DNA of 64,000 bases from Planctomycetaceae bacterium (GTDB lineage: Bacteria > Planctomycetota > Planctomycetia > Planctomycetales > Planctomycetaceae): positions 124,001-188,000 of the forward strand of contig JAKFWC010000019.1 of assembly GCA_021732975.1 (NCBI GenBank), written 5' to 3'. How positions within the stretch are numbered: the stretch's first letter is position 1; each line of letters starts with the position of its first letter. Positions 1 through 64,000 of this stretch are shown here, piece by piece. The notes below the pieces were generated by a model. It had not been told where the DNA came from, ran no database searches, and saw only the letters and a list, made by a program, of their open reading frames with translations. Position numbers and translations under genes: made by a program.

Positions 1-392
1 AGGCGGTTAAATTCGTCTTTGCAGATCGCCCGTTGTTCGGGATCAGTCGGCAAAAACACGAGACCGACGCCGTACTTTCCCGGCGCGGGCAACTGCACGC
101 CCCACTCGGCATTGGCAATGCGGGCCATGAATTCATGCGGCAGCGCCGTGAGAATTCCCGCGCCGTCGCCGGTATTGGCTTCGCAGCCGCACGCCCCGCG
201 GTGGGACATGTGCCGGAGCATCCGCAGCGCGTCTTCGAGAATCTGATGCGACCGCTGCCCTTTAATATGGGCCACAAAACCGACGCCGCAGTTGTCGTGC
301 TCGTTGGCGGGATCGTACAGACCCTGCGCCTTCGGCGTGCCATCGGAATGAAACAGTTCCGGGTTGCGGGTGAAGAGGGGGGTATCGGTCAT
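1..392 (-). CDS. gltB: Glutamate synthase large subunit, N-terminal part (cut by window edge)
   Basis: Reading leftwards from ATG 392-390, the frame stays open to base 1 and encodes about 130 residues. Residues 25-45 contain LYDPANEHDNCGVGFVAHIK, the hallmark of the GltB glutamine amidotransferase class II domain; Cys35 would be the N-terminal nucleophile after removal of a 34-residue propeptide. Further on, HMSHRGACGCEANTGDGAG is also typical of the family. GltB makes glutamate from glutamine and 2-oxoglutarate in nitrogen assimilation. Only the amidotransferase start is present; the FMN/Fe-S part lies outside the window. A LysR regulator lies 68 bp upstream on the same strand. Confidence 0.93.
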   Translation of the reverse strand, partial: MTDTPLFTRNPELFHSDGTPKAQGLYDPANEHDNCGVGFVAHIKGQRSHQILEDALRMLRHMSHRGACGCEANTGDGAGILTALPHEFMARIANAEWGVQLPAPGKYGVGLVFLPTDPEQRAICKDEFNR

Positions 393-460
393 ACTTCAGC
401 ACTCATTTCGGAGAAACAGAACCTGACGACAGTTGTCGAAAGTTCACAGGAGACATTTGA

Positions 461-1420
461 CTAAGTGTTCGCAACGGCGGCGGCTGCAGACGGCGATTTT
501 TTTGCCGCCGGGGGCGTCGCTTTTGGACGGAAAAACGATTCCGGAGGTTCGTGCAGCAATTCCAGAAATCGCTGTACCGCCGTCGTTGGAGAGTTGTGCC
601 GCTTGTGGATGATTCCGAGCGGACGAATCCAGCGAACATCGTCGAGCTTCAGCATCCGCAGCGAGCCAATTTCCATTTCTCGGCGGACCGAAGAAATCGG
701 GAGCAAGGCGATTCCGCAGCCGATTTCCACCGCGCGTTTGATGGTTTCAATGTTATCAAATTCGTGGACGACATCGACGGAGACCTTGGCCTGCCGTAGC
801 CAACGGTCCATTTCGGCGCGGATTTGCAATTCGTGTGTAAAAGTAACTAGCGATTCGCCGTCCAATTCCGCTGCAACCATCGACTTGCGCGCGGCCAAAC
901 GATGCTGTGGCGAAACGACAACGACCATTTCCTGCTCCTGCCAGGGAATGCAGGTGAGGTCGGCCCGCCTCGGAGGAAACGAGATCAGTCCGAGATCGGC
1001 TTCATCATTGACGACGCGCTCGAGCACGGCGTCCGGATGAAGGTACCGCAGCTCTAAAGCGGCGTCGGGATAGAGGTGCTCGAACTGCTTCACATAGCAG
1101 TCCATCTGCAACAACCCGACGGAATAAATCGCCGCGACACGGACCGGCCCGGTGACCTGATCACGCACTTGCAAGACCCGATCTTCCAATCGGCGATAGC
1201 TCTCTAACAACTCCCGGCAACCCGTGTAATACGTTTGTCCAGAAGGAGTTAACTCCAGTGGCCGTTTCTCCCGATTGATCAGTTCCAGTCCGAGATGTTT
1301 CTCGATGGCCTTGACCGTTTCGCTGGCCACCGGCTGTGAAACCCCGATCGCCTTCGCCGCTCGGGAAAAGCTGCGCAGGCTCGCGACTTCACAGAAGAGT
1401 TCCAGATCGCGAAGATCCAT
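461..1420 (-). CDS. LysR-family transcriptional regulator
   Basis: A 319-residue protein with the usual LysR size and layout: an N-terminal winged helix-turn-helix (residues 1-60, with FSRAAKAIGVSQPVASETVKAIE) and a substrate-binding-like effector domain from about residue 90. The last 25 residues are Ala/Pro/Lys-rich and likely disordered. It lies 68 bp upstream of gltB on the same strand, so it could be co-transcribed with it or regulate it. LysR proteins such as GltC control glutamate synthase in Bacillus, but that regulator is divergent there; the link here is inference. The effector is unknown. Confidence 0.9.
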   Translation of the reverse strand: MDLRDLELFCEVASLRSFSRAAKAIGVSQPVASETVKAIEKHLGLELINREKRPLELTPSGQTYYTGCRELLESYRRLEDRVLQVRDQVTGPVRVAAIYSVGLLQMDCYVKQFEHLYPDAALELRYLHPDAVLERVVNDEADLGLISFPPRRADLTCIPWQEQEMVVVVSPQHRLAARKSMVAAELDGESLVTFTHELQIRAEMDRWLRQAKVSVDVVHEFDNIETIKRAVEIGCGIALLPISSVRREMEIGSLRMLKLDDVRWIRPLGIIHKRHNSPTTAVQRFLELLHEPPESFFRPKATPPAAKKSPSAAAAVANT

Positions 1421-1783
1421 AGGTCAATACTTATTGTTTCGGGCAATACGGGGGGTGGATGATTATCGCCCCAGCGAAAAGAAGAGTTTAGGATTGGCAG
1501 ATAGAATAAGTCAACTGAATTTGCGTTTTCCGATGGGCGGCATCGTGATTCCTGGCCCGGTGCGCAAGCGATAGGCGAGGTTTGCCAGCGACTGCGACTC
1601 GATCACAGGATTCTTCCGCAACTCGGATGCCATCGCTTTTGCGCCGTACGGGGCTGAAGACGCGGTCGGACTTCTATAGAATTCATTGGTCCATTCTACA
1701 GAATCCCTTGCGGGGCCGAACGCCGAGGGTTATCCTCAGGATGTGCTAAGAAGTGGTGTCTTTCTTCTTCGATCAGGCCGCAA
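1421..1783. other. Intergenic region between divergent LysR and GntR genes
   Basis: No coding frame with a recognisable product was seen in these 363 bases. The right part, just before the GntR gene, carries two similar palindromic boxes (separate entry). The region should contain the promoters of both divergent regulators, but no convincing -35/-10 pair could be singled out. Confidence 0.5.
1672..1704. promoter_or_regulatory. Candidate GntR operator: two palindromic boxes
   Basis: TTCTATAGAA (1672-1681) is a perfect palindrome, and ATTCTACAGAAT (1693-1704) is a near-palindrome of the same sequence. Their centres are 22 bp apart, about two helical turns, and lie 80-110 bp before the GntR start. 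Paired dyads on one helix face are what an autoregulating GntR dimer would use. Assignment to this regulator is inferred from position. Confidence 0.45.
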
Positions 1784-2500
1784 GTGATGACCGCCACTGT
1801 TCCGTCGCCGGTTTCTTCCCCCCGCGGTCTGCGGCGTGAGGCGATTGTGGAATCGCTGCTCGCCGATGTGTTTCAGGGACGCCTGCGAGCGGGACAGCAT
1901 CTCGTCACGCAGGAACTTGCCGACCGGTATGCCGTCTCGCATACGCCGATCCGAGAAGCTCTGATTGCACTGGCGGGGATTGGCATCATCACGTTGGCTC
2001 CCAATCGTGGGGCGATTGTCCGCCAGGTGGGAGCAAAAGAAGTTCGCGAAGTCTGCCAGGTCCGCAAAGCGCTGGAGTGCGAAGCCGTCCGCCTGGCCTC
2101 CGGTCGGATTCCCCCCGCGGAATTGCAAGCGCTCGCGGTAGAGTTGAAGAAGCTGGCGGGCCGCACCGGCGCAAACGGATTGCGGCAGGTGGCAAAGGCT
2201 CGGGAACTTGACAGCCGCTTACACGACCTGATTGCCGACGCTTCCGGCAACCAGTTCCTCAAGCAGGAATTGAACCGCCTCAAGTTGTTATTCCGGGCGT
2301 TCCGCGATGTCGCCTGGGAACATGACGGTGCCCATAATGATTTTCACCGCCTCACCGAAGAGGCGTACGAGCACGTGGTAATTGTCGAAGGCTTACTCGC
2401 CAACGATGCGAAAACCGCCAGCCGTGCGATGTCCCGCCACATCCGCAGCGGCATGGTGTATTGGTCGCGAGCACTGACGGCATCGACAAAACAGATGTGA
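1784..2500 (+). CDS. GntR-family transcriptional regulator (FadR/FCD type)
   Basis: A protein of 237-238 residues. The N-terminal winged helix domain (about 18-85) has the GntR signature LRAGQHLVTQELADRYAVSHTPIREAL; the C-terminal FCD-type all-helical domain (about 95-230) contains the metal/ligand-type residues of the subfamily, including D and H residues around RELDSRLHDLIADASGN. Start is GTG 1784 or the adjacent ATG 1787. FCD regulators usually repress sugar-acid, organic-acid or amino-acid catabolism genes; the target here is not evident. Candidate operator boxes lie upstream, and a long inverted repeat separates it from the next gene. Confidence 0.88.
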   Translation: MMTATVPSPVSSPRGLRREAIVESLLADVFQGRLRAGQHLVTQELADRYAVSHTPIREALIALAGIGIITLAPNRGAIVRQVGAKEVREVCQVRKALECEAVRLASGRIPPAELQALAVELKKLAGRTGANGLRQVAKARELDSRLHDLIADASGNQFLKQELNRLKLLFRAFRDVAWEHDGAHNDFHRLTEEAYEHVVIVEGLLANDAKTASRAMSRHIRSGMVYWSRALTASTKQM

Positions 2501-2510
2501 TGAGAAATGT

Positions 2511-2586
2511 CGAATGACGAAGGCTGAATGTCGAAAGGGAAATGCATTCACTCTTCTTTTCTTCGACATTCAGCCTTCGTCATTCG
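2511..2586. repeat. Perfect 25-bp inverted repeat (MITE/REP-like element)
   Basis: Bases 2511-2535 and 2562-2586 are exact reverse complements (cgaatgacgaaggctgaatg...), separated by 26 bases. The element fills the gap between the GntR stop and the start of the DUF1549/DUF1553 gene. No T-run follows, so it is not a standard terminator. Because of it, the long upstream extension of the next reading frame (from 2528) is not coding. Confidence 0.85.
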
Positions 2587-2617
2587 TTATTCCGCCTGTT
2601 TCCGGAGCACGACACCA

Positions 2618-5600
2618 ATGAAATGGCTTGCCTTCACGGTCGCGATGGTCATGGGGACTTCGGTCATCGCTGAGGAACCGTTGCAGTACAACCGCGATAT
2701 TCGTCCGATTCTCGCGGACATGTGTTTCGCGTGTCACGGGCCGGATAGTGCCGCACGGAAAGCAGATTTGCGGCTCGACAAGCGTGACATGGCGATGAGC
2801 AGCAAGGCGATCCTGCCTGGCGATCCCGCTCAGAGCGAAGTCATTCGCCGGATTCTGTCAAACGATGCCGATGAAATGATGCCGCCGCCGAGTACGAGGA
2901 AAGTGCTCTCGGCGCAACAGAAGGCGACACTTCAGCGCTGGGTAAAGGAAGGGGCCGAGTATCAAGCCCACTGGTCGTTCATTGCTCCCACGCGCGGCGA
3001 ACTTCCGGTAGCGAAAAATGCAGCGTGGGTCCGCAATCCGATTGATCGGTTCACACTCGCGCGGATGGAAGCGGAGGGGTTAGCTCCCGCGCCGGAAGCC
3101 GATAAACGCACGCTTGCCCGCCGGTTGAGTCTCGACCTGACCGGGTTGCCGCCGTCCCCCGAACTGGTGGAAAACTTCGTCAACGATGCGTCGCCAGATG
3201 CTTACGAAAAGCTTGTCGATACCTTCATGAAGTCGCCGCAGTGGGGCGAACATCGCGGCCGTTACTGGCTCGATGCCGCACGGTACGCCGACACGCACGG
3301 CATTCACTTCGACAATTTCCGCGAAGTCTGGGCCTACCGCGAGTGGGTCATTAATGCCTACAACCGGAACCTTCCGTTCGATCAATTCACGATCGAGCAA
3401 CTCGCGGGCGATCTCCTGCCGGAAGCGACGCTCGACCAGAAGATCGCGTCAGGCTTCAATCGCTGCAACATCACCACCAGCGAAGGGGGGACGATTCCCG
3501 AAGAGTATTACGTCCTCTATACCCGCGATCGGACCGAAACAGCATCGCTGGTGTGGATGGGGCTGACGACCGGTTGTGCGGTCTGTCACGATCACAAATT
3601 CGACCCCGTCTCGCAGAAAGAGTTCTACGAATTGGCCGCGTTCTTCAACAACACCACGCAGAACGCGATGGACGGGAATGTGAAAGACACGCCGCCGATT
3701 CTGACCGTCCCCGCGGTCGCCGATCGGGTACGATTCGGGCAGATGGACGGCCTCATCGTCGCGGCGAAGCAAGCCGTCGAGCAACGCAAGCAGACCGGTC
3801 GCTCTGAATTTGACCGCTGGCTCGCGGAGGTCAAACCCGAAACGGCGACGGTCTCGTTACCGGAATCGGGACTGCAGTTCCGCCTGCCGCTCGATGAAGG
3901 CCAAGGGGACGCGCTCAAGTATTTCGTTCCCGGTGAAACACGCGAAACGAAGTTGACGAAACCCGTTGAATGGAAGCCAGGTCAGACCGGTGCGAAGGCG
4001 ATCAACCTGAATCAGGGCGGTCCCGCGGAGTTCGCGACCGTCGGCGACTTCGACAAGGACCAGCCGTTCTCCTGCGGCGCCTGGGTGCAACTTCCCGCCA
4101 ACGACGGTGCCGGGGCGATTGTCGCCCGCATGGACGACGGCAATGATTACCGCGGCTGGGATTTGTGGGTTGAAGGCCGTCGAGTCGGGACGCATATCAT
4201 TCACAAATGGCAGGACGACGCGCTGAAAGTCGTCTCCAAAAATCAGGTGAAGGCCAACGAATGGGCCCACGTACTAGTGACGTATGACGGCTCGATGAAA
4301 GCCGCCGGGGCGAAGGTCTACATCAACGGCGAGCTGCAGCAAACGAATGTGCAAGCCGATGGTTTGAAGAACACGACGAAGACGGAAGTCCCGTTCAAAC
4401 TGGGCCAGCGTCACAACACCAGCCCGCTGCCGGGCGTGACGATTAACGATGTCCGCGTGTATGACCGCGCGCTGACCGATGCGGAAGTCGCCGCGCTGGC
4501 GAAGACCTCGCGCTTTGCGGCACTCCTGGCGAAAGCGGCTGCCGAACGCACGCCGGCGGAAAACGACGAACTCTATCAATGGTGGTTAACCGCGAAAGAT
4601 CAGCCGTATCAGACCGCGGTGGTCGATGTGCAGAAACTCGAGCGCGAACTGGCGGACATCAAGGCCCGTGGCACGATTGCCCACATTATGAACGAGAAGC
4701 CCGAACCGGCCATGGCGTTTGTTCTCTTCCGCGGGGAATACGACAAACGGCGCGATCAAGTCGCCCCTGCGACTCCGGCGGCACTGCCCCCGTTTCCTGC
4801 TGAAATACCAAAAAGCCGCCTCGGGTTGGCAAAATGGCTGTTGAGCCCCGAGCATCCGCTCACGGCCCGCGTGACGGTCAACCGCAGTTGGCAGGAACTC
4901 TTCGGCCAGGGCTTGGTTCGCACCGCGGGGGACTTCGGTGTCGCCGGGGAATTGCCGTCGCATCCGGAGTTGCTCGACTGGCTGGCGATCGATTTCCGCG
5001 AGCATCAATGGGATGTAAAGCGCTTCTACAAACAACTCGTGATGTCTGCGACGTACCGTCAATCGGCGGTCACCACAAAGGACAAACTCGAAAAGGATCC
5101 GTCGAACCGCTTGCTCAGCCGGGGACCACGCTTTCGCATGGATGCTGAAATGGTCCGCGACTATGCCCTCGCGGCCAGCGGGCTGCTCGTGACCAAAATC
5201 GGCGGCCCCAGTGTGAAACCGTATCAGCCCGACGGAGTGTGGGAAGCCGTTGCGATGATCGGCAGCAACACCCGCGACTACCGGGCCGACAAGGGCGAGA
5301 ACCTCTATCGCCGCAGCATGTACACCTTCTGGAAACGAAGTGCCCCGCCGGCCAGTATGGACATCTTCAATGCCCCGGCTCGCGAAGTCTGCACAGTTCG
5401 CCGGGAACGCACCAACACGCCGCTGCAGGCCTTGGTGACGCTCAACGATCCGCAAATGGTCGAAGCCGCAAAAGCCCTCGCACAGAAGACGATCAAGGAC
5501 GCGAAACCCACTCAAGCCGAACGGATCGACTTCCTCGCCCGTCAGTTGATCGCTCGTCCGTTGCGTGCCGAGGAACAAGTAATCGTGCAACAATCGTTGG

Positions 5601-5761
5601 CCGAACTGGCGGCCTATTACATTGCCCATCCTGAAGATGCAAAGGCATTATTAGGTGTCGGCGAAATGGCCATCGACGCCAGCATGAATCCCCACGAGCT
5701 TGCCGCGTGGACGATGTTGACAAATGAATTGATGAATCTGGATGAAGTACTGAATAAGTAG
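2618..5761 (+). CDS. Secreted planctomycete cytochrome-type protein (PSCyt1-DUF1549-LamG-DUF1553)
   Basis: 1047 residues from ATG 2618, which has GGAG upstream and opens a clear signal peptide (residues 1-18, cut after VIA). Order of domains: PSCyt1 with C36-x2-C39-H40 (CFACHG), DUF1549 (about 135-345) with a second CxxCH near residue 320, a LamG/concanavalin-like domain (about 430-590), and DUF1553 (about 730-1010). Such proteins are abundant in planctomycetes, are exported and are linked by context to polysaccharide degradation; their biochemical role is not settled. The CxxCH motifs suggest covalent haem. It pairs with the DUF1501 gene 60 bp downstream, the standard arrangement. Confidence 0.93.
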   Translation: MKWLAFTVAMVMGTSVIAEEPLQYNRDIRPILADMCFACHGPDSAARKADLRLDKRDMAMSSKAILPGDPAQSEVIRRILSNDADEMMPPPSTRKVLSAQQKATLQRWVKEGAEYQAHWSFIAPTRGELPVAKNAAWVRNPIDRFTLARMEAEGLAPAPEADKRTLARRLSLDLTGLPPSPELVENFVNDASPDAYEKLVDTFMKSPQWGEHRGRYWLDAARYADTHGIHFDNFREVWAYREWVINAYNRNLPFDQFTIEQLAGDLLPEATLDQKIASGFNRCNITTSEGGTIPEEYYVLYTRDRTETASLVWMGLTTGCAVCHDHKFDPVSQKEFYELAAFFNNTTQNAMDGNVKDTPPILTVPAVADRVRFGQMDGLIVAAKQAVEQRKQTGRSEFDRWLAEVKPETATVSLPESGLQFRLPLDEGQGDALKYFVPGETRETKLTKPVEWKPGQTGAKAINLNQGGPAEFATVGDFDKDQPFSCGAWVQLPANDGAGAIVARMDDGNDYRGWDLWVEGRRVGTHIIHKWQDDALKVVSKNQVKANEWAHVLVTYDGSMKAAGAKVYINGELQQTNVQADGLKNTTKTEVPFKLGQRHNTSPLPGVTINDVRVYDRALTDAEVAALAKTSRFAALLAKAAAERTPAENDELYQWWLTAKDQPYQTAVVDVQKLERELADIKARGTIAHIMNEKPEPAMAFVLFRGEYDKRRDQVAPATPAALPPFPAEIPKSRLGLAKWLLSPEHPLTARVTVNRSWQELFGQGLVRTAGDFGVAGELPSHPELLDWLAIDFREHQWDVKRFYKQLVMSATYRQSAVTTKDKLEKDPSNRLLSRGPRFRMDAEMVRDYALAASGLLVTKIGGPSVKPYQPDGVWEAVAMIGSNTRDYRADKGENLYRRSMYTFWKRSAPPASMDIFNAPAREVCTVRRERTNTPLQALVTLNDPQMVEAAKALAQKTIKDAKPTQAERIDFLARQLIARPLRAEEQVIVQQSLAELAAYYIAHPEDAKALLGVGEMAIDASMNPHELAAWTMLTNELMNLDEVLNK

Positions 5762-5821
5762 GACGGATCGCTACTCGAGCCGTTGTTCATGATTTTCCAC
5801 TCGAAAACAAAGGACAAATCA

Positions 5822-7282
5822 ATGTCCATTTTTGATGAATACCGCAACACCCTCACTCGTCGTCATTTCTGTCAGCAGGGAACACACCTGCTCGGCGGGG
5901 CGGCGCTCGCTTCGCTGATGGCGTCGGGGAAACCGCTCACGGCAGCCACAGTGGGCGATGCGGCCAAAGAACATCCGGCGCACATTGCGTCGCGGGCCAA
6001 GCACGTCATCTATCTGCACATGGTCGGCGGGCCATCGCAGATGGACTTGTACGACTACAAGCCCGTCATGCAGGAATGGTTCGATAAGGATCTACCCGAG
6101 TCCATCCGGATGGGACAGCGACTCACGACGATGACCTCGGGCCAAAAGCGGTTCCCGATCGCGCCGTCAAAATATAAGTTCGCGCAGCATGGCGAGTGTG
6201 GGATGTGGATGTCGGAGATGCTGCCGTATACCGCGAAGATGGCCGACGATATGGTCTTCATTCGCAGTATGAATACGGAAGCGATTAACCATGAGCCCGC
6301 GATCAGTTATATGCAGACCGGCAACCAGAACACCGGTCGGCCGTGCCTGGGTTCCTGGACTTCGTACGGCCTCGGATCGTTGAACGAAGACTTGCCGACG
6401 TTTGTGGTCCTCGTCGCGAAGCCGAGCAATCAGGAACAGGTGCAGGCGATCTCGGCCCGGTTGTGGGGGTCGGGCTATCTCCCCGGTGAACACGCGGGGG
6501 TCTCGTTTCGTTCGGGGCCTGATCCCATCCTCTATATCAATAACCCGCCCGGCGTGCCGAAGGACATTCGCCGGAAGACGCTCGATGGTTTGAAGGCGCT
6601 CAATGAATTGACGTACCAGCAGCTTGGCGACCCGGAGACCAACACGCGCATCCAGCAGTACGAACTCGCGTACCGCATGCAGGCGAGTGTTCCCGATCTC
6701 GTCGATCTCAAAGACGAAACCGAGAACACCGAAAAACTCTACGGCCCCGATATCCACAAGCCGGGATCATTTGCCCATACGGTTCTGCTCGCCCGGCGAA
6801 TGGTCGAGCGGGGCGTGCGGTTCGTGCAGATTTATCACAACAACTGGGACCACCACGGCAACCTCGTCGGTCGGATGAAAGACCAGACTCGCGATGTTGA
6901 CCAGCCGTGTTATGGACTCGTGCAGGATTTGAAAGCCCGCGGGTTGCTCGATGACACGCTGGTCATCTGGGGCGGTGAGTTCGGCCGGACGATTTACTCC
7001 CAGGGCGGCGTCTCGAAAGAGAATTACGGCCGCGATCACCATCCACGGTGCTTCACCATGTGGATGGCCGGCGGCGGGAGCAAAGGGGGCACGATCTATG
7101 GCGAAACCGACGATTTTTCCTATAACATCGTGAAAGATCCTGTTCACATTCGAGACTTCCACGCGACTGTGCTGCACCTGCTCGGATTCGATCCGGAGGC
7201 ATTCACTTACAAGTTTCAGGGACTCGATCAACGTCTGATCGGTGTGGAGGCGGCACATGTGATTCCGGCGCTGATTGCGTAA
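5822..7282 (+). CDS. DUF1501 protein with Tat-type signal (sulfatase-like fold)
   Basis: 486 residues from ATG 5822, preceded by AAAGGA; an earlier ATG (5783) has no comparable site. The N-terminus has TRRHF followed by a hydrophobic stretch, a twin-arginine signal. The body is the DUF1501 domain, related to the alkaline phosphatase/sulfatase fold: GGPSQMDLYDYKP near the start, GGEFGRT and the NYGRDHHP region towards the end. It is the usual partner of the DUF1549/DUF1553 protein just upstream and is presumably exported folded with a bound cofactor. The stop overlaps the next start (TAATG), implying coupled translation with the methyltransferase. Confidence 0.93.
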   Translation: MSIFDEYRNTLTRRHFCQQGTHLLGGAALASLMASGKPLTAATVGDAAKEHPAHIASRAKHVIYLHMVGGPSQMDLYDYKPVMQEWFDKDLPESIRMGQRLTTMTSGQKRFPIAPSKYKFAQHGECGMWMSEMLPYTAKMADDMVFIRSMNTEAINHEPAISYMQTGNQNTGRPCLGSWTSYGLGSLNEDLPTFVVLVAKPSNQEQVQAISARLWGSGYLPGEHAGVSFRSGPDPILYINNPPGVPKDIRRKTLDGLKALNELTYQQLGDPETNTRIQQYELAYRMQASVPDLVDLKDETENTEKLYGPDIHKPGSFAHTVLLARRMVERGVRFVQIYHNNWDHHGNLVGRMKDQTRDVDQPCYGLVQDLKARGLLDDTLVIWGGEFGRTIYSQGGVSKENYGRDHHPRCFTMWMAGGGSKGGTIYGETDDFSYNIVKDPVHIRDFHATVLHLLGFDPEAFTYKFQGLDQRLIGVEAAHVIPALIA

Positions 7283-8115
7283 TGGCGGTTACAACGAGGG
7301 ACGCACGATTGATATCGACACGGTTTCCGCGGGCGTCGGGATATCATCCGGAGTGGGTGCTTGCCGGGGCTAGCGGCGGGGCCAATCCGCTGTGGCTAAC
7401 GGAGTGGCTGACGGAAAAGCTCGATCTGCGGCCGGGGATGCGCGTCCTCGATCTGGGATGCGGGCGAGCGATGTCATCGATCTTTCTGCACCGGGAATTT
7501 GGCGTGCAGGTCTGGGCCACCGATCTGTGGTTCAGTGCCGATGAGAACCGTCAACGGATTGACGATGCCGGGATGAGTGACGGCGTGTTCCCTTTACATG
7601 CCGAGGCCCGATCGTTGCCGTTTGCCAGCGGATTTTTCGATGCGATCGTGTGCATCGACTCGTATCTCTATTACGGGACGGACGACCTCGCATTGAACGC
7701 GATAGTTCGTCTGTTGAAGCCGGGGGGAGTGCTGGCGATCGCCGGAGCGGGATTAATGCAGGAGATCGACGGGGCCGTGCCGGACGCGCTGCGGGACTGG
7801 TGGGAACCGGGAATGTGGTGTCTCCACTCGGCGGCGTGGTGGCGACGACACTGGGAAAAAACCGGTCTCGTCACCGTGGAAGTGGCCGACGACATGCCCG
7901 ACGGCTGGCAAGCCTGGCTTGATTGGCAGCGAGTGAGCTGTCCCGAGAATACGGTCGAACTTCAGGCCATTGAAGCCGATCAGGGTCGGACGATGGGTTA
8001 TGTTCGGGCCATCGCGCGATTACGTCCCGAGGCGCGACTCGAAGCTCCGATCACGTCGATCAGCATGGAGTACAAACGCCAGCCGGTGTTGCGCGAGGTC
8101 ATCCAGAATGGATAG
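7282..8115 (+). CDS. Class I SAM-dependent methyltransferase
   Basis: 277 residues. Motif I is VLDLGCGRAMSSIFL (about 49-63), followed by an acidic motif (ATDLW) and the post-motif VCIDSYLYYG, as in methyltransferase family 11/25 proteins. The ATG at 7282 shares its first base with the TAA of the DUF1501 gene, so translation is coupled, although a methyltransferase is not a known part of DUF1501 systems. No signal peptide, hence cytoplasmic. The substrate cannot be told from sequence; small molecules are common for this type. Confidence 0.87.
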   Translation: MAVTTRDARLISTRFPRASGYHPEWVLAGASGGANPLWLTEWLTEKLDLRPGMRVLDLGCGRAMSSIFLHREFGVQVWATDLWFSADENRQRIDDAGMSDGVFPLHAEARSLPFASGFFDAIVCIDSYLYYGTDDLALNAIVRLLKPGGVLAIAGAGLMQEIDGAVPDALRDWWEPGMWCLHSAAWWRRHWEKTGLVTVEVADDMPDGWQAWLDWQRVSCPENTVELQAIEADQGRTMGYVRAIARLRPEARLEAPITSISMEYKRQPVLREVIQNG

Positions 8116-8197
8116 AAGCAACCAAGCGGGGGTTGATGTGATTCTGACTCTTAACCCAACCATCGACTTTCAACGACTCCACTTTGAAAACGACCCC

Positions 8198-8225
8198 TTG
8201 CAAACTTTTTGCTGTGGGGTACGAT
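8198..8225 (+). promoter_or_regulatory. Candidate promoter for the riboswitch operon
   Basis: TTGCAA (8198-8203) and TACGAT (8220-8225) are separated by 16 bases and end a few bases before the first paired base of the riboswitch. This is an acceptable but not perfect housekeeping promoter, placed where one is needed. Confidence 0.4.
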
Positions 8226-8230
8226 GCCTG

Positions 8231-8407
8231 ACGACTTGGGTGCCGGTGGGCGTGTGGCCTGCCGGAGAATAGGGAAGACGGTGTGAATCCGTCGCGGTCC
8301 CGCCGCTGTAACCGGGGACGAACCCTGCCGATGCCACTGCGGATGATCCGTGGGAAGGCGCAGGGGGTAGAACGATCCGGAAGCCAGAAGACCTGCCCGT
8401 AAGTCGT
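8231..8407 (+). promoter_or_regulatory. Cobalamin riboswitch aptamer
   Basis: The segment has the conserved order of the cobalamin aptamer: closing stem P1 (acgactt 8231-8237 with aagtcgt 8401-8407), a gggaa box (8272-8276), ggtgtgaatcc, the cccgccgctgtaa core (8299-8311), and the B12 box aagccagaagacctgcc (8381-8397) just before the 3' side of P1. The aptamer binds adenosyl- or methylcobalamin and normally lowers expression of uptake or synthesis genes when B12 is plentiful. The next gene starts 136 bases downstream. No T-run terminator was seen, so control of translation is more likely than attenuation. Confidence 0.95.
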
Positions 8408-8516
8408 TGAACACAGCCAACGTTCTGCGCGAACGACACGACTTGGCAGGCATTGCCGTGCGCATCCTCACGATGTGTGGATGGGTATACCCGGTCGTCT
8501 TTGTGCAGAATCGCGG

Positions 8517-8535
8517 CTCCGTCGGAAGAACGGAG
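8517..8535 (+). promoter_or_regulatory. Hairpin covering the ribosome binding site
   Basis: ctccgt (8517-8522) pairs with acggag (8530-8535). The right arm contains the only good Shine-Dalgarno sequence (cggag) for the ATG at 8543. This fits a riboswitch expression platform that hides the ribosome binding site when cobalamin is bound. The alternative pairing partner was not identified. Confidence 0.5.
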
Positions 8536-8542
8536 ATTGTCG

Positions 8543-9458
<916 letters not shown>

Positions 9459-9466
<8 letters not shown>

Positions 9467-9890
9467 CACCATTCTTAACGATGACCTCCGTGTGCCACTG
9501 GTTCTGCCAGTGTCTTCGGATTGGACCACCGGCCAGCAACTGCAAAAACCAAGACACTGGCACACAACCCGGGCCATCATGGTGGCGTTGCTCATCATTG
9601 GATGTAGCCCAGAACAGAAGTCCGTCGCTGATCCAAACGAAATGGTCTACATCGACACGGTCACCAAAACTGTGATGACATTGCCAGTGCAGGCCGTGAT
9701 CCCGGCGACCCATCCGCAGACGGGGAAGAAAACGCTGGTTCCCGGCCTGTACTGTCCGCAGTGCGGGCAATGGTATCCTTCGCCGCCCGTCGAAGTGTTA
9801 CAACGCACGGCGTCGGCGTTTCACTGTCCGAAGGGCGGCCATCCGATGTCTCCCAACGGACCGCGTCCACCAAGTTCAAATACGCCATGA
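9459..9890 (+). CDS. Small Cys-rich lipoprotein candidate in B12 operon
   Basis: Up to 143 residues. The C-terminal 70 residues carry CPQCG and, 25 residues later, HCPKGGH, a zinc-ribbon-like arrangement. A short hydrophobic stretch ending in LIIGC resembles a lipobox. The start is uncertain: GTG 9459 overlaps the previous stop by 8 bases but places the lipobox at about residue 50; ATG 9579 gives only a nine-residue leader. A palindromic repeat (9489-9566) lies inside the possible N-terminal coding part, so the original start may have been displaced by it. The stop overlaps the next gene by four bases (ATGA). Function unknown; context suggests B12 handling. Confidence 0.65.
9489..9566. repeat. 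Inverted repeat with 12-bp perfect arms inside B12 operon
   Basis: tgccagtgtctt (9505-9516) is the exact reverse complement of 9551-9562, and the outer flanks (tgtgccactg / cactggcaca) pair partly as well. The core resembles the hairpin at 35471-35518 (ctgccagtg). The element overlaps the uncertain start of the small lipoprotein gene. Confidence 0.7.
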
Positions 9891-10618
9891 CCGAATCGAT
9901 CCCCATCATACTGAGCTGGAGCGGCGGCAAAGATTGCTTGCTGATGCTCCGTCGTTTGCAGGCCGATGTTCGGTATCGGGTCGCGGGTTTGATGACCACG
10001 GCGTGGGCCAATGAAGCCTGTGTCGCGATGCACGGCATTCCGCTGCCGTTGATCAATGCCCAGGCGACGGCATTGGGGTTTGAACTCGTCGCCGTGGACA
10101 TGCCCCGGTTTCCCACGAATCAGCAGTATGAAGCGGCGATGACTCCCGTGATCGAACACTTTCGGTCCCGTGGCGTCCGCACGTTTGCCTTTGGTGACCT
10201 GTTCCTCGAAGACATTCGTCGTTACCGGGAAGAATTGTGCTGCCGTATGGGAATTGACGCCGTGTTTCCGCTGTGGGGAAGTTCAACGGCCAAACTCGCC
10301 GCTGAGTTCATCCAGGCGGGCTATCGTGCTCGAATTTGTTGTACCGATGCCCGTCTCGGCGGCGAGGCGATCGGCAGGGACTACGATGCCGGGTTTATCC
10401 AGGAGTTACCCGCGGGAATCGACCCCTGCGGGGAAAATGGTGAGTTTCACACATTCGTGACCGACGGTCCGGGTTTCACGGAACCGGTCGCAGCCGGTAT
10501 CATGGGGATCAAGTCTGCCGAGGGTTTCTGGTGGGCACAATGGTCCGAACTCGATCAGAAACCAATCGACAGCGACCGCGAGTTGATCGCGGCGTCATCA
10601 GGAGTTGAGCACGCATGA
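9887..10618 (+). CDS. DUF71/COG2102 ATP-pyrophosphatase, B12-associated type
   Basis: 243 residues from ATG 9887, which overlaps the previous stop (ATGA). The PP-loop SWSGGKD (11-16) binds ATP, and CGENGEFHTFVTDGP near residue 185 is the conserved family motif. In eukaryotes the homologue Dph6 amidates diphthine; bacteria lack diphthamide, and comparative genomics has proposed that a bacterial subgroup acts in B12 salvage, perhaps amidating a corrinoid precursor. The riboswitch and the flanking BtuF-like gene place this protein in that subgroup. The substrate is not shown by sequence. Confidence 0.88.
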   Translation: MTESIPIILSWSGGKDCLLMLRRLQADVRYRVAGLMTTAWANEACVAMHGIPLPLINAQATALGFELVAVDMPRFPTNQQYEAAMTPVIEHFRSRGVRTFAFGDLFLEDIRRYREELCCRMGIDAVFPLWGSSTAKLAAEFIQAGYRARICCTDARLGGEAIGRDYDAGFIQELPAGIDPCGENGEFHTFVTDGPGFTEPVAAGIMGIKSAEGFWWAQWSELDQKPIDSDRELIAASSGVEHA

Positions 10619-11235
10619 ATCGGAAATTGGGATTCTGGCTGGGACTGTTTGCCTTCACGTTCGTCTGGCGAATTCTGCCGTATACGCTGGAAGCCTTCGA
10701 TGTGATGAAGATCGATCCCGGCACCACCTGGTATCCGTGGAATTTCTCGCCGTTCATGGCGGTCTGTCTGTTCGGCGGCGCGTGTCTGTCGGATCGACGA
10801 TGGGCCTTTACCGGGCCGCTGGTCGTGTTCGCCCTCAGCAATTTTGCGATGTGGGGACTCACCGGACATCAGGCATTTGCGTTTTCGCCGAGTCAGCCGC
10901 TGATCATGGCCGCGTTCTTCGGCGCTGTGGGGCTGGGTTACCTTCTGCAGTCGTCACCCCGTTTGGCGACGGCCCTTCCCGCCGGGGTGATTGCCGAACT
11001 GGTGTTCTTCGTCATCACCAACTTCGCGGTGTGGTACTTCGGTGAAGGTGGCATCTATCCTCTGACGTTGAATGGTTTGTTGACGTGCTATGTCGCCGCA
11101 ATTCCGTTCCTCGGCCGCAGCATTGTGAGCACGTCACTCTTCACCGGCATCCTGTTCAGCCCGATCGGTCTGCAGATGGCGGGCGTGCAACCGGTGGAAA
11201 ACGGCCAACTGGAATTGGCTCGGGTTCCAGTGTGA
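10615..11235 (+). CDS. DUF6580 integral membrane protein, possible B12/precursor transporter component
   Basis: 206 residues with about five to six hydrophobic segments (roughly 8-24, 42-60, 65-82, 90-108, 118-140, 150-180). The start overlaps the DUF71 stop (ATGA) and the stop overlaps the next GTG. The size, the number of segments and the intramembrane small-residue pattern resemble substrate-binding S-components of ECF transporters, but no ECF ATPase or T-component gene is in the window. Its place in a B12-riboswitch operon supports a role in moving cobalamin or a precursor across the inner membrane; this is inference. Confidence 0.8.
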   Translation: MNRKLGFWLGLFAFTFVWRILPYTLEAFDVMKIDPGTTWYPWNFSPFMAVCLFGGACLSDRRWAFTGPLVVFALSNFAMWGLTGHQAFAFSPSQPLIMAAFFGAVGLGYLLQSSPRLATALPAGVIAELVFFVITNFAVWYFGEGGIYPLTLNGLLTCYVAAIPFLGRSIVSTSLFTGILFSPIGLQMAGVQPVENGQLELARVPV

Positions 11236-12161
11236 CGAAGACCTCACCGCGTGTCGTTTCCCTGATTGCCAGTGCGACCGAGTGGGTGGCTGCGCTCGGG
11301 GCGACGGATTGGCTCGTCGGGCGGTCGCATGAATGTGATTACCCGCCGGATGTGATCGCACTCCCCGCGTGCAGCGCGGCGAAGTTTGATGTCCACGGCG
11401 ACAGCCGCCAGATCGACGACCGCGTGAAGGCCGTGTTGCAAGAGGCCACGTCGGTCTACAGCGTGGATCGGGGCCAGCTCGAAACACTACAACCGACGGT
11501 CGTCATCACGCAGACGCAATGTGAGGTCTGTGCCGTCAGCTTGAAAGATGTCGAGGCGGCGGTCTGTGACTGGGCAACATCACGACCGCAGGTGGTGGCG
11601 TGTGAACCAAACTCACTGATCGATGTGTGGGCCGACGGTCGCCGCATTGCTGCCGCGTTGGGCGTTCGCGAAACGGGCGAGCAATTACTGACTTCCCTGC
11701 AACAACGCCTGCAAGCCGTGGGTGCTGCGTGTCGCGCCCTCGGACAACCGTCGCCGCGCGTGGCCTGTGTCGAGTGGCAGGAACCGTTGATGGCCGCAGG
11801 GAACTGGATTCCCGAACTGGTTGAGATGGTCGGTGGCACATCGCTGTTTGGTGAAGCGGGAAAACATTCACCGTGGATGACGTGGGAGGCTCTCGTCGCC
11901 GCGGATCCCGATGCGATCATCGCGCTGCCGTGCGGATTCGATCTGCCGCGGACATTATCCGAAATGCATTGGCTGACCGCGCGTCCCGGCTGGTCCAACC
12001 TGCGCGCCGTGCAAACTGGCCGGGTCTATGTCACCGATGGTAATGCATATTTCAATCGTCCCGGTCCACGCCTGGTGGAATCGGCGGAGATGCTTGCTGA
12101 GATGCTGTATCCCGGACGATTCGATTACGGTCACCACGGAACCGGTTGGCGCGCGTTGTGA
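11232..12161 (+). CDS. BtuF-like cobalamin-binding protein without signal peptide
   Basis: 309 residues from GTG 11232 (GTGA overlap with the previous stop). It belongs to the COG0614 substrate-binding fold used by BtuF: RVVSLIASATEWVAALG at the start, the RSHECDYPP and TQCEVCAVS motifs of the 'cobalamin-binding protein' subgroup, and GRVYVTDGNAYFNRPGPR near the C-terminus. No signal peptide or lipobox is present, so it may be cytoplasmic, unlike classical BtuF. Last gene of the riboswitch operon, followed by a hairpin. A role in binding or storing corrinoid inside the cell is plausible. Confidence 0.88.
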   Translation: MTKTSPRVVSLIASATEWVAALGATDWLVGRSHECDYPPDVIALPACSAAKFDVHGDSRQIDDRVKAVLQEATSVYSVDRGQLETLQPTVVITQTQCEVCAVSLKDVEAAVCDWATSRPQVVACEPNSLIDVWADGRRIAAALGVRETGEQLLTSLQQRLQAVGAACRALGQPSPRVACVEWQEPLMAAGNWIPELVEMVGGTSLFGEAGKHSPWMTWEALVAADPDAIIALPCGFDLPRTLSEMHWLTARPGWSNLRAVQTGRVYVTDGNAYFNRPGPRLVESAEMLAEMLYPGRFDYGHHGTGWRAL

Positions 12162-12174
12162 TTGATCGAAGGAA

Positions 12175-12196
12175 CCCACGGTTCAGAAACCGTGGG
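12175..12196. terminator. Hairpin between convergent btuF-like and kinase genes
   Basis: cccacggtt (12175-12183) and aaccgtggg (12188-12196) form a 9-bp stem with a four-base loop. It lies in the 37-bp gap between two convergent genes, so it can serve both directions. Two similar short stems occur at 35097-35116 and 61196-61217. Confidence 0.6.
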
Positions 12197-12198
12197 CT

Positions 12199-13722
12199 TC
12201 AGGGCGTTTTGTTTAATGCGGCGGCGTTGCGGACGCGCGCTTCGTCGACCAATAAACTCAGCCGCGCGTCGAGTTTGCCGTTCTGGCGGTCGAGTTGATC
12301 AATGCTCGATTTCGACGCGGCGTGTTCGCCACGCAAACTGGCGATGATGGCTTCCCCGGCGAGACCGTGATCGAGTTTCCACGGGTTGGCAACGCCGTCG
12401 TGTTTGAAGCGTTGGAAAATCTCGGCGGCTTTGTCGCGCTGGCCATGTTTCAGGTAAATGATGGCGAGCCGTAATTCGGCCGATTGGCGGTCCATCTCCG
12501 GTCGCCCGGTGGGATCCGGTGGGTAATCGACCACCGCCTTCCACGCGAGTTCGTCATCGCCGCTGCGCATCGCATGGAAGTATTGAGCCGCAATACTCGG
12601 TTCGTGCGGCACCGCGGGATCGGGCAAGGCCTCCTTGGCGAAGGGATCGCCCGTGCGCATCGCCCAGCCGACACCGGCCGCTGCCAGCGCGATCATCACC
12701 GCGAACAACGCCATCCGGCCAAGTTGTCGTCGTAGCGGACGATCCAATGTCAGCGAGATGCGGCGCCGCGCTGAAACCGCTTTCATGGAGGGCACGCTCT
12801 GGGACATGGTCCCGTCTTTACCGACGAACTGCTTCTGCAGCAACTTTAGCTCGGTGAGCAGTGCTTGCGGATCAGCGAAGCGATCGTCCCGGTCCTTCTC
12901 CATCATCTTGTGGATCAGATTACAGACTGCTTGCGGAACGTCGGGCCGCCATTCCAGCAATGGCTTCGGCTGATTGTTAAGGTGCTGGACGGCGATCGCG
13001 AGAGCATTCTCACCAGTAAACGGCGGCTTGCCGGCGAGCATGTGGTACGCCATCGCGCCGAACGAATATTGATCGCTGCGATGATCGACACCTTTGCCGC
13101 CGACCTGCTCGGGGCTCATGTATAATGGCGTCCCCATGGTGACACCGACCTGAGTCAGCTCGACGCGTTCCCCTTGCTGTGTGAGCTGTGCGAGACCGAA
13201 GTCGGCGACCTTGGCTTCGCCCTTCTTCGTCAACAGGATGTTCTCGGGCTTGATGTCACGGTGGACGATTCCCGAATTGCACGCCACCTGCAACGCCGCC
13301 GCGACCTGCCGCAGGATGTGCAGCACGAGGGGCACTTCCAGCGTTCCCTTCCGGCGCATGAACTCGCGCAGGTTGCCGCCGCGGACATATTCCTGAGCGA
13401 TGTACTGCAGGCCGTCCTGCTCGCCGATGGAGTACACCTGCACGATGTTCGGGTGATTCAACCCCCCGGCGGCGGTGGCTTCATGGCGGAACCGTTTGAC
13501 GTAAGTGGCGTCGGCGAGAAATTCGGGCCGCAACACCTTGATGGCGACCTGCCGCTGCAGCGTGGTTTGATCGGCGAGGTAGACTTCTGCCATCCCTCCC
13601 TTGCCGATGCGGCGCAGGATCTGAAATTCGCCGAGCGTTTTCCCCGTCAAATCGAACGGTTCCGCCGTCCCGGTGGCGGGTGACGGATTCCCGGACGACG
13701 GCGTGACATTCCCCGCAGACAT
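12199..13722 (-). CDS. Membrane-anchored Ser/Thr protein kinase
   Basis: 507 residues. Full kinase core: Gly-rich loop GKGGMAEV (40-47), Lys62 in AIKVL, catalytic HRDIKPEN (Asp156, Asn161), DFG (Asp174), SPEQ (203-206). A single membrane helix follows at 337-355. The C-terminal 140 residues, presumably outside the cytoplasm, are helical and partly TPR-like (HGQRDKAAEIFQRF). This is the Hanks-type PknB-like layout common in planctomycetes. Targets unknown. It is convergent with the B12 operon and not obviously part of an operon. Confidence 0.93.
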   Translation of the reverse strand: MSAGNVTPSSGNPSPATGTAEPFDLTGKTLGEFQILRRIGKGGMAEVYLADQTTLQRQVAIKVLRPEFLADATYVKRFRHEATAAGGLNHPNIVQVYSIGEQDGLQYIAQEYVRGGNLREFMRRKGTLEVPLVLHILRQVAAALQVACNSGIVHRDIKPENILLTKKGEAKVADFGLAQLTQQGERVELTQVGVTMGTPLYMSPEQVGGKGVDHRSDQYSFGAMAYHMLAGKPPFTGENALAIAVQHLNNQPKPLLEWRPDVPQAVCNLIHKMMEKDRDDRFADPQALLTELKLLQKQFVGKDGTMSQSVPSMKAVSARRRISLTLDRPLRRQLGRMALFAVMIALAAAGVGWAMRTGDPFAKEALPDPAVPHEPSIAAQYFHAMRSGDDELAWKAVVDYPPDPTGRPEMDRQSAELRLAIIYLKHGQRDKAAEIFQRFKHDGVANPWKLDHGLAGEAIIASLRGEHAASKSSIDQLDRQNGKLDARLSLLVDEARVRNAAALNKTP

Positions 13723-13892
13723 TCAACGAACCTTGACCGATACCAATCGCAGAACAAATCCCCGATGCTTGATCATAGGGTCACCCCCTAGAGGGAAGCA
13801 ATTGCAGCCTCGGGAATCGGACCGCAGTCTAGCCGACGAATCCTGAAGGCGAGGTGAAAGAGAGTGGAGAGCGGATGGGAAATGCAAAGATT

Positions 13893-14008
13893 CCTCGTTC
13901 CCAGGCGGAGCCTGGGAACGTCCGGATTCGAGGCTCTGCCTCGACGGAGATAAGACGAGGCAGAGCCTCGGGGATGCCCGTTCCCAAGCGGAGCTTGGGA
14001 ACGAGGAG
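13893..14008. repeat. Compound inverted repeat, 'cgttccca' family (copy 1)
   Basis: Four hairpin arms are nested over 116 bp. The ends cctcgttcccaggc and gcttgggaacgagg pair with each other; each end also forms its own hairpin (cgttcccaggc/gcctgggaacg). In the middle, cgaggctctgcctcg and cgaggcagagcctcg pair. A related copy is at 61059-61172. It fills most of the 346-bp gap between the kinase and RidA-like genes; nothing coding was seen in the rest of that gap. Confidence 0.8.
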
Positions 14009-14068
14009 GGAGGGGATGTCGCGTTGCGACCTCTTCCGATCCACTAACCCCGACCCACCATCCACTGC

Positions 14069-15223
14069 TCACTTCGGCACCGCGATCATGTCCAGCGTCA
14101 GCGTTCGTCCCAAGGATCCCGTGCCGATGACCATCGCTTTCGAGGCGGCCGGGGGGCGTTCCGGTTCATAGAACTCCGGCCGGACGGTGTTGAGGTGGGA
14201 ACTGACCGCCTCGTCGGAGACGTAGTACGTCGCTTTTGCCAAGTGCTTCAGATCGCTTCCCGCGGCTTCGGTCACGCGCTTCAAGGTCGCGAACACGTCC
14301 CGGACTTCGTCCGCACTGCTCGGCATCTCCGTCTTGCCGAGCAAGCCGCCGACAAAAATCTGTCCCGGTGTGTTGATCCGCGTCACCCGGGCATACACCG
14401 GAGAGGCTTTCATCTCCGGTGGCGTGAGATATTCAATCCGTGGCGCTTCTGGACGGCTGCGCGATGATACGACCATCTCGATTTCAATCGGCAGCGTCGA
14501 CTTCCATTCCACTACAGAGACCGGCGGCGCGACCTCGTCACCGAACGCCGCCACGATTTCTTTGATTGCGATGGTCGAGTCTTTCATCGGCGTCAGAAAC
14601 GCCTTGATCTGCACGACATCGGCGGGTCGGCATTCGAGGAACGTCAGCGTTTTGAACAGACTCTCCATCGTCTTTTTCGTGGCATCGGCGACTGTGCCAT
14701 CCCCCTTCTCGGCTTGGCCGGAAATGTAAGCGGTGCCTCCCGACGGCAAAAAGGCGAGAGGCGATGGTCGTCCTTTCACCGATGGCTTTTCGCGGCGAAC
14801 CATGCCTTCACTCGGCGGGGCTCCCACTTCCACCACGGCATCCAGCCCCACGACCACGCCACCACTGGGCATCGCCGTCTGTACAAAGCAGACGGCGGGT
14901 TGATAGCCGCCGCTGTATCGCTTCGCCAACTGTTTCGTGATCAACGCGGCAATCGACGGTTCATGCACATAGACATTGAGTTTGAGCACGCCCTTGGGGG
15001 TCACCAGGCGATCCAACTGCCGAAAAACATCGGCGATCTGTTCTTCCGGCGGCGTCGGCGCGACACTCGGCCCGGTCGGAAAGATTTGCCCGGTGTAGGC
15101 GAGATACCCCCATTCCGACACGATGGCGAGCGCCTGCCCAGTCTTCGGATCGCCTTCGATCGATTTCGGTTCCGGCCGCGGTTCCGCGGAGAGACATACG
15201 GCCATCATCAACACATACGGCAT
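14069..15223 (-). CDS. Exported multidomain RidA/YjgF-like protein
   Basis: 384 residues from ATG 15223, preceded by GGGATGGA; an earlier ATG (15277) lies inside a palindromic repeat and is rejected. A short hydrophobic leader (MPYVLMMAVCLSA) suggests export. Two or three RidA-like units follow, recognisable by YTGQIFP (about 40), AYISGQAEKGDGTVADATKKTMESL (about 165-190) and IFVGGLLGKTE...ATYYVSDE (about 295-345). Classical RidA hydrolyses reactive enamines/imines; in this fused form the active-site Arg could not be assigned with confidence, so enzymatic activity is uncertain. Confidence 0.75.
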   Translation of the reverse strand: MPYVLMMAVCLSAEPRPEPKSIEGDPKTGQALAIVSEWGYLAYTGQIFPTGPSVAPTPPEEQIADVFRQLDRLVTPKGVLKLNVYVHEPSIAALITKQLAKRYSGGYQPAVCFVQTAMPSGGVVVGLDAVVEVGAPPSEGMVRREKPSVKGRPSPLAFLPSGGTAYISGQAEKGDGTVADATKKTMESLFKTLTFLECRPADVVQIKAFLTPMKDSTIAIKEIVAAFGDEVAPPVSVVEWKSTLPIEIEMVVSSRSRPEAPRIEYLTPPEMKASPVYARVTRINTPGQIFVGGLLGKTEMPSSADEVRDVFATLKRVTEAAGSDLKHLAKATYYVSDEAVSSHLNTVRPEFYEPERPPAASKAMVIGTGSLGRTLTLDMIAVPK

Positions 15224-15235
15224 GATTCCATCCCA

Positions 15236-15318
15236 TTTAGCCCCCGGTTGTCCGCAACCGGGGGGACAGGTGATCAACGACGTGAAGAACCCCCCGTTGA
15301 AGACAACGGGGGGCTAAG
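15236..15318. repeat. REP-like double hairpin (copy 1)
   Basis: Two adjacent GC-rich hairpins flanked by ttag/ctaa: cccccggttg-tccg-caaccggggg (15241-15264) and ccccccgttg-aaga-caacgggggg (15290-15313). Further copies are at 18531-18617 and 48931-49016. The element lies between dapB and the RidA-like gene. Confidence 0.88.
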
Positions 15319-15320
15319 TG

Positions 15321-16121
15321 TCATAATCCGAGGACATCGGCCATCGAATACATTCCCGCCCCTTTGCCGACGAGGAATTTCGCGGCGGCGATCGCCCCCA
15401 AGGCGTAACTGTCGCGCGATTGTCCGCGCACGGTCAGTTCCAGCGTTTCGCCGATCATGCCGAAGACGATGGTATGTTCGCCAACGTTATCACCGGTGCG
15501 CAGGGCGTGGTAACCGATTTCGTTGGGCGGGCGTTGTCCGGTCTGACCATGGCGGCCGTGGACCTGACGATCCTGTCCCATTTCTTTCGCGACAATCTCG
15601 CCGAATTTGAGGGCGGTTCCGCTCGGTGCATCGGCTTTGTAGCGGTGATGTCGTTCGATGATTTCGACATCGACGCCGCTGGTATGCGAAGTCAGCACAC
15701 GGGCGGCATCGCCGACGAGTTTCATCGCCAGATTGACGGCGAAACTCATGCTGGGGGACATCAGAATCGGCGTGGCTTGGGCGGCCGCGGCGACAATTTC
15801 CTTTTGCTGCGGCGACAACCCAGTCGTGGCGAGCACGAGCGGAATCGCCCGGGCTTCACATTCTGCCACGAGTTCCATGCACGCCTCGGGCAATGAGAAG
15901 TCGATGATCACGTCGACATGCGATTGCACGCCGTGAACGATGGGAACGCCGAGCTTGCCGACTCCGGCAAGTTCCCCCGCATCATGTCCCAGCCGTGGCG
16001 ATTGAGCTGACTCGTACGCCCCGGCGAGTTGCAGGTCGGGATCGTTCGCCGCCAGCGCAATCACGCGTTGCCCCATCCGCCCGGCGGCGCCGTGCATCCC
16101 CCAGCGAATCGTGTCAGCCAT
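15321..16121 (-). CDS. dapB: 4-hydroxy-tetrahydrodipicolinate reductase
   Basis: 266 residues from ATG 16121, the normal DapB length. The N-terminal NAD(P)-binding site is GMHGAAGRMGQRV (8-20), and the catalytic/substrate motif IERHHRYKADAPSGTA lies near residue 155, with the His-His pair and the Lys that protonate and bind the substrate. The DapB dimer signature continues with GYHALRTGDNVGEHTIVFG. It catalyses the second reductive step of diaminopimelate/lysine synthesis. An upstream in-frame ATG at 16187 would add 22 residues not found in the family. The gene stands alone between a copper ATPase and a RidA-like gene. Confidence 0.95.
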   Translation of the reverse strand: MADTIRWGMHGAAGRMGQRVIALAANDPDLQLAGAYESAQSPRLGHDAGELAGVGKLGVPIVHGVQSHVDVIIDFSLPEACMELVAECEARAIPLVLATTGLSPQQKEIVAAAAQATPILMSPSMSFAVNLAMKLVGDAARVLTSHTSGVDVEIIERHHRYKADAPSGTALKFGEIVAKEMGQDRQVHGRHGQTGQRPPNEIGYHALRTGDNVGEHTIVFGMIGETLELTVRGQSRDSYALGAIAAAKFLVGKGAGMYSMADVLGL

Positions 16122-16205
16122 CGGTGTTTTCTCATCAGTGTGCGAGCGGAAACAAACCGTGTCCCCCATCCATAAACTGTACCGCATTCCGCCGCAACAG
16201 GCGAG

Positions 16206-18482
16206 TTACGCGCGGCGTAACCGCAGGCTGTTGAGCACGACGGACACGCTGGAGCACGCCATCGCGGCGCTGGCGATCATCGGCGAGAGGAACCAGCCGG
16301 TAAAGGGAGCGAGGACACCGGTCGCGAGGGGCAACATCAGCACGTTGTAGCCGAAGGCCCACCACAGATTCTGGTGGATGACCCGCATCGTGGCGTGGGA
16401 GAGCCGCAATGCTGTCGGCAACCGATCGAGCCGCCCCCCCATCAGCGTGACATCGGCCGCGGCGAGGGCAATATCGGCCCCGGCGCTCATGGCGATGCCG
16501 ACATCCGCACTGGCGAGCGCGGGGGCATCGTTGATCCCGTCGCCGATCATGCCGACTCGTTCACCCAGAGCTTGCCGCCGCGCCACCTCGGCCGATTTTT
16601 GTCCCGGCAGCACGCGGGCAATGACATCGGTGATGCCAACCTGCCGCGCGATGGCGTCCGCGGTTTGGGGATGATCGCCGGTAATCATGGCGACTTTGAC
16701 ACCGCCAGCCGTCAGTTGCTGCACGACGGCGGCGGCTTCCGGACGGACGGCATCGGCGAGCGCAATCGTGCCGACCAACACATCATCCACGGCGACCATT
16801 ACGACGGTGTGTCCGACCTGGGCGGCGTCCTCAGGTGAATCCGCGATAGGATCGAAGAACGCTGGTTGCCCGACACGGACCGAACGGCTTTCAACGACAC
16901 CGGTCACACCGAGCCCGGTGACCGACTGAAAGTTTTCCACCGTGGCGAGCGTGATGCCACGCGAATGGGCATGGCGGACAATCGCTTTCGCCAGCGGATG
17001 TTCGCTCCCTTGTTCGAGAGAGGCCGCCCAGCGAAGCACATCGTCTTCGGTGGCAGGATGCGATGTGATACTGGTGACCGCGGGTTGCCCTTGGGTGAGC
17101 GTACCGGTTTTGTCGAAGAGCAGTGTGGTTAGCGACTCCAAGCGTTCGAGCGCGGCCCCGGTCTTGAAGAGCACGCCTAACTCGGCGGCGCGGCCCGTTC
17201 CCACGAGAATGGCCGTCGGTGTCGCCAACCCCAACGCACACGGACACGCGACGATCATCACAGCGACAAATGTCTGGACTGCCAGCGCGACGCGCGTCTC
17301 GACGGGGCCGAACACCAGCCACGCGACTGCGGTCAGAATGGCGAGGCCAATCACGAACGGCGTGAACACACCCGCAACCTGATCGGCCAGCCGCGCGACC
17401 GGGGCCTTTGTTCCCTGGGCCTCGCGGACTTGCTGCACGATCTGTTGCAGGACCGTCGCCCGGCCGACTTGTGTCGTGCGAAACTGAAATTGCCCCGTCC
17501 CGTTCATCGTCCCCGCAAACACGTTGTCGCCGCGGTTTTTCGACACCGGCAGGCTTTCCCCCGTCAGCAGAGCTTCATCGAGGGTGGAAGCTCCCCGAAC
17601 GACAACGCCATCGACTGGCAACCGTTCCCCCGGCCGCACAATGACCGTATCACCGACGACGAGGTCCGCTACCGGGATCTCGACTTCACGGCCGTCGCTC
17701 ACAATGTGAGCGGTCCGCGGTTGCAGTCCGAGCAAACGCTGAATCGCCGCACCGGCGCGATGCTTCGCCCCGGCTTCCAGCCAGCGGCCCAACAGCACGA
17801 GTGTGATGATGGTCGCCGCCGCTTCAAAATAGACGGGGACGCCATGCCCGGCGTGTGACATCGTTGACGACGTGAACGATGAAATCATCAACCGCACCGT
17901 GGAATCGATAAACGTAGTGATCGTACCGATGGCGACGAGGACGTTCATGTCCGCGCCGCCATGTTTCAACGCCTTCCATGCGGCGCGAAAAATCGGCGCT
18001 CCCGCATAACCGACAACGGGGATCGTGAGGGCCAATTGGAACCACGCGGCAGTGCTGCTGGCGAACCACGGGATCGTGCCATGCGACATGGCGACAATCA
18101 TCACCGGCACCGTGGCGATCGCGGCGACGATCAGACGGCGCTGCAGATCGCGCTCCGCCACCATTTCCGCCGCGGCCTGTTCGGCGTCGACATCTTCGGA
18201 GTCCGCCTGAGGAACAACGGCCCCGTAACCGATGGCGACCACCGCTTCCCCGAGTCGCGCGGGCGTGGTCCGCTGAGCGTCATACCCCACGGTGGCCCGG
18301 CTGGTGGCGAAGTTGACCGACGCCGCGACCACCCCCGGCTGATCCCGTAGCACCTTTTCGATGCGGCTCGCACACCCGGCACACGTCATCCCCGTCACGG
18401 GCATTTCCACCCGCGACACGTCCTCGGGGAACAACGGCGGTTTATTGTCCAACACCGGCAGGATCGGCAAAGCATTCATCAT
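16206..18482 (-). CDS. copA: Copper-exporting P1B-type ATPase
   Basis: 758 residues, typical for CopA with one N-terminal metal-binding domain. GMTCAGC (31-37) is the HMA copper site. Then follow the paired N-terminal membrane helices, the actuator motif LTGES, the CPC transport site (ACPCALGLATPTA, about residue 400), the phosphorylation site DKTGTLT, the SEHPLAKAIV nucleotide-domain motif and GDGINDAPAL. The last helices contain YN and MACSS, the Cu(I) pattern of subgroup 1B-1. It pumps Cu(I) out of the cytoplasm. No CueR/CopY regulator is adjacent; a CopZ-like protein gene lies 14 kb away. Confidence 0.95.
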   Translation of the reverse strand: MMNALPILPVLDNKPPLFPEDVSRVEMPVTGMTCAGCASRIEKVLRDQPGVVAASVNFATSRATVGYDAQRTTPARLGEAVVAIGYGAVVPQADSEDVDAEQAAAEMVAERDLQRRLIVAAIATVPVMIVAMSHGTIPWFASSTAAWFQLALTIPVVGYAGAPIFRAAWKALKHGGADMNVLVAIGTITTFIDSTVRLMISSFTSSTMSHAGHGVPVYFEAAATIITLVLLGRWLEAGAKHRAGAAIQRLLGLQPRTAHIVSDGREVEIPVADLVVGDTVIVRPGERLPVDGVVVRGASTLDEALLTGESLPVSKNRGDNVFAGTMNGTGQFQFRTTQVGRATVLQQIVQQVREAQGTKAPVARLADQVAGVFTPFVIGLAILTAVAWLVFGPVETRVALAVQTFVAVMIVACPCALGLATPTAILVGTGRAAELGVLFKTGAALERLESLTTLLFDKTGTLTQGQPAVTSITSHPATEDDVLRWAASLEQGSEHPLAKAIVRHAHSRGITLATVENFQSVTGLGVTGVVESRSVRVGQPAFFDPIADSPEDAAQVGHTVVMVAVDDVLVGTIALADAVRPEAAAVVQQLTAGGVKVAMITGDHPQTADAIARQVGITDVIARVLPGQKSAEVARRQALGERVGMIGDGINDAPALASADVGIAMSAGADIALAAADVTLMGGRLDRLPTALRLSHATMRVIHQNLWWAFGYNVLMLPLATGVLAPFTGWFLSPMIASAAMACSSVSVVLNSLRLRRA

Positions 18483-18530
18483 GCGTTTATTCTATACACA
18501 TGCGATGCAGATGTTGTTGATGTCCGCCAA

Positions 18531-18617
18531 CATTTAGCCCCCCGTTGTCCGCAACGGGGGGCTAAATGTCGATGGGCGCATGTCATCCCCCCGGTTGAAG
18601 ACAACCGGGGGCTAAAT
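18531..18617. repeat. REP-like double hairpin (copy 2)
   Basis: catttagccccccgttg-tccg-caacggggggctaaatg (18531-18568, arms stated in pieces) is followed by a second hairpin with stem ccggttg/caaccgg and loop aaga (18587-18617). Compared with copy 1 the two stem types are swapped while the loops keep their position. Confidence 0.88.
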
Positions 18618-18625
18618 GATGCGGT

Positions 18626-19663
18626 TTATTGCCGTTCCGCCTCCGCGCGGGTGACCGGCATACGGAATTCGAGGTGATCGGGGGACGGTTTGCCGTCCTT
18701 GACGACAAAATCGGCGGGCTCGGCTTCGATGTCGCCGAGCTTTAAGCGGTACTGGTAATTTCCATCGACCTCGTTCTTGAACTCGACTCCCGACCAGCGC
18801 AGTTGATCGCCCCGTAACCCGGTGGAACTCATCGTGCTGCTGCGGGAGAAGCGGCCGGAACCGTCGGTCATCTGCGGGCCGTGGCGACCGACGGAAAACT
18901 TTCCGGCAAACCGCCGCGAGGTGGTGCCGTCGGCCCAGCGAATGATGCCGCGAAGGGCGACTCGCTCGAAATCGGTCTGAATGCGGGTCTTCGGCCGGGT
19001 CGCTTTCCACACGGTCACGGCTTCCGGCGTGATGTTCGTCCCTTCAATCGGGCAATATTCCAGCTTCTCGTGCTGTGCCGCGGCTAAGGTGAATTTGTCG
19101 CCGACGTTCGTGTTCATCACCATCAACGTGGTGAGTTTCGGCAGATGCGGTAACAGTTCCGCGAGGCCGTCGTCAACGTCGGTGTCGGAAACATCCAGCG
19201 AATAAAGCTCCGGGCAGTTTTTCAGCGCCATCAATCCCTGTGATGTGATGGTTCCACGGGAAAAATAGAGCGAAGTGACGTTCGGAAAATGCTTCGCGAT
19301 GTACGCCACCAGTTCATCGGTGGCGTGTTCATCCAGTCGCACCGCGGTCACATCCTTGGCGGAAGTTCCCCGGATCCCGATGGGCACCGCTTCCAGCCAA
19401 TCGAGCGGATTGCGAAACTGGCGATTGGTCGTCGGGATAATGATGTGCCGACCGGGCCCCTTAATCGCCGCCACTTCCGGCGGGTCTTGAATGCCGTACC
19501 AGATACGAACGGCGAGCGCGATATGCACGACCACCAATACCAGCATTGCCGCCATCCCGATGCGCGCCCATGCCGGCACGCGCTCCCACATCCGCTGCCG
19601 CCACGGTCGCATCGCCGCGAGGCGTTCGGGATCATCGGGTGGCAGATCATCAACGGTCATCAC
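18626..19663 (-). CDS. Single-pass membrane protein with leucine-rich repeats
   Basis: 345 residues. One membrane helix (about residues 36-55, MAAMLVLVVVHIALAV) follows a cytoplasmic N-terminus of 35 residues. Residues 105-200 carry irregular leucine-rich repeats (VTSLYFSRGTITSQGLMAL, YSLDVSDTDVDDGLAELL, LTTLMVMNTNVGDK), as in many planctomycete LRR proteins. The C-terminal 130 residues are beta-rich without a known domain. The protein likely faces the periplasm. Function unknown; no operon partner is obvious, though it is codirectional with the NagB-like gene 21 bp upstream. Confidence 0.75.
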   Translation of the reverse strand: MMTVDDLPPDDPERLAAMRPWRQRMWERVPAWARIGMAAMLVLVVVHIALAVRIWYGIQDPPEVAAIKGPGRHIIIPTTNRQFRNPLDWLEAVPIGIRGTSAKDVTAVRLDEHATDELVAYIAKHFPNVTSLYFSRGTITSQGLMALKNCPELYSLDVSDTDVDDGLAELLPHLPKLTTLMVMNTNVGDKFTLAAAQHEKLEYCPIEGTNITPEAVTVWKATRPKTRIQTDFERVALRGIIRWADGTTSRRFAGKFSVGRHGPQMTDGSGRFSRSSTMSSTGLRGDQLRWSGVEFKNEVDGNYQYRLKLGDIEAEPADFVVKDGKPSPDHLEFRMPVTRAEAERQ

Positions 19664-19684
19664 GCGCTTCCGATATGGAAACGA

Positions 19685-20635
19685 TCAATTGCACTCCGCG
19701 ACCAACGGCCCCGCGAGTTCTTCGAGGAAGAACAACCGGCCGGGCATCGTCGGCATGTACGTCGATGGAATCCACATCGTCGGTTCATGACGGAGCGTCA
19801 TCCAGAGGGAAAGACCTTGCCACATCATGCCGCGGCTGAAGGTGCCGTCGGCACCACCGATGATCTTGTCCGCCCCGAGGAACAACGCCGGGCCGATGGT
19901 GTTCGCGAACGCCGGGACCAACGTGGTGCGGCTCTTGAAACTGGTCAATGCGTTCTGTTCGACCGTCAACGGATGCAACTTTGCACCGAGGCGATGCGTC
20001 TGCTTCTTCCACTCGCCGTCAGTCGCGAATTCCGCGGCGAAATGCGGTTCCCAGAAGGCGATGTGACACACGCGGCCGATGCCGAAGATCACGGTGAGTT
20101 TCGCCCCTTCGGACTTCAATTCCTTGATCTGTTCGGCATACGTCGGCAGCAGTTTCTTCGTGGCGAAGTTCCGCTGCTTCTTGGGGACGGTGAGTTTCCC
20201 CAGCGGACCGTAGAAGGCTTGTTCCATCGCATACTGGAACGAACCGGTGTTGGTCGGCGGCAGCGTTTCCCCCTTGATGTCGCTCCATTCGTCCATGTTA
20301 AAGCCGTGGACGTGGTCGCAGGGGACGTTCCATTCGGTGAGAAAATAGACCGCCCAGCGATACATCCCCATCGGTCCGACGGGCAGGATCAGCGCGGCTT
20401 CTTCGTTCTTGTCGCGGGCCTGCTTGATGGTCAGAGCAATTTCGTGTCCCATGTAGATGTCGAAGTCGGCGACACTCTTGCAGGGGATTGGCTGAAAATT
20501 GCGGTGCCACGATTTTTGCCGCACGGTGATGTTCGCGGGATTCGCATCGACGCAGGCATCGATCTTCTTGAGATTCCACCCGGCCGGGAAAAAACCTTCC
20601 ATGAGAGAACCGGATAGCGTCGAGAGCAGGTCCAT
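19685..20635 (-). CDS. Glucosamine-6-phosphate deaminase-like (NagB/isomerase family) protein
   Basis: 316 residues from ATG 20635 (GGAG upstream). The NagB fold is visible: a loop GPMGMYR, the FNMDEW motif (112-117; the Asp corresponds to the proton-transfer Asp of NagB), [16 protein letters not shown] (184-197; His191 in the place of the catalytic His), and SFKSRTTLV. In true NagB the segment before the His reads GxGxDGHIAFNEP; here the Asp-Gly is replaced by Val-Cys and Asn by Trp, so substrate or activity may differ. The protein is larger than typical NagB (about 266). It may handle an amino-sugar phosphate. Confidence 0.78.
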
Positions 20636-20856
20636 ACAAGCGATCTCCGAAAGAACCAGAAGCGGCATGCGCAGCCCACTTCTTACCATATCGCAGGTCT
20701 AAGAAACATCGTCTCCCAACCACCGCTTGCGGTTTCGTGCCTCGCTCCCCTCAACGCCGTGCCCGCCAACTTCCCCTGGCGATGACGGGAAGAGTCATCC
20801 CGCCCCCGTTATAATCCCGTCGATTGTCGAGGATTTCCCCAGCGAAAAGTTCTCCC

Positions 20857-21936
20857 ATGTCCGACCCCGTAACCGTCCAAGGTTTCAATTTTCTGCGGAC
20901 CTTCCCGTGGCTGCGGATCGGCCGAGCCGTCGGCTGTGCGGTGTCGTTGCAGACGCTGATCATTGCGATCATCGGCGTGTTGCTGATGGATTTCTCACGA
21001 GCCGCGTTGCTGACGGTATTGCGTGGCGACGAACTCCCATTGCTGCTGTACGGTCCCGATTGGACTCTGCGTGTTCCCCCGGTGCAGGACGCGCTGGTGC
21101 CGCTCTGGAACATGCGAGGCGTGCCGTGGTCAGTCGCATGGCGGTTGCTGGTGCTGGGTACGGTTGCCGGCGTGATCTGGTCTTTCGTCGGCGTCGCGCT
21201 GTGCCGTTGTGCGGCGCTCGAGTTCTGTCGCGATGAAAGCGCGTCGTTTCGAGGATCGGTGCAGCACGCGATTCGTCGTTTCGCCGCCCCGTGGCAAGCG
21301 CTGGCGACGCCGTTATTCGGGACGGCGATGCTGCTCGTGATGATCGTCGCGTTGGCGATTCCCGCATTTCTGCCGATGCTGGGCGGTGTCTGGCTGCGAC
21401 TGCTGTCGCCGATCATCGCGATTCTCGGAGTCGCTGCCGGGTTCCTGTTGCTGGTGTTACCGGTGATGTGGCCATTGATTATTGCTGCCGTCGCGGTGGA
21501 TGACAGCGACGGCTTTGATGCGTTCAGCCGCTCGTTTAGTTTTGTGACCTCGCATCCGTGGATGACCGCCGGGTTGGTGGTCGTCGCCGCGGGCATCATC
21601 TGGGTCTGTGGTCGGGCGATTGACCTGGGCGTGAACGAAGCCGCGGGAATCATTCCGTGGTCCGCGGGTTGGGTGGCGAGTGAAAAGTCGATCACGGAGT
21701 CGTTGATCCCCGCGTCAATGTGGTGGGTGCGACTGTTCGCCCGCGCGTTGCATGTCAGCCTGTTCTGGTCGCTGGTGACGATCGTCTATGTGTTCTTGCG
21801 ACAGGCGACCGACGCTGCTCCGTTGGACAAGATGAGCGGTTTCGACGAACCCGGTTTGGTCCGCGAAGACTTCCCGGTCGTCGGTATCCCCGCGATGAAC
21901 CCGCCGATGTCCACAAGCGGTGAAACCACGAACTGA
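20857..21936 (+). CDS. Polytopic membrane protein of unknown function
   Basis: 359 residues from ATG 20857; a TTG 33 bases earlier is less likely. About seven hydrophobic segments: near 28-46, 98-122, 155-175, 185-200, 205-230, 250-268 and 295-315. A conserved-looking soluble stretch (DDSDGFDAFSRSFSFVTSHPW) between helices 5 and 6 resembles the cytoplasmic loop of DUF4013/YciC-like membrane proteins, but the family could not be assigned. It reads away from the NagB-like gene and ends before a long palindrome. Confidence 0.7.
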   Translation: MSDPVTVQGFNFLRTFPWLRIGRAVGCAVSLQTLIIAIIGVLLMDFSRAALLTVLRGDELPLLLYGPDWTLRVPPVQDALVPLWNMRGVPWSVAWRLLVLGTVAGVIWSFVGVALCRCAALEFCRDESASFRGSVQHAIRRFAAPWQALATPLFGTAMLLVMIVALAIPAFLPMLGGVWLRLLSPIIAILGVAAGFLLLVLPVMWPLIIAAVAVDDSDGFDAFSRSFSFVTSHPWMTAGLVVVAAGIIWVCGRAIDLGVNEAAGIIPWSAGWVASEKSITESLIPASMWWVRLFARALHVSLFWSLVTIVYVFLRQATDAAPLDKMSGFDEPGLVREDFPVVGIPAMNPPMSTSGETTN

Positions 21937-21943
21937 CTGCCCT

Positions 21944-22018
21944 GTGAGCGGCAAGGCGTTAGCCGCCGGTGTATTTGGATACGAATGAAGAACCGACGGC
22001 TAGCGCCTTGCCGCTCAC
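21944..22018. repeat. 75-bp palindromic element with 27-bp arms (copy 1)
   Basis: Arms 21944-21970 and 21992-22018 (gtgagcggcaaggcg...) match with two substitutions, both allowing G:U pairs in RNA. The 21-base loop is gtatttg...cgaa.gaaga. A near-identical copy is at 40619-40693. Confidence 0.9.
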
Positions 22019-22037
22019 GATCCCAGGATCTTTTTCC

Positions 22038-22934
22038 TTGCACACGCTCGGTGAACTCATCGAACTGGCCTGCCTGATGGAGGCGACCGCCCGCAAGCCG
22101 GGCAATGTCCATCCGGCCGCGTCGTTTTCCGACCTCTGCTATGACGACTTCGTCCGCGCGGCTGCGGCCATCGCGCCGGTGTTTGCCGCGGCCGAACGGC
22201 GCGGCATTGGTCAAACGGTGCGGGATGCCATTGCGGCTACGCGCGAACAAGCGGCGACGAACATCAACCTCGGCATCGTCCTTCTGCTGGCACCATTGGC
22301 GAAGGTGCCGCGGTCGATTCCGATTTCGACGGGAATTGCGGATGTGCTACAGCAGACGACGCAACACGACGCGGCGTTGGTCTACGAAGCGATTCGACTC
22401 GCGCACCCCGGCGGCTTGGGGAAGGTTGACGATCAGGATGTCGCCCAGGCTCCGACGCAAACGCTGCTCGAAGTGATGTGTCTCGCCGCGGATCGCGATC
22501 AGGTTGCGGCGCAGTATGCCACCGACTTTCAATTGGTGCAGTCGCTCGCCGAGAGCCTGATGAAGCGGCTCACCGATGCGCGCCAGATCGATGAAAATTC
22601 GATGCCGTTATGGGAACAGGCGGTGATTGCGACACATCTCGAATTGATGGCGCGTGTGCCGGACTCGTTGATCGTCCGCAAGGTGGGTCTCAATGTCGCA
22701 CGGGAAGCCCAGCGCCGTGCGGCGATCGTTGTCGATGCACAGTGGCCGAATCAAATCCATGAACTGGATGTGTGGCTGCGAGCCGATGGGCACCGCCGCA
22801 ATCCCGGCACTAGCGCCGATCTCATCGCCGCAGCGTTGTTCGTCGCATTACGAAATGGTGAATGGGAACCACCAACAAAAATCGATTTGCTCACCCATGC
22901 ATCGGCCATCCGTGACTCAGTCCCCGGTCATTGA
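22038..22934 (+). CDS. CitG/MdcB-like triphosphoribosyl-dephospho-CoA synthase family protein
   Basis: 298 residues if read from TTG 22038, which has AGGA nine bases upstream and lies just outside the palindrome; the longer frame from GTG 21969 starts inside the palindrome. Family motifs: ARKPGNVHP (about 19-27), TNINLGIVLLLAPLA (about 74-88), and HRRNPGTSADLIAAALF near the C-terminus. CitG makes the prosthetic-group precursor of citrate or malonate lyase, but no lyase genes are near. Homologues without lyases occur in one-carbon (methanopterin-type) organisms and archaea, where the role is unsettled. Its end overlaps the convergent SDR gene by seven bases. Confidence 0.82.
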   Translation: MHTLGELIELACLMEATARKPGNVHPAASFSDLCYDDFVRAAAAIAPVFAAAERRGIGQTVRDAIAATREQAATNINLGIVLLLAPLAKVPRSIPISTGIADVLQQTTQHDAALVYEAIRLAHPGGLGKVDDQDVAQAPTQTLLEVMCLAADRDQVAAQYATDFQLVQSLAESLMKRLTDARQIDENSMPLWEQAVIATHLELMARVPDSLIVRKVGLNVAREAQRRAAIVVDAQWPNQIHELDVWLRADGHRRNPGTSADLIAAALFVALRNGEWEPPTKIDLLTHASAIRDSVPGH

Positions 22935-23737
22935 GTCACACGGGGTGGCACACCCAGCGATTTGCCACCGTCGATGGCGATCATCGTTCCTGTGACCAAC
23001 AGGGCGGCGTCGCTGACGAGATATTCGATCGCCTGTGCGACTTCATCCGGTGTGATCATCCGGCGGAAGGCGCGCGCAAGGGGACTGGCAGCGATGAATT
23101 GCTCCGCCATCGCCTTCGGATCGGACGCCACGGCGAGATCGGCGTTGATCATGCCTGTATCGCCGACCGGACCAGGACACACGGCGTTGATGCGGATGCG
23201 GTCCACGGAGTGACACAGTGCGAGGCTCTTTGTCAGCCCCACGAGCGCGTGCTTGCTGATGCTGTAAACCGGGTCATGCGCGCGAGGCAACAGTCCGGCG
23301 TTGCTGGCAACATTCACAATCGCGCCACCCTGCGGATTCACCTGCATAAGCGGGATCGCATGTTTGCAGCCAAAGAACGCGGCCTTCAGGTTCGTATCGA
23401 GGCAACGGTCCCATTCTTCTTCGGTCACTTCGGTGATGGGTTTGACCATTCCGATACCAGCGTTATTGACGAGCACATCCAGTCGTCCTGCTGCTGACGC
23501 GGTCAGAATCAGGCTGCGGACATCGGCTTCCTTGCGGACATCGCACGCATGGCGATGAATATTCGGCCCGGTGAACACGGCGTCGTTCGACGGGTTGAGC
23601 CGCAAATCGCCGGAATAAACGGCATAACCCGCTTGCGCGAGTCGCAGCACGGTCGCCCGGCCGATGCCACTTTCCCCGCCTGTGACCACGGCAACGCCGC
23701 GTACGGAGGACATACTCGGTTTTGATGATTCAGTCAC
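22928..23737 (-). CDS. Short-chain dehydrogenase/reductase (SDR)
   Basis: 269 residues from GTG 23737, which has AGGGAA upstream; ATG 23713 is an alternative. Classical SDR features: TGGESGIGRA nucleotide loop (about 18-27), NNAG (about 88), the Ser and the YxxxK catalytic pair (YSISK, about 150), then CPGPV. The DLRLNPS segment after beta-2 is compatible with NAD(H). A C-terminal LVTGTMIAIDGGKSLGV closes the fold. The substrate cannot be inferred. It is convergent with the CitG-like gene. Confidence 0.88.
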   Translation of the reverse strand: MTESSKPSMSSVRGVAVVTGGESGIGRATVLRLAQAGYAVYSGDLRLNPSNDAVFTGPNIHRHACDVRKEADVRSLILTASAAGRLDVLVNNAGIGMVKPITEVTEEEWDRCLDTNLKAAFFGCKHAIPLMQVNPQGGAIVNVASNAGLLPRAHDPVYSISKHALVGLTKSLALCHSVDRIRINAVCPGPVGDTGMINADLAVASDPKAMAEQFIAASPLARAFRRMITPDEVAQAIEYLVSDAALLVTGTMIAIDGGKSLGVPPRVTQ

Positions 23738-24117
23738 AACAATTTCCCTCAATGTGAGTTACGGCGATAAATTCACCATTTATGAAGGGATCCATGCCGT
23801 CACGGTACTGCAAGGACGATCGGTAAGCTGACATTAACCCTTGCGTTGGAAACACTTACGGGCGAGATTTCGCTCTTGCGTTGCCGAAAAATCGCCGCGA
23901 GAATGCAGGAACGGGCGGGTTTTTGACAGTCGGGCACTTCCAATTTTCTGAAATCGAAGAATCGCCCGATTTTCCTGCGAACGTTCCCCTCGGCCTCGAC
24001 TGTTACTTTAGCAGATGTGGCCAATGGAATTCGTCTGAACGATTCGCTCGAGACATCGACAGGGCGGTAACTAAAACAGACGGGTTCCTGTGGCCCTCGA
24101 CGGAAAGGTCATTCAGT
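23738..24117. other. 380-bp divergent intergenic region
   Basis: Lies between the divergent SDR and DUF1549/DUF1553 genes. A TTGACA hexamer occurs at 23923-23928 on the + strand, but the 17-bp-spaced -10 candidate (ttctga) is weak. No RNA gene or repeat was recognised. The long open frame that extends through it from 23881 lacks family similarity upstream of ATG 24118. Confidence 0.4.
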
Positions 24118-25785
24118 ATGTGGGGATGGCGTGTGACGCAACGAGTGATGGGGTGGGCCTTCGCTGCCGGATTGATGTTGTCCGGGGCGGTCGCGGTGGA
24201 TGCGGCCGAACAGGAATTCACCACCGGTTCGTCCGATGTGATCATCCAGTTCATTAATCAGCAGATTCGGCAGTCGTGGACGGATAACGAAGTCCAGCCG
24301 TCAGCGGTTGCTGATGATGCGGAGTGGATTCGCCGCGTCTATCTCGACCTCGTCGGCCATATCCCGCCGGTGGAAGATGTTGAGGTGTTCATCGCCGACA
24401 AAGATAAGGCGAAGCGGGCGAAACTCATCGACAAGCTGCTCGATGAGCCGGGTTATGTCCGCAACTGGACGACGATCTGGACCAATCTCTGCATCGGTCA
24501 GGACACGCCGCGGTTTGTCAGCCGCGACGGCATGCAGAAGTTCTTCCGCGAGGCCTTTGGGCGCAACCGGCCGTGGAAAGATATCGTCGCCGACATCGTG
24601 ACGGCGGAAGGTCACTACGAACAAAACGGTGCCGTAAACTTCATCCTCGCACAAATGCAGGACCGTGACGACGGCGTGCAGCTCACTGCGAAAACCTGCC
24701 GCCTCTTCATGGGCATGCAGGTGCAATGCACACAGTGTCACAACCATCCGTTCAACGACTGGAAGCAGGATCAGTTCTGGCAGTTCAACAGTTTCTTCCG
24801 TCAGACCGACAAGCAAGACCACCGCAAGTTCAACCCGCAAACCGGGCGGATGGAAGATGACTACGCCGAAGTGAAATGGCGCGATTTCAATGGCCCGGTC
24901 TACTTTGAAAAACGCAACGGTTTGATGCAGGTCGCGTTTCCGATTTATCTCGGTTCGGAAATTGACCCCGGTGCCGGAACTGAACGCCGCAAGGAACTTG
25001 CCCGGCTGATGACCTCCGGCGATCGTCCGATGATTGCTCTCGCGTTGGTCAACCGCTTGTGGGGTCACTTCTTCTCGTACGGTTTCACGCGGCCGATTGA
25101 CGACATCGGCCCGCACAATCCGGCGACGCATCCCGAACTGATGGACCGCCTTGCCGACGAATTTGTGAAGAGCGGCTACGACATGAAGCAACTGATGCGG
25201 TGGGTCACCAATTCGGAAGCCTACAACCTCACCAGCAAGGGTCTGGCGAAGAAGAACGAAAAAGACAACCCCGCCGCGGGGGAAACGGCCCTCTTCACGC
25301 ACATGTATGTGAAGCCGATGACCGCCGAGCAGTTGTACGATTCGCTGATTGTCGCCACGAATGCCCACAAGTCGGGGCGGTCCGGCTGGGAGCAATCGGA
25401 ACGGCAGCGTCAGCAGTGGATGCGGCAGTTCGTCAACGCCTTCGGCAATGACATGGCGGAAGAAAGCAATTCCTTCGACGGCACGATCCCGCAAGCGTTG
25501 ATGATGATGAACACGAACCCCAAGCCGAACAACGATACGCCGACGTTGATGTCCGGCGCGGTCAGCCTCGAAGCCGGCAGCCATCTTACCGAGTTGCTGA
25601 CAGGTCCCAGCTCCGACGTGCAGAAGATTCAAAAGCTCTATATGTCGGCTCTCAGCCGGATGCCCAACCGGGCGGAATTGAACGGACTGCAACGGTTCGT
25701 GAAGTCCTCCCGCGATCAGAAGGCCGCATATCAGGACATCTTCTGGGCATTGCTGAACTCGAACGAATTCATTCTGGTGCATTAA
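24118..25785 (+). CDS. Secreted DUF1549/DUF1553 protein with CxxCH
   Basis: 555 residues from ATG 24118, preceded by GGAAAGG. Signal peptide about residues 1-30 (ending VDAAE). DUF1549 runs from about 38 to 245 and contains C203-x2-C206-H (VQCTQCHNHPF), a c-type haem motif; DUF1553 follows (about 285-550). Unlike the protein at 2618 it lacks the PSCyt1 and LamG domains. Its partner DUF1501 gene lies 126 bp downstream. The C-terminus (ending in NSNEFILVH) is closely similar to that of the anti-sigma fusion at 27933-30074, so the two are paralogues. Presumably exported; reaction unknown. Confidence 0.92.
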   Translation: MWGWRVTQRVMGWAFAAGLMLSGAVAVDAAEQEFTTGSSDVIIQFINQQIRQSWTDNEVQPSAVADDAEWIRRVYLDLVGHIPPVEDVEVFIADKDKAKRAKLIDKLLDEPGYVRNWTTIWTNLCIGQDTPRFVSRDGMQKFFREAFGRNRPWKDIVADIVTAEGHYEQNGAVNFILAQMQDRDDGVQLTAKTCRLFMGMQVQCTQCHNHPFNDWKQDQFWQFNSFFRQTDKQDHRKFNPQTGRMEDDYAEVKWRDFNGPVYFEKRNGLMQVAFPIYLGSEIDPGAGTERRKELARLMTSGDRPMIALALVNRLWGHFFSYGFTRPIDDIGPHNPATHPELMDRLADEFVKSGYDMKQLMRWVTNSEAYNLTSKGLAKKNEKDNPAAGETALFTHMYVKPMTAEQLYDSLIVATNAHKSGRSGWEQSERQRQQWMRQFVNAFGNDMAEESNSFDGTIPQALMMMNTNPKPNNDTPTLMSGAVSLEAGSHLTELLTGPSSDVQKIQKLYMSALSRMPNRAELNGLQRFVKSSRDQKAAYQDIFWALLNSNEFILVH

Positions 25786-25911
25786 CGCATCCAGTGGAAA
25801 TACCGCTGCCTGCATCGCCGGCGTGATGCTGTTCGATGCTGATGACGGATCGAATTACCCTGCCATAATTGAAACTCGCGCACGATAAACTTTGATTTTC
25901 AGGAACTCGCC

Positions 25912-27222
25912 ATGTCTCTCTTTTCATCGACGCCGGACGGAATGTCGCGCCGCCACTTCATGGGGCATCTCGCGGCCAGCGCTGCGACGATTCCCGCGTT
26001 GAACTTCATCGCTCACGTGAAAGCCAACGCCGCCGAACTGAAGAAGAAGAACAAGGCGTGCATCCTGTTGTGGATGAGTGGCGGACCGCCGTCGATCGAC
26101 ATTTGGGATTTGAAGCCGGACTCCAAGAACGGCGGGGAATTCAAGCCGATTTCGACAAAGGGCAACCTGCAGATCAGCGAGCACATGCCGAAGACCGCCG
26201 GGGTGATGAATCACCTCTCCGTGGTCCGCGCTATGAGCACCCGCGAAGCCGACCACAACCGCGGCCGGTACTACATGCACACCGCCTATGTGCCGAACCC
26301 TACCGTGGTTCACCCGGCGTTCGGTTCGGTCGTCAGCTATGAACTCGGATCGCAACGCAAAGAACTCGAAATCCCGGCGTTCGTCTCCATCGGCGGCGGC
26401 GGCACCAGCCCCGGCTTCATGGGGATGGCCCACGCTCCGTTCCTCGTCGACACCTCCGGCCGCATCCGCAACGCCGACATGGACGATGTGTCGCCGGAAC
26501 GGCTGCAGCAACGCCTGTCGATGCTCGGCGTCATCGAAGACGATTTCATCAAGTCGAACCGGGGCGAGTTCCCGCAGGCCCATAAGGACATCTACAAGAA
26601 GGCCGTCAACCTGATGACCTCGAAGCAGATGGACGCCTTCAAGGTCGATCAGGAAAAGCCGGAAACCCTCGCCATGTACACCGGGGCACCGGCCCAGGGC
26701 GGCATGATGGGTGGCGGTGGTCAGTTCGGTCGTAGCCTGCTGATGGCCCGCCGGTTGGTCGAAACCGGAGTGCCGTTCGTGGAAATCGATTTCGGCGGTT
26801 GGGACTTGCACCAAGGCGTCTTCAACAACCTGAAGACCCAGAAGTTGCCGGCCCTTGACGCCGGGATCTCTGGTCTTGTCAATGACCTGAAGCAACGCAA
26901 CATGCTCGATGATGTCTGCATCGTGTGGATGGGCGAGTTCGGCCGTACGCCCCGAATCAACCAGGACGTGGGTCGCGATCACTGGGCCAAGAGCTGGTCG
27001 GTGATGATCGGTGGCGGTGGCCTCAAGGGTGGCGTCGCGGTCGGTGAAACCAACAAGGACGGCGACGACATCGCCACCGACAAGACCTACCTGCCCGGCG
27101 ATGTCTGGGCGACCGTCGCGCATCAACTCGGCATCCCGCTGGAAACCGTGCATCAATCGAAGCGCGGCCGTCCGATGAAGATCGCCAACGGCGGCGCCGC
27201 GATCAAGGAACTGTTGTCGTAG
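25912..27222 (+). CDS. DUF1501 protein with Tat signal
   Basis: 436 residues. [19 protein letters not shown] at the N-terminus is a twin-arginine signal. DUF1501 landmarks: [18 protein letters not shown], the [19 protein letters not shown] segment, VDIFGGWDLH-like [12 protein letters not shown], and [20 protein letters not shown] towards the end. It pairs with the DUF1549/1553 protein just upstream. Good AGGA site before the ATG. A strong terminator follows 29 bases after the stop, marking the end of this two-gene operon. Confidence 0.93.
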
Positions 27223-27250
27223 ACGGCAAGTGAGATAGGGCCAGCGCGAT

Positions 27251-27282
27251 CTCGGGGGGCTGACAACAGCCCCCCGAGTTTT
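27251..27282 (+). terminator. Rho-independent terminator
   Basis: ctcggggggct and agccccccgag form an 11-bp GC-rich stem with a six-base loop (27251-27278), followed directly by TTTT (27279-27282). It ends the DUF1549/1553-DUF1501 operon and separates it from the sigma-factor gene. Confidence 0.9.
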
Positions 27283-27361
27283 CCAGTCCGCAGTGAGTGT
27301 GAAAGAGAATACGGAAATCTGTGGATCATCTTGATTTGAATTGCTTGATGGGCAATAGGAC

Positions 27362-27919
27362 GTGACCACCAGCGGCATTGATACACTCGGTGAAACACCG
27401 TCGGGTGAATTGCCCACCGATGATTTCGTTTCGTTGTTTTCGCGCTATCAACGCCGGTTGTTTTTGTACATCCTCACTCAAGTCCCGCATCCGGTGGATG
27501 CCGAAGAGATTTTGCAGGAGACCAGCGTCGTCATCTGGCGGAAGGCCGCGCAGTTTCAACCGGGGACGAACTTTTTTGCGTGGGTGTCGCAGGTAGCGAA
27601 TTTTGAGGTGATGAAATACCGCAGTCGCCGCAAACGCGAGAAACTGCAGTTTAGCGATGAATTTATCGCCCAGGTGGCAACGGAAGCCGTGGCCCGCGCC
27701 GATGAATTAGAACTTCGCCGCAATGCGTTACTGCACTGCATTGAGAAGCTGCGACCGCAAGATCGCGAGCTGATTCAACAACGGTACGCCCCGGGAGAAA
27801 CGGGCAAGAACCTCGCCGAATCAAAGCACCGTCCGGCGAATTCGGTGTATCAATCACTGGGCCGCATCCGCCGCACCTTGTGGGAATGCATTCAACGACA
27901 GTTGGCTGTTGAAAGTTGA
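27362..27919 (+). CDS. ECF RNA polymerase sigma factor
   Basis: 185 residues from GTG 27362. Region 2 (about 20-90) includes DAEEILQETSVVIWRKAAQF and FFAWVSQVANFEVMKYRSRRKR; region 4 (about 120-178) includes LHCIEKLRPQDRELIQQRYAPG and the recognition helix around NSVYQSLGRIRRTLWECI. This is the planctomycete-type ECF subfamily found beside FecR-like or PSCyt/DUF1549 genes. The AGGA before the start is only one base away, so the exact start is not certain. The membrane partner starts 13 bp downstream. Confidence 0.92.
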   Translation: MTTSGIDTLGETPSGELPTDDFVSLFSRYQRRLFLYILTQVPHPVDAEEILQETSVVIWRKAAQFQPGTNFFAWVSQVANFEVMKYRSRRKREKLQFSDEFIAQVATEAVARADELELRRNALLHCIEKLRPQDRELIQQRYAPGETGKNLAESKHRPANSVYQSLGRIRRTLWECIQRQLAVES

Positions 27920-27932
27920 GCTTCAAAGAAAA

Positions 27933-30074
27933 ATGACTACCCGTCCCGCTGACCACGAACGCCTGCTGACACTGCTCGATGCGGTGTGCGAAGAGCGTGC
28001 GTCCGCAGCGGAGTATGCCGAGATCGAGCGGTTCGTAACGGCCTCGGCGGAAGCCCGGTGGGTCTACCTGACATACCTCGATCTGCACGGCACGCTTTCA
28101 TGGGATGCCGGTGGCGGCCTGGGAATCACTCCGCCGGAGACCATCACCGTACAGCCTGCCCCCGCGACTTCTCGAAGATTCGTCGCGCGCTCGTCCAGAG
28201 TGGTCTTGGCCGTCGCCGCATGTGTGATTGCCGTTGCAGTCGGAATCGCCCTGTGGCCGCGTGAACCCGCGGTACCGATGGCGGGCCATCAACCCGCACC
28301 AATCGACGATGATCGCGACTTTCGTCGTCCGTCGACCGGGGTCGCCGCGGTACCAAAGAAGCCCGTCCGGTTACGGCAGACGCCGAACACCAACGATCCG
28401 GACATGAACGCGGTTCGATCAACCGCTCCAATCATCGCGACACATAACGGCGATCCGTCAACGCCGCGACCGACACCGCCGACGACTGGTAACGGTTCGG
28501 GCCGTGGTTCACTCGATCGCGCGGTCGCGACGGTCGATCAGCTTTTCACCGACAGTTGGCAGCGTTTGGAGGTGCAGCCGACCACGAAAGCCGACAACGC
28601 CGAGTGGGTGCGGCGAGTACATCTCGATCTTGTTGGGCGCATCCCGACGGTCCCCGAAGTGGAAGCGTTTCTCGCCGATGCTTCGCCGGGCCAACGTCGC
28701 AAGTTGGTCGATTCGCTCCTCGATGGTGGAGACTACGCTCGCAACTTCGCTGGCGTGTGGAGCAACCTGCTCATCGGTCGGCATCCGCAACAACGCGTCA
28801 ACCGGCCGGCCTTTGAAAAATTCCTGCGGATGAGTTTCGCTGCGAATCGCCCATGGAACACGATGGTCGCGGAGATCGTTGGTGCCGATGGTCGGACCGA
28901 TCAGAACGGGGCCGCCAACTTTCTGGTCGCGCATCTCAATAACCAGGCGGTTCCGGCGACGGCGATCACCGCCCGCGTGTTCCTCGGCATCCAGGTCCAG
29001 TGTGCGCAGTGTCACAACAACCCGTTGAATGACATGAAGCAGGCGACCTTCTGGGAACTCAACAGCCTCTTCCAGCAGACCGACAGCATTGAACGCTGGG
29101 TGCGCGATCCCCGCACGGGTCGCAACGAATATGCCTTCACCGAACTGGTCAACAAACCCGAAGGAGGACCAATCTTCTTTGAAGCCCAGAACGGCTTGAT
29201 GAAAGTCGCGTTTCCGCGGTTTGCGGGTCAAGAAGTCGACGCCGGTCCGGAAATTAACCGTCGTGGCGAACTGGCCCGCATCATGACCGAAGGCGAACAG
29301 CCGCAACTGGCTGCGGCGTTCGTGAATCGGCTGTGGGCTCATTTTCTTGGTGCGGGTTTCACCAATCCCATCGACGACATGCCCATTGACGAAACGGGGT
29401 CTCACAATCCGCCCAGCCATCCGGAAGTGCTCGATCATTTGTCGAAGGAGTTCATCTCCAGCGGTTACGACGTGAAGCACCTCATCCGGTTGATCTGTGC
29501 CAGCGCCCCGTATCAGCTCAGCAGTCATCCGACGGCGACTTCCACAAACGATGACCCTGCGAATGGGGAGTTGCCTTCGTTCACGCGGGCCTACTTGAAG
29601 CCGATGACCGCCGAGCAGTTGTACGATTCGCTGGTGACCGCCACGCGGGCGCACGAAAGCCGAGTGAGTGATTGGGAAGCCGCCGAAGAACAACGCCAAA
29701 AGTGGATGGACCAATTCGTGGTCTCGCTGGAAAACGACGAGAACGACGAGCAGGGGACGCTCTCCGGCACGTACGCCCAGGCCCTCATGCTGATGAACGG
29801 CGAACTCATCGACCGGGCGCTCGATTTGTCGCCGGGCACATTTCTGGGTGAACTCATCCGCGACAAACGGTCGGAGACCGACAAGATCCGCCGCTTATGC
29901 ATCGCCGCGTTGTCTCGACAACCAACGGCGAAGGAGTTCGCCGCGATGCAGAAGATCGTCCGCGAAGCCGGCGCGGCGAAGAATCGCCCCGGTTCGCCGC
30001 GCGGTCCGGGCAGCGGTTACCAAGACCTTTTCTGGGCTCTCCTCAACGCCAACGAATTCGCGCTGGTGCATTGA
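27933..30074 (+). CDS. Transmembrane anti-sigma-like protein fused to DUF1549-DUF1553
   Basis: 713 residues from ATG 27933. Residues 1-60 are a helical cytoplasmic domain like the N-terminus of planctomycete anti-sigma/FecR proteins (LLTLLDAVCEERASAAEYAEIERFV ... LTYLDLHGTL). One membrane helix lies at 88-107. A Pro/Thr-rich linker (about 108-200) leads to an extracytoplasmic DUF1549 with C357-x2-C360-H361 and then DUF1553 to the end. The ectodomain is a clear paralogue of the protein at 24118-25785. With the sigma factor 13 bp upstream, it probably holds or releases the sigma factor in response to a periplasmic signal; that is inference. Confidence 0.88.
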   Translation: MTTRPADHERLLTLLDAVCEERASAAEYAEIERFVTASAEARWVYLTYLDLHGTLSWDAGGGLGITPPETITVQPAPATSRRFVARSSRVVLAVAACVIAVAVGIALWPREPAVPMAGHQPAPIDDDRDFRRPSTGVAAVPKKPVRLRQTPNTNDPDMNAVRSTAPIIATHNGDPSTPRPTPPTTGNGSGRGSLDRAVATVDQLFTDSWQRLEVQPTTKADNAEWVRRVHLDLVGRIPTVPEVEAFLADASPGQRRKLVDSLLDGGDYARNFAGVWSNLLIGRHPQQRVNRPAFEKFLRMSFAANRPWNTMVAEIVGADGRTDQNGAANFLVAHLNNQAVPATAITARVFLGIQVQCAQCHNNPLNDMKQATFWELNSLFQQTDSIERWVRDPRTGRNEYAFTELVNKPEGGPIFFEAQNGLMKVAFPRFAGQEVDAGPEINRRGELARIMTEGEQPQLAAAFVNRLWAHFLGAGFTNPIDDMPIDETGSHNPPSHPEVLDHLSKEFISSGYDVKHLIRLICASAPYQLSSHPTATSTNDDPANGELPSFTRAYLKPMTAEQLYDSLVTATRAHESRVSDWEAAEEQRQKWMDQFVVSLENDENDEQGTLSGTYAQALMLMNGELIDRALDLSPGTFLGELIRDKRSETDKIRRLCIAALSRQPTAKEFAAMQKIVREAGAAKNRPGSPRGPGSGYQDLFWALLNANEFALVH

Positions 30075-30083
30075 ACTTGACCA

Positions 30084-32003
30084 TCAAGCTGGTGGTTCGT
30101 CTGGCACGGGTTTGCACGAGTACGGATACAACAGTGCGGAGCCGAGAGCGATGAGCACTCCCCCGCCGATGGCGGGTGCGAGATGCTTGAACGACGTGTA
30201 TCCGACGGCGAAATGAATGCCGATTGCGGCCGTATAACCGATTCCGCCGGCCGTCGTGAGCAACCACCACTGCCAGGCTTGGGCGCGACGCAAGCCCCAC
30301 AGCGAAAATAAGAGCACGCACACGCCGGTGGAAATCAGCATCCCGCCGAAGGTCGCCCGGTCATGGGCAATGAGCGGAATCAGTCGTGGATTGGCAGCAT
30401 TCAAATCCGCCGCACATAGTTCCAGGAACTCCAGATCCTCCGGAACAAACACGTGCGTGGCACCGATGGCGGCAATCACCAACCCGGCGACGAGCAGAAT
30501 CATGCCGTGAGTGATGTAGAGCAGTTGTCCCCACTGTGCGGCACGCCATGCCGCGTCTTCCCGTAGATCAGCGGACGGCATTGTCATTGCCGGCTCTAAC
30601 GGAGTGACCAGCGACAGCAGCAGAAACTGAAACAGAACGGTAGTGACGAACGCGTGGAAAGGGTCGAAGTATCCGAACCCAAGAAAGAGAAAGAAGCTGA
30701 AGAACCCCGCGAAGGCCGACGCTTGCATGGCGATCTGCGCCCAATGCCGCCCTACCCGAACGGCATTCCAGCTCAAGCCGATGTAGATCCAGCCCAGGCT
30801 CAGCATTGTCCCGGCAAGGGTGAAGCGGTCGTGCGTCATGAAGGGCAATAATCGTGGCGAGATGTCCACAAACTCGGCGCGCATCATCCCGACATACTGC
30901 TCATCGTACGGCAAGACCACGCGCGTCACCGCCAAGACCAGGGCCAAGCCGCCTCCAGCCAGCAGACTGAGTCCCATTAGCAACAGCCACGCCCAGCTTC
31001 GTTGCAGCATTGGTGGCGATGGAGCAATGTATGATCGCGACATTCGTCCCAGAAGAGCTTCATTGGTCCGTTTCACCAACCCGGGTCCGGAATAGACGAG
31101 CCCCGTATCAATGGCGGCAAGGTCTGCCCCCGTGTGGCGGTGCGGTCTCAGAATCGATAGAGCATCGATCGGATCGGTCAGCCCTCCGGAAATGAGCATA
31201 GGTACCGCCGGGCCGATGTCCTCGCGGATCAGATCGACGATCCGTTGGATCTTCTCGGGCTGTAAGCGCGACCGTTTGCAGCCAGTCTCGGTGAGAGTCG
31301 CCACATCGAGCACGACCCCGTCCGGTGCAGCCCGTTCCGTCAACAACGCCGGAGACTGGGCTTCAACGGCATCCATCGGCAGACAGCACCAGACGTGTGA
31401 AGTAGCCGCGGACCGTCTTACGGTGTCACGCTGTTCCATCCAGAAGTTTAGTCCCGCTTCCGTGTTCGTCAGCGGAAGGGCAAAGACATCGACCCAATCC
31501 GCCAGTTGGGCGATGGCGACGGTCAACGTGCGGACATCGGGTGGCAGTCGACAGAAGATTCGCGGCGAAGTCACCGTTCGTTCGGACCGACAGCCCACAG
31601 GCTTCAAATTCTGTATCAATTCATCCACGTTGACGACGCAAGTCCCGGTTTCATTCCAACCGGCATCCGCCACCAGTCGCGTGGTTGTCGGCAGGCATGT
31701 GGGTCCAATTCCGATCGGACCGACTTCCAGGAAACCGACGCCGAATTGGGCCAGCGCTCCGGCGGCCATACCGGCAGGATCGAGACCGGCGCTAAGACCA
31801 ATCGGCCCCGCGAATTCGAGCATGCCGACAGTCCATTGCAAGCGGGGGTCAGGTCGCATGTGGCCGAGCGCATCGACAATCCCGCGACCGATTGCCGTTC
31901 GCGCGAGTTGTCCCATCGACTGCAAAGCGATCCACCGCGCCGTGTCTGCCGGCAGGGCAAACAGCAGTGGTCGCAAAACCGTGCGATAGGACCAGTCGGG
32001 CAT
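30084..32003 (-). CDS. Dihydroorotate dehydrogenase-like domain fused to duplicated membrane domain
   Basis: 639 residues from ATG 32003 (GAGGA eight bases upstream). Residues 1-320 resemble quinone-type PyrD: IGLSAGLDPAG, GVGFLEVGPIG, the FMN-phosphate loop ISGGLTDPIDAL (271-282) and IDTGLVYSGPGLVKRTNEAL. Key residues differ: the family Lys of AGLDK is Pro76, the NRMGFNN loop is missing, and the NISSPN catalytic segment reads VFALPLTN. It is therefore probably not a working DHODH. Residues 335-630 hold about eight membrane helices in two repeats, each with PRL(L/I)P..(A/T)HDR (383-393 and 539-549). Function unknown. Upstream frame extension to 32660 has no start site or similarity. Confidence 0.85.
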   Translation of the reverse strand: MPDWSYRTVLRPLLFALPADTARWIALQSMGQLARTAIGRGIVDALGHMRPDPRLQWTVGMLEFAGPIGLSAGLDPAGMAAGALAQFGVGFLEVGPIGIGPTCLPTTTRLVADAGWNETGTCVVNVDELIQNLKPVGCRSERTVTSPRIFCRLPPDVRTLTVAIAQLADWVDVFALPLTNTEAGLNFWMEQRDTVRRSAATSHVWCCLPMDAVEAQSPALLTERAAPDGVVLDVATLTETGCKRSRLQPEKIQRIVDLIREDIGPAVPMLISGGLTDPIDALSILRPHRHTGADLAAIDTGLVYSGPGLVKRTNEALLGRMSRSYIAPSPPMLQRSWAWLLLMGLSLLAGGGLALVLAVTRVVLPYDEQYVGMMRAEFVDISPRLLPFMTHDRFTLAGTMLSLGWIYIGLSWNAVRVGRHWAQIAMQASAFAGFFSFFLFLGFGYFDPFHAFVTTVLFQFLLLSLVTPLEPAMTMPSADLREDAAWRAAQWGQLLYITHGMILLVAGLVIAAIGATHVFVPEDLEFLELCAADLNAANPRLIPLIAHDRATFGGMLISTGVCVLLFSLWGLRRAQAWQWWLLTTAGGIGYTAAIGIHFAVGYTSFKHLAPAIGGGVLIALGSALLYPYSCKPVPDEPPA

Positions 32004-32099
32004 GCAGACTTCCTCAAGGATCGGATAAGAATCGAACCGCAGAAAGGAACCACACCATAACGATCCCGAGACACGCGGGGCGATGATCGCGGTCTCGAA

Positions 32100-32630
32100 A
32101 TGCATCGCCGCCGTTTCAATTACCAGAATCGGAACGCTATTCTGACAGGACGAAGATTCTCGAGTTCGGCCGTGCGCACGGGGTTCCCTTTGAACAAAGC
32201 CTTCATTCGCGAATCCGATGATGGACCGACGCGGTGTCCAAAGTGTGGGACCGCGGGGATTGCGGTACGGGCTGAAACGCTGGCGGCTCAGATTTCTGCG
32301 ACCGCCCGGCAGCGCGTGTCGGATGCGGCGTTCTTCTGCGGCGATGAGGTGTGCCCCGTCGTCTATTTCGATGCGTTCGGTGGGACAGTCTTGCGGGACG
32401 AATTCACGACGCCCATCGCGGGGAAGGATTGGGACGCGCCCTTGTGTGCCTGCTTCGGACTCACACGACCCGATGTTGAAGCGGATGTCGTCGAGGGGGG
32501 CGTCACCCGCACCAAGGCGGCGGTGCTGCGCGCCCAGTCGGACGAAGCCCGCTGTCAAACCCGCGCCCCGAATGGTCAGTCGTGTTTGTCGGCGGTACAA
32601 GGGTATTACTTGAAGTGCCGAAACGGCTAA
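32100..32630 (+). CDS. CopZ-like Zn/[2Fe-2S]-binding protein
   Basis: At most 176 residues. The pattern CPKCG ... CGDEVCPVVYFD ... LCACFGLTRPDVEADV matches the N-terminal zinc/[2Fe-2S] domain first described in Archaeoglobus CopZ, where it reduces and binds copper for delivery to CopA. The C-terminal C...NGQSCL motif is common in stand-alone bacterial versions. There is no HMA domain. The first 40 residues from ATG 32100 are not part of the domain; GTG 32172 or TTG 32190 may be the true start. A copA gene lies in the same window but 14 kb away. Ends directly before a perfect palindrome. Confidence 0.8.
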   Translation: MHRRRFNYQNRNAILTGRRFSSSAVRTGFPLNKAFIRESDDGPTRCPKCGTAGIAVRAETLAAQISATARQRVSDAAFFCGDEVCPVVYFDAFGGTVLRDEFTTPIAGKDWDAPLCACFGLTRPDVEADVVEGGVTRTKAAVLRAQSDEARCQTRAPNGQSCLSAVQGYYLKCRNG

Positions 32631-32702
32631 CCAGCCCGTAGCGCCAGCAAGGGTGTCCATCTTTGATGGAACAGTGACACCCTTGCTGGCGCTACGGGCT
32701 GG
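32631..32702. repeat. 72-bp palindromic element with perfect 27-bp arms
   Basis: 32631-32657 and 32676-32702 (ccagcccgtagcgccagc...) are exact reverse complements with an 18-base loop that itself contains ccat/atgg pairing. Same build as the 75-bp elements at 21944 and 40619 but a different sequence. It lies between the CopZ-like stop and the DUF6807 start. Confidence 0.9.
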
Positions 32703-32717
32703 TGAGAAGGATGCAAT

Positions 32718-33635
32718 ATGCCGAATCAGTTTCCACGCTGTGTGCTTGTGCCGTTACCGGACAATCAGGTTTCGTTCACAGTCGAGGGCGTCGAGCGGTT
32801 GCGCTGGCATGCGGGAACCAATGCCCCGCGGCCGTTCTTCTATCCGCTGCTCGGGCCGAGCGGGCAACCCCTCACACGGATAGGGCATCCCGGCGCACCG
32901 AACCACGATCATCACCGCTCGATCTGGTTCGCGCATAACAAAGTCCTCGGCATCGATTTCTGGGGCGACACGTCCCCCGCGCGGATTCGGCAACTCGAAT
33001 GGCTGGCCTATCACGATGGCAACGAGGAAGCCGTGATGGGCGTGAAGCTCGGCTGGTTCGATGGCCATGATCCTAAACCATTGATGACGCAGGAGGTCAT
33101 TGCGGCGCTGCGTCCGGGTGAGCACGGTGAAACGTTGCTCGAAGTGCAGACCACGCTTACGCCGGTGGCCGAGATGCTCGAACTGGAAAAGACCAATTTC
33201 GGGTTACTCGCCGTTCGCATGGCCCGGAATCTGTCGGCTCACTTCGGCGGTGGTCAAATCACGGACAGCGAAGGCCGCATCGGCGAACCCGCGATCTTCG
33301 GCAATCGAGCCGCGTGGGTCGATTACAGCGGCCCGATTCTTCCGGATGTCATGGAAGGGATCACTTTTTTTGATCACCCCGAGAACCCCGACCATCCTAC
33401 GCATTGGCACGTGCGCGAAGACGGTTGGATGGGGGCTTCTCTGTGCTTCAGCGGACCGCGCATTGTGACGAAGGCGGCACCCCTGCAACTGCGCTACCTG
33501 CTCCATGCACACCGTGGAGGTTCGGATCTGGAGCGATCGCAGCGAGTGCTGGACGCGTTTACCAAGCGCCGCGCGTTCACCGTCGCGAAGGCCAAGGTGA
33601 AGCACGAGACATGGACCGTCGCCCGTGGGTCGTAG
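32718..33635 (+). CDS. DUF6807 (PmoA-like) protein, no signal peptide
   Basis: 305 residues from ATG 32718 (GAGAAGGA eight bases upstream). Family marks: PNHDHHRSIWFAHNKVLGIDFWGD near residue 60-83, the AWVDYSGP motif near 195 and FFDHPENPDHPTHWHVR near 215. The His-rich centre suggests metal or sugar binding on a beta-sandwich. The name PmoA used in databases is not methane monooxygenase. No signal peptide, unlike the paralogue at 47440-48390. DUF6807 proteins accompany carbohydrate-degradation genes in planctomycetes; the activity is unknown. Confidence 0.85.
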   Translation: MPNQFPRCVLVPLPDNQVSFTVEGVERLRWHAGTNAPRPFFYPLLGPSGQPLTRIGHPGAPNHDHHRSIWFAHNKVLGIDFWGDTSPARIRQLEWLAYHDGNEEAVMGVKLGWFDGHDPKPLMTQEVIAALRPGEHGETLLEVQTTLTPVAEMLELEKTNFGLLAVRMARNLSAHFGGGQITDSEGRIGEPAIFGNRAAWVDYSGPILPDVMEGITFFDHPENPDHPTHWHVREDGWMGASLCFSGPRIVTKAAPLQLRYLLHAHRGGSDLERSQRVLDAFTKRRAFTVAKAKVKHETWTVARGS

Positions 33636-33657
33636 CCGATGATGGACGATCAATGAC

Positions 33658-33688
33658 AAAAGCGGCGTCCCATGAGAGTCGCCGCTTT
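33658..33688 (-). terminator. Bidirectional hairpin terminator after csrA
   Basis: aaagcggcg and cgccgcttt form a 9-bp stem. Read on the minus strand it ends with CGCCGCTTTTG, giving a short T-run after csrA; on the plus strand it follows the DUF6807 gene. Confidence 0.75.
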
Positions 33689-33719
33689 CAGGTTTGTATC
33701 GTATTGCTGTAGCTGTTTG

Positions 33720-33917
33720 CTATACGCAGGCGATTTCTTCAGGTTGTGGTTCGTCCTCGGTTTCGAGGTCGAAGACCAGTTCACCACGTCGCACCGAGAC
33801 GGAATCCGGGGCTTCAATGCCCAGACGCACTCGATTGCCTTGTACGCTGATCACAGTGACTTGAATGTTACCGTCGATCTGAATCAGCTCTCCACGCTTC
33901 CTTGTAAGAACCAACAC
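33720..33917 (-). CDS. csrA: Carbon storage regulator CsrA
   Basis: 65 residues, the normal CsrA size. It starts MLVLTRKRGELIQIDGNIQV and contains VRLGIEAPDSVSVRR, both family hallmarks; Arg44-equivalent and the N-terminal LTR form the RNA-binding face. The start codon is GTG with an excellent AAGGAGG seven bases upstream. CsrA dimers bind GGA motifs in mRNA leaders to block or stabilise translation, and in many bacteria link carbon flow, motility and surface growth. Its own leader contains several AGGA motifs, as expected for autoregulation. Divergent from the receiver-like gene at 34196. Confidence 0.95.
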   Translation of the reverse strand: MLVLTRKRGELIQIDGNIQVTVISVQGNRVRLGIEAPDSVSVRRGELVFDLETEDEPQPEEIACV

Positions 33918-34195
33918 GATTCATCCTCCTTGATGCCGCATCCAAGCGGACTGTGGACTTTCCATTGCGTATTTGTACGCAGTCGTCGTTCCCTCAGATG
34001 AGGAAATTCTCCTCTGGTAACGATTTTTTTACAAGTTTCATGAGGATGAGTCAACAGATGTATCCTCGTTTTATGTCCACATAAACATTCTTTTCGACAC
34101 CCATCGCGACCCATCGCGGACTCGATTGCCGATTGACCCACCCTCCGAGAGAACGTAAAGTCCGTCCGTGGAAGCACATCTTTCTCGGGGGTCTT

Positions 34196-35083
34196 ATGAT
34201 GAACCCGTCCCCGGCCGCCGTTCTCACCCCTTCCTCAGCTGCATTCCCGTGGCGATTGCTCGGCATCGCCGCGGAAGAGCCGGCCGGGTCGAATTGGTTG
34301 ATTCGACTTCAGACGGAACTCGAAGGTGATCTGCGTTTGACCTGGGCCACGTCCATTCGTGAGGCGTTACAAGAGCTGCGACAGTCGGCGTACTCCGGAG
34401 TTGTTCTCGGTGATCTGCCGTCGATGCCCGGCGCGCCGATGCCTCCCGCGGAAGAGTTCGTTCAGGCCTTGCGCGCGACAGGAGATCCGACGCCCGTCGT
34501 CGTATTGATTCCGCTGCCACTCGATGAACACGTTGCCGCACTGCTGAAACTCGGCTGCGAGGTGTGCGTCACACCGCGGTTATGGGATTCGCCGGCGCTA
34601 CCGTTGACGTTGGCCCGCGCGGTTCGAGGGGCCCACCAGCGATGGGAACTCGACCATCTCCGCGGTGTTCATCAACGCCGTTTGGCCCGCGAACAAACCG
34701 ACGCCACCGCGTTGATGCAGCTTCAGCAACAGTCGCTGCAACGTTTGATACCGCCGACCCCCATCACGGTGACGGCAACGATGGCCACCCGTGCGCAGCG
34801 AAACGATGGTCCTGAAGAACAGACCTATGAGGCGTTACTGCGGAGTTATCTGGTTTCTCCGGCAACCGCCCTCGATGCGGAAATCACGGCGCTCGTGGAT
34901 GGACTGGAGCGCGGCGGCTGGGGGCCGCAAGATGTGCGCGAGTTGCATGTCGAGCGGCTGCAACGGCTGCTGGAGGGATTGGGCGGGCGCGCTTCGCGGC
35001 AAGTGCTGGCCCGCGCGGATGTGTTGGCGCTCGATGTGATCACGCGGTTGGGCGAGCGATATCGGCAGCGGGCGGCGATGTAG
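34196..35083 (+). CDS. Receiver-like protein with RsbU/KaiA-like C-terminal domain
   Basis: 295 residues from ATG 34196 (or 34199). Residues 18-145 have a response-regulator-like layout (LLGIAAEE, VVLGDLPSM with Asp near the phosphorylation position, then TPVVVLIPLPL), but the pattern is weak. A coiled-coil-like, Gln-rich linker (about 155-190) leads to a helical C-terminal domain (about 215-290: YEALLRSYL ... LERGGWGPQDVRELHVERLQRLL ... RADVLALDVITRLGERY) resembling the KaiA/RsbU dimerisation domain of stress signalling. No output enzyme is attached. It is divergent from csrA. Possibly a partner-switching or two-component adaptor; low certainty. Confidence 0.55.
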   Translation: MMNPSPAAVLTPSSAAFPWRLLGIAAEEPAGSNWLIRLQTELEGDLRLTWATSIREALQELRQSAYSGVVLGDLPSMPGAPMPPAEEFVQALRATGDPTPVVVLIPLPLDEHVAALLKLGCEVCVTPRLWDSPALPLTLARAVRGAHQRWELDHLRGVHQRRLAREQTDATALMQLQQQSLQRLIPPTPITVTATMATRAQRNDGPEEQTYEALLRSYLVSPATALDAEITALVDGLERGGWGPQDVRELHVERLQRLLEGLGGRASRQVLARADVLALDVITRLGERYRQRAAM

Positions 35084-35096
35084 AGAGCAATGAGAT

Positions 35097-35116
35097 CCAG
35101 GGTTAAGAAACCCTGG
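35097..35116. terminator. Hairpin between convergent genes
   Basis: ccagggtt (35097-35104) and aaccctgg (35109-35116) form an 8-bp stem with loop aaga. It sits in the 48-bp gap between two convergent genes and resembles the stem at 12175-12196. Confidence 0.6.
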
Positions 35117-35131
35117 GCATCGAGGGAATGA

Positions 35132-35428
35132 TTACTCCGTCGGCAGCGGGCCTTTGCGGCGATGTTGCCAGTAGAGGCGTTCCTGGGTGGCGTCGCCGCG
35201 GCGGAGAGCACACATCAGGCAGTACTTTTCGTCGCCAAAGACGAGATAAATCTCTCCGGCAACGATCAGGTGGAAATAATCTTCGCCCGGATTCTTCTGA
35301 TAACAGTAGAGCCGCTCCGAAGTCTGTTTGACCACCGCGGTCCAACCTTCCGGATGGCAGACATACACCCGCGCATCGGGCGCAGGATCGGCGGGCTTCG
35401 CGACGGGAGTCGGGATGTCATCACTCAT
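35132..35428 (-). CDS. Small conserved hypothetical protein
   Basis: 98 residues from ATG 35428; earlier in-frame codons fall in a hairpin. Contains VYVCHPEGWTAVVKQTSERLYCYQKNPGEDYFHLIVAGEIYL (described in pieces: VCHPEGW, LYCYQK, HLIVAGEIYL) and a second Cys pair-like CLMCAL. No signal peptide or membrane segment, Pro-rich first 20 residues. I do not recognise the family; it may be a small planctomycete-specific protein. It lies downstream of the GAF-HlyD gene on the same strand, separated by a stable hairpin. Confidence 0.6.
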   Translation of the reverse strand: MSDDIPTPVAKPADPAPDARVYVCHPEGWTAVVKQTSERLYCYQKNPGEDYFHLIVAGEIYLVFGDEKYCLMCALRRGDATQERLYWQHRRKGPLPTE

Positions 35429-35470
35429 GGTGGGTGTCGCCGTCAACAATGATCGGATCTGATTCTTGTA

Positions 35471-35518
35471 TGCCACAGGCTCTGCCAGTGCTATCAGACA
35501 CTGGCAGAGCTTGTGGCA
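35471..35518. repeat. 20-bp-arm hairpin
   Basis: 35471-35490 (tgccacaggctctgccagtg) pairs with 35499-35518 with a single G:U-type mismatch and an eight-base loop. The inner arm ctgccagtg is shared with the element at 9489-9566. It separates the GAF-HlyD and the 98-residue genes and could act as a terminator or processing site. Confidence 0.75.
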
Positions 35519-35592
35519 CACGGATTCTCGTTCTTCCTCAACTCGCACAACTCTGAATCACTACACTCGATCACCGTCCACCCTATCAGAAA

Positions 35593-37536
35593 CTACCGCC
35601 ACAACCACCACTGACGCCGCACGGCGTCGATCAAATCGTGGAACCACACGTATCCCAACGGTCGGTGACCGCACTGAATCCGCGGCCATACGGTGGCTCC
35701 CGGCCGCAATTGCGAAAGTTGCCGGCGATCAAATGCAATGGTGACCCGCACGGTGCTTTCACCCCGATCATTAATCTCCGCAACGCGCGCCACATTCTCG
35801 ACGCGGCCGATCAGCGTCCGTCCCGGTTCCGTGCTCGACACGAATTCGACGGGCAAACCGTTGGGATCGACTCTCGCAGCGAAGAGATGTCCCACGTGGC
35901 GCTCGCGGACTCGGGCCGTGATTTCCCAATCGCCCGCGGTGTTGCCGATGGTCAGCAGCACCTGCCCACGTTCGACGGGTCGGCCAGCCAACAGGGTTTC
36001 GACATCCCACGTCAGCACTTGTCCGGCAATCGGACTCGTCAGATTCCACGCGGCTCGTTCGGCATCAAGCAGTTCGTTCTGGCGCGTCAGCGAATCGCGT
36101 TGATGTTTGAGGTCTTCTTCTTCGCCAGCGAGTTGTTGCAGGCGGAGAGTGGTCTCTGCGGCGCTGGAAACCGGGGTGATGCGAGCCGCCTGGACGGTAC
36201 TCAACCGCGCCCGGACGGTGGCCAGCTCCCCGGTGACTCGCGCGGCTTCGAGTTCGATCGCCGGATCCCGCAAGCGGACCAGCGGTTGTTGCAACGTCAC
36301 GTGATCGGCATGTCGAACGGATACGGTTTCTACGATCCCATTCGCGGTGGCAAACACATCGCGCCGTTCGACCGGAACCATTTCTCCTTCGGCATGAATC
36401 ACCAGCGGTGCCGGGATGATGGCGAGTGCGATCAGCGCGGCCAGTGCCACGCTACTCCATACGGTCCAACGACGGATGCGTGGTGATCGAGTCGGGCTTC
36501 CACGGGAGAACCAACGGTTCCAGGTTGATCGTTCGGCTTCCGCCAGTGCCGCCCACCACGGGGTGACGGTTGTCGCCAGGCGGGCCACTTGCTGCTGCCA
36601 TGCTTCGGGAATCGTTGTTCCGGGAGTGAAGCGTTCGGCGATGATCGTTCCCAGAATACCGCCGCGCGGATGACGCAGCGGGACCACAACGGCGGCCTGC
36701 GTCCCCGCGACCGACACCAGTTGATCCCAGGCGATAGTCGTGGCGTTGGTCAGTTCGGGCGCGGGAAAGGACAGCGGTCCTTCCGCAGTGAACGTGGCTT
36801 GTGCGAGTCCTTCGAGCGCTTGCAGGGTCGACGACCGCGGATCGAGAGTTTCTACGCCGCTGACCGCGACCGCCTGCAGGCGCTGACCCGAACATTGCAG
36901 CACGGTGATGCGGTCGGCCTGACACAGCGCGCGGCCATCATGGGCGATGATTCCCGCGATCTGCGTCGAGCGCGAGGCACTCGTCAGCGTGGTTTCCCAT
37001 CGCTCCCACTGTTGCCGTTCACTTCGTTCCTGTCGCAAGCGGCGCAATTCGTGTTGAACGAGAAAGTCGCCGGTGAGTTCGCTCAGCGCGCCACAAAACG
37101 GAACCAGAGTCGCCGCCGGGACAGGCAGCGTGTTCCCATCAAACTGCGCGGCAAGCACTCCCGTCGCCTGTCCCGCCTGGCGAACCGGTCCCGTAATCCG
37201 TTGCCCGGATCGAGAATCCTCCTGGAAACGCGCGACCGTCATGCCGTTGCCGGTCAGCGCTTCGGTGATCCAGTTTGGGAGATGTGGCACCCGTTCAGAA
37301 GTTAGGGAACCATCGCGCTGGGACACGGAAAGGGTCAACCGCGTCCAAGCGTCTTCGCTGGTTCGCAACCAGACCGAGGCTTCATCGGCGCGAGCGGTGT
37401 GGACGAGCAAACCCAACAATTCGCGCAAGAACTGGGTCGGTTCGACATCGCTCGGCACCCGTTCCGCCAGCTCATCGATCCCGCGCTCCAGCGCAGAGAT
37501 CGAAAGCGGCGATGGATCGGAGTGCGAAGCGTTCAT
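35593..37536 (-). CDS. GAF domain-HlyD membrane-fusion hybrid protein
   Basis: 647 residues from ATG 37536. The N-terminal 330 residues hold one or two GAF-like sensor domains (LLGLLVHTARADEASVWLRT; RITVLQCSGQRLQAVAVSG ... AAVVVPLRHPRGGILGTIIAE). A single membrane helix (about 372-390, VALAALIALAIIPAPLVI) leads to a periplasmic adaptor: barrel-sandwich hybrid start (EGEMVPVERRDVFATANGIVETVSVRHADHV, quoted in parts), a coiled-coil hairpin (about 440-500) and closing lipoyl/beta-barrel units. This joins cytoplasmic sensing to an efflux or secretion adaptor. The TolC-like gene is divergent upstream; no ABC or RND pump gene is adjacent. Confidence 0.85.
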   Translation of the reverse strand: MNASHSDPSPLSISALERGIDELAERVPSDVEPTQFLRELLGLLVHTARADEASVWLRTSEDAWTRLTLSVSQRDGSLTSERVPHLPNWITEALTGNGMTVARFQEDSRSGQRITGPVRQAGQATGVLAAQFDGNTLPVPAATLVPFCGALSELTGDFLVQHELRRLRQERSERQQWERWETTLTSASRSTQIAGIIAHDGRALCQADRITVLQCSGQRLQAVAVSGVETLDPRSSTLQALEGLAQATFTAEGPLSFPAPELTNATTIAWDQLVSVAGTQAAVVVPLRHPRGGILGTIIAERFTPGTTIPEAWQQQVARLATTVTPWWAALAEAERSTWNRWFSRGSPTRSPRIRRWTVWSSVALAALIALAIIPAPLVIHAEGEMVPVERRDVFATANGIVETVSVRHADHVTLQQPLVRLRDPAIELEAARVTGELATVRARLSTVQAARITPVSSAAETTLRLQQLAGEEEDLKHQRDSLTRQNELLDAERAAWNLTSPIAGQVLTWDVETLLAGRPVERGQVLLTIGNTAGDWEITARVRERHVGHLFAARVDPNGLPVEFVSSTEPGRTLIGRVENVARVAEINDRGESTVRVTIAFDRRQLSQLRPGATVWPRIQCGHRPLGYVWFHDLIDAVRRQWWLWR

Positions 37537-37894
37537 GCCAGCACTATATCGGGTCACGACGTAACACGGCAGCCGTCGCGCCCACGACCGAGTTGCATCG
37601 GTCTGGCCTCTGTTGCCCCGTCTGCGAAGGTTCTCGGGGTTCTCGGCGCTTCACTGAATCCTATCCACAATTCGTCGATCATGGTCGCGTCTCGCCATTT
37701 TCCCCGACACGAACAGTCTCTCAGCTTTCGCTGACCCGCAAAGTCGCGCGAATCTGCGGCGTTTGTGCGGTGCTGTTGGCGCGGTTGTCGAGATCGTGCC
37801 GGAGATTCCGTGGGTACCGACTCTGACGGTGACCGATGAGTTATTCGAACGGGCGGGGGAGACTGCGCACCAATCAGGATGGGGTTCACATCGG
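37537..37894. other. Divergent intergenic region between adaptor and TolC-like genes
   Basis: 358 bases with no recognised gene, RNA or long repeat. A short direct repeat (ggttctcgg, twice near 37630-37645) is the only pattern seen. It probably contains both promoters, so the adaptor and the outer-membrane factor may be co-regulated. Confidence 0.4.
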
Positions 37895-39940
37895 ATGGGA
37901 CTGGTGAGACAGGGGTGCTGGCGTAGATTGGGGGTTTGGCTGGCGGCGCTCGCGATGGCGACGCCGAATGCCGGCTGCGTGCGCCGTTATCTCCCCGATC
38001 CCGAAGCGTCTCTCTCGATTGACCGCGCCCACTACGCACATCTCACTCGGCATATCGAGTACCCCGACGAACCGACGCCGTCGGATGCGTTTCTGGCCGC
38101 CACGCCGCGACCGGTAGCACTCGGGGGTCAAGAGGTGCAGGACTACCTCGAGCTGTCCCTCGAAGAGACGATGCACCTCGCGCTGACGAGTTCGCGAACG
38201 CTTCGTGAAATGGGCGGTCTCGTGCTCCGCGCTCCGGACACCATCCGCACGAAACAGGATCCGTCGATTACGTCGTCGGATGCTCGCACCGGGGTGCAAG
38301 CCGCGCTGAGTGCTTTTGATGCCTCGTTCACCACCAGTGCGTCCTACGAGAACAACGACCGGGCATTGAACAACGTCTTCTTCGGTGGCGGAACACGGTT
38401 GCTCCATCAGAATTTCTATGTGCAGCAATCGCAACTCGCCAAAACCGCGGCTACCGGGACGCAGTTCTCTGCGAAGAATTACACGCAGTACGATTTCAAC
38501 AACGCCCCCGGCAACTTTGTCCCCGGTGCCTGGACCACTTGGTTCGATCTCGAAGCCCGACATCCGTGGTTGCAAGGGAGCGGCGTCGACTTCAACCGTC
38601 TCGCCGGACCAAATGCCACGCCGGGCAACATCAACGGCGTGGTCATCGCCCGCATCAACGCCGATACCGCGCTCGCCGAGTTTGAAACCGGCGTCCGGAA
38701 CTTTGTGAGCGATGTCGAGAACGCTTACTGGGATCTGTATTTCTCCTACCGCGATCTCGATGCGAAGATTGCCGCACGGAATGCGGCGCTCGAAACCTGG
38801 CAGCGTGTGAAAGCGTTGTACGATCAGGGCCGTCGCGGCGGGGAAGCCGAGAAGGAAGCACAGGCTCGTGAGCAATACTTTCGCTTTCAGGAAGAAGCCC
38901 AGAACGCGCTGCACGGCAAACTGGTTGACGGCACCCGTACCAACAACGGCACCACGGGGGGCACGTTCCGTGGCTCGGGCGGTGTGTATGTGGTCGAGCG
39001 TCGTTTGCGGTTGCTCATCGGTCTGCCGATCAACGATGGCCGGCTGATTCGCCCGTCGCAGGAACCGATGCAAGTCAAAATGATCTACGATTGGGAGATG
39101 AGCCTCGTTGAAGCGCTCACCCGGCGAGTGGAACTCCGGCGTCAGAAATGGCAGATCAAGAAGCGCGAAGCCGAACTCGCCGCGAACAAGAATTTCCTGC
39201 TGCCCCAGTTGGACACCATCGGCCGTTACCGTTTCCGCGGCTTCGGCGACGATCTCTTCGCGAACGGTGGCGTGCCCGGTCGGTTCAACAATGCGTGGGA
39301 CGATCTGATGACCGGCGACTTCCAGGAATGGCAAGCCGGCGTTGAGTTATCGTTCCCCATCGGTTTCCGCCAGGCGTACTCCGCGGTGCGGCATTCCGAA
39401 CTGCAACTGGCTCGCGATCGGGCGTTGCTGCTCGAACAGGAACGGACGGTTGTCTACGATCTCAGCAATGCGATCGCCGATGTAGACCGAGCTTACGAGA
39501 TTGTCGAAACGAATTTGAATCGTCGCCTCGCCGCACGGGAGCAGCTCGCCGCCGTGCAAGCCGCGTTCGATGCCGACAATGCCACGCTCGACCTGTTATT
39601 GGAAGCGCAGCGTCGGGTCGCGGAATCGGACGTGGCGTACTACCGCTCGCTGGTGGAATACACGCTGTCGGTGAAGAATGTGCAAGTCGAAAAGGGAACG
39701 CTGCTGGACTTCAATCAAGTCCTGCTGCAGGAAGGCCCGTGGTCCGATCAGGCCTACGAAGACGCTGCCATGCGCGAAAGCCTCCGCGGCGAACCGGCCT
39801 CGATCCACGACATGCCGTTGACCCCGGCCCCGACGGTGAGCCACGGGATCTTCCCGCAGTTGGTGCCCACGCCGTTGATTCCTGCCAGCGCTATGCCGCC
39901 AAGTGACACGGAAGATGAGCCCGGTGTCGCGCGGCCGTGA
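37895..39940 (+). CDS. TolC-family outer membrane efflux lipoprotein
   Basis: 681 residues from ATG 37895, after which MGLVRQGCWRRLGVWLAALAM gives a basic n-region and hydrophobic core, ending at a possible lipobox (NAGC, Cys about 27). The body has two repeats of long helices typical of TolC: LELSLEETMHLALTSSRTLRE at about 88, ENAYWDLYFSYRDLDAKIAAR near 270, then LVEALTRRVELRRQKWQIKKREAELAANKNFLLPQLD and a C-terminal AIADVDRAYEIVETNLNRRLAAREQL, VAYYRSLVEYTLSVKNVQVEKGTLLDFN. Insertions make it longer than E. coli TolC (about 490). It should form the outer-membrane channel for the divergent GAF-HlyD adaptor. Confidence 0.88.
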   Translation: MGLVRQGCWRRLGVWLAALAMATPNAGCVRRYLPDPEASLSIDRAHYAHLTRHIEYPDEPTPSDAFLAATPRPVALGGQEVQDYLELSLEETMHLALTSSRTLREMGGLVLRAPDTIRTKQDPSITSSDARTGVQAALSAFDASFTTSASYENNDRALNNVFFGGGTRLLHQNFYVQQSQLAKTAATGTQFSAKNYTQYDFNNAPGNFVPGAWTTWFDLEARHPWLQGSGVDFNRLAGPNATPGNINGVVIARINADTALAEFETGVRNFVSDVENAYWDLYFSYRDLDAKIAARNAALETWQRVKALYDQGRRGGEAEKEAQAREQYFRFQEEAQNALHGKLVDGTRTNNGTTGGTFRGSGGVYVVERRLRLLIGLPINDGRLIRPSQEPMQVKMIYDWEMSLVEALTRRVELRRQKWQIKKREAELAANKNFLLPQLDTIGRYRFRGFGDDLFANGGVPGRFNNAWDDLMTGDFQEWQAGVELSFPIGFRQAYSAVRHSELQLARDRALLLEQERTVVYDLSNAIADVDRAYEIVETNLNRRLAAREQLAAVQAAFDADNATLDLLLEAQRRVAESDVAYYRSLVEYTLSVKNVQVEKGTLLDFNQVLLQEGPWSDQAYEDAAMRESLRGEPASIHDMPLTPAPTVSHGIFPQLVPTPLIPASAMPPSDTEDEPGVARP

Positions 39941-40059
39941 TGCAGTGAATCAAAGCCGTTTCCCTCTGGTCCTTTCGCTCCCGTCCGCGGGGGAGAGGGT
40001 TAGGGGGCAATTCACAGTTCACCAGATCAGCGCTGGATTTGCACACGGCGGCAGCGGTT

Positions 40060-40527
40060 TTACCGCAAGTTCTGCAACAACAGTGCTTGCGAAGTGAGAA
40101 CCGCGTTGACTGCGAAAGCCGCATGCACCAATAACGTCAGTGTGATCACCACAGAAAACGTACGGGCCACGTAGCGAGATTCCTGCGTACGGTGAAACGT
40201 CGCAAATCCCACGGCGTCAACGACACTGCCGGCGAGAATCAGGAACAGAAACACGTACCAGTAATTGACCGTTAGGTCACTGATGCTGATCACGACACGC
40301 GTCCTTGCCGACAGTTCCGTGCCGAAATCCTCGACCATTCGCTTGAACCGGGGGATGATGAAGTAGAAGTTCATCAATAACCCCAGCGCAAAACTGCCGT
40401 GGGCGATGACTTCACAGACCGTTGCCCAGACGGTTTTTCGCAAGCACAAAGCTGCCGTACCGAAGAGGAGCAGTAATCCCATCGGAACCGCAGCGAAAAC
40501 CAGGACGATGGGTTGGAACGAAGACAT
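40060..40527 (-). CDS. Small four-helix membrane protein with GspF-like segment
   Basis: 155 residues from ATG 40527 (AGAGGA upstream). Hydrophobic segments near 8-26, 35-58, 90-112 and 125-147. The stretch FYFIIPRFKRMVEDFGTELSARTRVVISISDLTVNYW (in parts: IIPRFKRMVEDFGTELS, TRVVISISDL) resembles the region before the last helices of GspF/PilC inner-membrane proteins of type II secretion and type IV pili. The protein is far shorter than GspF (about 400) and lacks its repeat, so it may be a derived single-unit relative. Stands alone between the TolC gene and a palindromic element. Confidence 0.6.
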   Translation of the reverse strand: MSSFQPIVLVFAAVPMGLLLLFGTAALCLRKTVWATVCEVIAHGSFALGLLMNFYFIIPRFKRMVEDFGTELSARTRVVISISDLTVNYWYVFLFLILAGSVVDAVGFATFHRTQESRYVARTFSVVITLTLLVHAAFAVNAVLTSQALLLQNLR

Positions 40528-40618
40528 GCGACGCGTCCTCTCTCGTGACGGGGCGGTTCCGGGCGACGGCAATCCACCATACAACGTCGGCCGCCATTCG
40601 TCGGATCAAAACGGTTTC

Positions 40619-40693
40619 GTGAGCGGCAAGGCGCTAGCCGCCGGTGTATTTGCGTGGTCACGAAGAACCGGCGGCTAGCGCCTTGCCGCTCAC
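40619..40693. repeat. 75-bp palindromic element with 27-bp arms (copy 2)
   Basis: Arms 40619-40645 and 40667-40693 are perfect reverse complements; the 21-base loop (gtatttgcg...cgaaga) is like that of copy 1 at 21944-22018. Confidence 0.92.
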
Positions 40694-40788
40694 AGGAATG
40701 AAAGAACGCTTGCGGTACATTGCTCGCCCCTTCTTGTATGATGTTGGTCTCTATGAATCTCTTGCTGTCGCGATTCAGGACTGTTGCC

Positions 40789-41445
40789 ATGCGTTTTCCT
40801 TCCGCCATGATTCCGCTCGCCTGGATCTTCGCGGCGACTGTGCTTCCTGCCGCGGACGCACCGAACAAGTGGGAAGCGGACATCGTCAAGTTCGAGAAGC
40901 AGGATGCGGACATGCCGCCGGCCAAAGGGGGGAACCTGTTCGTCGGCAGTTCCAGTGTCCGCATGTGGAAACTGAAGGACAGTTTTCCAAATCACGTCTG
41001 TATCAATCGCGGCTTCGGCGGTTCGCAACTGGCCGATGTGGTGCAGTTCGTCGACCGGATTGTCATTCCGTACGAGCCGAAGGTGATCGTGCTGTACGCC
41101 GGGGATAACGATCTCGCGGGGAAGCGGACGGTGGAGCAGGTGCATGCGGATTATCTGTCGTTCGTCGAACAGGTCCGCGCGAAACTGCCGATGACGAAAA
41201 TCGTGTGGGTGGCGATCAAACCGAGCGTCAAACGCTGGGCGATCCGTGACAAAGGTCTCGCCGCCAATGCAGCGGTCCGTGCGGAGATCGAAAAGGGAAA
41301 GGGCGATGTCTACATCGATATCTGGCAACCCATGCTGGGGGAAGATGGCATGCCTCGAACGGAGTTGTACCTCGCGGACGGGCTACACCTCACTCCGGCC
41401 GGATACGCGGTGTGGAACAAACTCGTCGAACCCCATTTGCAATAG
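40789..41445 (+). CDS. Secreted SGNH/GDSL-type hydrolase
   Basis: 218 residues from ATG 40789 (AGGA nine bases upstream; earlier ATGs at 40720 and 40753 have poorer sites). Signal peptide about 1-19 (LPAAD). SGNH blocks are all present: I FVGSSSVRMW (nucleophile Ser in GSS), II NRGFGGSQLADV (Gly), III LYAGDNDL (Asn), V DGLHLTPAGY (Asp and His). Such enzymes deacetylate or hydrolyse esters, often on polysaccharides. The short C-terminus is normal for platelet-activating-factor acetylhydrolase-like members. The likely place of action is the periplasm. Confidence 0.9.
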   Translation: MRFPSAMIPLAWIFAATVLPAADAPNKWEADIVKFEKQDADMPPAKGGNLFVGSSSVRMWKLKDSFPNHVCINRGFGGSQLADVVQFVDRIVIPYEPKVIVLYAGDNDLAGKRTVEQVHADYLSFVEQVRAKLPMTKIVWVAIKPSVKRWAIRDKGLAANAAVRAEIEKGKGDVYIDIWQPMLGEDGMPRTELYLADGLHLTPAGYAVWNKLVEPHLQ

Positions 41446-41458
41446 TTGAGTCCCCGGA

Positions 41459-41557
41459 TTCCCGCTGGCGGTTTCGCGCCCCGCGCTGAACGTTTCCCAG
41501 TGATCTCGGCCATCACGAGGACAGACTCTGCGCGGGACGCGAAACCGCAAGCGGCAA
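41459..41557. repeat. Imperfect inverted repeat, 28-bp arms ('gcggtttcgcg' family)
   Basis: 41459-41486 and 41530-41557 are reverse complements with about four mismatches (core gcggtttcgcg / cgcgaaaccgc). Single arms of the same kind, cgcttgcggtttcg near 20718 and cgaaaccgcaagcg near 45438, suggest remnants elsewhere. It separates two convergent hydrolase genes. Confidence 0.75.
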
Positions 41558-41601
41558 ATGAGGGCATTTCTCACCGACGCGAATGTGTTGGACGAGCAGC
41601 G

Positions 41602-44163
41602 TTAATCCTGTCCGTCGTTGCTCGCCGTGGCGGCATACAACCGTGGTGGTCCACCTTTCTTCGGTGGCCCGTAGATCGAATACGATCCGGCTACGAGTGT
41701 GAAGTTGTCACGCGTGGGGCCGGAGGATTGGCGGTAGGTCAGCGGGTGCGGGAAGTCATATTCGTGGGTCTTGCCCGGTTCGAGCGTGTATGGTCCGCCC
41801 CACACGGTGTAAGGGCCGCGGATCTCGTAGACCAGCGGGGCATCGCTGAAATTCGTGATGCGGGTGCCGGGGATTTCAAACACGCCCGTGAGAACCGGCG
41901 CGGGGCCGCTGAGTTGTTGCAGCCGCAGCTTGGTGGTGGAGAACTCGACATCGGGCACCGTCGCGGTGGCTGCCGGGCCGCTGCCGGTCCAGGCTTGCCA
42001 GTTCTCTTTGAAGGCCGCGACGAACTCGTCCGACTTGATTGTTGTGTCGGTCGGGTTCGCTCCCGGGGCGAAAGCACCCTTGCCGGTGATTGAACGGCCT
42101 TCCTGCCACTGCATTTCGAGGGCCCGCCGTTCGTGGGTCACCTTCTTCAACCCGACGGTGACCAGCTCGTCGATCATCAAATCGAATTGGGCATACGGCT
42201 CCCATTTTTTGTTGGGCGACCGCGTCGCAATCTGCATGGCAACCTGCGGCAGTTTGAAATGCAGCGGCACCGCCAGCGGGTCTTCCTGACCGTTGCCGTT
42301 ATCGGGACGATCAACCAGCAGCGGTGCTGCCAGCGCGACCCGGGTCCGCACTTCCGTTCCTGCTTCCAGACGTTTCATGTCGGGCAGCAGGCCTTCCAGA
42401 AACTCGCGATCGGAGAACCGGCCGAACGATTTCTCCGGCAGATCGAGCACATCCAACTGTGCCAGTCCGGCATCAATCAACGACTGTGTAATTGGCCCCA
42501 TCAACTGCGGTGCGAGCGCGACGCCCAATGATGTCCCACCCGATTTCAAATGATCGAGAGTCACCCCGGCCGACGGTGAGGTTACAAGTTTCTTTGGTGG
42601 CACGGTGGGATCAACTGCTGCCGCTTCCACGCCCATCACGACGGAGACGCCGTTTTCATCGGTGGACACCTGCTCGAAGTAGGTTCGCAAGCGCGGTTGA
42701 TACACCGGGAACGGCCACAGTCCGGCTACGATCGGGCCGATGTCGCTGGCCACCAGATTGTCTTCGAGTTGTCGCAGAATCGTCGGGGCGATGTTCCTGA
42801 CTTCGTTCTCGACCCGCGGACGGGCACCGTAGAGGCCGCTGACAATCCCATTGGAAACAACATCCTCACGCATGCCGAGACCGCGGACCCAAACCCCGGC
42901 TGGCGCCGAAACGCTGTAATTATCCGGCGAAATCGAGAAGTTGGCTTGAATCAAGCGCATCCGGAGCTTGCCGTTTTCGACGTACGGCGTGGCATCCATG
43001 CTGAGGTACACCGGCCGCGCCTGGCCGATGCCGATCGTTACCGGTCCTGCCTGGGCTGAATGCCGCTGCCCGGTGACGTAGGTTCCGCCGACGGTGATGA
43101 ACACATTCCGTAAGCCGAGCGCGAGATGCACGCGGTCTTTGCCCGTCGCGCGAATCTCCACCCGTCCCAGTTGTCCTGAATACGAAATGCCCGTGAACTG
43201 GACCGAGAAATTTCGCCCTTGGGCAGTCGTCGAATCGAACATGTCGTTGATGCGGCCGGTGAGGAGATTCGGCGGGACATAACTCGGCGCGGCATACGAC
43301 AGAGCATCGAGAGCCGTGTTGCCGAGACGAATCCCCACGGAGTTCGGAATACGGACGGCCGGGACAAACGGCGGCGAGGGAACTTTGATCGGCGGCGACT
43401 TGGAAAGTGTCCGCGGCAATTTTCGCGGATCGGCGAACCAGTTGAGCAGCGCTTCATTGCCGAAGGTCTCGGCGAACAGATCGTGGCCGGCATCGGGGAG
43501 TTCGTTGTAAACAATATCGCCCCCGGCGTCTTTCACCGCAGTGACCATCTGGTGCGCTTCTTTCAGGGGCACGAGGTGATCGCGATACCCGTGAAACACC
43601 CACAACGGCAGCGACTTCACCGCAGCGGCGAATTTCGGATCGCCACCACCAGAGAGAATTGCGACACCGGCCCAGCGTTCGGGATGTGCGGCAGCAAGAC
43701 TCCACGCGCCGTAGCCCCCCATCGACCAACCGGCGAGCGACACGCGTTGTTTGTCGACAGTGAACTGCTTCGACACTTCATCGAGAATCTTGAGCGCCCG
43801 TTCGGCATCCGGTTCGCCAGCTAGCCACGGCGTGAGCGCGCGACCTTGCGTTTCTTCCGCTTGCGGGAAGATGACGAGATAGGGGATCGATGAACCCTTC
43901 GCTTTGAGGTAGGGGCCGATCCCGACCAGCGTTGGTTTCTGGCCATCAGTTCCGCGCTCGCCTGCTCCGTGCAGGAACAGCACCGTAGGCGTCGGTCGCC
44001 CCGGTTGATAGCGGGCGGGGATAAACACCGCGTACTTGTGAACGCCCTGCGCGTCTTGATACGTCTTCTGGACGAACTGCTGGGCGAAACCGGTCGTCGA
44101 AACCGCCAGCACGGCGGAGAGCGTTGCAGTGAAAGCGACGAATCGGCGGATGATCGTCTGCAT
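41602..44163 (-). CDS. Secreted alpha/beta hydrolase with long C-terminal domain of unknown type
   Basis: 853 residues from ATG 44163 (GGAAGG nine bases upstream). Signal peptide about 1-27 (ending GFAQ). Residues 40-260 are an alpha/beta hydrolase of the PHB-depolymerase/dienelactone-hydrolase type: oxyanion LFLHGAGERG, nucleophile GWSMGGYG (Ser147), Asp195 in HGYRDHLVP, His227 in DAGHDLF. After a Pro-rich linker (about 255-275), some 570 residues follow that I do not recognise: an amphipathic beta-rich part (about 280-480, with NEVRNIAPTILRQLEDNL) loosely recalling tubular lipid-binding folds, and a beta-sandwich-like end. Substrate unknown. Confidence 0.8.
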   Translation of the reverse strand: MQTIIRRFVAFTATLSAVLAVSTTGFAQQFVQKTYQDAQGVHKYAVFIPARYQPGRPTPTVLFLHGAGERGTDGQKPTLVGIGPYLKAKGSSIPYLVIFPQAEETQGRALTPWLAGEPDAERALKILDEVSKQFTVDKQRVSLAGWSMGGYGAWSLAAAHPERWAGVAILSGGGDPKFAAAVKSLPLWVFHGYRDHLVPLKEAHQMVTAVKDAGGDIVYNELPDAGHDLFAETFGNEALLNWFADPRKLPRTLSKSPPIKVPSPPFVPAVRIPNSVGIRLGNTALDALSYAAPSYVPPNLLTGRINDMFDSTTAQGRNFSVQFTGISYSGQLGRVEIRATGKDRVHLALGLRNVFITVGGTYVTGQRHSAQAGPVTIGIGQARPVYLSMDATPYVENGKLRMRLIQANFSISPDNYSVSAPAGVWVRGLGMREDVVSNGIVSGLYGARPRVENEVRNIAPTILRQLEDNLVASDIGPIVAGLWPFPVYQPRLRTYFEQVSTDENGVSVVMGVEAAAVDPTVPPKKLVTSPSAGVTLDHLKSGGTSLGVALAPQLMGPITQSLIDAGLAQLDVLDLPEKSFGRFSDREFLEGLLPDMKRLEAGTEVRTRVALAAPLLVDRPDNGNGQEDPLAVPLHFKLPQVAMQIATRSPNKKWEPYAQFDLMIDELVTVGLKKVTHERRALEMQWQEGRSITGKGAFAPGANPTDTTIKSDEFVAAFKENWQAWTGSGPAATATVPDVEFSTTKLRLQQLSGPAPVLTGVFEIPGTRITNFSDAPLVYEIRGPYTVWGGPYTLEPGKTHEYDFPHPLTYRQSSGPTRDNFTLVAGSYSIYGPPKKGGPPRLYAATASNDGQD

Positions 44164-44498
44164 AATGGGCATCCTTCCAAATCAAACACCCGGCGAGTTG
44201 ACTCCATTGTCATCCCCCCCGGTCAAACAAGGCACCGTATGGTCCCTCCCACGATGATGAGGAACGACGGTGAGAAGTCAATCCTCACCGGGCGTACCAT
44301 CTTCACAAATGTCGACTTAAAAACATCAACGAATGGCGATGGCTAGGCGACCGCAATCTCGATGTAATCGGAAAAGTTTGCGCAGATCGCCAGTTTCAGT
44401 GGTCGATGATGGAGGGCTGAGTCGATGAATGATGATGGCGAATGGCGTCGATCTGGTATGGAGACCAGAGGGGGTCCGTTCGCCGGGAGTGGTCGCTG
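44164..44498. other. 335-bp intergenic region
   Basis: Divergent region between the large hydrolase and the Pro-rich protein. A small hairpin cggtgag/ctcaccg (44268-44290) is the only structure noticed. No RNA gene or clear promoter was recognised. Confidence 0.35.
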
Positions 44499-45089
44499 AT
44501 GTGCCGATGGTGGACGGCGTTTCTGCTCGGAATCGTGCTTGTGACAGGCCCGCGCCTCGTCGCGGCCGAGGATGATCCGTTCGCCGAAGAAGTGCCGCCC
44601 GTCGCTGTCGAACCGGTGCCGTTGGTCATTCCGGCTCTGGAACCTCCCGAACCCGAGACGATAACAGTGGCGCCGCCGCCGCCATTGGATGCCCCCGAGC
44701 CGGTTCAAGAGCCCCACTTACCACAGCGGTCTCCGCCGTCGACCGAACCGTCCTTGGCACAACAACGGGTTCACGCACGGGCCGCTCAGGAAGCCCGTAA
44801 TCGGAAAACCCGGATCGAACAACGTCGCCACGGAGTCGTGCCTGGCACATCAGCGTTCTTCCCCAGTTCCGGGCCATTTGTGAATCCGTCCTTGTTCTAC
44901 ACCGATCCAGGCATCCGCGTCGCCTTCCGACCGATAACGATGTCGGGTCTCGAACCGCTGCCCGGTGTGCGACCCCGGTCGAATGTTGTGCCGAAGAAAC
45001 CACTTCCGCGCCCGATGAAGTCCGAAGACGAGAATCGAAGTCGCCAAGAACCGGCGGCAGAAATCGCCGTTCCATCCGAGAAACCGTGA
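44499..45089 (+). CDS. Secreted Pro-rich protein of unknown function
   Basis: 196 residues from ATG 44499. Signal peptide about 1-24 (LVAAED). The mature part begins with an acidic Pro/Val/Glu-rich stretch (about 25-80), continues with an Arg/Gln-rich helix (about 85-110) and ends in a basic, low-complexity tail. There is one more ordered patch, GTSAFFPSSGPFVNPSLFYTDPGIRVAF (quoted in parts: FVNPSLFYTDPG). No known domain. It precedes a small lipoprotein gene by 128 bp, perhaps in one envelope-related transcript. Confidence 0.6.
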   Translation: MCRWWTAFLLGIVLVTGPRLVAAEDDPFAEEVPPVAVEPVPLVIPALEPPEPETITVAPPPPLDAPEPVQEPHLPQRSPPSTEPSLAQQRVHARAAQEARNRKTRIEQRRHGVVPGTSAFFPSSGPFVNPSLFYTDPGIRVAFRPITMSGLEPLPGVRPRSNVVPKKPLPRPMKSEDENRSRQEPAAEIAVPSEKP

Positions 45090-45217
45090 AATCCTGGGGT
45101 CTCTCCGGGGATGAATCACGCGTTCGGTCTTTGGAGAAACCGCCGCCGATTCTACAACGCCCAGCGTTCTGATCGGGTGTGCCGGGAGGACGGTCGAGGT
45201 CTGAGAAGGAGAAACCC

Positions 45218-45412
45218 ATGTCACGAATCTGCTTGTGGGTGATGCTGCTCACCACCTCCAGCCTGATGGGTTGTGCTTCATTCTGGCACGATCTGAAGCC
45301 GCACCGGATGCATCGTCTCAACCGGCATCCGGCTCCGTCGCTTGATCCCGAGTTCACGTCTTTGACGCCGAGTACAGCACCGACCATCCTGCGGGCTCAG
45401 AGCCCCGAATAG
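45218..45412 (+). CDS. Small lipoprotein
   Basis: 64 residues from ATG 45218 with a strong AAGGAG seven bases upstream. MSRICLWVMLLTTSSLMGC is a complete lipoprotein signal with lipobox LMGC (Cys19). The mature 46 residues begin ASFWHDLKPHRMHRLNRHP and have no recognised domain. It would be anchored in a membrane facing the periplasm. Function unknown. Confidence 0.75.
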   Translation: MSRICLWVMLLTTSSLMGCASFWHDLKPHRMHRLNRHPAPSLDPEFTSLTPSTAPTILRAQSPE

Positions 45413-45467
45413 GACACTTGGTGAATCGCCGCGGGGTGCGAAACCGCAAGCGTTCGTTGAGCGCGGG

Positions 45468-46400
45468 TTACAGGACGGATGCGGCGCCTTGATCCACGAG
45501 GAGTTTCGCGACGAGCGCACCGAGTGGTTCCGGATTCTGATTGTCTCCCGTGGCGGTCGCTATCCAGCGTTGCTTGCCATCGGGCGACAAGACCACCGCT
45601 TCCATGAGCAGCGCCGTTCCTTCGACGCGAGTGCTGACACCGACCGGAGCGTGACAACCGGCCCGCAGGCTTCGCAGCAGCGACCGTTCGGCAAGAGCGG
45701 CGGCCCACGTCGGCCGATGTGTGATGAGCTGCAGCAAACGCTGCGTGGCGACATCATCCGCCCGGCATTCGAGGCCGATCGCCCCCTGACTCACCGCGGG
45801 GTACATCACCGGCGGTGCAATCGGGCACGAAATCCGCTGCTCCAATCCCAGGCGAATCAACCCCGCAGAAGCGAGGATCAAGGCGTCGTACTCGCCTTCG
45901 TCGAGTTTTCGCAGCCGGGTTTCGACGTTTCCGCGGATTTCGCTGAGTTGCAGGTCAGGCCGTAGATACCGCAATTGCGATTGTCGCCGCGGACTGCCGG
46001 TTCCCACCCGCGCAGCGTGGGGCAAGGCTTCCCATTGGGGAGGCAGCGAACTTCCTTTCGGCAGGACAAGAGCATCGGCCGTCACGCCTCGTTCGGGAAT
46101 CCCGGCGAGTTGTAGTCCCGGGGTCGTCTCGGTCGGCAAGTCCTTCAGGCTGTGAACGGCGAGATCGGCCCGGCCATCGAGCACGGCGACTTGCACTTCC
46201 CGTGTGAAGACACCGGTACCGCCCATGTCACGCAGCGGTTGTGACTGCACGCGATCGCCGGTGGTCGAGATTTCGACCAGTTCCACCATGGTGTTCGGGC
46301 TGGCGGCGTGAATCAGGCCGGCAATGTGTCGTGCCTGCCAGAGTGCCAACGCACTGCCACGCGTCGCCAGGCGAACCGAAGAAGTTACAGAAACCGTCAC
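45468..46400 (-). CDS. hemC: Hydroxymethylbilane synthase (porphobilinogen deaminase)
   Basis: 310 residues from GTG 46400. The family order is complete: RLATRGSALALWQA (9-22), DLAVHSLKDLPT (79-90; Asp87 is catalytic), VGTGSPRRQSQL (132-143), EIRGNVETRL, SQGAIGLECR and the cofactor-attachment Cys249 in RSLRAGCHAPVG. The enzyme links four porphobilinogen molecules into the linear tetrapyrrole used for haem and corrinoids. Upstream on the same strand, beyond a palindromic element, lies comF. Not clustered with other hem genes here. Confidence 0.95.
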   Translation of the reverse strand: MTVSVTSSVRLATRGSALALWQARHIAGLIHAASPNTMVELVEISTTGDRVQSQPLRDMGGTGVFTREVQVAVLDGRADLAVHSLKDLPTETTPGLQLAGIPERGVTADALVLPKGSSLPPQWEALPHAARVGTGSPRRQSQLRYLRPDLQLSEIRGNVETRLRKLDEGEYDALILASAGLIRLGLEQRISCPIAPPVMYPAVSQGAIGLECRADDVATQRLLQLITHRPTWAAALAERSLLRSLRAGCHAPVGVSTRVEGTALLMEAVVLSPDGKQRWIATATGDNQNPEPLGALVAKLLVDQGAASVL

Positions 46401-46549
46401 GCTGAACTTTCAAAGCAAGTGATGCAGGATGGCATGCGTGCAGCCTTGGGCAAGCATGCTGTTAGTGGTCGGGAATCATTGTCCCGAGTCCGGCTGGCAT
46501 CAACAAGCATGCGATATCCACCAAGCGGTAACGCTACTACCCGCTGTAT

Positions 46550-46623
46550 GTGCCACGGCCGTGTCGGCCGTGCAAATTTGCTACGCGTCTTGCTACTTCA
46601 CACGGCCGACACGGCCGTGGCAC
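46550..46623. repeat. 74-bp palindromic element, 'cacggccgtgtcggccgtg' family (copy 1)
   Basis: 46550-46572 and 46601-46623 are perfect 23-bp reverse complements with a 28-base loop ending in ttgctacttca. A relative with the same loop end is at 56017-56093. Each arm is itself partly palindromic. Confidence 0.9.
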
Positions 46624-46637
46624 ACCCCGCTTGTCCT

Positions 46638-47429
46638 TTATTCCATGCGGGCAGCGCGGACAGAACTGACTCCCAGGCCGCGGGCGATGACGGCAACCAC
46701 GACATCAGCCACCCCGGCTTTTCTCAGGGCGCGCGTTGCGGCTTCCGCGGTGGCACCCGTGGTGAGAACATCGTCGGCCAACAGCAATCGAGCGCCGGTT
46801 AAATCGGTACCTGCGGGGACTTCAAACGCACCACGTTGCTGTTCCCGGCGGATACTCGGTGCCGCCCCCGTTTGTGGCGGCGTGGGTCGCGGCTTGCGGA
46901 GAATCGACGCCCGCATCGGTCGCTGCAGCCGTTCAGACAGACGCTCGGCGATGGTTTCCGCGGCGGAATGAATCCCGAAGAACCGGCGTTGCCAATCCTG
47001 CGGCACGGGCACGATGGCGTCGAATTCCTCCGCCAGAAACTCGGTGAGCTGGTCCGCGATCAGCAAGTCCGTCAGCCCGCGCATCAAGGGACCGCCATGA
47101 ACGAGTTGCCCGCGCCCGATGGCGGTTTGCAATGCGCCATCGTACACGCCGAGGGCCATCACACGGCGAAAGGCAAAGTGATCGCCATGACAATGTCCAC
47201 AACTGGAGAGAGTCACCAGATTCGGACCGACCGCGGCCCCACATCGTGCACAGTGCGGTCCGGGCGCGTTCTGCAGTTGGTCGGCACAGGCATCACAAAA
47301 CGCGCCGCCCCCATCACCAGGAGAGGAACCGCAAACGAGACACGCCGGCGGAAACAAAAAGTCGACCGCAGGTTGCCACCACAGTCGCAACCGTTGCCAC
47401 CATACAGTGTGTGAGCCGGCGTCGGACAT
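46638..47429 (-). CDS. comF: ComF-family phosphoribosyltransferase-like protein
   Basis: 263 residues from ATG 47429. An N-terminal zinc-finger region has CLVCG, FCDAC, HCARCG and CGHCHG (about 30-90), as in ComF/GntX. The C-terminal type I phosphoribosyltransferase fold ends with the PRPP-loop LLLADDVLTTGATAEAATRAL (about 215-235). ComF acts in DNA uptake for natural transformation in several bacteria, and GntX homologues are linked to gluconate use; the exact function is not proven. The start lies 10 bp after the DUF6807 stop, so the two are probably co-transcribed. Confidence 0.9.
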   Translation of the reverse strand: MSDAGSHTVWWQRLRLWWQPAVDFLFPPACLVCGSSPGDGGGAFCDACADQLQNAPGPHCARCGAAVGPNLVTLSSCGHCHGDHFAFRRVMALGVYDGALQTAIGRGQLVHGGPLMRGLTDLLIADQLTEFLAEEFDAIVPVPQDWQRRFFGIHSAAETIAERLSERLQRPMRASILRKPRPTPPQTGAAPSIRREQQRGAFEVPAGTDLTGARLLLADDVLTTGATAEAATRALRKAGVADVVVAVIARGLGVSSVRAARME

Positions 47430-47439
47430 CAGGTCCGTC

Positions 47440-48390
47440 TCACTTCGTCCATTCCACGAACTGGGCATGGGCCTCGGCAACTTTGCCGGCTTTCGCGTCA
47501 CCGGTGTGGGCGAACAGGCCGTATTTCACCTGGAATGATTCACCCGGTTTCAGCGTGAGCGGCACTTCCGGGGACTGGCCCTTCGAGTACACCTTTTCGC
47601 CGAACGGGCTGATGGAGAAGAGGCCATACGCCCGGACGTGGTATCGCGAGGGACGCACGTTCTGGGGGTGATCGAACAAGGCCACGCCGGCGACTTTGCC
47701 GTCCACGGGACCACTGTAATCGACCCATGGGGAGGGTTTCCCCCAGCAGTTTTCTTCGCCGACATCGCCGGAGGCATTCACGATCACGCCCCCGGTTTTG
47801 GCGTTCATCGTCGGGGCGACACGAATGGCGAGGAAGCCTTCCTTTGTATCCTGAAACTGCACCGGCTCCGCGGCAGCGGTCAAGCGAATGTCATACACCA
47901 TCAAGCGATTCGGGAAGATCGTGACATCGGTAGTTTCCACCAACACGGGTTTACCCGCTTCCCCCTGCCAATCATTAACCATCTTCACGGTCAACGAGCC
48001 GTTGGCATTCGCTGTCGCCGCGATGCTTTTGTTGGCAATCCGTTCCGCATTCGGCGTGGCATCGACGGCATCCTGCTGTTGATACTTGCCGCCCCAGAAG
48101 TTCACGCCGTTGACGTGCTCCACGCCGACCCAGATCCCCTTGTGATGCTTGTGATCGAACGGGGCGACCGCATTGACGACGTGTCCGCCCGGGGCCCGCA
48201 ATGGGAAGACATACGGTTTTGCCAACCCCGGTCCGACGTTGAAGACGGCAAAGGGCTCGCCGCCAACCCGTACGCCGAGCTGCCCGGGGACTTCCACGGC
48301 CGTTACCGCCGGGCCTTCCGCTGCACAACGATCAATGCTCGAAACCAAAATCACACCCGTCAGAACGGCGAAGGCAGACAGACGCAGCAT
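47440..48390 (-). CDS. Secreted DUF6807 (PmoA-like) protein
   Basis: 316 residues from ATG 48390 (CAGGAG eight bases upstream; ATG 48411 has a poorer site). Signal peptide about 1-24 (IDRCAAE). The family motifs are FDHKHHKGIWVGVEHVNGVNFWG (about 80-102, in parts), WVDYSGPV and LFDHPQNVRPSRYHVR. It differs from the copy at 32718-33635 by being exported. Closely followed by comF, with which it shares no known function. Likely involved in carbohydrate metabolism in the periplasm, by context in the phylum. Confidence 0.87.
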   Translation of the reverse strand: MLRLSAFAVLTGVILVSSIDRCAAEGPAVTAVEVPGQLGVRVGGEPFAVFNVGPGLAKPYVFPLRAPGGHVVNAVAPFDHKHHKGIWVGVEHVNGVNFWGGKYQQQDAVDATPNAERIANKSIAATANANGSLTVKMVNDWQGEAGKPVLVETTDVTIFPNRLMVYDIRLTAAAEPVQFQDTKEGFLAIRVAPTMNAKTGGVIVNASGDVGEENCWGKPSPWVDYSGPVDGKVAGVALFDHPQNVRPSRYHVRAYGLFSISPFGEKVYSKGQSPEVPLTLKPGESFQVKYGLFAHTGDAKAGKVAEAHAQFVEWTK

Positions 48391-48547
48391 GGAGCGACTC
48401 CTGTGGTTCATGTACAAGGTGAGCGAATGGATGTTGAAAAGCACTGTATCCCGCCCCGCACAGCGTCACAATCGAATGGGGACTGGCGGACAGGTTGAAC
48501 GCGTCGTGGCGCTCTCTGCACACAGCGTTGCTCTATGACGGGCGGAA

Positions 48548-48925
48548 ATGAATAATCGACGCATGACATCTGGACTTATTCCCGTGAATCGGTGGTCGGT
48601 CGGCCTCATTGCCGCGGCTTGTTTCGTCCTGGCAGGGGTGGTGCATTTCACCGTTGACAGCGGTGCCGCAGAGTTGTGGGAAGGGGCGCTGTCGCGCGTG
48701 GGCGTGGTGATGTGTGCGGTCTGGCTGGCGATGCCGACCCGCACTCGTGATGCCGCGTGGGCGCACATCTCCTGGCAGACACTGGCGGGCGGGCTGCTGG
48801 GATTGGTGATGATTGTCCGCACGCGCGTGCCGTTGAAGTTATTGATTCCCGCGGCCTTGTTTTCCGCGGGTGTGTACTTCGTCCTGCGACCACGGCCGAA
48901 AACCCGCCCGCAACGCCGTGCGTAA
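48548..48925 (+). CDS. Small membrane protein
   Basis: 125 residues from ATG 48548 (or 48563). Three to four hydrophobic segments (about 18-34, 46-60, 76-90, 95-112) and a highly basic C-terminus (RPRPKTRPQRRA). No known domain recognised. It is divergent from the DUF6807 gene and followed by a REP-like double hairpin. Confidence 0.6.
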   Translation: MNNRRMTSGLIPVNRWSVGLIAAACFVLAGVVHFTVDSGAAELWEGALSRVGVVMCAVWLAMPTRTRDAAWAHISWQTLAGGLLGLVMIVRTRVPLKLLIPAALFSAGVYFVLRPRPKTRPQRRA

Positions 48926-48930
48926 TGGTC

Positions 48931-49016
48931 TCATTTAGCCCCCGGTTGTCCGCAACCGGGGGTCTTCGTGCGATCAACATCGGCGTCCCCCCGTTGCAGC
49001 AACGGGGGGCTAAATG
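48931..49016. repeat. REP-like double hairpin (copy 3)
   Basis: First hairpin with stem cccccggttg/caaccggggg and loop tccg (48932-48962), second with stem ccccccgttg/caacgggggg and loop cag (48987-49016), flanked by catttag and ctaaatg. The rest of the gap up to 49326 (about 310 bases) has no coding gene that I can support; see the hairpin at its end. Confidence 0.88.
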
Positions 49017-49326
49017 GGGCGATGCCACCCCATCCGCGAATCGCGCACCACTTCACACATCTTCGTGGCGATGATGGACAAATCTGCAATCCGCGCCGTC
49101 GTGACGAATTGGTGTTGACGGGCTTTCAGTTGGTCCCTATTTTCCCGCCGCCCGGTCCCGTTCCACGGGTGTCTCGAACCGGCCACACCGGTGGAGTTCC
49201 TGGCACCGAGGGTTAATCGCTCACGCACGGATGCGCGTCGATGGCACTCGCACGGGACAGGACGCGGGGAGCTGCGCACGGACGCGCTCGCTCCCCTTGT
49301 CTGGGCACATCGCCGTTGATCCGAAC

Positions 49327-49384
49327 GCCCGGCAGAGATGCAGGTCCTCAGCCCCCCTGGGACCCCGTTTCTGCCGGGCTTTTT
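49327..49384 (+). terminator. Strong plus-strand terminator at end of a 400-bp non-coding stretch
   Basis: gcccggcaga (49327-49336) pairs perfectly with tctgccgggc (49370-49379); inside, ggtcc/ggacc (49343-49347 and 49359-49363) adds a second helix. Five T follow (49380-49384). It reads on the plus strand, 400 bases after the last plus-strand stop codon, so it may end a separate small RNA rather than the membrane-protein gene. Confidence 0.75.
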
Positions 49385-49391
49385 CGTCGAT

Positions 49392-50891
49392 TCACGGCAC
49401 CGTCGCGAGGCCCGGTATCGTGAGTGGAAACACAGTGTTCGGGGCAACTTCCCTCCGCAACACGCCTTCCGCCTGTTGGATCAGATCGGGCCGCGTCGCC
49501 GCGAGATCATGGGCTTCGGCGTGGTCTTTCGACAGATCATAAACTTCCCACGGGCCGGGCATTTTGGTCTTCAGGCTTTGCCGCACGAGCTTGAAATCGC
49601 CCAACCGGACCGCAACCTGCCCACCGTATTCGGGAAAGACCCATAGCATCGGCTTCCGATTCGGAAGCGATCCTTTCCCGGTGAACGTCGGCCACAAGTT
49701 TTCACCATCCAGATTCGCCGGGGGTTCCAGTCCGGCGGCGGCACACAGCGTCGGGAACCAGTCCGCGAAATAGCTTGGCGTTGCATTCACCGTCCCTGCG
49801 GCAATCTTCCCGGGCAGTCGTGCGATCATCGGCACGCGAATGCCCCCTTCATACACGCTCCCCTTGTAGCCCCGCAGTCCCGCCGTGCTATTGAAGAACA
49901 CCGGGTCGGCACCACCGATGTGAAACCGCGTCCCTTTCGGACCGGCATGCGTCGTGCCGTTGTCGCTCGTGAAAATGACTAGTGTGTTGTCCGCCAATCC
50001 GAACCGATCGAGGGTCGCCAGCACGCGCCCGACATAGCCATCGAGATCCGAAATCATCGCGGCATAACCAGCTCGCGGTCGCGGATGGGGCAGATAACCG
50101 CTGTCGCCGCGATAGACCTCGGTGTCCCATTCCGGCGGAAACTTCTCCACCGATTCCCGCGGCGGATGCATCGCCACGTGGGGTTCGATGAACGGCAAAT
50201 AGAGAAAAAAGGGACGCGATCGGTGAGCTTCGACGAACTTCTCCGCCTCGGCGATCATGAGCTTGGGCGCATAGGTTTTGCCGACCCAGTCGTCGATCTT
50301 CACATCCCCCTCCGGTTGCTTGGCGTACCCGGGAATCGGCGGCATGTTAATGACGATCTTCTCACCGTTGCGCCACACATGCGACGGATAGTAACTGTGC
50401 GCGACCGACTGACAGTTGTAACCGAAGAACAAGTCGAAGCCTTTGCGGTTCGGATCGCCGGTACTGCCGACCGGTCCGAGTCCCCACTTGCCCATCGCGC
50501 CGGTGGCATAACCGGCTTTCTGAAATAATTGCACGACGGTGACAGCCTGGTCAGTCAGCGGGTACTGGCCTTCGTCGAACTCGGGGAGCAATTTTTTCGC
50601 CGGCAGATTGCCCCGGATTTCCGCGTGCCCGAGATGCTTGCCGGTCATCAACACACACCGCGATGGTGCACACACCGGCGCGCCACTGTAGTGCCGGGTG
50701 AACCGCATCCCTTGTGAAGCCAGCCGATCGAGATTCGGCGTCGAGATCTTCGTCTGGCCATAACAACCGAGTTCGCCCCAACCGAGATCGTCCGCCAGGA
50801 TGAAGACCACATTGAGCTTCTCGGCCGCGACGGCAGGCGCAACCACCATCGACAGCCACACGAAGGTTGCCAGAGACAGTTTCAGTTTCAT
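49392..50891 (-). CDS. Secreted sulfatase (arylsulfatase A-like)
   Basis: 499 residues. Signal peptide about 1-23. Metal site LADDLGWGELGCYG (32-45) and the formylglycine signature C74-A-P-S-R with LMTGKH, so Cys74 would be converted to the catalytic formylglycine by FGE or an anaerobic maturase. GKWGLGP, the EPHVAMHPP segment and FTSDNGTTH complete the active site. It removes sulfate esters, probably from polysaccharides. ATG 50891 overlaps the stop of the upstream sulfatase gene (ATGA), so both are made together. Confidence 0.94.
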   Translation of the reverse strand: MKLKLSLATFVWLSMVVAPAVAAEKLNVVFILADDLGWGELGCYGQTKISTPNLDRLASQGMRFTRHYSGAPVCAPSRCVLMTGKHLGHAEIRGNLPAKKLLPEFDEGQYPLTDQAVTVVQLFQKAGYATGAMGKWGLGPVGSTGDPNRKGFDLFFGYNCQSVAHSYYPSHVWRNGEKIVINMPPIPGYAKQPEGDVKIDDWVGKTYAPKLMIAEAEKFVEAHRSRPFFLYLPFIEPHVAMHPPRESVEKFPPEWDTEVYRGDSGYLPHPRPRAGYAAMISDLDGYVGRVLATLDRFGLADNTLVIFTSDNGTTHAGPKGTRFHIGGADPVFFNSTAGLRGYKGSVYEGGIRVPMIARLPGKIAAGTVNATPSYFADWFPTLCAAAGLEPPANLDGENLWPTFTGKGSLPNRKPMLWVFPEYGGQVAVRLGDFKLVRQSLKTKMPGPWEVYDLSKDHAEAHDLAATRPDLIQQAEGVLRREVAPNTVFPLTIPGLATVP

Positions 50892-52786
50892 CGCTTCTTC
50901 TTTGCTTTGGCATTGACGGGCGCTGCGTTCGGTTTGGCATCAGGGCCGATGTTGGCGATCAGTCGCGGAACGTAGGAGCTGTAGCGCGGACCGGGCGAGG
51001 GACCGTTCGGATCGATTGTCGCGATCCGTGCGTGCAGCGAAGCCGCTTTTGGGCCGAGGGTTTCGATGGCCGCGAGGGCCGACATCGCTGTCAGCACACC
51101 GTGATCCTTCGGAACCATGAGCGGCCCCAACGTTGCCAGCGCTTTCATGCGAATCGCGTCTTCTCCATACTCGGCGAGCGATTGAGCCGCGACAATTCGC
51201 ACCGCAGGGGCTGGGTCATCCAGTGCTGTTGTCAACGGACCGATGTTCGGGGCCACGGCGTCTTTCCCGCGCATCAACAGTCCCAGCGCGGCCCAATAAC
51301 GGACGGCACTGTCGGCATCGGTGAGGGACATCGCCAACGAAGGCACCGCGGCGGGTTCCAGACTCGAAGCCCGTTCCGCCACCGTCAAGATTCTTTCCAA
51401 GGGATAGCGACTGTGGTCTCGCGCGAGGTCATACGGTGAACTGTCGACCGAGCGCGAATGCAGTTCCATCTCCGGCAGGAACGAAACGTCCCGCACGTCG
51501 ACCAGATGTTGTCGGAGAACCCCGCGGAATTTTTCCAAAAGGGCTCGGTGTTTCGTCGACGCAGCCAGATTCCGGACTTCATCGCGATCCGTTTCAAGAT
51601 CGTAGAGTTCCTCGGCGGTTTTGGGGACTTGCCAGAACAGCGATTGGGCAGCGTTGGCCTTGCCCGCGACGAAGAGGTCATGCCAAATCCGTGTCGTCGG
51701 GGTGTCGAACTGATACGTCACACGCTGCGCCTGCGACACATGCGGGTAATAGTTTCGCAGATAGACATAACGACCATCGGTCACGCTGCGAACCAGATCA
51801 ACGCATTCATCCATGCGACCGCGTTCACCGAACAGATACGGCTGCGGCGAACTCTGAAACGGCCCGGCAAACGCATGGCCCTGCATCCATTCCGGCGGTT
51901 GAATACCGGCCAGACTCAGCACGGTGGGGGCGAGATCGACAAAGCCTACCAGGCGATCCGATGCACCACCCGCGTGGTATTCCTTCGGGGCCAGATGCTG
52001 CCATTTTTCCGGGAAATAGACCACCAGCGGCACATGCAGCCCGGAGTTGCACGGCCAGCGCTTGCTGCGAGGCATACCGCTGCCGTGGTCGCCGTAGTAG
52101 AAGACAATCGTGTCGTCCGCTAATCCGGCATCGGTCAACTCGCGCAGATGCCGACCCGCATCTGCGTCGGCTTCGCTCACTTTGTCGTAGTACTGTGCCC
52201 AATCTTCGCGGACTTCCGGCGTATCGGGATGATACGCCGGGATGCGCACCTCTGCAGGCTTGGTGATCTGCGTATGCGGCCGCGTCCGAATCTGGCTTTC
52301 ATGGCTCTTCGTCGAATTGAAGATCGCAAAGAAGGGTTGATTCGCCGGGCGGTTTTTCCAATGCGCTTTTGCCGAGGATTCATCCCACACTTTCCCGGGT
52401 TCGCGAAGATTGTAGTCGGTCTTGCTATTGTTTGTGCAGTAATATCCAGTATCACGCAGAATCTGCGGGTACATCTTCGTTCCCGTCGGCATGGAAACCA
52501 AGGACCGCATATGCAACGCGCCGAGGCTGGACGGATACATCCCGGAAATGATGGCGGTGCGCGCCGGCGCACACACCGGCGCGGTCGACCACACTTTTTT
52601 GAAAATCATCCCCTTGGCGGCGAGTGCATCCACATTCGGCGTGCGGGCCAGCTTGTCACCGTAACAACCCATCTCCGGCCCGTGGTCTTCGCTGGTGAGC
52701 CAGAGAATGTTCGGCAGCGCCGCGACGACGGCCTGCGGGGTAACCATTACCGTGAAACAGGTGAAGACAATGGCAATGGCTTTCAT
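50888..52786 (-). CDS. Secreted sulfatase with HEAT-like C-terminal repeats
   Basis: 632 residues. Signal peptide about 1-23. Metal site TSEDHGPEMGCYGD, formylglycine signature C72-A-P-A-R (Ser replaced by Ala, as accepted in C/S-x-P-x-R), and YYGDHGSGMPRSKRW. The last 160 residues add HEAT-like helical repeats (VRYWAALGLLMRG, VRIVAAQSLAEYGEDA, LTAMSALAAIETLG), seen in some planctomycete sulfatases and likely for binding protein or substrate. The C-terminus is Lys-rich. First gene of a coupled pair with the sulfatase at 49392. Confidence 0.92.
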   Translation of the reverse strand: MKAIAIVFTCFTVMVTPQAVVAALPNILWLTSEDHGPEMGCYGDKLARTPNVDALAAKGMIFKKVWSTAPVCAPARTAIISGMYPSSLGALHMRSLVSMPTGTKMYPQILRDTGYYCTNNSKTDYNLREPGKVWDESSAKAHWKNRPANQPFFAIFNSTKSHESQIRTRPHTQITKPAEVRIPAYHPDTPEVREDWAQYYDKVSEADADAGRHLRELTDAGLADDTIVFYYGDHGSGMPRSKRWPCNSGLHVPLVVYFPEKWQHLAPKEYHAGGASDRLVGFVDLAPTVLSLAGIQPPEWMQGHAFAGPFQSSPQPYLFGERGRMDECVDLVRSVTDGRYVYLRNYYPHVSQAQRVTYQFDTPTTRIWHDLFVAGKANAAQSLFWQVPKTAEELYDLETDRDEVRNLAASTKHRALLEKFRGVLRQHLVDVRDVSFLPEMELHSRSVDSSPYDLARDHSRYPLERILTVAERASSLEPAAVPSLAMSLTDADSAVRYWAALGLLMRGKDAVAPNIGPLTTALDDPAPAVRIVAAQSLAEYGEDAIRMKALATLGPLMVPKDHGVLTAMSALAAIETLGPKAASLHARIATIDPNGPSPGPRYSSYVPRLIANIGPDAKPNAAPVNAKAKKKR

Positions 52787-52885
52787 GGGAACCCCTGCTT
52801 TACTACGGATCAGTCGACCTTGGGAGTGTCGGGCAACAATCTGTCCCTTTTCCCCCCGCGGGTGGAGGCAAGGGGACCGGATGGT

Positions 52886-54472
52886 TCATGCTTTCTTCTT
52901 GCCTGTACTCTTGGTAGCGGGGGCTGGAGGTTCCGGTTCGCCGTCGAAGGCTTTGTTGCCGAACGCCGCTCGGGGTGGCGCGCCGGTTTCCTTCACTTCC
53001 TTCCGCAGGCGATCCAGCTCCGCGTGCAGTTCTTTGACCGTCTGCGCATACGCTGGGTCTTTGTAGAAATCCTTGACTTCCAGCGGGTCTTTCTCGCGGT
53101 CCAGCAGTTCCCAGTCATTCACATCGGGTTTGTAGTAATGAACCAGTTTGAAGCGGTCCGTGATCACTCCGTAATGCGGGCGAACGCGGTGCGGGACAGG
53201 GAACTCATAATAATGATAATACAAACTCGTGCGCCAATCGGCGGGCGTCTCACCACGACACAACGGCACGAGGCTCCGGCCCTGCATATCCGCGGGAATC
53301 TTCACGCCGGCAACATCCACAAACGTCTCCGCGAAGTCGATGAGTGAAACGATTTTGTTGTTCACACCACCCGGTTTCGTGACACCGGGCCAACGGACGA
53401 GGAGCGGACTCCGCAGCGATTCCTCGAAGATCCAGCGCTTGTCGAACCAGCCGTGCTCGCCGAGATAAAAACCCTGGTCGGACGAGCAGACCACGATGGT
53501 ATTCTCCGCAAGTCCGGCTTCTTCCAGATAGGCCAGCATGCGGCCGATGTTCTCGTCGACCGCTTTCACACACGCAAGGTAGTCGTGCATGTAGCGATTG
53601 TAGCGCCAGCGAATCAGATCCTTACCGGTGAGGTTCGCTTTGCGGAAGGCTTCGTTGCGCGGTTCGTAGTACGCATCCCATACTTGGCGTTGTTCAGCGG
53701 TCATGTTCGGCGCGGGCCGGAACTTGGCATCGAGATCGGTGAACGTGCGGTCGAGACCCATATCGTGATCGCTGACCGCCTTGCTTCGTCCGGCATAATT
53801 ATCGAACAACGTTTCCGGTTCGGGGTATTGCCGGTCCTTGTCCCAGCCGAGGTGCCGCAGGGCCGGTGACCATTCTCGATGCGGGGCCTTGTGCTGGCTC
53901 ATGAGCAGGAACGGCTTCGATTTGTCGCGGTTCTTCAGCCATTCAATCGAGAGATCCGTGATGATGTCGGTGGTGTACCCCGTGTGTTTGACCGGTTCCC
54001 CGTTGCGAATCATTGGCGGGTTGTAGTAGAGCCCCTGTCCCGGCAGGATGTGCCAGTGATCGAAACCGGTGGGGTCGCTGATGAGATGCCATTTACCGAT
54101 TACCGCGGTGCTGTAACCCGCGGCTTGCAGCAACTTGGGGAACGTCTGCTGGCTGCTATCGAAGCGGCTGTTGGAGTTGTTATAGAACCCGTTGAGGTGC
54201 GAATATTTCCCGGTGAGAATGGACGCCCGGCTCGGCCCACAGATGGAGTTCGTCACCAGACACCGATCGAACCGCGTCCCCTCTTTGCCGATGCGATCCA
54301 TGTGCGGCGTGTCGAGCAACTTGCGTTTGTCGCCATACGCGCTGATGGCCTGACAGGTCAGATCGTCCGAAAAGAGAAATAGAATGTTTGGTGGCTTCGT
54401 CTCCGCCGCTTTCACAACGGAGCAACTTGCCAATAGCAATCCGAACAGGCTGAAACGGGATAAGTGCATCAT
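52886..54472 (-). CDS. Secreted sulfatase
   Basis: 528 residues from ATG 54472 or 54469 (GAGGAG upstream). Signal about 1-22; LLASC could also be read as a weak lipobox. Formylglycine signature C78-G-P-S-R with ILTGKYSH; FLFSDDLTCQAISAYGD is the metal loop and CSSDQGFYLGEHGW the second half of the site. HKAPHREWSP and long middle inserts resemble mucin/heparan-type sulfatases of family S1_11-like members, but no substrate can be assigned. The last 30 residues are Lys/Pro-rich. 99 bp upstream of the sulfatase pair on the same strand, so all three may form one operon. Confidence 0.93.
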   Translation of the reverse strand: MMHLSRFSLFGLLLASCSVVKAAETKPPNILFLFSDDLTCQAISAYGDKRKLLDTPHMDRIGKEGTRFDRCLVTNSICGPSRASILTGKYSHLNGFYNNSNSRFDSSQQTFPKLLQAAGYSTAVIGKWHLISDPTGFDHWHILPGQGLYYNPPMIRNGEPVKHTGYTTDIITDLSIEWLKNRDKSKPFLLMSQHKAPHREWSPALRHLGWDKDRQYPEPETLFDNYAGRSKAVSDHDMGLDRTFTDLDAKFRPAPNMTAEQRQVWDAYYEPRNEAFRKANLTGKDLIRWRYNRYMHDYLACVKAVDENIGRMLAYLEEAGLAENTIVVCSSDQGFYLGEHGWFDKRWIFEESLRSPLLVRWPGVTKPGGVNNKIVSLIDFAETFVDVAGVKIPADMQGRSLVPLCRGETPADWRTSLYYHYYEFPVPHRVRPHYGVITDRFKLVHYYKPDVNDWELLDREKDPLEVKDFYKDPAYAQTVKELHAELDRLRKEVKETGAPPRAAFGNKAFDGEPEPPAPATKSTGKKKA

Positions 54473-54648
54473 GGGACGCTCCTCGGTGGTGTCTGCGATT
54501 CCGGAGATGGGTTCGTAGTTTACACTGGTTTCCCATCACAAGACATCGTCGCCGAGTTCGTCTCGGCTGAGTGTTGAACATTGACAAGCACCCTGCCATT
54601 GGGCGATGAAGGAACGAGGGGAACGTGGTCATTTTGAAGGGCACGGCG

Positions 54649-56001
54649 ATGTCGAGGGCACTCCGGCGGGGATGGATAGCGGTCGCATTGGGGATGACGA
54701 TCACCACGACGGCATTCGCCGCAGACTTGACCGCACTCCGCGAGCACAACTGGCATCAATGGCGCGGCCCCGCTGCCACCGGTGTCGCTATACATGGTGA
54801 CCCGCCGGTCGAATGGGGCGAAACGCGGAATGTGAAATGGAAAGCCGAGATCCCCGGCAACGGCAAATCGACGCCGATTGTCTGGGAAAACCGCGTCTTT
54901 CTGATCACGGCGATCAACACGGATATGGTTGCCGAAGGGGTCGCGAAGCCGGAAGAGCAACCGCAACGGCCGTTCGGCATCAAGTTCCCGAACACGAAAT
55001 ATCGCTTTGTCGTGATGTGCCTCGATCGCACTACGGGCAAGGTGCTGTGGGAACGGACCGCGGTCGAAGAGCTGCCGCACGAAGGGCATCATGGTGACAA
55101 CAGCTTTGCTACGGCATCCCCCACGACCGATGGCGAGCGCGTGTACGTCTCTTTCGGTTCGCGCGGACTGTATTGCTATAGCCTCGATGGCGAACTGCTC
55201 TGGAAGAAGAAGCTCGGGAATGTCGAAACGCGGCTGAGTTTCGGCGAGGCGTGCTCACCCGTGGTGCATGGCGATTTCGTGGTGCTCAATCGCGATAACG
55301 ACAGCGATTCACGGATTCTCGTGTTCGATGCCCGCACTGGCGATCTTCGGTGGGAAGCGAAACGCGAGGAGAAGAGTGCTTGGGCGACGCCGCTGATTGT
55401 GGAACATCAGGGCCGGACGCAACTCATCACCAATGCCAGCCAGCGCGTGCGGAGTTACGATCTGATGACCGGTGAAGTCCTCTGGCAATGCGGCGGACAG
55501 GTGGGCAATGTGACGCCCTGCCCTGTTGTCTGGGGCGATCAGGTCATCTGCATGAGCGGGTACCGCGGGAGCATGGCGATGTCGTTGCCACTCGATGCCC
55601 AGGGCGATATCACCGAGACCGATCGCATCGCGTGGCGATACGGCAAGGACACGCCGTATGTCCCGTCGCCGTTGTTGTATGGCGACCTGCTCTACTTCAA
55701 CAAATTGAACAACGGGATTTTGACGATTCTCGATGCGAAGACCGGGACGCCGGTGCTGGAATCAGTGCGCATGCCGGGGATCAGCAACATTTATGCATCG
55801 CCCGTGGGCGCCGCCGACCGTGTGTATTTCCTCGGCCGCGATGGAACCACGCTCGTCACCAAGCATGCGAAAACGCTGGAAGTCCTCGCCAATAACAAGC
55901 TGGACGACTCGTTTGATGCATCTCCGGCAATCGTCGGCAAGCAGATCTTTCTGCGAGGATCGAAGAGCGTGTATTGCCTTGAAGCAATGGCGGCTGAATG
56001 A
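54649..56001 (+). CDS. Secreted PQQ-type beta-propeller (BamB-like) protein
   Basis: 450 residues from ATG 54649 (AAGGGC upstream; the GTG at 54625 is less likely). Signal peptide about 1-24. HNWHQWRGPAATGVA opens the domain as in many planctomycete members. Repeated blades include LDRTTGKVLWER, SLDGELLWKKKL, DARTGDLRWEAK, DLMTGEVLWQCGG and DAKTGTPVLESV. No quinoprotein-dehydrogenase catalytic motif was seen, so binding or scaffold function is more likely than enzymatic activity. Divergent from the sulfatase cluster. Confidence 0.9.
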   Translation: MSRALRRGWIAVALGMTITTTAFAADLTALREHNWHQWRGPAATGVAIHGDPPVEWGETRNVKWKAEIPGNGKSTPIVWENRVFLITAINTDMVAEGVAKPEEQPQRPFGIKFPNTKYRFVVMCLDRTTGKVLWERTAVEELPHEGHHGDNSFATASPTTDGERVYVSFGSRGLYCYSLDGELLWKKKLGNVETRLSFGEACSPVVHGDFVVLNRDNDSDSRILVFDARTGDLRWEAKREEKSAWATPLIVEHQGRTQLITNASQRVRSYDLMTGEVLWQCGGQVGNVTPCPVVWGDQVICMSGYRGSMAMSLPLDAQGDITETDRIAWRYGKDTPYVPSPLLYGDLLYFNKLNNGILTILDAKTGTPVLESVRMPGISNIYASPVGAADRVYFLGRDGTTLVTKHAKTLEVLANNKLDDSFDASPAIVGKQIFLRGSKSVYCLEAMAAE

Positions 56002-56016
56002 TCGGCCATCCCCCGG

Positions 56017-56093
56017 TGTGTCACGACCGTGTCGGCCGTACGATTTTTGGAGAGCATTTTGCTACTTCGCACGGCCGACACGGCCGTGGCACA
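56017..56093. repeat. 77-bp palindromic element, 'cggccgtgtcggccg' family (copy 2)
   Basis: Arms 56017-56039 and 56071-56093 match with two substitutions; the loop ends in ttgctacttcg, as in copy 1 at 46550-46623. It lies between convergent PQQ-repeat and DUF1501 genes. Confidence 0.88.
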
Positions 56094-56111
56094 GCAATTC
56101 TCGGCTGGTTG

Positions 56112-57455
56112 TCAGACCACCTCGGGTAGCGGTTGATAGCTGCTGTCGACGACGTACTGCGGGCGGCCGGAGAGGTCGTGCATCTTCACGTTGTAAATGT
56201 CGATCCCAAGATTGTGATACAACGTCGCGAAGACTTCCGCAAAGTGGATCGGCCGGGATGCGACTTCGGCTCCCAGCCGATCGGTGGATCCAATCACCTG
56301 ACCGCCGCGCATGCCACCGCCGGCAATGAGACCGCCGCCGACTTGCGGCCAGTGATCGCGCCCCGCTTCCGGGTTGATCCGCGGTGTGCGGCCGAATTCA
56401 CCCCACGCGACGACCGACACATCATCGAGCATCCCTCGATAGGCGAGGTCTTCGATGAGGGCGGAAAGTCCTTGATCGAACTGAGGCAGGTGCGTGTTCT
56501 TCATGCCGTTGAAGTTATCGCTGTGGAAGTCCCAGCGACCGAAATTCAGCGTTACCACACGACAACCGGCCTCGACCAACCGCCGGGCCATCAGAAAGTG
56601 CTCAAGGTTTCGCGGTGCCCCATCGCCGAAGTTCTTTGCGTCCCCTTTGCCGTAGCGCTCACGGACTTCCGCCGATTCTTTCGAGAGATCGAGAGCTTCC
56701 GCGAGCGCACTCGACGTGAGAATGTTGAAGGCCTGCTCGGTGAGGGAATCCATGCCGCCCATCATCCCGCTGGCATCGACATCGCGGCGGAATTGATCGA
56801 ACGCGGTCAGTAAGTTACGGCGGTCGCCAAGCCGTTGCGTGTTGAGTCCTTTCATCAGCATGTCATCGCGGCTCGGTCCCGATGGCCGGAATGCGGCGTT
56901 GGCAATGCCGAGGAATCCCGGCAGTCCGGGTGAGCCATACGGCGGATGCCCCGTATCGGGGGACAAGCCAATGAACGGCGGCACGGCTTTGTTTTTCGCG
57001 CCGAGCAATTTCCCCGTCACCGACCCGAACGACGGCCAGCCTCCCGGCGGCGGATTTCGCTTGGAATGGCCGGTGTAGCAGATGTATGAATCGTGATCGC
57101 CGTCGGGCGAACCGACGACGGATCGCAACGGAATCAAATGGTGCATGATCTTGGCGAGCCGGGGCATGTGCTCGCAGATTTCGATGCCGGGAACGGTGGT
57201 GGCGATGGGTCGGAACTCGCCGCGGATTTCGCTGGGGGCGTCCATCTTCAGGTCGTACATGTCCTGGTGCGACGGGGCACCGCACATGTAGATCATGATG
57301 ACGGCTTTTTTCGACGCCCGAATCCCCGCGGCTTGCTCGGCCCGCAGCAATTGCGGCAGCGTCAGCCCGCCCAGTCCGAGGGCCCCGATGCGGAGCGCTT
57401 CCCGCCGCGTCACTCCGGAACACAGCGGCACGTCGTGGTTCAGAAGATTCAGCAT
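56112..57455 (-). CDS. DUF1501 protein with Tat signal, without adjacent DUF1549/1553 partner
   Basis: 447 residues. VTRREALRIGALGLGGLTL is a Tat signal. DUF1501 marks: [76 protein letters not shown]. Unlike the other two DUF1501 genes in the window it has no DUF1549/DUF1553 partner next to it. An ECF sigma/anti-sigma pair lies directly upstream on the same strand (160-bp gap), which may control it. Confidence 0.92.
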   Translation of the reverse strand: MLNLLNHDVPLCSGVTRREALRIGALGLGGLTLPQLLRAEQAAGIRASKKAVIMIYMCGAPSHQDMYDLKMDAPSEIRGEFRPIATTVPGIEICEHMPRLAKIMHHLIPLRSVVGSPDGDHDSYICYTGHSKRNPPPGGWPSFGSVTGKLLGAKNKAVPPFIGLSPDTGHPPYGSPGLPGFLGIANAAFRPSGPSRDDMLMKGLNTQRLGDRRNLLTAFDQFRRDVDASGMMGGMDSLTEQAFNILTSSALAEALDLSKESAEVRERYGKGDAKNFGDGAPRNLEHFLMARRLVEAGCRVVTLNFGRWDFHSDNFNGMKNTHLPQFDQGLSALIEDLAYRGMLDDVSVVAWGEFGRTPRINPEAGRDHWPQVGGGLIAGGGMRGGQVIGSTDRLGAEVASRPIHFAEVFATLYHNLGIDIYNVKMHDLSGRPQYVVDSSYQPLPEVV

Positions 57456-57615
57456 GAGAAGGCCTTACACCGATTTCAACGCGTGGAATGACAGCTCGCA
57501 GACCGATGCCTTCGTCCGATTGGTATCGGCGAGTCAGACACATGCACATGATTGCATATGAAAGCCTACCACATCGACAGAGCAAGAGCCAGATCGGACA
57601 GGCGGATTGCGGCGA

Positions 57616-58425
57616 TCAGGTGAAGTTGCGGGATTCTCTCATCAGCCGTTGGAGTTCGCGCAATTCAGCGCCGCCGACGGAACGGACGTAGCAGATGTAG
57701 ACCCAGTTTCCTTCCCGCCAGACGCAACGGCTGAAACCGGGAATGTACTCCACATCACTCACGGTGGAGAAATCCCCCTCGCCGGGCGCATCGCGGAAAT
57801 GCGACACGGGAACGATCACCAACCGTCCGCGCAGGAGTGGGGGGGCCTGCGAACCCTTGAACTCAAACGGGACGAGGGCCGCCACGAACAAGGCACGGGG
57901 ACTTCCCGCCGGGAAGTGATGGATCAGGTCGGCTTCCAGTTGGAAGAACGAACGCCAAACGAGCGGCAAAACGGGTGACCACGGTGGCACGGAGTACGGG
58001 GTCAGATCGGTTAGATCACTGGCGATGTTTGCATCGACCATCGCGACAGTGATCAGGCTCGATGAGGGTTGCCAAGGCTGCCAAACAAATGCAACCAGTA
58101 CCAGCGAGGCCACAACAGCCAGCGACGCCATCCATTTGCGGCGTGACGGTTGGGGTGCGCTGACAGACACTGCCGAGGGAATGATCGGTCCTAATCGTTC
58201 CGTGAGCCGGGTTTCCAGACCGTCAGGAATGGCGACATTGGCCATCGCGTTGGTGAGTTGGACATTCCAAGCCCACCGTTGGGACATCGTCTTTCGGCAC
58301 GCTGCACACTGGGACAGATGCCGTTGGGCTTCCGCAGCGAGCGCATCGTCTGCGCTGATCGCGCCGATGGCAATCCCTTCCAGCAGTTCCTGAGCTTCCC
58401 AACATTCCATGGCGTGCTTCGTCAT
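57616..58425 (-). CDS. Zinc-finger anti-sigma factor
   Basis: 269 residues. The N-terminus has the ZAS pattern: C8, H36-x3-C40-x2-C43 (HLSQCAACRK), which binds zinc and holds ECF sigma factors. One membrane helix lies at about 98-115 (MASLAVVASLVLVAFVW). The remaining 150 residues are outside the cytoplasm, with no known domain. The ATG at 58425 overlaps the stop of the sigma-factor gene (ATGA), the normal arrangement for a cognate pair. Confidence 0.9.
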   Translation of the reverse strand: MTKHAMECWEAQELLEGIAIGAISADDALAAEAQRHLSQCAACRKTMSQRWAWNVQLTNAMANVAIPDGLETRLTERLGPIIPSAVSVSAPQPSRRKWMASLAVVASLVLVAFVWQPWQPSSSLITVAMVDANIASDLTDLTPYSVPPWSPVLPLVWRSFFQLEADLIHHFPAGSPRALFVAALVPFEFKGSQAPPLLRGRLVIVPVSHFRDAPGEGDFSTVSDVEYIPGFSRCVWREGNWVYICYVRSVGGAELRELQRLMRESRNFT

Positions 58426-58967
58426 ACGGGGGTCTCGCGCGGGCGGCGTGCCGGCCGGGGGACCAGGTCTTCGTCGCGATTCTGTTCTCCGAGCCGGTCG
58501 CGCAAATGGGCTTTGGCCCGCGCGAGCCGACTCATGACAGTTCCGAGCGGAATTCCCAATTCCGCGGCGATGTCCTTGTAGCTGAATTCCTGAAAGTAAA
58601 AGAGCACAACCGGCACGCGAAATTCCTCGGGCAATTCGGCAAGCGCGGCCTGCAAAGTTTGGGGATCAATCGTTTCCGGCGGTTCGACCTCGGCGGCCAG
58701 ATCCCATTCCGGGTTCCAGGCGACCACTTTGGCCTCGTGCCGTTTTCGGCGCAGAAACAGATTCCGCACGATTGACGCCAGCCAGGGGCGCGCCCGCGAC
58801 GAATCTCGCAACTGCGTAAAATGAGTCTGTGCTTGAAGATAGGTTTGCTGCGTCAGATCTTCCGCATCCGCCGCTGAACCGGACAGTCGAAACGCCACCC
58901 GATACACAAACGCGTAGTGCGCGTGCAGCAGTTCCGCGACTGTCACGGCGGGCGCACCGTCGCTCAT
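58422..58967 (-). CDS. ECF RNA polymerase sigma factor
   Basis: 181 residues from ATG 58967 (AGAGAGG upstream; the frame is open 12 codons further). Region 2: AFRLSGSAADAEDLTQQTYLQAQTHF and ARPWLASIVRNLFLRRKRH. Region 4: LPEEFRVPVVLFYFQEFSYKDIAAELGIPLGTVMSRLARAKAHLRDRL (in parts: YKDIAAELGIPLGTVMSRL), a clear RpoE/SigW-type helix-turn-helix. It is coupled to the zinc-finger anti-sigma gene. The target promoters are not known. Confidence 0.93.
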   Translation of the reverse strand: MSDGAPAVTVAELLHAHYAFVYRVAFRLSGSAADAEDLTQQTYLQAQTHFTQLRDSSRARPWLASIVRNLFLRRKRHEAKVVAWNPEWDLAAEVEPPETIDPQTLQAALAELPEEFRVPVVLFYFQEFSYKDIAAELGIPLGTVMSRLARAKAHLRDRLGEQNRDEDLVPRPARRPRETPV

Positions 58968-59158
58968 CGGCAGAAAACCTCTCTCCACAAGGGGGACGCG
59001 CAACCAGCCTGCGATATTCCCGAGAAGTGAGCGGACATCTTAAATCCCTCCCAACTTCAAGGAGTGATCTCACTTCGGCATGGGCGCCCTTAGTGTACCA
59101 TGCCGCTATACAGCATGTCGCGCTCGGCAACCGTTTGCAGCGCATCGGGGATGAATTG

Positions 59159-60190
59159 ATGACCGTAGCGAAGACGCAAGCCTATGGAGCCTCGCGGTCG
59201 GAAGGTGCCCGGCCGCTGAAGCAGTTGCTGCCGCTGGCGACGCCGTTGTCGTTGATGGTCGACCCGACGAACGCGTGCAACTTCAAGTGCGTCTTCTGTC
59301 CCACCGGCGACGCGGACCTGTTGAAGAGCGTCGGCCGCGAGAAGGGAATGCTTTCGCTGGAGTTGTTTCGCAAGATCATTGACGATCTGAACGGCTTCCC
59401 TGAGCCGGTCAAAGTGCTGCATCTCTACAAGGATGGCGAACCGCTCGCGAACAAGTCTCTGCCGGACATGATTGCTTATGCCCGAGCGAGTGGTCGCGTA
59501 AACCGGATTGAAACGACCACGAATGGATCGCTGCTGACGGAAGACCGGGCGCGAGCGCTGATCGACGCCGGGATCGATGGCATTCGCATTTCGGTCTACG
59601 CGGTGGATACGCCGGGGTATCGCACCATCGCGAAAACCACCGTCGAATTCGAGACGATTTGTACCAATGTTGCCCGTTTGTTCGCATTGAAAACAGAGTT
59701 ACGGCCATCACTTCACGTGCATTGCAAAATTGTTGACGCCGGGCTGAGCGACGACGAAAAGCAACGCTTTCATCAGGCGTTTACGGGGATTTGCGACAGT
59801 CTGCATATCGACGCCATCATGGGTTGGTCGAATACCGTCGACCGGGATCTGACGCTGGGTCGCAATCCGGTGTTCGGCATTTCCGGGGCTCTGCTCAAGA
59901 CGAGCCGGGTTGCGTGTTCCGAACCGTTCATGAAGCTCGCAGTGAACTCCAACGGCGACGTGTCCGTTTGTTGTGTCGACTGGGCGCACGACACCGTCGT
60001 CGGTGATGTCCAGCAGGAATCGTTGGTCGACATCTGGAACGGTTCCCGCCTGCGCGAATTACGGTTGAAACATCTCGCGGGCCGTCGCGGCGAAATCACG
60101 GCGTGCGCGACCTGCCAGTACATTCAGGGCTTGCCGGCCATCGCCGATCTCGACGACGACCTGGAGCGTTTGCTCAGCATTTATTCGTAA
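59159..60190 (+). CDS. Radical SAM/SPASM-domain protein
   Basis: 343 residues from ATG 59159 (GGGGATGA before it; GTG 59093 is an alternative in the same frame). The radical SAM cluster motif is C40-x3-C44-x2-C47 (CNFKCVFC). The C-terminal SPASM region has CSEPFMKLAVNSNGDVSVCCVDW (in parts: CSEPFMKLAVN, VSVCCVDW), IWNGSRLRELR and CATCQY, which bind auxiliary Fe-S clusters. Such proteins modify peptides, sugars or cofactors, or take part in tRNA or envelope biosynthesis. No precursor peptide gene was seen nearby, so the substrate is open. Confidence 0.9.
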   Translation: MTVAKTQAYGASRSEGARPLKQLLPLATPLSLMVDPTNACNFKCVFCPTGDADLLKSVGREKGMLSLELFRKIIDDLNGFPEPVKVLHLYKDGEPLANKSLPDMIAYARASGRVNRIETTTNGSLLTEDRARALIDAGIDGIRISVYAVDTPGYRTIAKTTVEFETICTNVARLFALKTELRPSLHVHCKIVDAGLSDDEKQRFHQAFTGICDSLHIDAIMGWSNTVDRDLTLGRNPVFGISGALLKTSRVACSEPFMKLAVNSNGDVSVCCVDWAHDTVVGDVQQESLVDIWNGSRLRELRLKHLAGRRGEITACATCQYIQGLPAIADLDDDLERLLSIYS

Positions 60191-60198
60191 GAGGATGG

Positions 60199-60401
60199 GC
60201 CGCGAAAAGGCGCAAGAGACCGCAAAAAGAGAGGCAATTCAAAGCGGTTTTATCCACAGAAAGCACAGAAGACACAGAAGGGACGAAGAGAAAAGGAAAG
60301 AGATTTTCCGTCCTGGTTCTCCCCTAATTTCCTGTATCCTCTGTGCTTTCTGTGGATCAATCCCCTCTTCACATTTGCGTTCTTTTGCGCCTTTTCGCGG
60401 C
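60199..60401. repeat. Nested inverted repeat, 203 bp
   Basis: Outer arms 60199-60215 and 60385-60401 (gccgcgaaaaggcgcaa) pair perfectly over 17 bp. Inner arms 60252-60269 and 60340-60357 (atccacagaaagcacaga) pair perfectly over 18 bp. No coding function. The 318-bp gap between the radical SAM and peroxiredoxin genes is mostly this element; a promoter for the peroxiredoxin is expected after it but was not identified. Confidence 0.88.
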
Positions 60402-60508
60402 GAATCGTCTTTCTCCCTCTCCGAGTGTGGTGGCTTGCCCGTGCGGTGCGCGTGGCTATACTTCGGAGAGTTACCTGCCTCCCTCCCCGCAAAGAGGAAT
60501 CGTTTTCC

Positions 60509-61051
60509 ATGTCCGTTCGCGTCGGTCAACCGGCTCCCGAGTTCTCCGTTCAGGCATACGATCGCACCAAGGACGGCACCGATCACCAATTCAAGGATGT
60601 GAAGCTCGCCGACTACAAAGGCAAGTGGGTCTGCCTCTACTTCTATCCGCTCGATTTCACGTTCGTCTGTCCGACGGAAATCGTTTCGTTCAACAATGCC
60701 GTCGGCGATTTTGCCGATCGCGATTGCGTCGTACTGACCGCGAGCACCGACAGCGCGTTCTCGCATAAGGGCTGGTGCGACAGCCACGCCGATCTCAAGG
60801 CGATGAAGCATCTGATGCTCGCCGACACCACGCATGCGCTGTCCCAAGGCTTCGGTGTGTTGAAGGAAGACCAAGGGATCGCTTACCGCGGCACATTCCT
60901 GATCGATCCGACGGGCATCGTCCGTTGGATCTCGGTGAACGATCTCTCCGTCGGCCGCAACGTGGAAGAAGTGCTGCGGATTCTCGACGCCCTCCAGACG
61001 GACAAGCTCTGTCCCTGCAACTGGAACAAGGGCGATAAGACGCTGAACTAA
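60509..61051 (+). CDS. 2-Cys peroxiredoxin (AhpC/TSA family)
   Basis: 180 residues from ATG 60509 (AGAGGA upstream). DFTFVCPTE contains the peroxidatic Cys54 with its Pro/Thr environment; the C-terminal CPCNW (Cys168/Cys170) supplies a resolving Cys. The DPTGIVRWISVNDLSVGRNVEEVLRILDALQ segment (in parts) is typical of AhpC. It reduces hydrogen peroxide and organic peroxides in the cytoplasm. The next gene is an AhpD-like protein, the usual reductant partner. Confidence 0.93.
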   Translation: MSVRVGQPAPEFSVQAYDRTKDGTDHQFKDVKLADYKGKWVCLYFYPLDFTFVCPTEIVSFNNAVGDFADRDCVVLTASTDSAFSHKGWCDSHADLKAMKHLMLADTTHALSQGFGVLKEDQGIAYRGTFLIDPTGIVRWISVNDLSVGRNVEEVLRILDALQTDKLCPCNWNKGDKTLN

Positions 61052-61058
61052 GCACAAT

Positions 61059-61172
61059 CTCGTTCCCATGCTCCGCGTGGGAACGCACGTCCAAGACGCT
61101 CCGCGTCTCTCCACGACCATGGTGAGGCAGAGCCTCACGGACGCCCGTTCCCAGGCGGAGCCTGGGAACGAG
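61059..61172. repeat. Compound inverted repeat, 'cgttccca' family (copy 2)
   Basis: Begins ctcgttcccatgctccgcgtgggaacg and ends cgttcccaggcggagcctgggaacgag (given in pieces of the pairing arms: cgttccca/tgggaacg), with gacgctccgcgtc and gtgaggcagagcctcac-type hairpins between. Same family as 13893-14008. Sits between the peroxiredoxin and AhpD-like genes. Confidence 0.85.
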
Positions 61173-61195
61173 TTGCGGATGAAATCGAAACGAAG

Positions 61196-61217
61196 CCCAG
61201 GGATCGCCATCCCTGGG
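61196..61217 (+). terminator. Hairpin with short T-run
   Basis: cccaggga (61196-61203) and tccctggg (61210-61217) form an 8-bp stem followed by TTTCTT. It could end the peroxiredoxin transcript or partly separate it from the AhpD-like gene. Confidence 0.55.
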
Positions 61218-61246
61218 TTTCTTGCTACCTGTGGAAGCCCTCAGCC

Positions 61247-61873
61247 ATGCCGCGCATCGCTCCCGTCCCTGTTGCCTCGGCGACCGACAAAGCCGCACAC
61301 ACCTACGAACGTCTGCAGGAACTCTTCGGCGATGCCCCATTGCCCGAGCCGTTCCTGCTCTACGGCCGCGTTCCGGCGTTCCTGCAAGACTTCTACATGA
61401 ACTTCAAGAAGTTCTGCATGTCGGATGGCAAGCTCGATCAGAAGATGAAAGCGGTCATCGCTCTCGCCGTCGCCGGGAATGCGGGGTGCGACGTGTGGGC
61501 CGATTTCTTCGCCACGCGGCTCAAAACCCTCGGCGGCGATGACCAGACTGTCGCTGATGTCGCTGCCGTGTCGTCCGCATGTTCGATGTACAACGTCTTC
61601 TTCAAGTTCCGCGAACTCAGTGGTAGCGCCCTCTTCAGCGGCATGGCGGTCGGCCTGCGCGCGCACACATTTCAAGGGACTTCCCTCGATGAGAGGACTG
61701 TCGAACTGATCAACGTCGCCATCAGCGACATCAACAGTTGCAAGCCGTGCACCGAGGGACACGTCGCCAAATCGCGTGAGCTTGGCGTTTCCGACGAAGC
61801 GCTGCTGGAAACGATTCAGGTCGCATCGACGATGCAGGCCGGGATCCAATTTCTGAAACATGCTGGAAGTTGA
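61247..61873 (+). CDS. AhpD-like/carboxymuconolactone decarboxylase family protein
   Basis: 208 residues. The active-site pattern is SC165-K-P-C168-x3-H172, the thiol/His proton-relay site of AhpD, in the second half of an all-helical CMD-type fold duplicated in the protein (first half around CDVWADFF). AhpD passes electrons to AhpC peroxiredoxin. The gene follows the peroxiredoxin gene on the same strand, though two palindromic elements lie between. GGAAG precedes the ATG. Confidence 0.9.
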   Translation: MPRIAPVPVASATDKAAHTYERLQELFGDAPLPEPFLLYGRVPAFLQDFYMNFKKFCMSDGKLDQKMKAVIALAVAGNAGCDVWADFFATRLKTLGGDDQTVADVAAVSSACSMYNVFFKFRELSGSALFSGMAVGLRAHTFQGTSLDERTVELINVAISDINSCKPCTEGHVAKSRELGVSDEALLETIQVASTMQAGIQFLKHAGS

Positions 61874-61930
61874 TCTTGAGGGAACATCCTCGCTCGCGCT
61901 TTGCAGGATTCCACGACTCGCGACCATCCC

Positions 61931-63010
61931 ATGCCCCTCCCCCGGCTCTTCATCGGCAACTTCGATTTCGAGCACCGCCTCGCCGATCCGCAGCGCGTGT
62001 TGCCGCGACGGATTGAGGAACTCAATGCCGATCTGGCGTGGTCGTGGCTGGCACTCGCGCGCGAGGGGGACATCGTTTGGACGCCGCGGACGGCGGACTC
62101 GGAGGTGATTGCGGAAAGCGCAAGCGTGCGATTCGTTACTGACTGGCGCGACGTGGAGACCATTGTCGAACCAGTTCCGTGGGGTTGGACCGACGATTTG
62201 TTGCTGGCCGCACGGGTCAAGCGGTGGTCTCATCCCGCGATGAATCCCGCTGTCGTCAAATGGGCGAATTCCCGGCAGACATCGGCGTCTTTTGAAAAAA
62301 CGTGGGGTGTCGGCTTACCGGGAGCGCAAACCTGTCGAACATCGGACGGCGTGACGACGGCCATCGGAGCCCTGCCGGAACCGCAGCGCTGGGTCGTGAA
62401 AGCCGAGTTCGGCATGTCGGGCCGCGAACGGCAAGTAGGACAGGGTCCATTGTCCATACCTGCAGCAAATTGGGTTACTCGCCGTCAGGCGGCCGAGGGT
62501 GTCGTCTTCTTGGAACCGTGGGTCGAACGCCTCGACGAAGTCGGCATCCTTTTCGATGTTTCCGCTGATGGTGAACCAACACTCGTTGGCGTCGCCCCCA
62601 TGCTCATCGCGCCCGGCGGCCACTACCGCGGCAGTTGGTTCGCCCCGCTAATCACCATCGAACCGTGGTGGGCCGACGCCGTTGAAGTCGCGACCCGCGC
62701 CGCGAGGGAACTGCAAGCGCGTGGTTACCGCGGCCCGCTCGGGATCGATGCCATGCAGTATCGCCACACCGACGGCACCATCCGCGTTCGTCCGCTGCAG
62801 GACATCAACGCCCGCTGGTCGATGGGCCGCCTTGCCTGGAACTGGCGATCACACTTTCCGAACGCCAGCTGTGGTTACTGGTGGCACGGTCCGAAGTCCG
62901 CGTTTGATGTCGGCGAACATCTCACGGCGTGGCCGCTGCCGCAATCGCCGAACGTGCAACGAACGAGTCCCGCGGGCACGGAACATGTGGCGGTGCTCGT
63001 GTGGGTGTGA
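61931..63010 (+). CDS. ATP-grasp-like protein
   Basis: 359 residues from ATG 61931; the upstream start (TTG 61901) would add ten unlikely residues. The layout recalls ATP-grasp ligases: RWVVKAEFGMSGRERQVG (ATP-binding Lys and Gly-rich loop, about 155-172), VFLEPWVERLDEVGILFDVSADG (about 190-212), and GPLGIDAMQYRHTDGTIRVRPLQDINARWSMGRLAW (about 285-320, in parts), where acidic and Asn residues would bind magnesium. The N-terminal 120 residues resemble a pre-ATP-grasp domain. ATP-grasp enzymes join acids to amines; the substrates here are unknown. Confidence 0.7.
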   Translation: MPLPRLFIGNFDFEHRLADPQRVLPRRIEELNADLAWSWLALAREGDIVWTPRTADSEVIAESASVRFVTDWRDVETIVEPVPWGWTDDLLLAARVKRWSHPAMNPAVVKWANSRQTSASFEKTWGVGLPGAQTCRTSDGVTTAIGALPEPQRWVVKAEFGMSGRERQVGQGPLSIPAANWVTRRQAAEGVVFLEPWVERLDEVGILFDVSADGEPTLVGVAPMLIAPGGHYRGSWFAPLITIEPWWADAVEVATRAARELQARGYRGPLGIDAMQYRHTDGTIRVRPLQDINARWSMGRLAWNWRSHFPNASCGYWWHGPKSAFDVGEHLTAWPLPQSPNVQRTSPAGTEHVAVLVWV

Positions 63011-63021
63011 TCCCACTCCGT

Positions 63022-63270
63022 TTATGCTTCGGCAATCGGAGTGAGACGCCGATAGACTCGGCCTGCACGTTCGAGTTCAGCAACATCCCCGCGCTCCGCA
63101 CAGCGTTGTAGATGTTCCAAACGTCGTATTGTCTCGGGACGATAGGATGGCTCATGCGGCGCATCTGGGGCATAAACCACTTCAACCTCGACGGCAAGCG
63201 CCAAGTCGCCTCCCGAAACCCATTCGGTGGCCGTTTCCGTGCGATATGTCGGGACAGTTTGATCGCTCAT
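63022..63270 (-). CDS. Small protein coupled to DUF4258 gene
   Basis: 82 residues. Its ATG (63270) overlaps the stop of the DUF4258 gene (ATGA). The first half is acidic and beta-prone (LALAVEVEVVYAPDAP), the second half helical and charged (IRRLEHLQRCAERGDVAELERAGRVYRRL). No known domain. The coupling suggests that it works with the DUF4258 protein, possibly as an antitoxin-like partner; this is a guess from layout. Confidence 0.6.
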   Translation of the reverse strand: MSDQTVPTYRTETATEWVSGGDLALAVEVEVVYAPDAPHEPSYRPETIRRLEHLQRCAERGDVAELERAGRVYRRLTPIAEA

Positions 63271-63554
63271 AGGTCATCACCAAAGAAATGGACCGTCACC
63301 AGTAGCGCATCCCTCGTCTGCGGAAGCCAGGCCCAGACTACATTGACTTCCACTCCGTCCGGCAGTTCCTGAACGACGATAATCGAAGGATTCGGTTCAT
63401 CATCGAGACGGGATTCCAGCAGTTCGGCATCGTTCAAGCTGGCTTCCAATTGCCAATATTCGATTCGTCGCTCTAACAATCGTCGCGCTGCATGGCGTGA
63501 AATCAACGCTCTCCCCGTCGCCACGGCATCGCGAATCTCCACAAAGAGATTCAT
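63267..63554 (-). CDS. DUF4258 family protein (possible toxin component)
   Basis: 95 residues from ATG 63554. LISRHAARRLLERRIEYWQLEASL is the DUF4258 opening (SxHAxxRxxER), followed by a beta-rich IIVVQELPDGVEVNVVWAWLP and LVTVHFF. The fold is related to RelE-type RNases and MqsR-like proteins, and members are found in toxin-antitoxin-like gene pairs. An overlapping small partner follows. Toxicity is not shown by the sequence. Confidence 0.65.
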   Translation of the reverse strand: MNLFVEIRDAVATGRALISRHAARRLLERRIEYWQLEASLNDAELLESRLDDEPNPSIIVVQELPDGVEVNVVWAWLPQTRDALLVTVHFFGDDL

Positions 63555-63716
63555 TCCACTGAAGTCCAATTGAGCGAGTTAGGGGGCAACTCACGACAGT
63601 ATCACCGTTTAGACATCATGAAGTCTATGCGATTTTGTACGATTTCGGCGTCAAAAGGGGCCGTCTGATCTTTGCCCACATCGACTTGTCTGCGGCAGTT
63701 CTTGCCGATCTTCGTG

Positions 63717-63746
63717 TTGACACGTTTTTTCCACCCCTGATATAAC
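63717..63746 (+). promoter_or_regulatory. Strong sigma-70-like promoter before asparagine synthetase gene
   Basis: TTGACA (63717-63722) and TATAAC (63741-63746) with an 18-bp spacer, about 105 bp upstream of the ATG at 63851. Best housekeeping-type promoter seen in the window. Confidence 0.7.
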
Positions 63747-63850
63747 CCGCCGCCTTTTGGTTTGACGGACGCGGTGGCTCGCCGCGCACTCTTTGTGTGC
63801 GAGCAACGTCAGTTCCGTGTCGACCGGGGCGTTACAGGGGGCGGAAATCG

Positions 63851-64000
63851 ATGTGTGGAATCGTCGGGGCCTTGTCGTTTTCAGACCAATCCTTCAAGGT
63901 CACCGAGCCGTATCTCGCGCGGATGCGCGACACGATGGTGCACCGCGGCCCGGATGGCGGTGCCAACTGGATTTCTCCGGACGGTCGGATTGGTCTCGGT
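63851..64000 (+). CDS. asnB: Glutamine-hydrolysing asparagine synthetase-type protein, N-terminus (cut by window edge)
   Basis: ATG 63851 with GGGGCGGAAA upstream opens MCGIVGALSF, so Cys2 becomes the N-terminal nucleophile of the class II amidotransferase domain. MVHRGPDGGANW follows at about residue 29-40, the glutamine-binding loop of AsnB. Fifty residues are present; the synthetase domain is outside the window. Planctomycetes carry several AsnB-type proteins, some acting in exopolysaccharide or secondary-metabolite pathways, so the substrate (aspartate or another acid) is not certain from this part. Confidence 0.9.
   Translation, partial: MCGIVGALSFSDQSFKVTEPYLARMRDTMVHRGPDGGANWISPDGRIGLG

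Follow-up and report, generated by a model that had tools for sequence, protein, structure and literature searches.

A dihydroorotate dehydrogenase-like pseudoenzyme fused to an internally duplicated membrane module in several bacterial phyla

What is made by a gene that resembles a dihydroorotate dehydrogenase (DHODH) gene at its beginning and a membrane-protein gene at its end? Such a gene lies in a 64,000-nucleotide stretch of the genome of a Planctomycetaceae bacterium (GCA_021732975.1, contig JAKFWC010000019.1, positions 124,001 to 188,000), which as a whole is referred to here as the window. A preliminary description had proposed a DHODH-like pseudoenzyme joined to an internally duplicated membrane domain, and had suggested a flavin or ligand sensor or a redox component acting on something other than dihydroorotate. 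The minus strand carries the gene, with an ATG at 32003, a GAGG about ten bases 5′ of this start codon and a stop codon at 30086-30084, and its translation gives a product of 639 aa. With a 61-sequence alignment as input, AlphaFold2 (AF2) modelled the full protein with a mean pLDDT of 91.6, a pTM of 0.92 and eight long helices, and the membrane half modelled alone reached a pLDDT of 93.8 and a pTM of 0.91. The features are as follows.

30084..32003 including the stop codon, minus strand: whole gene, class-2 DHODH-like pseudoenzyme plus eight-transmembrane (8-TM) module, 639 aa (translation; 74 full-length homologues; AF2 pLDDT 91.6)
31854..32003, minus strand: residues 1-50, comprising the MPDWSYRT start plus the N-terminal helices H3-15, H19-35 and H37-47 (alignment, AF2)
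31038..31853, minus strand: residues 51-322, barrel of DHODH type lacking catalytic, substrate and flavin-ring residues (Foldseek, hhalign, site counts)
31200..31703, minus strand: residues 101-268, middle of the barrel, evolving fast, with a mean identity of 0.155 (identity, dN/dS)
31056..31190, minus strand: residues 272-316, kept phosphate loops SGGLTDP...GADLAAIDTGLVYSGPGLVKRTNEA (alignment, site counts)
30606..30998, minus strand: membrane repeat 1, helices 336-360, 385-413, 420-438 and 448-466 (AF2, conservation, hhalign)
30825..30833, minus strand: HDR motif 1, residues 391-393, conserved 61/61 (alignment)
30108..30554, minus strand: membrane repeat 2, helices 484-516, 541-569, 576-600 and 605-630 (AF2, conservation, hhalign)
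30357..30365, minus strand: HDR motif 2, residues 547-549, conserved 61/61, H547 being the first of three conserved histidines (alignment)
30213..30215, minus strand: H597, conserved 61/61, second of the three histidines in repeat 2 (alignment)
30183..30185, minus strand: H607, conserved 61/61, third of the three histidines in repeat 2 (alignment)

Homology to class-2 DHODH extended across the whole barrel and the N-terminal helices (profile E 2.6e-35 to 7ut5). Alignment to true class-2 PyrDs with hhalign covered the whole barrel at a probability of 100% (E 9.7e-51), and Foldseek gave E 6e-11 and a TM of 0.72 for the DHODH-like half. The helices of residues 1-50 are equivalent to the membrane-docking/quinone helices of class-2 enzymes; in the family alignment, MPDW.Y, G39 and G47 of this segment were invariant and H48 nearly so. 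The GG loop and the TGLVYSGPGLVKR phosphate loop were retained in the window protein, as expected from the earlier claim that the barrel and its phosphate loop had been kept. The lysine of AGLDK is replaced by Pro76 and the threonine of GT(V/I)T by Pro96, and the NRMGFNN, NxSSPN, K(I)AP and TNT motifs are absent from the window protein. Relocation of the catalytic residues elsewhere, the outcome that the preliminary description had set against its own proposal, was ruled out: two profile alignments paired all of these motifs with unrelated residues and restored none of the catalytic residues at other positions.

We then scored ten sites of E. coli PyrD (K66, T86, N111, N139, N172, S175, N177, K217, T245 and N246), which have catalytic, substrate and flavin-ring roles. 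None was kept in 54 of the 75 aligned members, one in 19 and two in 2, compared with 9-10 in 16 true class-2 PyrDs, 13 of which were taken from fusion-bearing genomes. The equivalents of Lys66, Thr86, Asn139, Asn172 and Lys217 were substituted in nearly all members, and that of Tyr318 was His, Asp or Asn. The S175 column holds Ser in all 16 true PyrDs; 13 of the 75 members also have Ser there, lacking the surrounding motif, and the window protein has Asn. The window protein scored 25.8 bits against Pfam PF01180, under the cut-off of 27, and its best score among the NCBIfam class-2 models (cut-offs 200-619) was 84.1 against a cut-off of 267. A complete pyrD does exist elsewhere in the genome, since a separate, normal class-1-type PyrD with NISCPN is encoded on contig 19 (L001), which rules out the fusion as the sole pyrD. 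Likewise, a second strong DHODH-family (PF01180) gene was present in all 28 fusion-bearing genomes checked. At the level of sequence, pseudoenzyme status is well supported, and this part of the preliminary description stands. The fusion protein is accordingly read as a membrane protein and probably not a dihydroorotate dehydrogenase.

The C-terminal half is an internal duplication, as had been proposed. The HDR motifs at 391-393 and 547-549 are spaced by exactly 156 residues, the AF2 helices fall into two sets of four, and the two repeats are homologous (hhalign 99.3%, E 2e-20, score 121.5; 30 block-shuffled controls scored 21.5 at most). Loop charges were net negative on the outer side and net positive on the inner side, and this positive-inside pattern supports an N-in topology. 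Among the residues that 60 or all of the 61 sequences share are Y366, D367, H391-D392-R393, D447, H450, D523, H547-D548-R549, H597, Y602 and H607, and all of them lie near predicted outer helix ends in the AF2 helices and the alignment. The conservation of these features among 61 diverse homologues shows that they are not due to chance. The window module had no match in Pfam, where the best stray hit was E 0.0044 in one of 28 cases and stand-alone modules also had none, and NCBIfam gave no match above cut-off. Among PDB folds the best Foldseek result for the module was E 0.25 with a TM of at most about 0.26, and no match to the membrane half was found among the viral folds of BFVD.

A search for stand-alone copies of the HDR-repeat domain was successful. 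Five stand-alone 8-TM modules (L007, L008, L103, L104 and L108) formed, in an unrooted tree, a clade of their own that holds none of the fusions (SH-aLRT 100), a pattern consistent with a single fusion event. A further stand-alone module, L018 (G161:C1:4356798-4357676), contains one in-frame TAG between its repeats, so that two open halves result; the gene is broken or else naturally split. Chloroflexota encode single-repeat 4-TM homologues, as do plasmids of Arthrobacter and of haloarchaea (L109, L110, L112, L151-L157). Their match is to repeat 2 (E 1.6e-18, hhalign probability 99.1%), and each of the 10, archaeal ones included, has three histidines aligned with H547, H597 and H607. These single-repeat proteins have no Pfam or NCBIfam model.

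A scan of 84,980 species genomes gave 305 loci that encode relatives of the membrane half, and we retained the best 80 of the 305. Among these 80, 74 were full-length fusions, all starting with [M/V/L]PDW[S/T/F]Y, and several of the others are cut off by contig ends. Judged by record titles and tree origins, the full-length fusions came from five phyla, Planctomycetota, Bacillota, Verrucomicrobiota, Acidobacteriota and Chloroflexota; Armatimonadetes contributed a fused fragment that ends at a contig edge, and Actinomycetota a shortened fusion on a Mycobacterium plasmid. Occurrence was patchy: the fusion was rare in genome samples of four phyla, and the gene was missing from two near-complete genomes that belong to the same genus as the window. 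In one genome (L005/L012, G028:C56) the fused gene spans two reading frames within the phosphate-loop region, owing to a frameshift or an assembly error.

Conservation was uneven along the protein. Mean identity to the window protein was 0.48 for residues 1-100, 0.155 for residues 101-268, 0.47 for residues 269-322 and 0.49 for the membrane half, whereas true class-2 PyrDs were even across the barrel regions (0.45, 0.48 and 0.48). In close pairs, dN/dS was 0.11-0.48 in the barrel middle and mostly 0.03-0.2 elsewhere, indicating weak constraint, and not neutrality, in the barrel middle. The computed selection was strongest on the N-terminal class-2 helices, on the phosphate loops adjoining the membrane domain and on the membrane module, and the fusion is under purifying selection across several phyla. 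Within the phosphate loops, the second G of the GG loop (the G297 equivalent) was kept in 70 of 75 members, the T/S319 equivalent in 67 of 75 and GP in all 75. Arg152, where PyrD has Asn, is near-invariant (73/75), hinting at a pocket that may have been repurposed. Much shortened barrels occur in a Chloroflexota protein (L107, 569 aa) and in a Mycobacterium branderi plasmid protein (505 aa, a half-barrel); both retain the PDW..Y start, the GPGW motif and the membrane module, and both were nested within the fused clade of the tree.

Gene neighbourhoods named no function. Clustering of ORFs at the 80 loci found no conserved neighbour around the fusions, yielding only antisense ORFs of the fusion gene itself and clusters limited to related genomes, such as those of Cohnella, and conserved operon partners were rejected as a source of a functional assignment. 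Near the single-repeat relatives we found a copper-chaperone-family gene with DUF1326 (L118), a ferritin gene (L120) and an ArsR/SmtB regulator gene, and on three haloarchaeal plasmids the single-repeat gene follows an OsmC gene and a methyltransferase gene. These neighbours, which are few, distant and anecdotal, offer a hint of metal or redox stress. In the window itself, a divergent neighbour of the fusion gene at 32100-32630 encodes a CopZ-type zinc-binding domain protein (PF18423). At 23881-30074, two copies of planctomycete DUF1549/DUF1553-type genes flank DUF1501-like and sigma-factor-like genes, the Pfam assignment covering 27909-30074 only. At 35593-37557, a GAF domain is joined to an HlyD-type membrane-fusion domain in one protein.

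We consider it reasonably probable that the fusion is a working membrane module with an outward ligand site, capped by a dead cytosolic DHODH barrel with a docking or regulatory role. The membrane module would be the working part, and a metal, a haem or some small polar ligand would bind at an outward-facing site formed by its invariant His, Asp, Arg and Tyr; we infer the geometry and the ligand of this putative site from the sequence and the helix ends. On the cytosolic face, the dead barrel would act as a docking or regulatory cap, holding and perhaps modulating the helices via its phosphate-binding loops. That most members keep these loops so well counts against such a cap, as a mere scaffold would not need them. 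The chief alternative is that the protein is a ligand sensor or a regulated transporter: with its kept phosphate loops the barrel would bind a phosphorylated metabolite, such as FMN, a nucleotide or some other phosphate ester, and gate membrane transport or signalling. We regard it as a genuine possibility, though an unlikely one, given that the phosphate loops persist in most of the family: the GG loop, the SGLVYSGPGL loop and the near-invariant Arg152 would suit it, as would the high confidence with which the two halves are packed (pTM 0.92). However, the barrel middle, the expected seat of specificity, is poorly conserved, and the branch of the Mycobacterium plasmid protein and the Chloroflexota L107 has dispensed with most of the pocket while keeping the membrane module. 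The data fit both the cap or scaffold and the phosphate-ligand sensor. More doubtfully, the 4-helix unit with three outer-face histidines may represent an undescribed membrane metal/haem-binding superfamily of Archaea and Bacteria, which would have been duplicated into an 8-helix form and have captured a dead DHODH as a cytosolic sensor or cap that is now eroding in some lineages.

The redox proposal of the preliminary description, here taken as a flavin component with an altered substrate that would still bind FMN and hand its electrons on to quinone or the membrane histidines, would account for the retention of both the phosphate loops and the class-2 N-terminal helices. It is nevertheless improbable as a family-wide function because the flavin-ring residues are gone, with the Lys66, Thr86, Asn139, Asn172 and Lys217 equivalents replaced in nearly all members and that of Tyr318 changed to His, Asp or Asn, and because a half-barrel branch exists. 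Two reports describe dead paralogues that tune active enzymes, namely trypanosomatid AdoMetDC and deoxyhypusine synthase (PMC6221367, PMC3663545). A fusion that binds and regulates the true PyrD in this manner would be in keeping with the active-type DHODH-family gene in every fusion genome tested (28/28), but we think it very improbable: the barrel middle is not conserved, and in several genomes, including the window's own, the best DHODH is of class 1, a more distant subfamily. Catalytic loss, patchy distribution and the absence of the gene from two near-complete genomes of the same genus might suggest a decaying pseudogene or an annotation artefact. We give this hardly any credence, as it is refuted by the open frames of 74 full-length homologues across phyla, by dN/dS values well below 1 in all regions and by the invariant motifs.

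The family bears on annotation, since it is open to being annotated as dihydroorotate dehydrogenase although it lacks the catalytic machinery and is found in several phyla; one Cytobacillus plasmid copy is annotated simply in this way. A metabolic reconstruction in which the fusion is taken for pyrD would be in error wherever no other match exists. The fusion is also a clear example of how a metabolic enzyme became a domain of a membrane protein, with intermediate stages of barrel loss still extant. The family to which the membrane half belongs extends into Archaea and has no model, solved fold or known function. Among the open-access papers searched, a set that lacks most subscription papers, we found no description of a fusion between DHODH and a membrane domain, nor of a DHODH pseudoenzyme. 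The combination is conserved across several bacterial phyla, so the fusion probably has a function at the membrane.

Compared with class-2 PyrD (TIGR01036, PRK05286, PF01180), the fusion shares the barrel, the N-terminal helices and the phosphate loops, but lacks the catalytic Ser, the substrate Asn, Lys66, Lys217 and the other flavin-ring contacts, and has the C-terminal 8-TM module in addition. The single-repeat 4-TM proteins differ from it in having one repeat, no full HDR motif and no DHODH domain. The stand-alone 8-TM modules are likewise without a DHODH domain, unlike the fusion, but have the same two-repeat domain and both HDR motifs.
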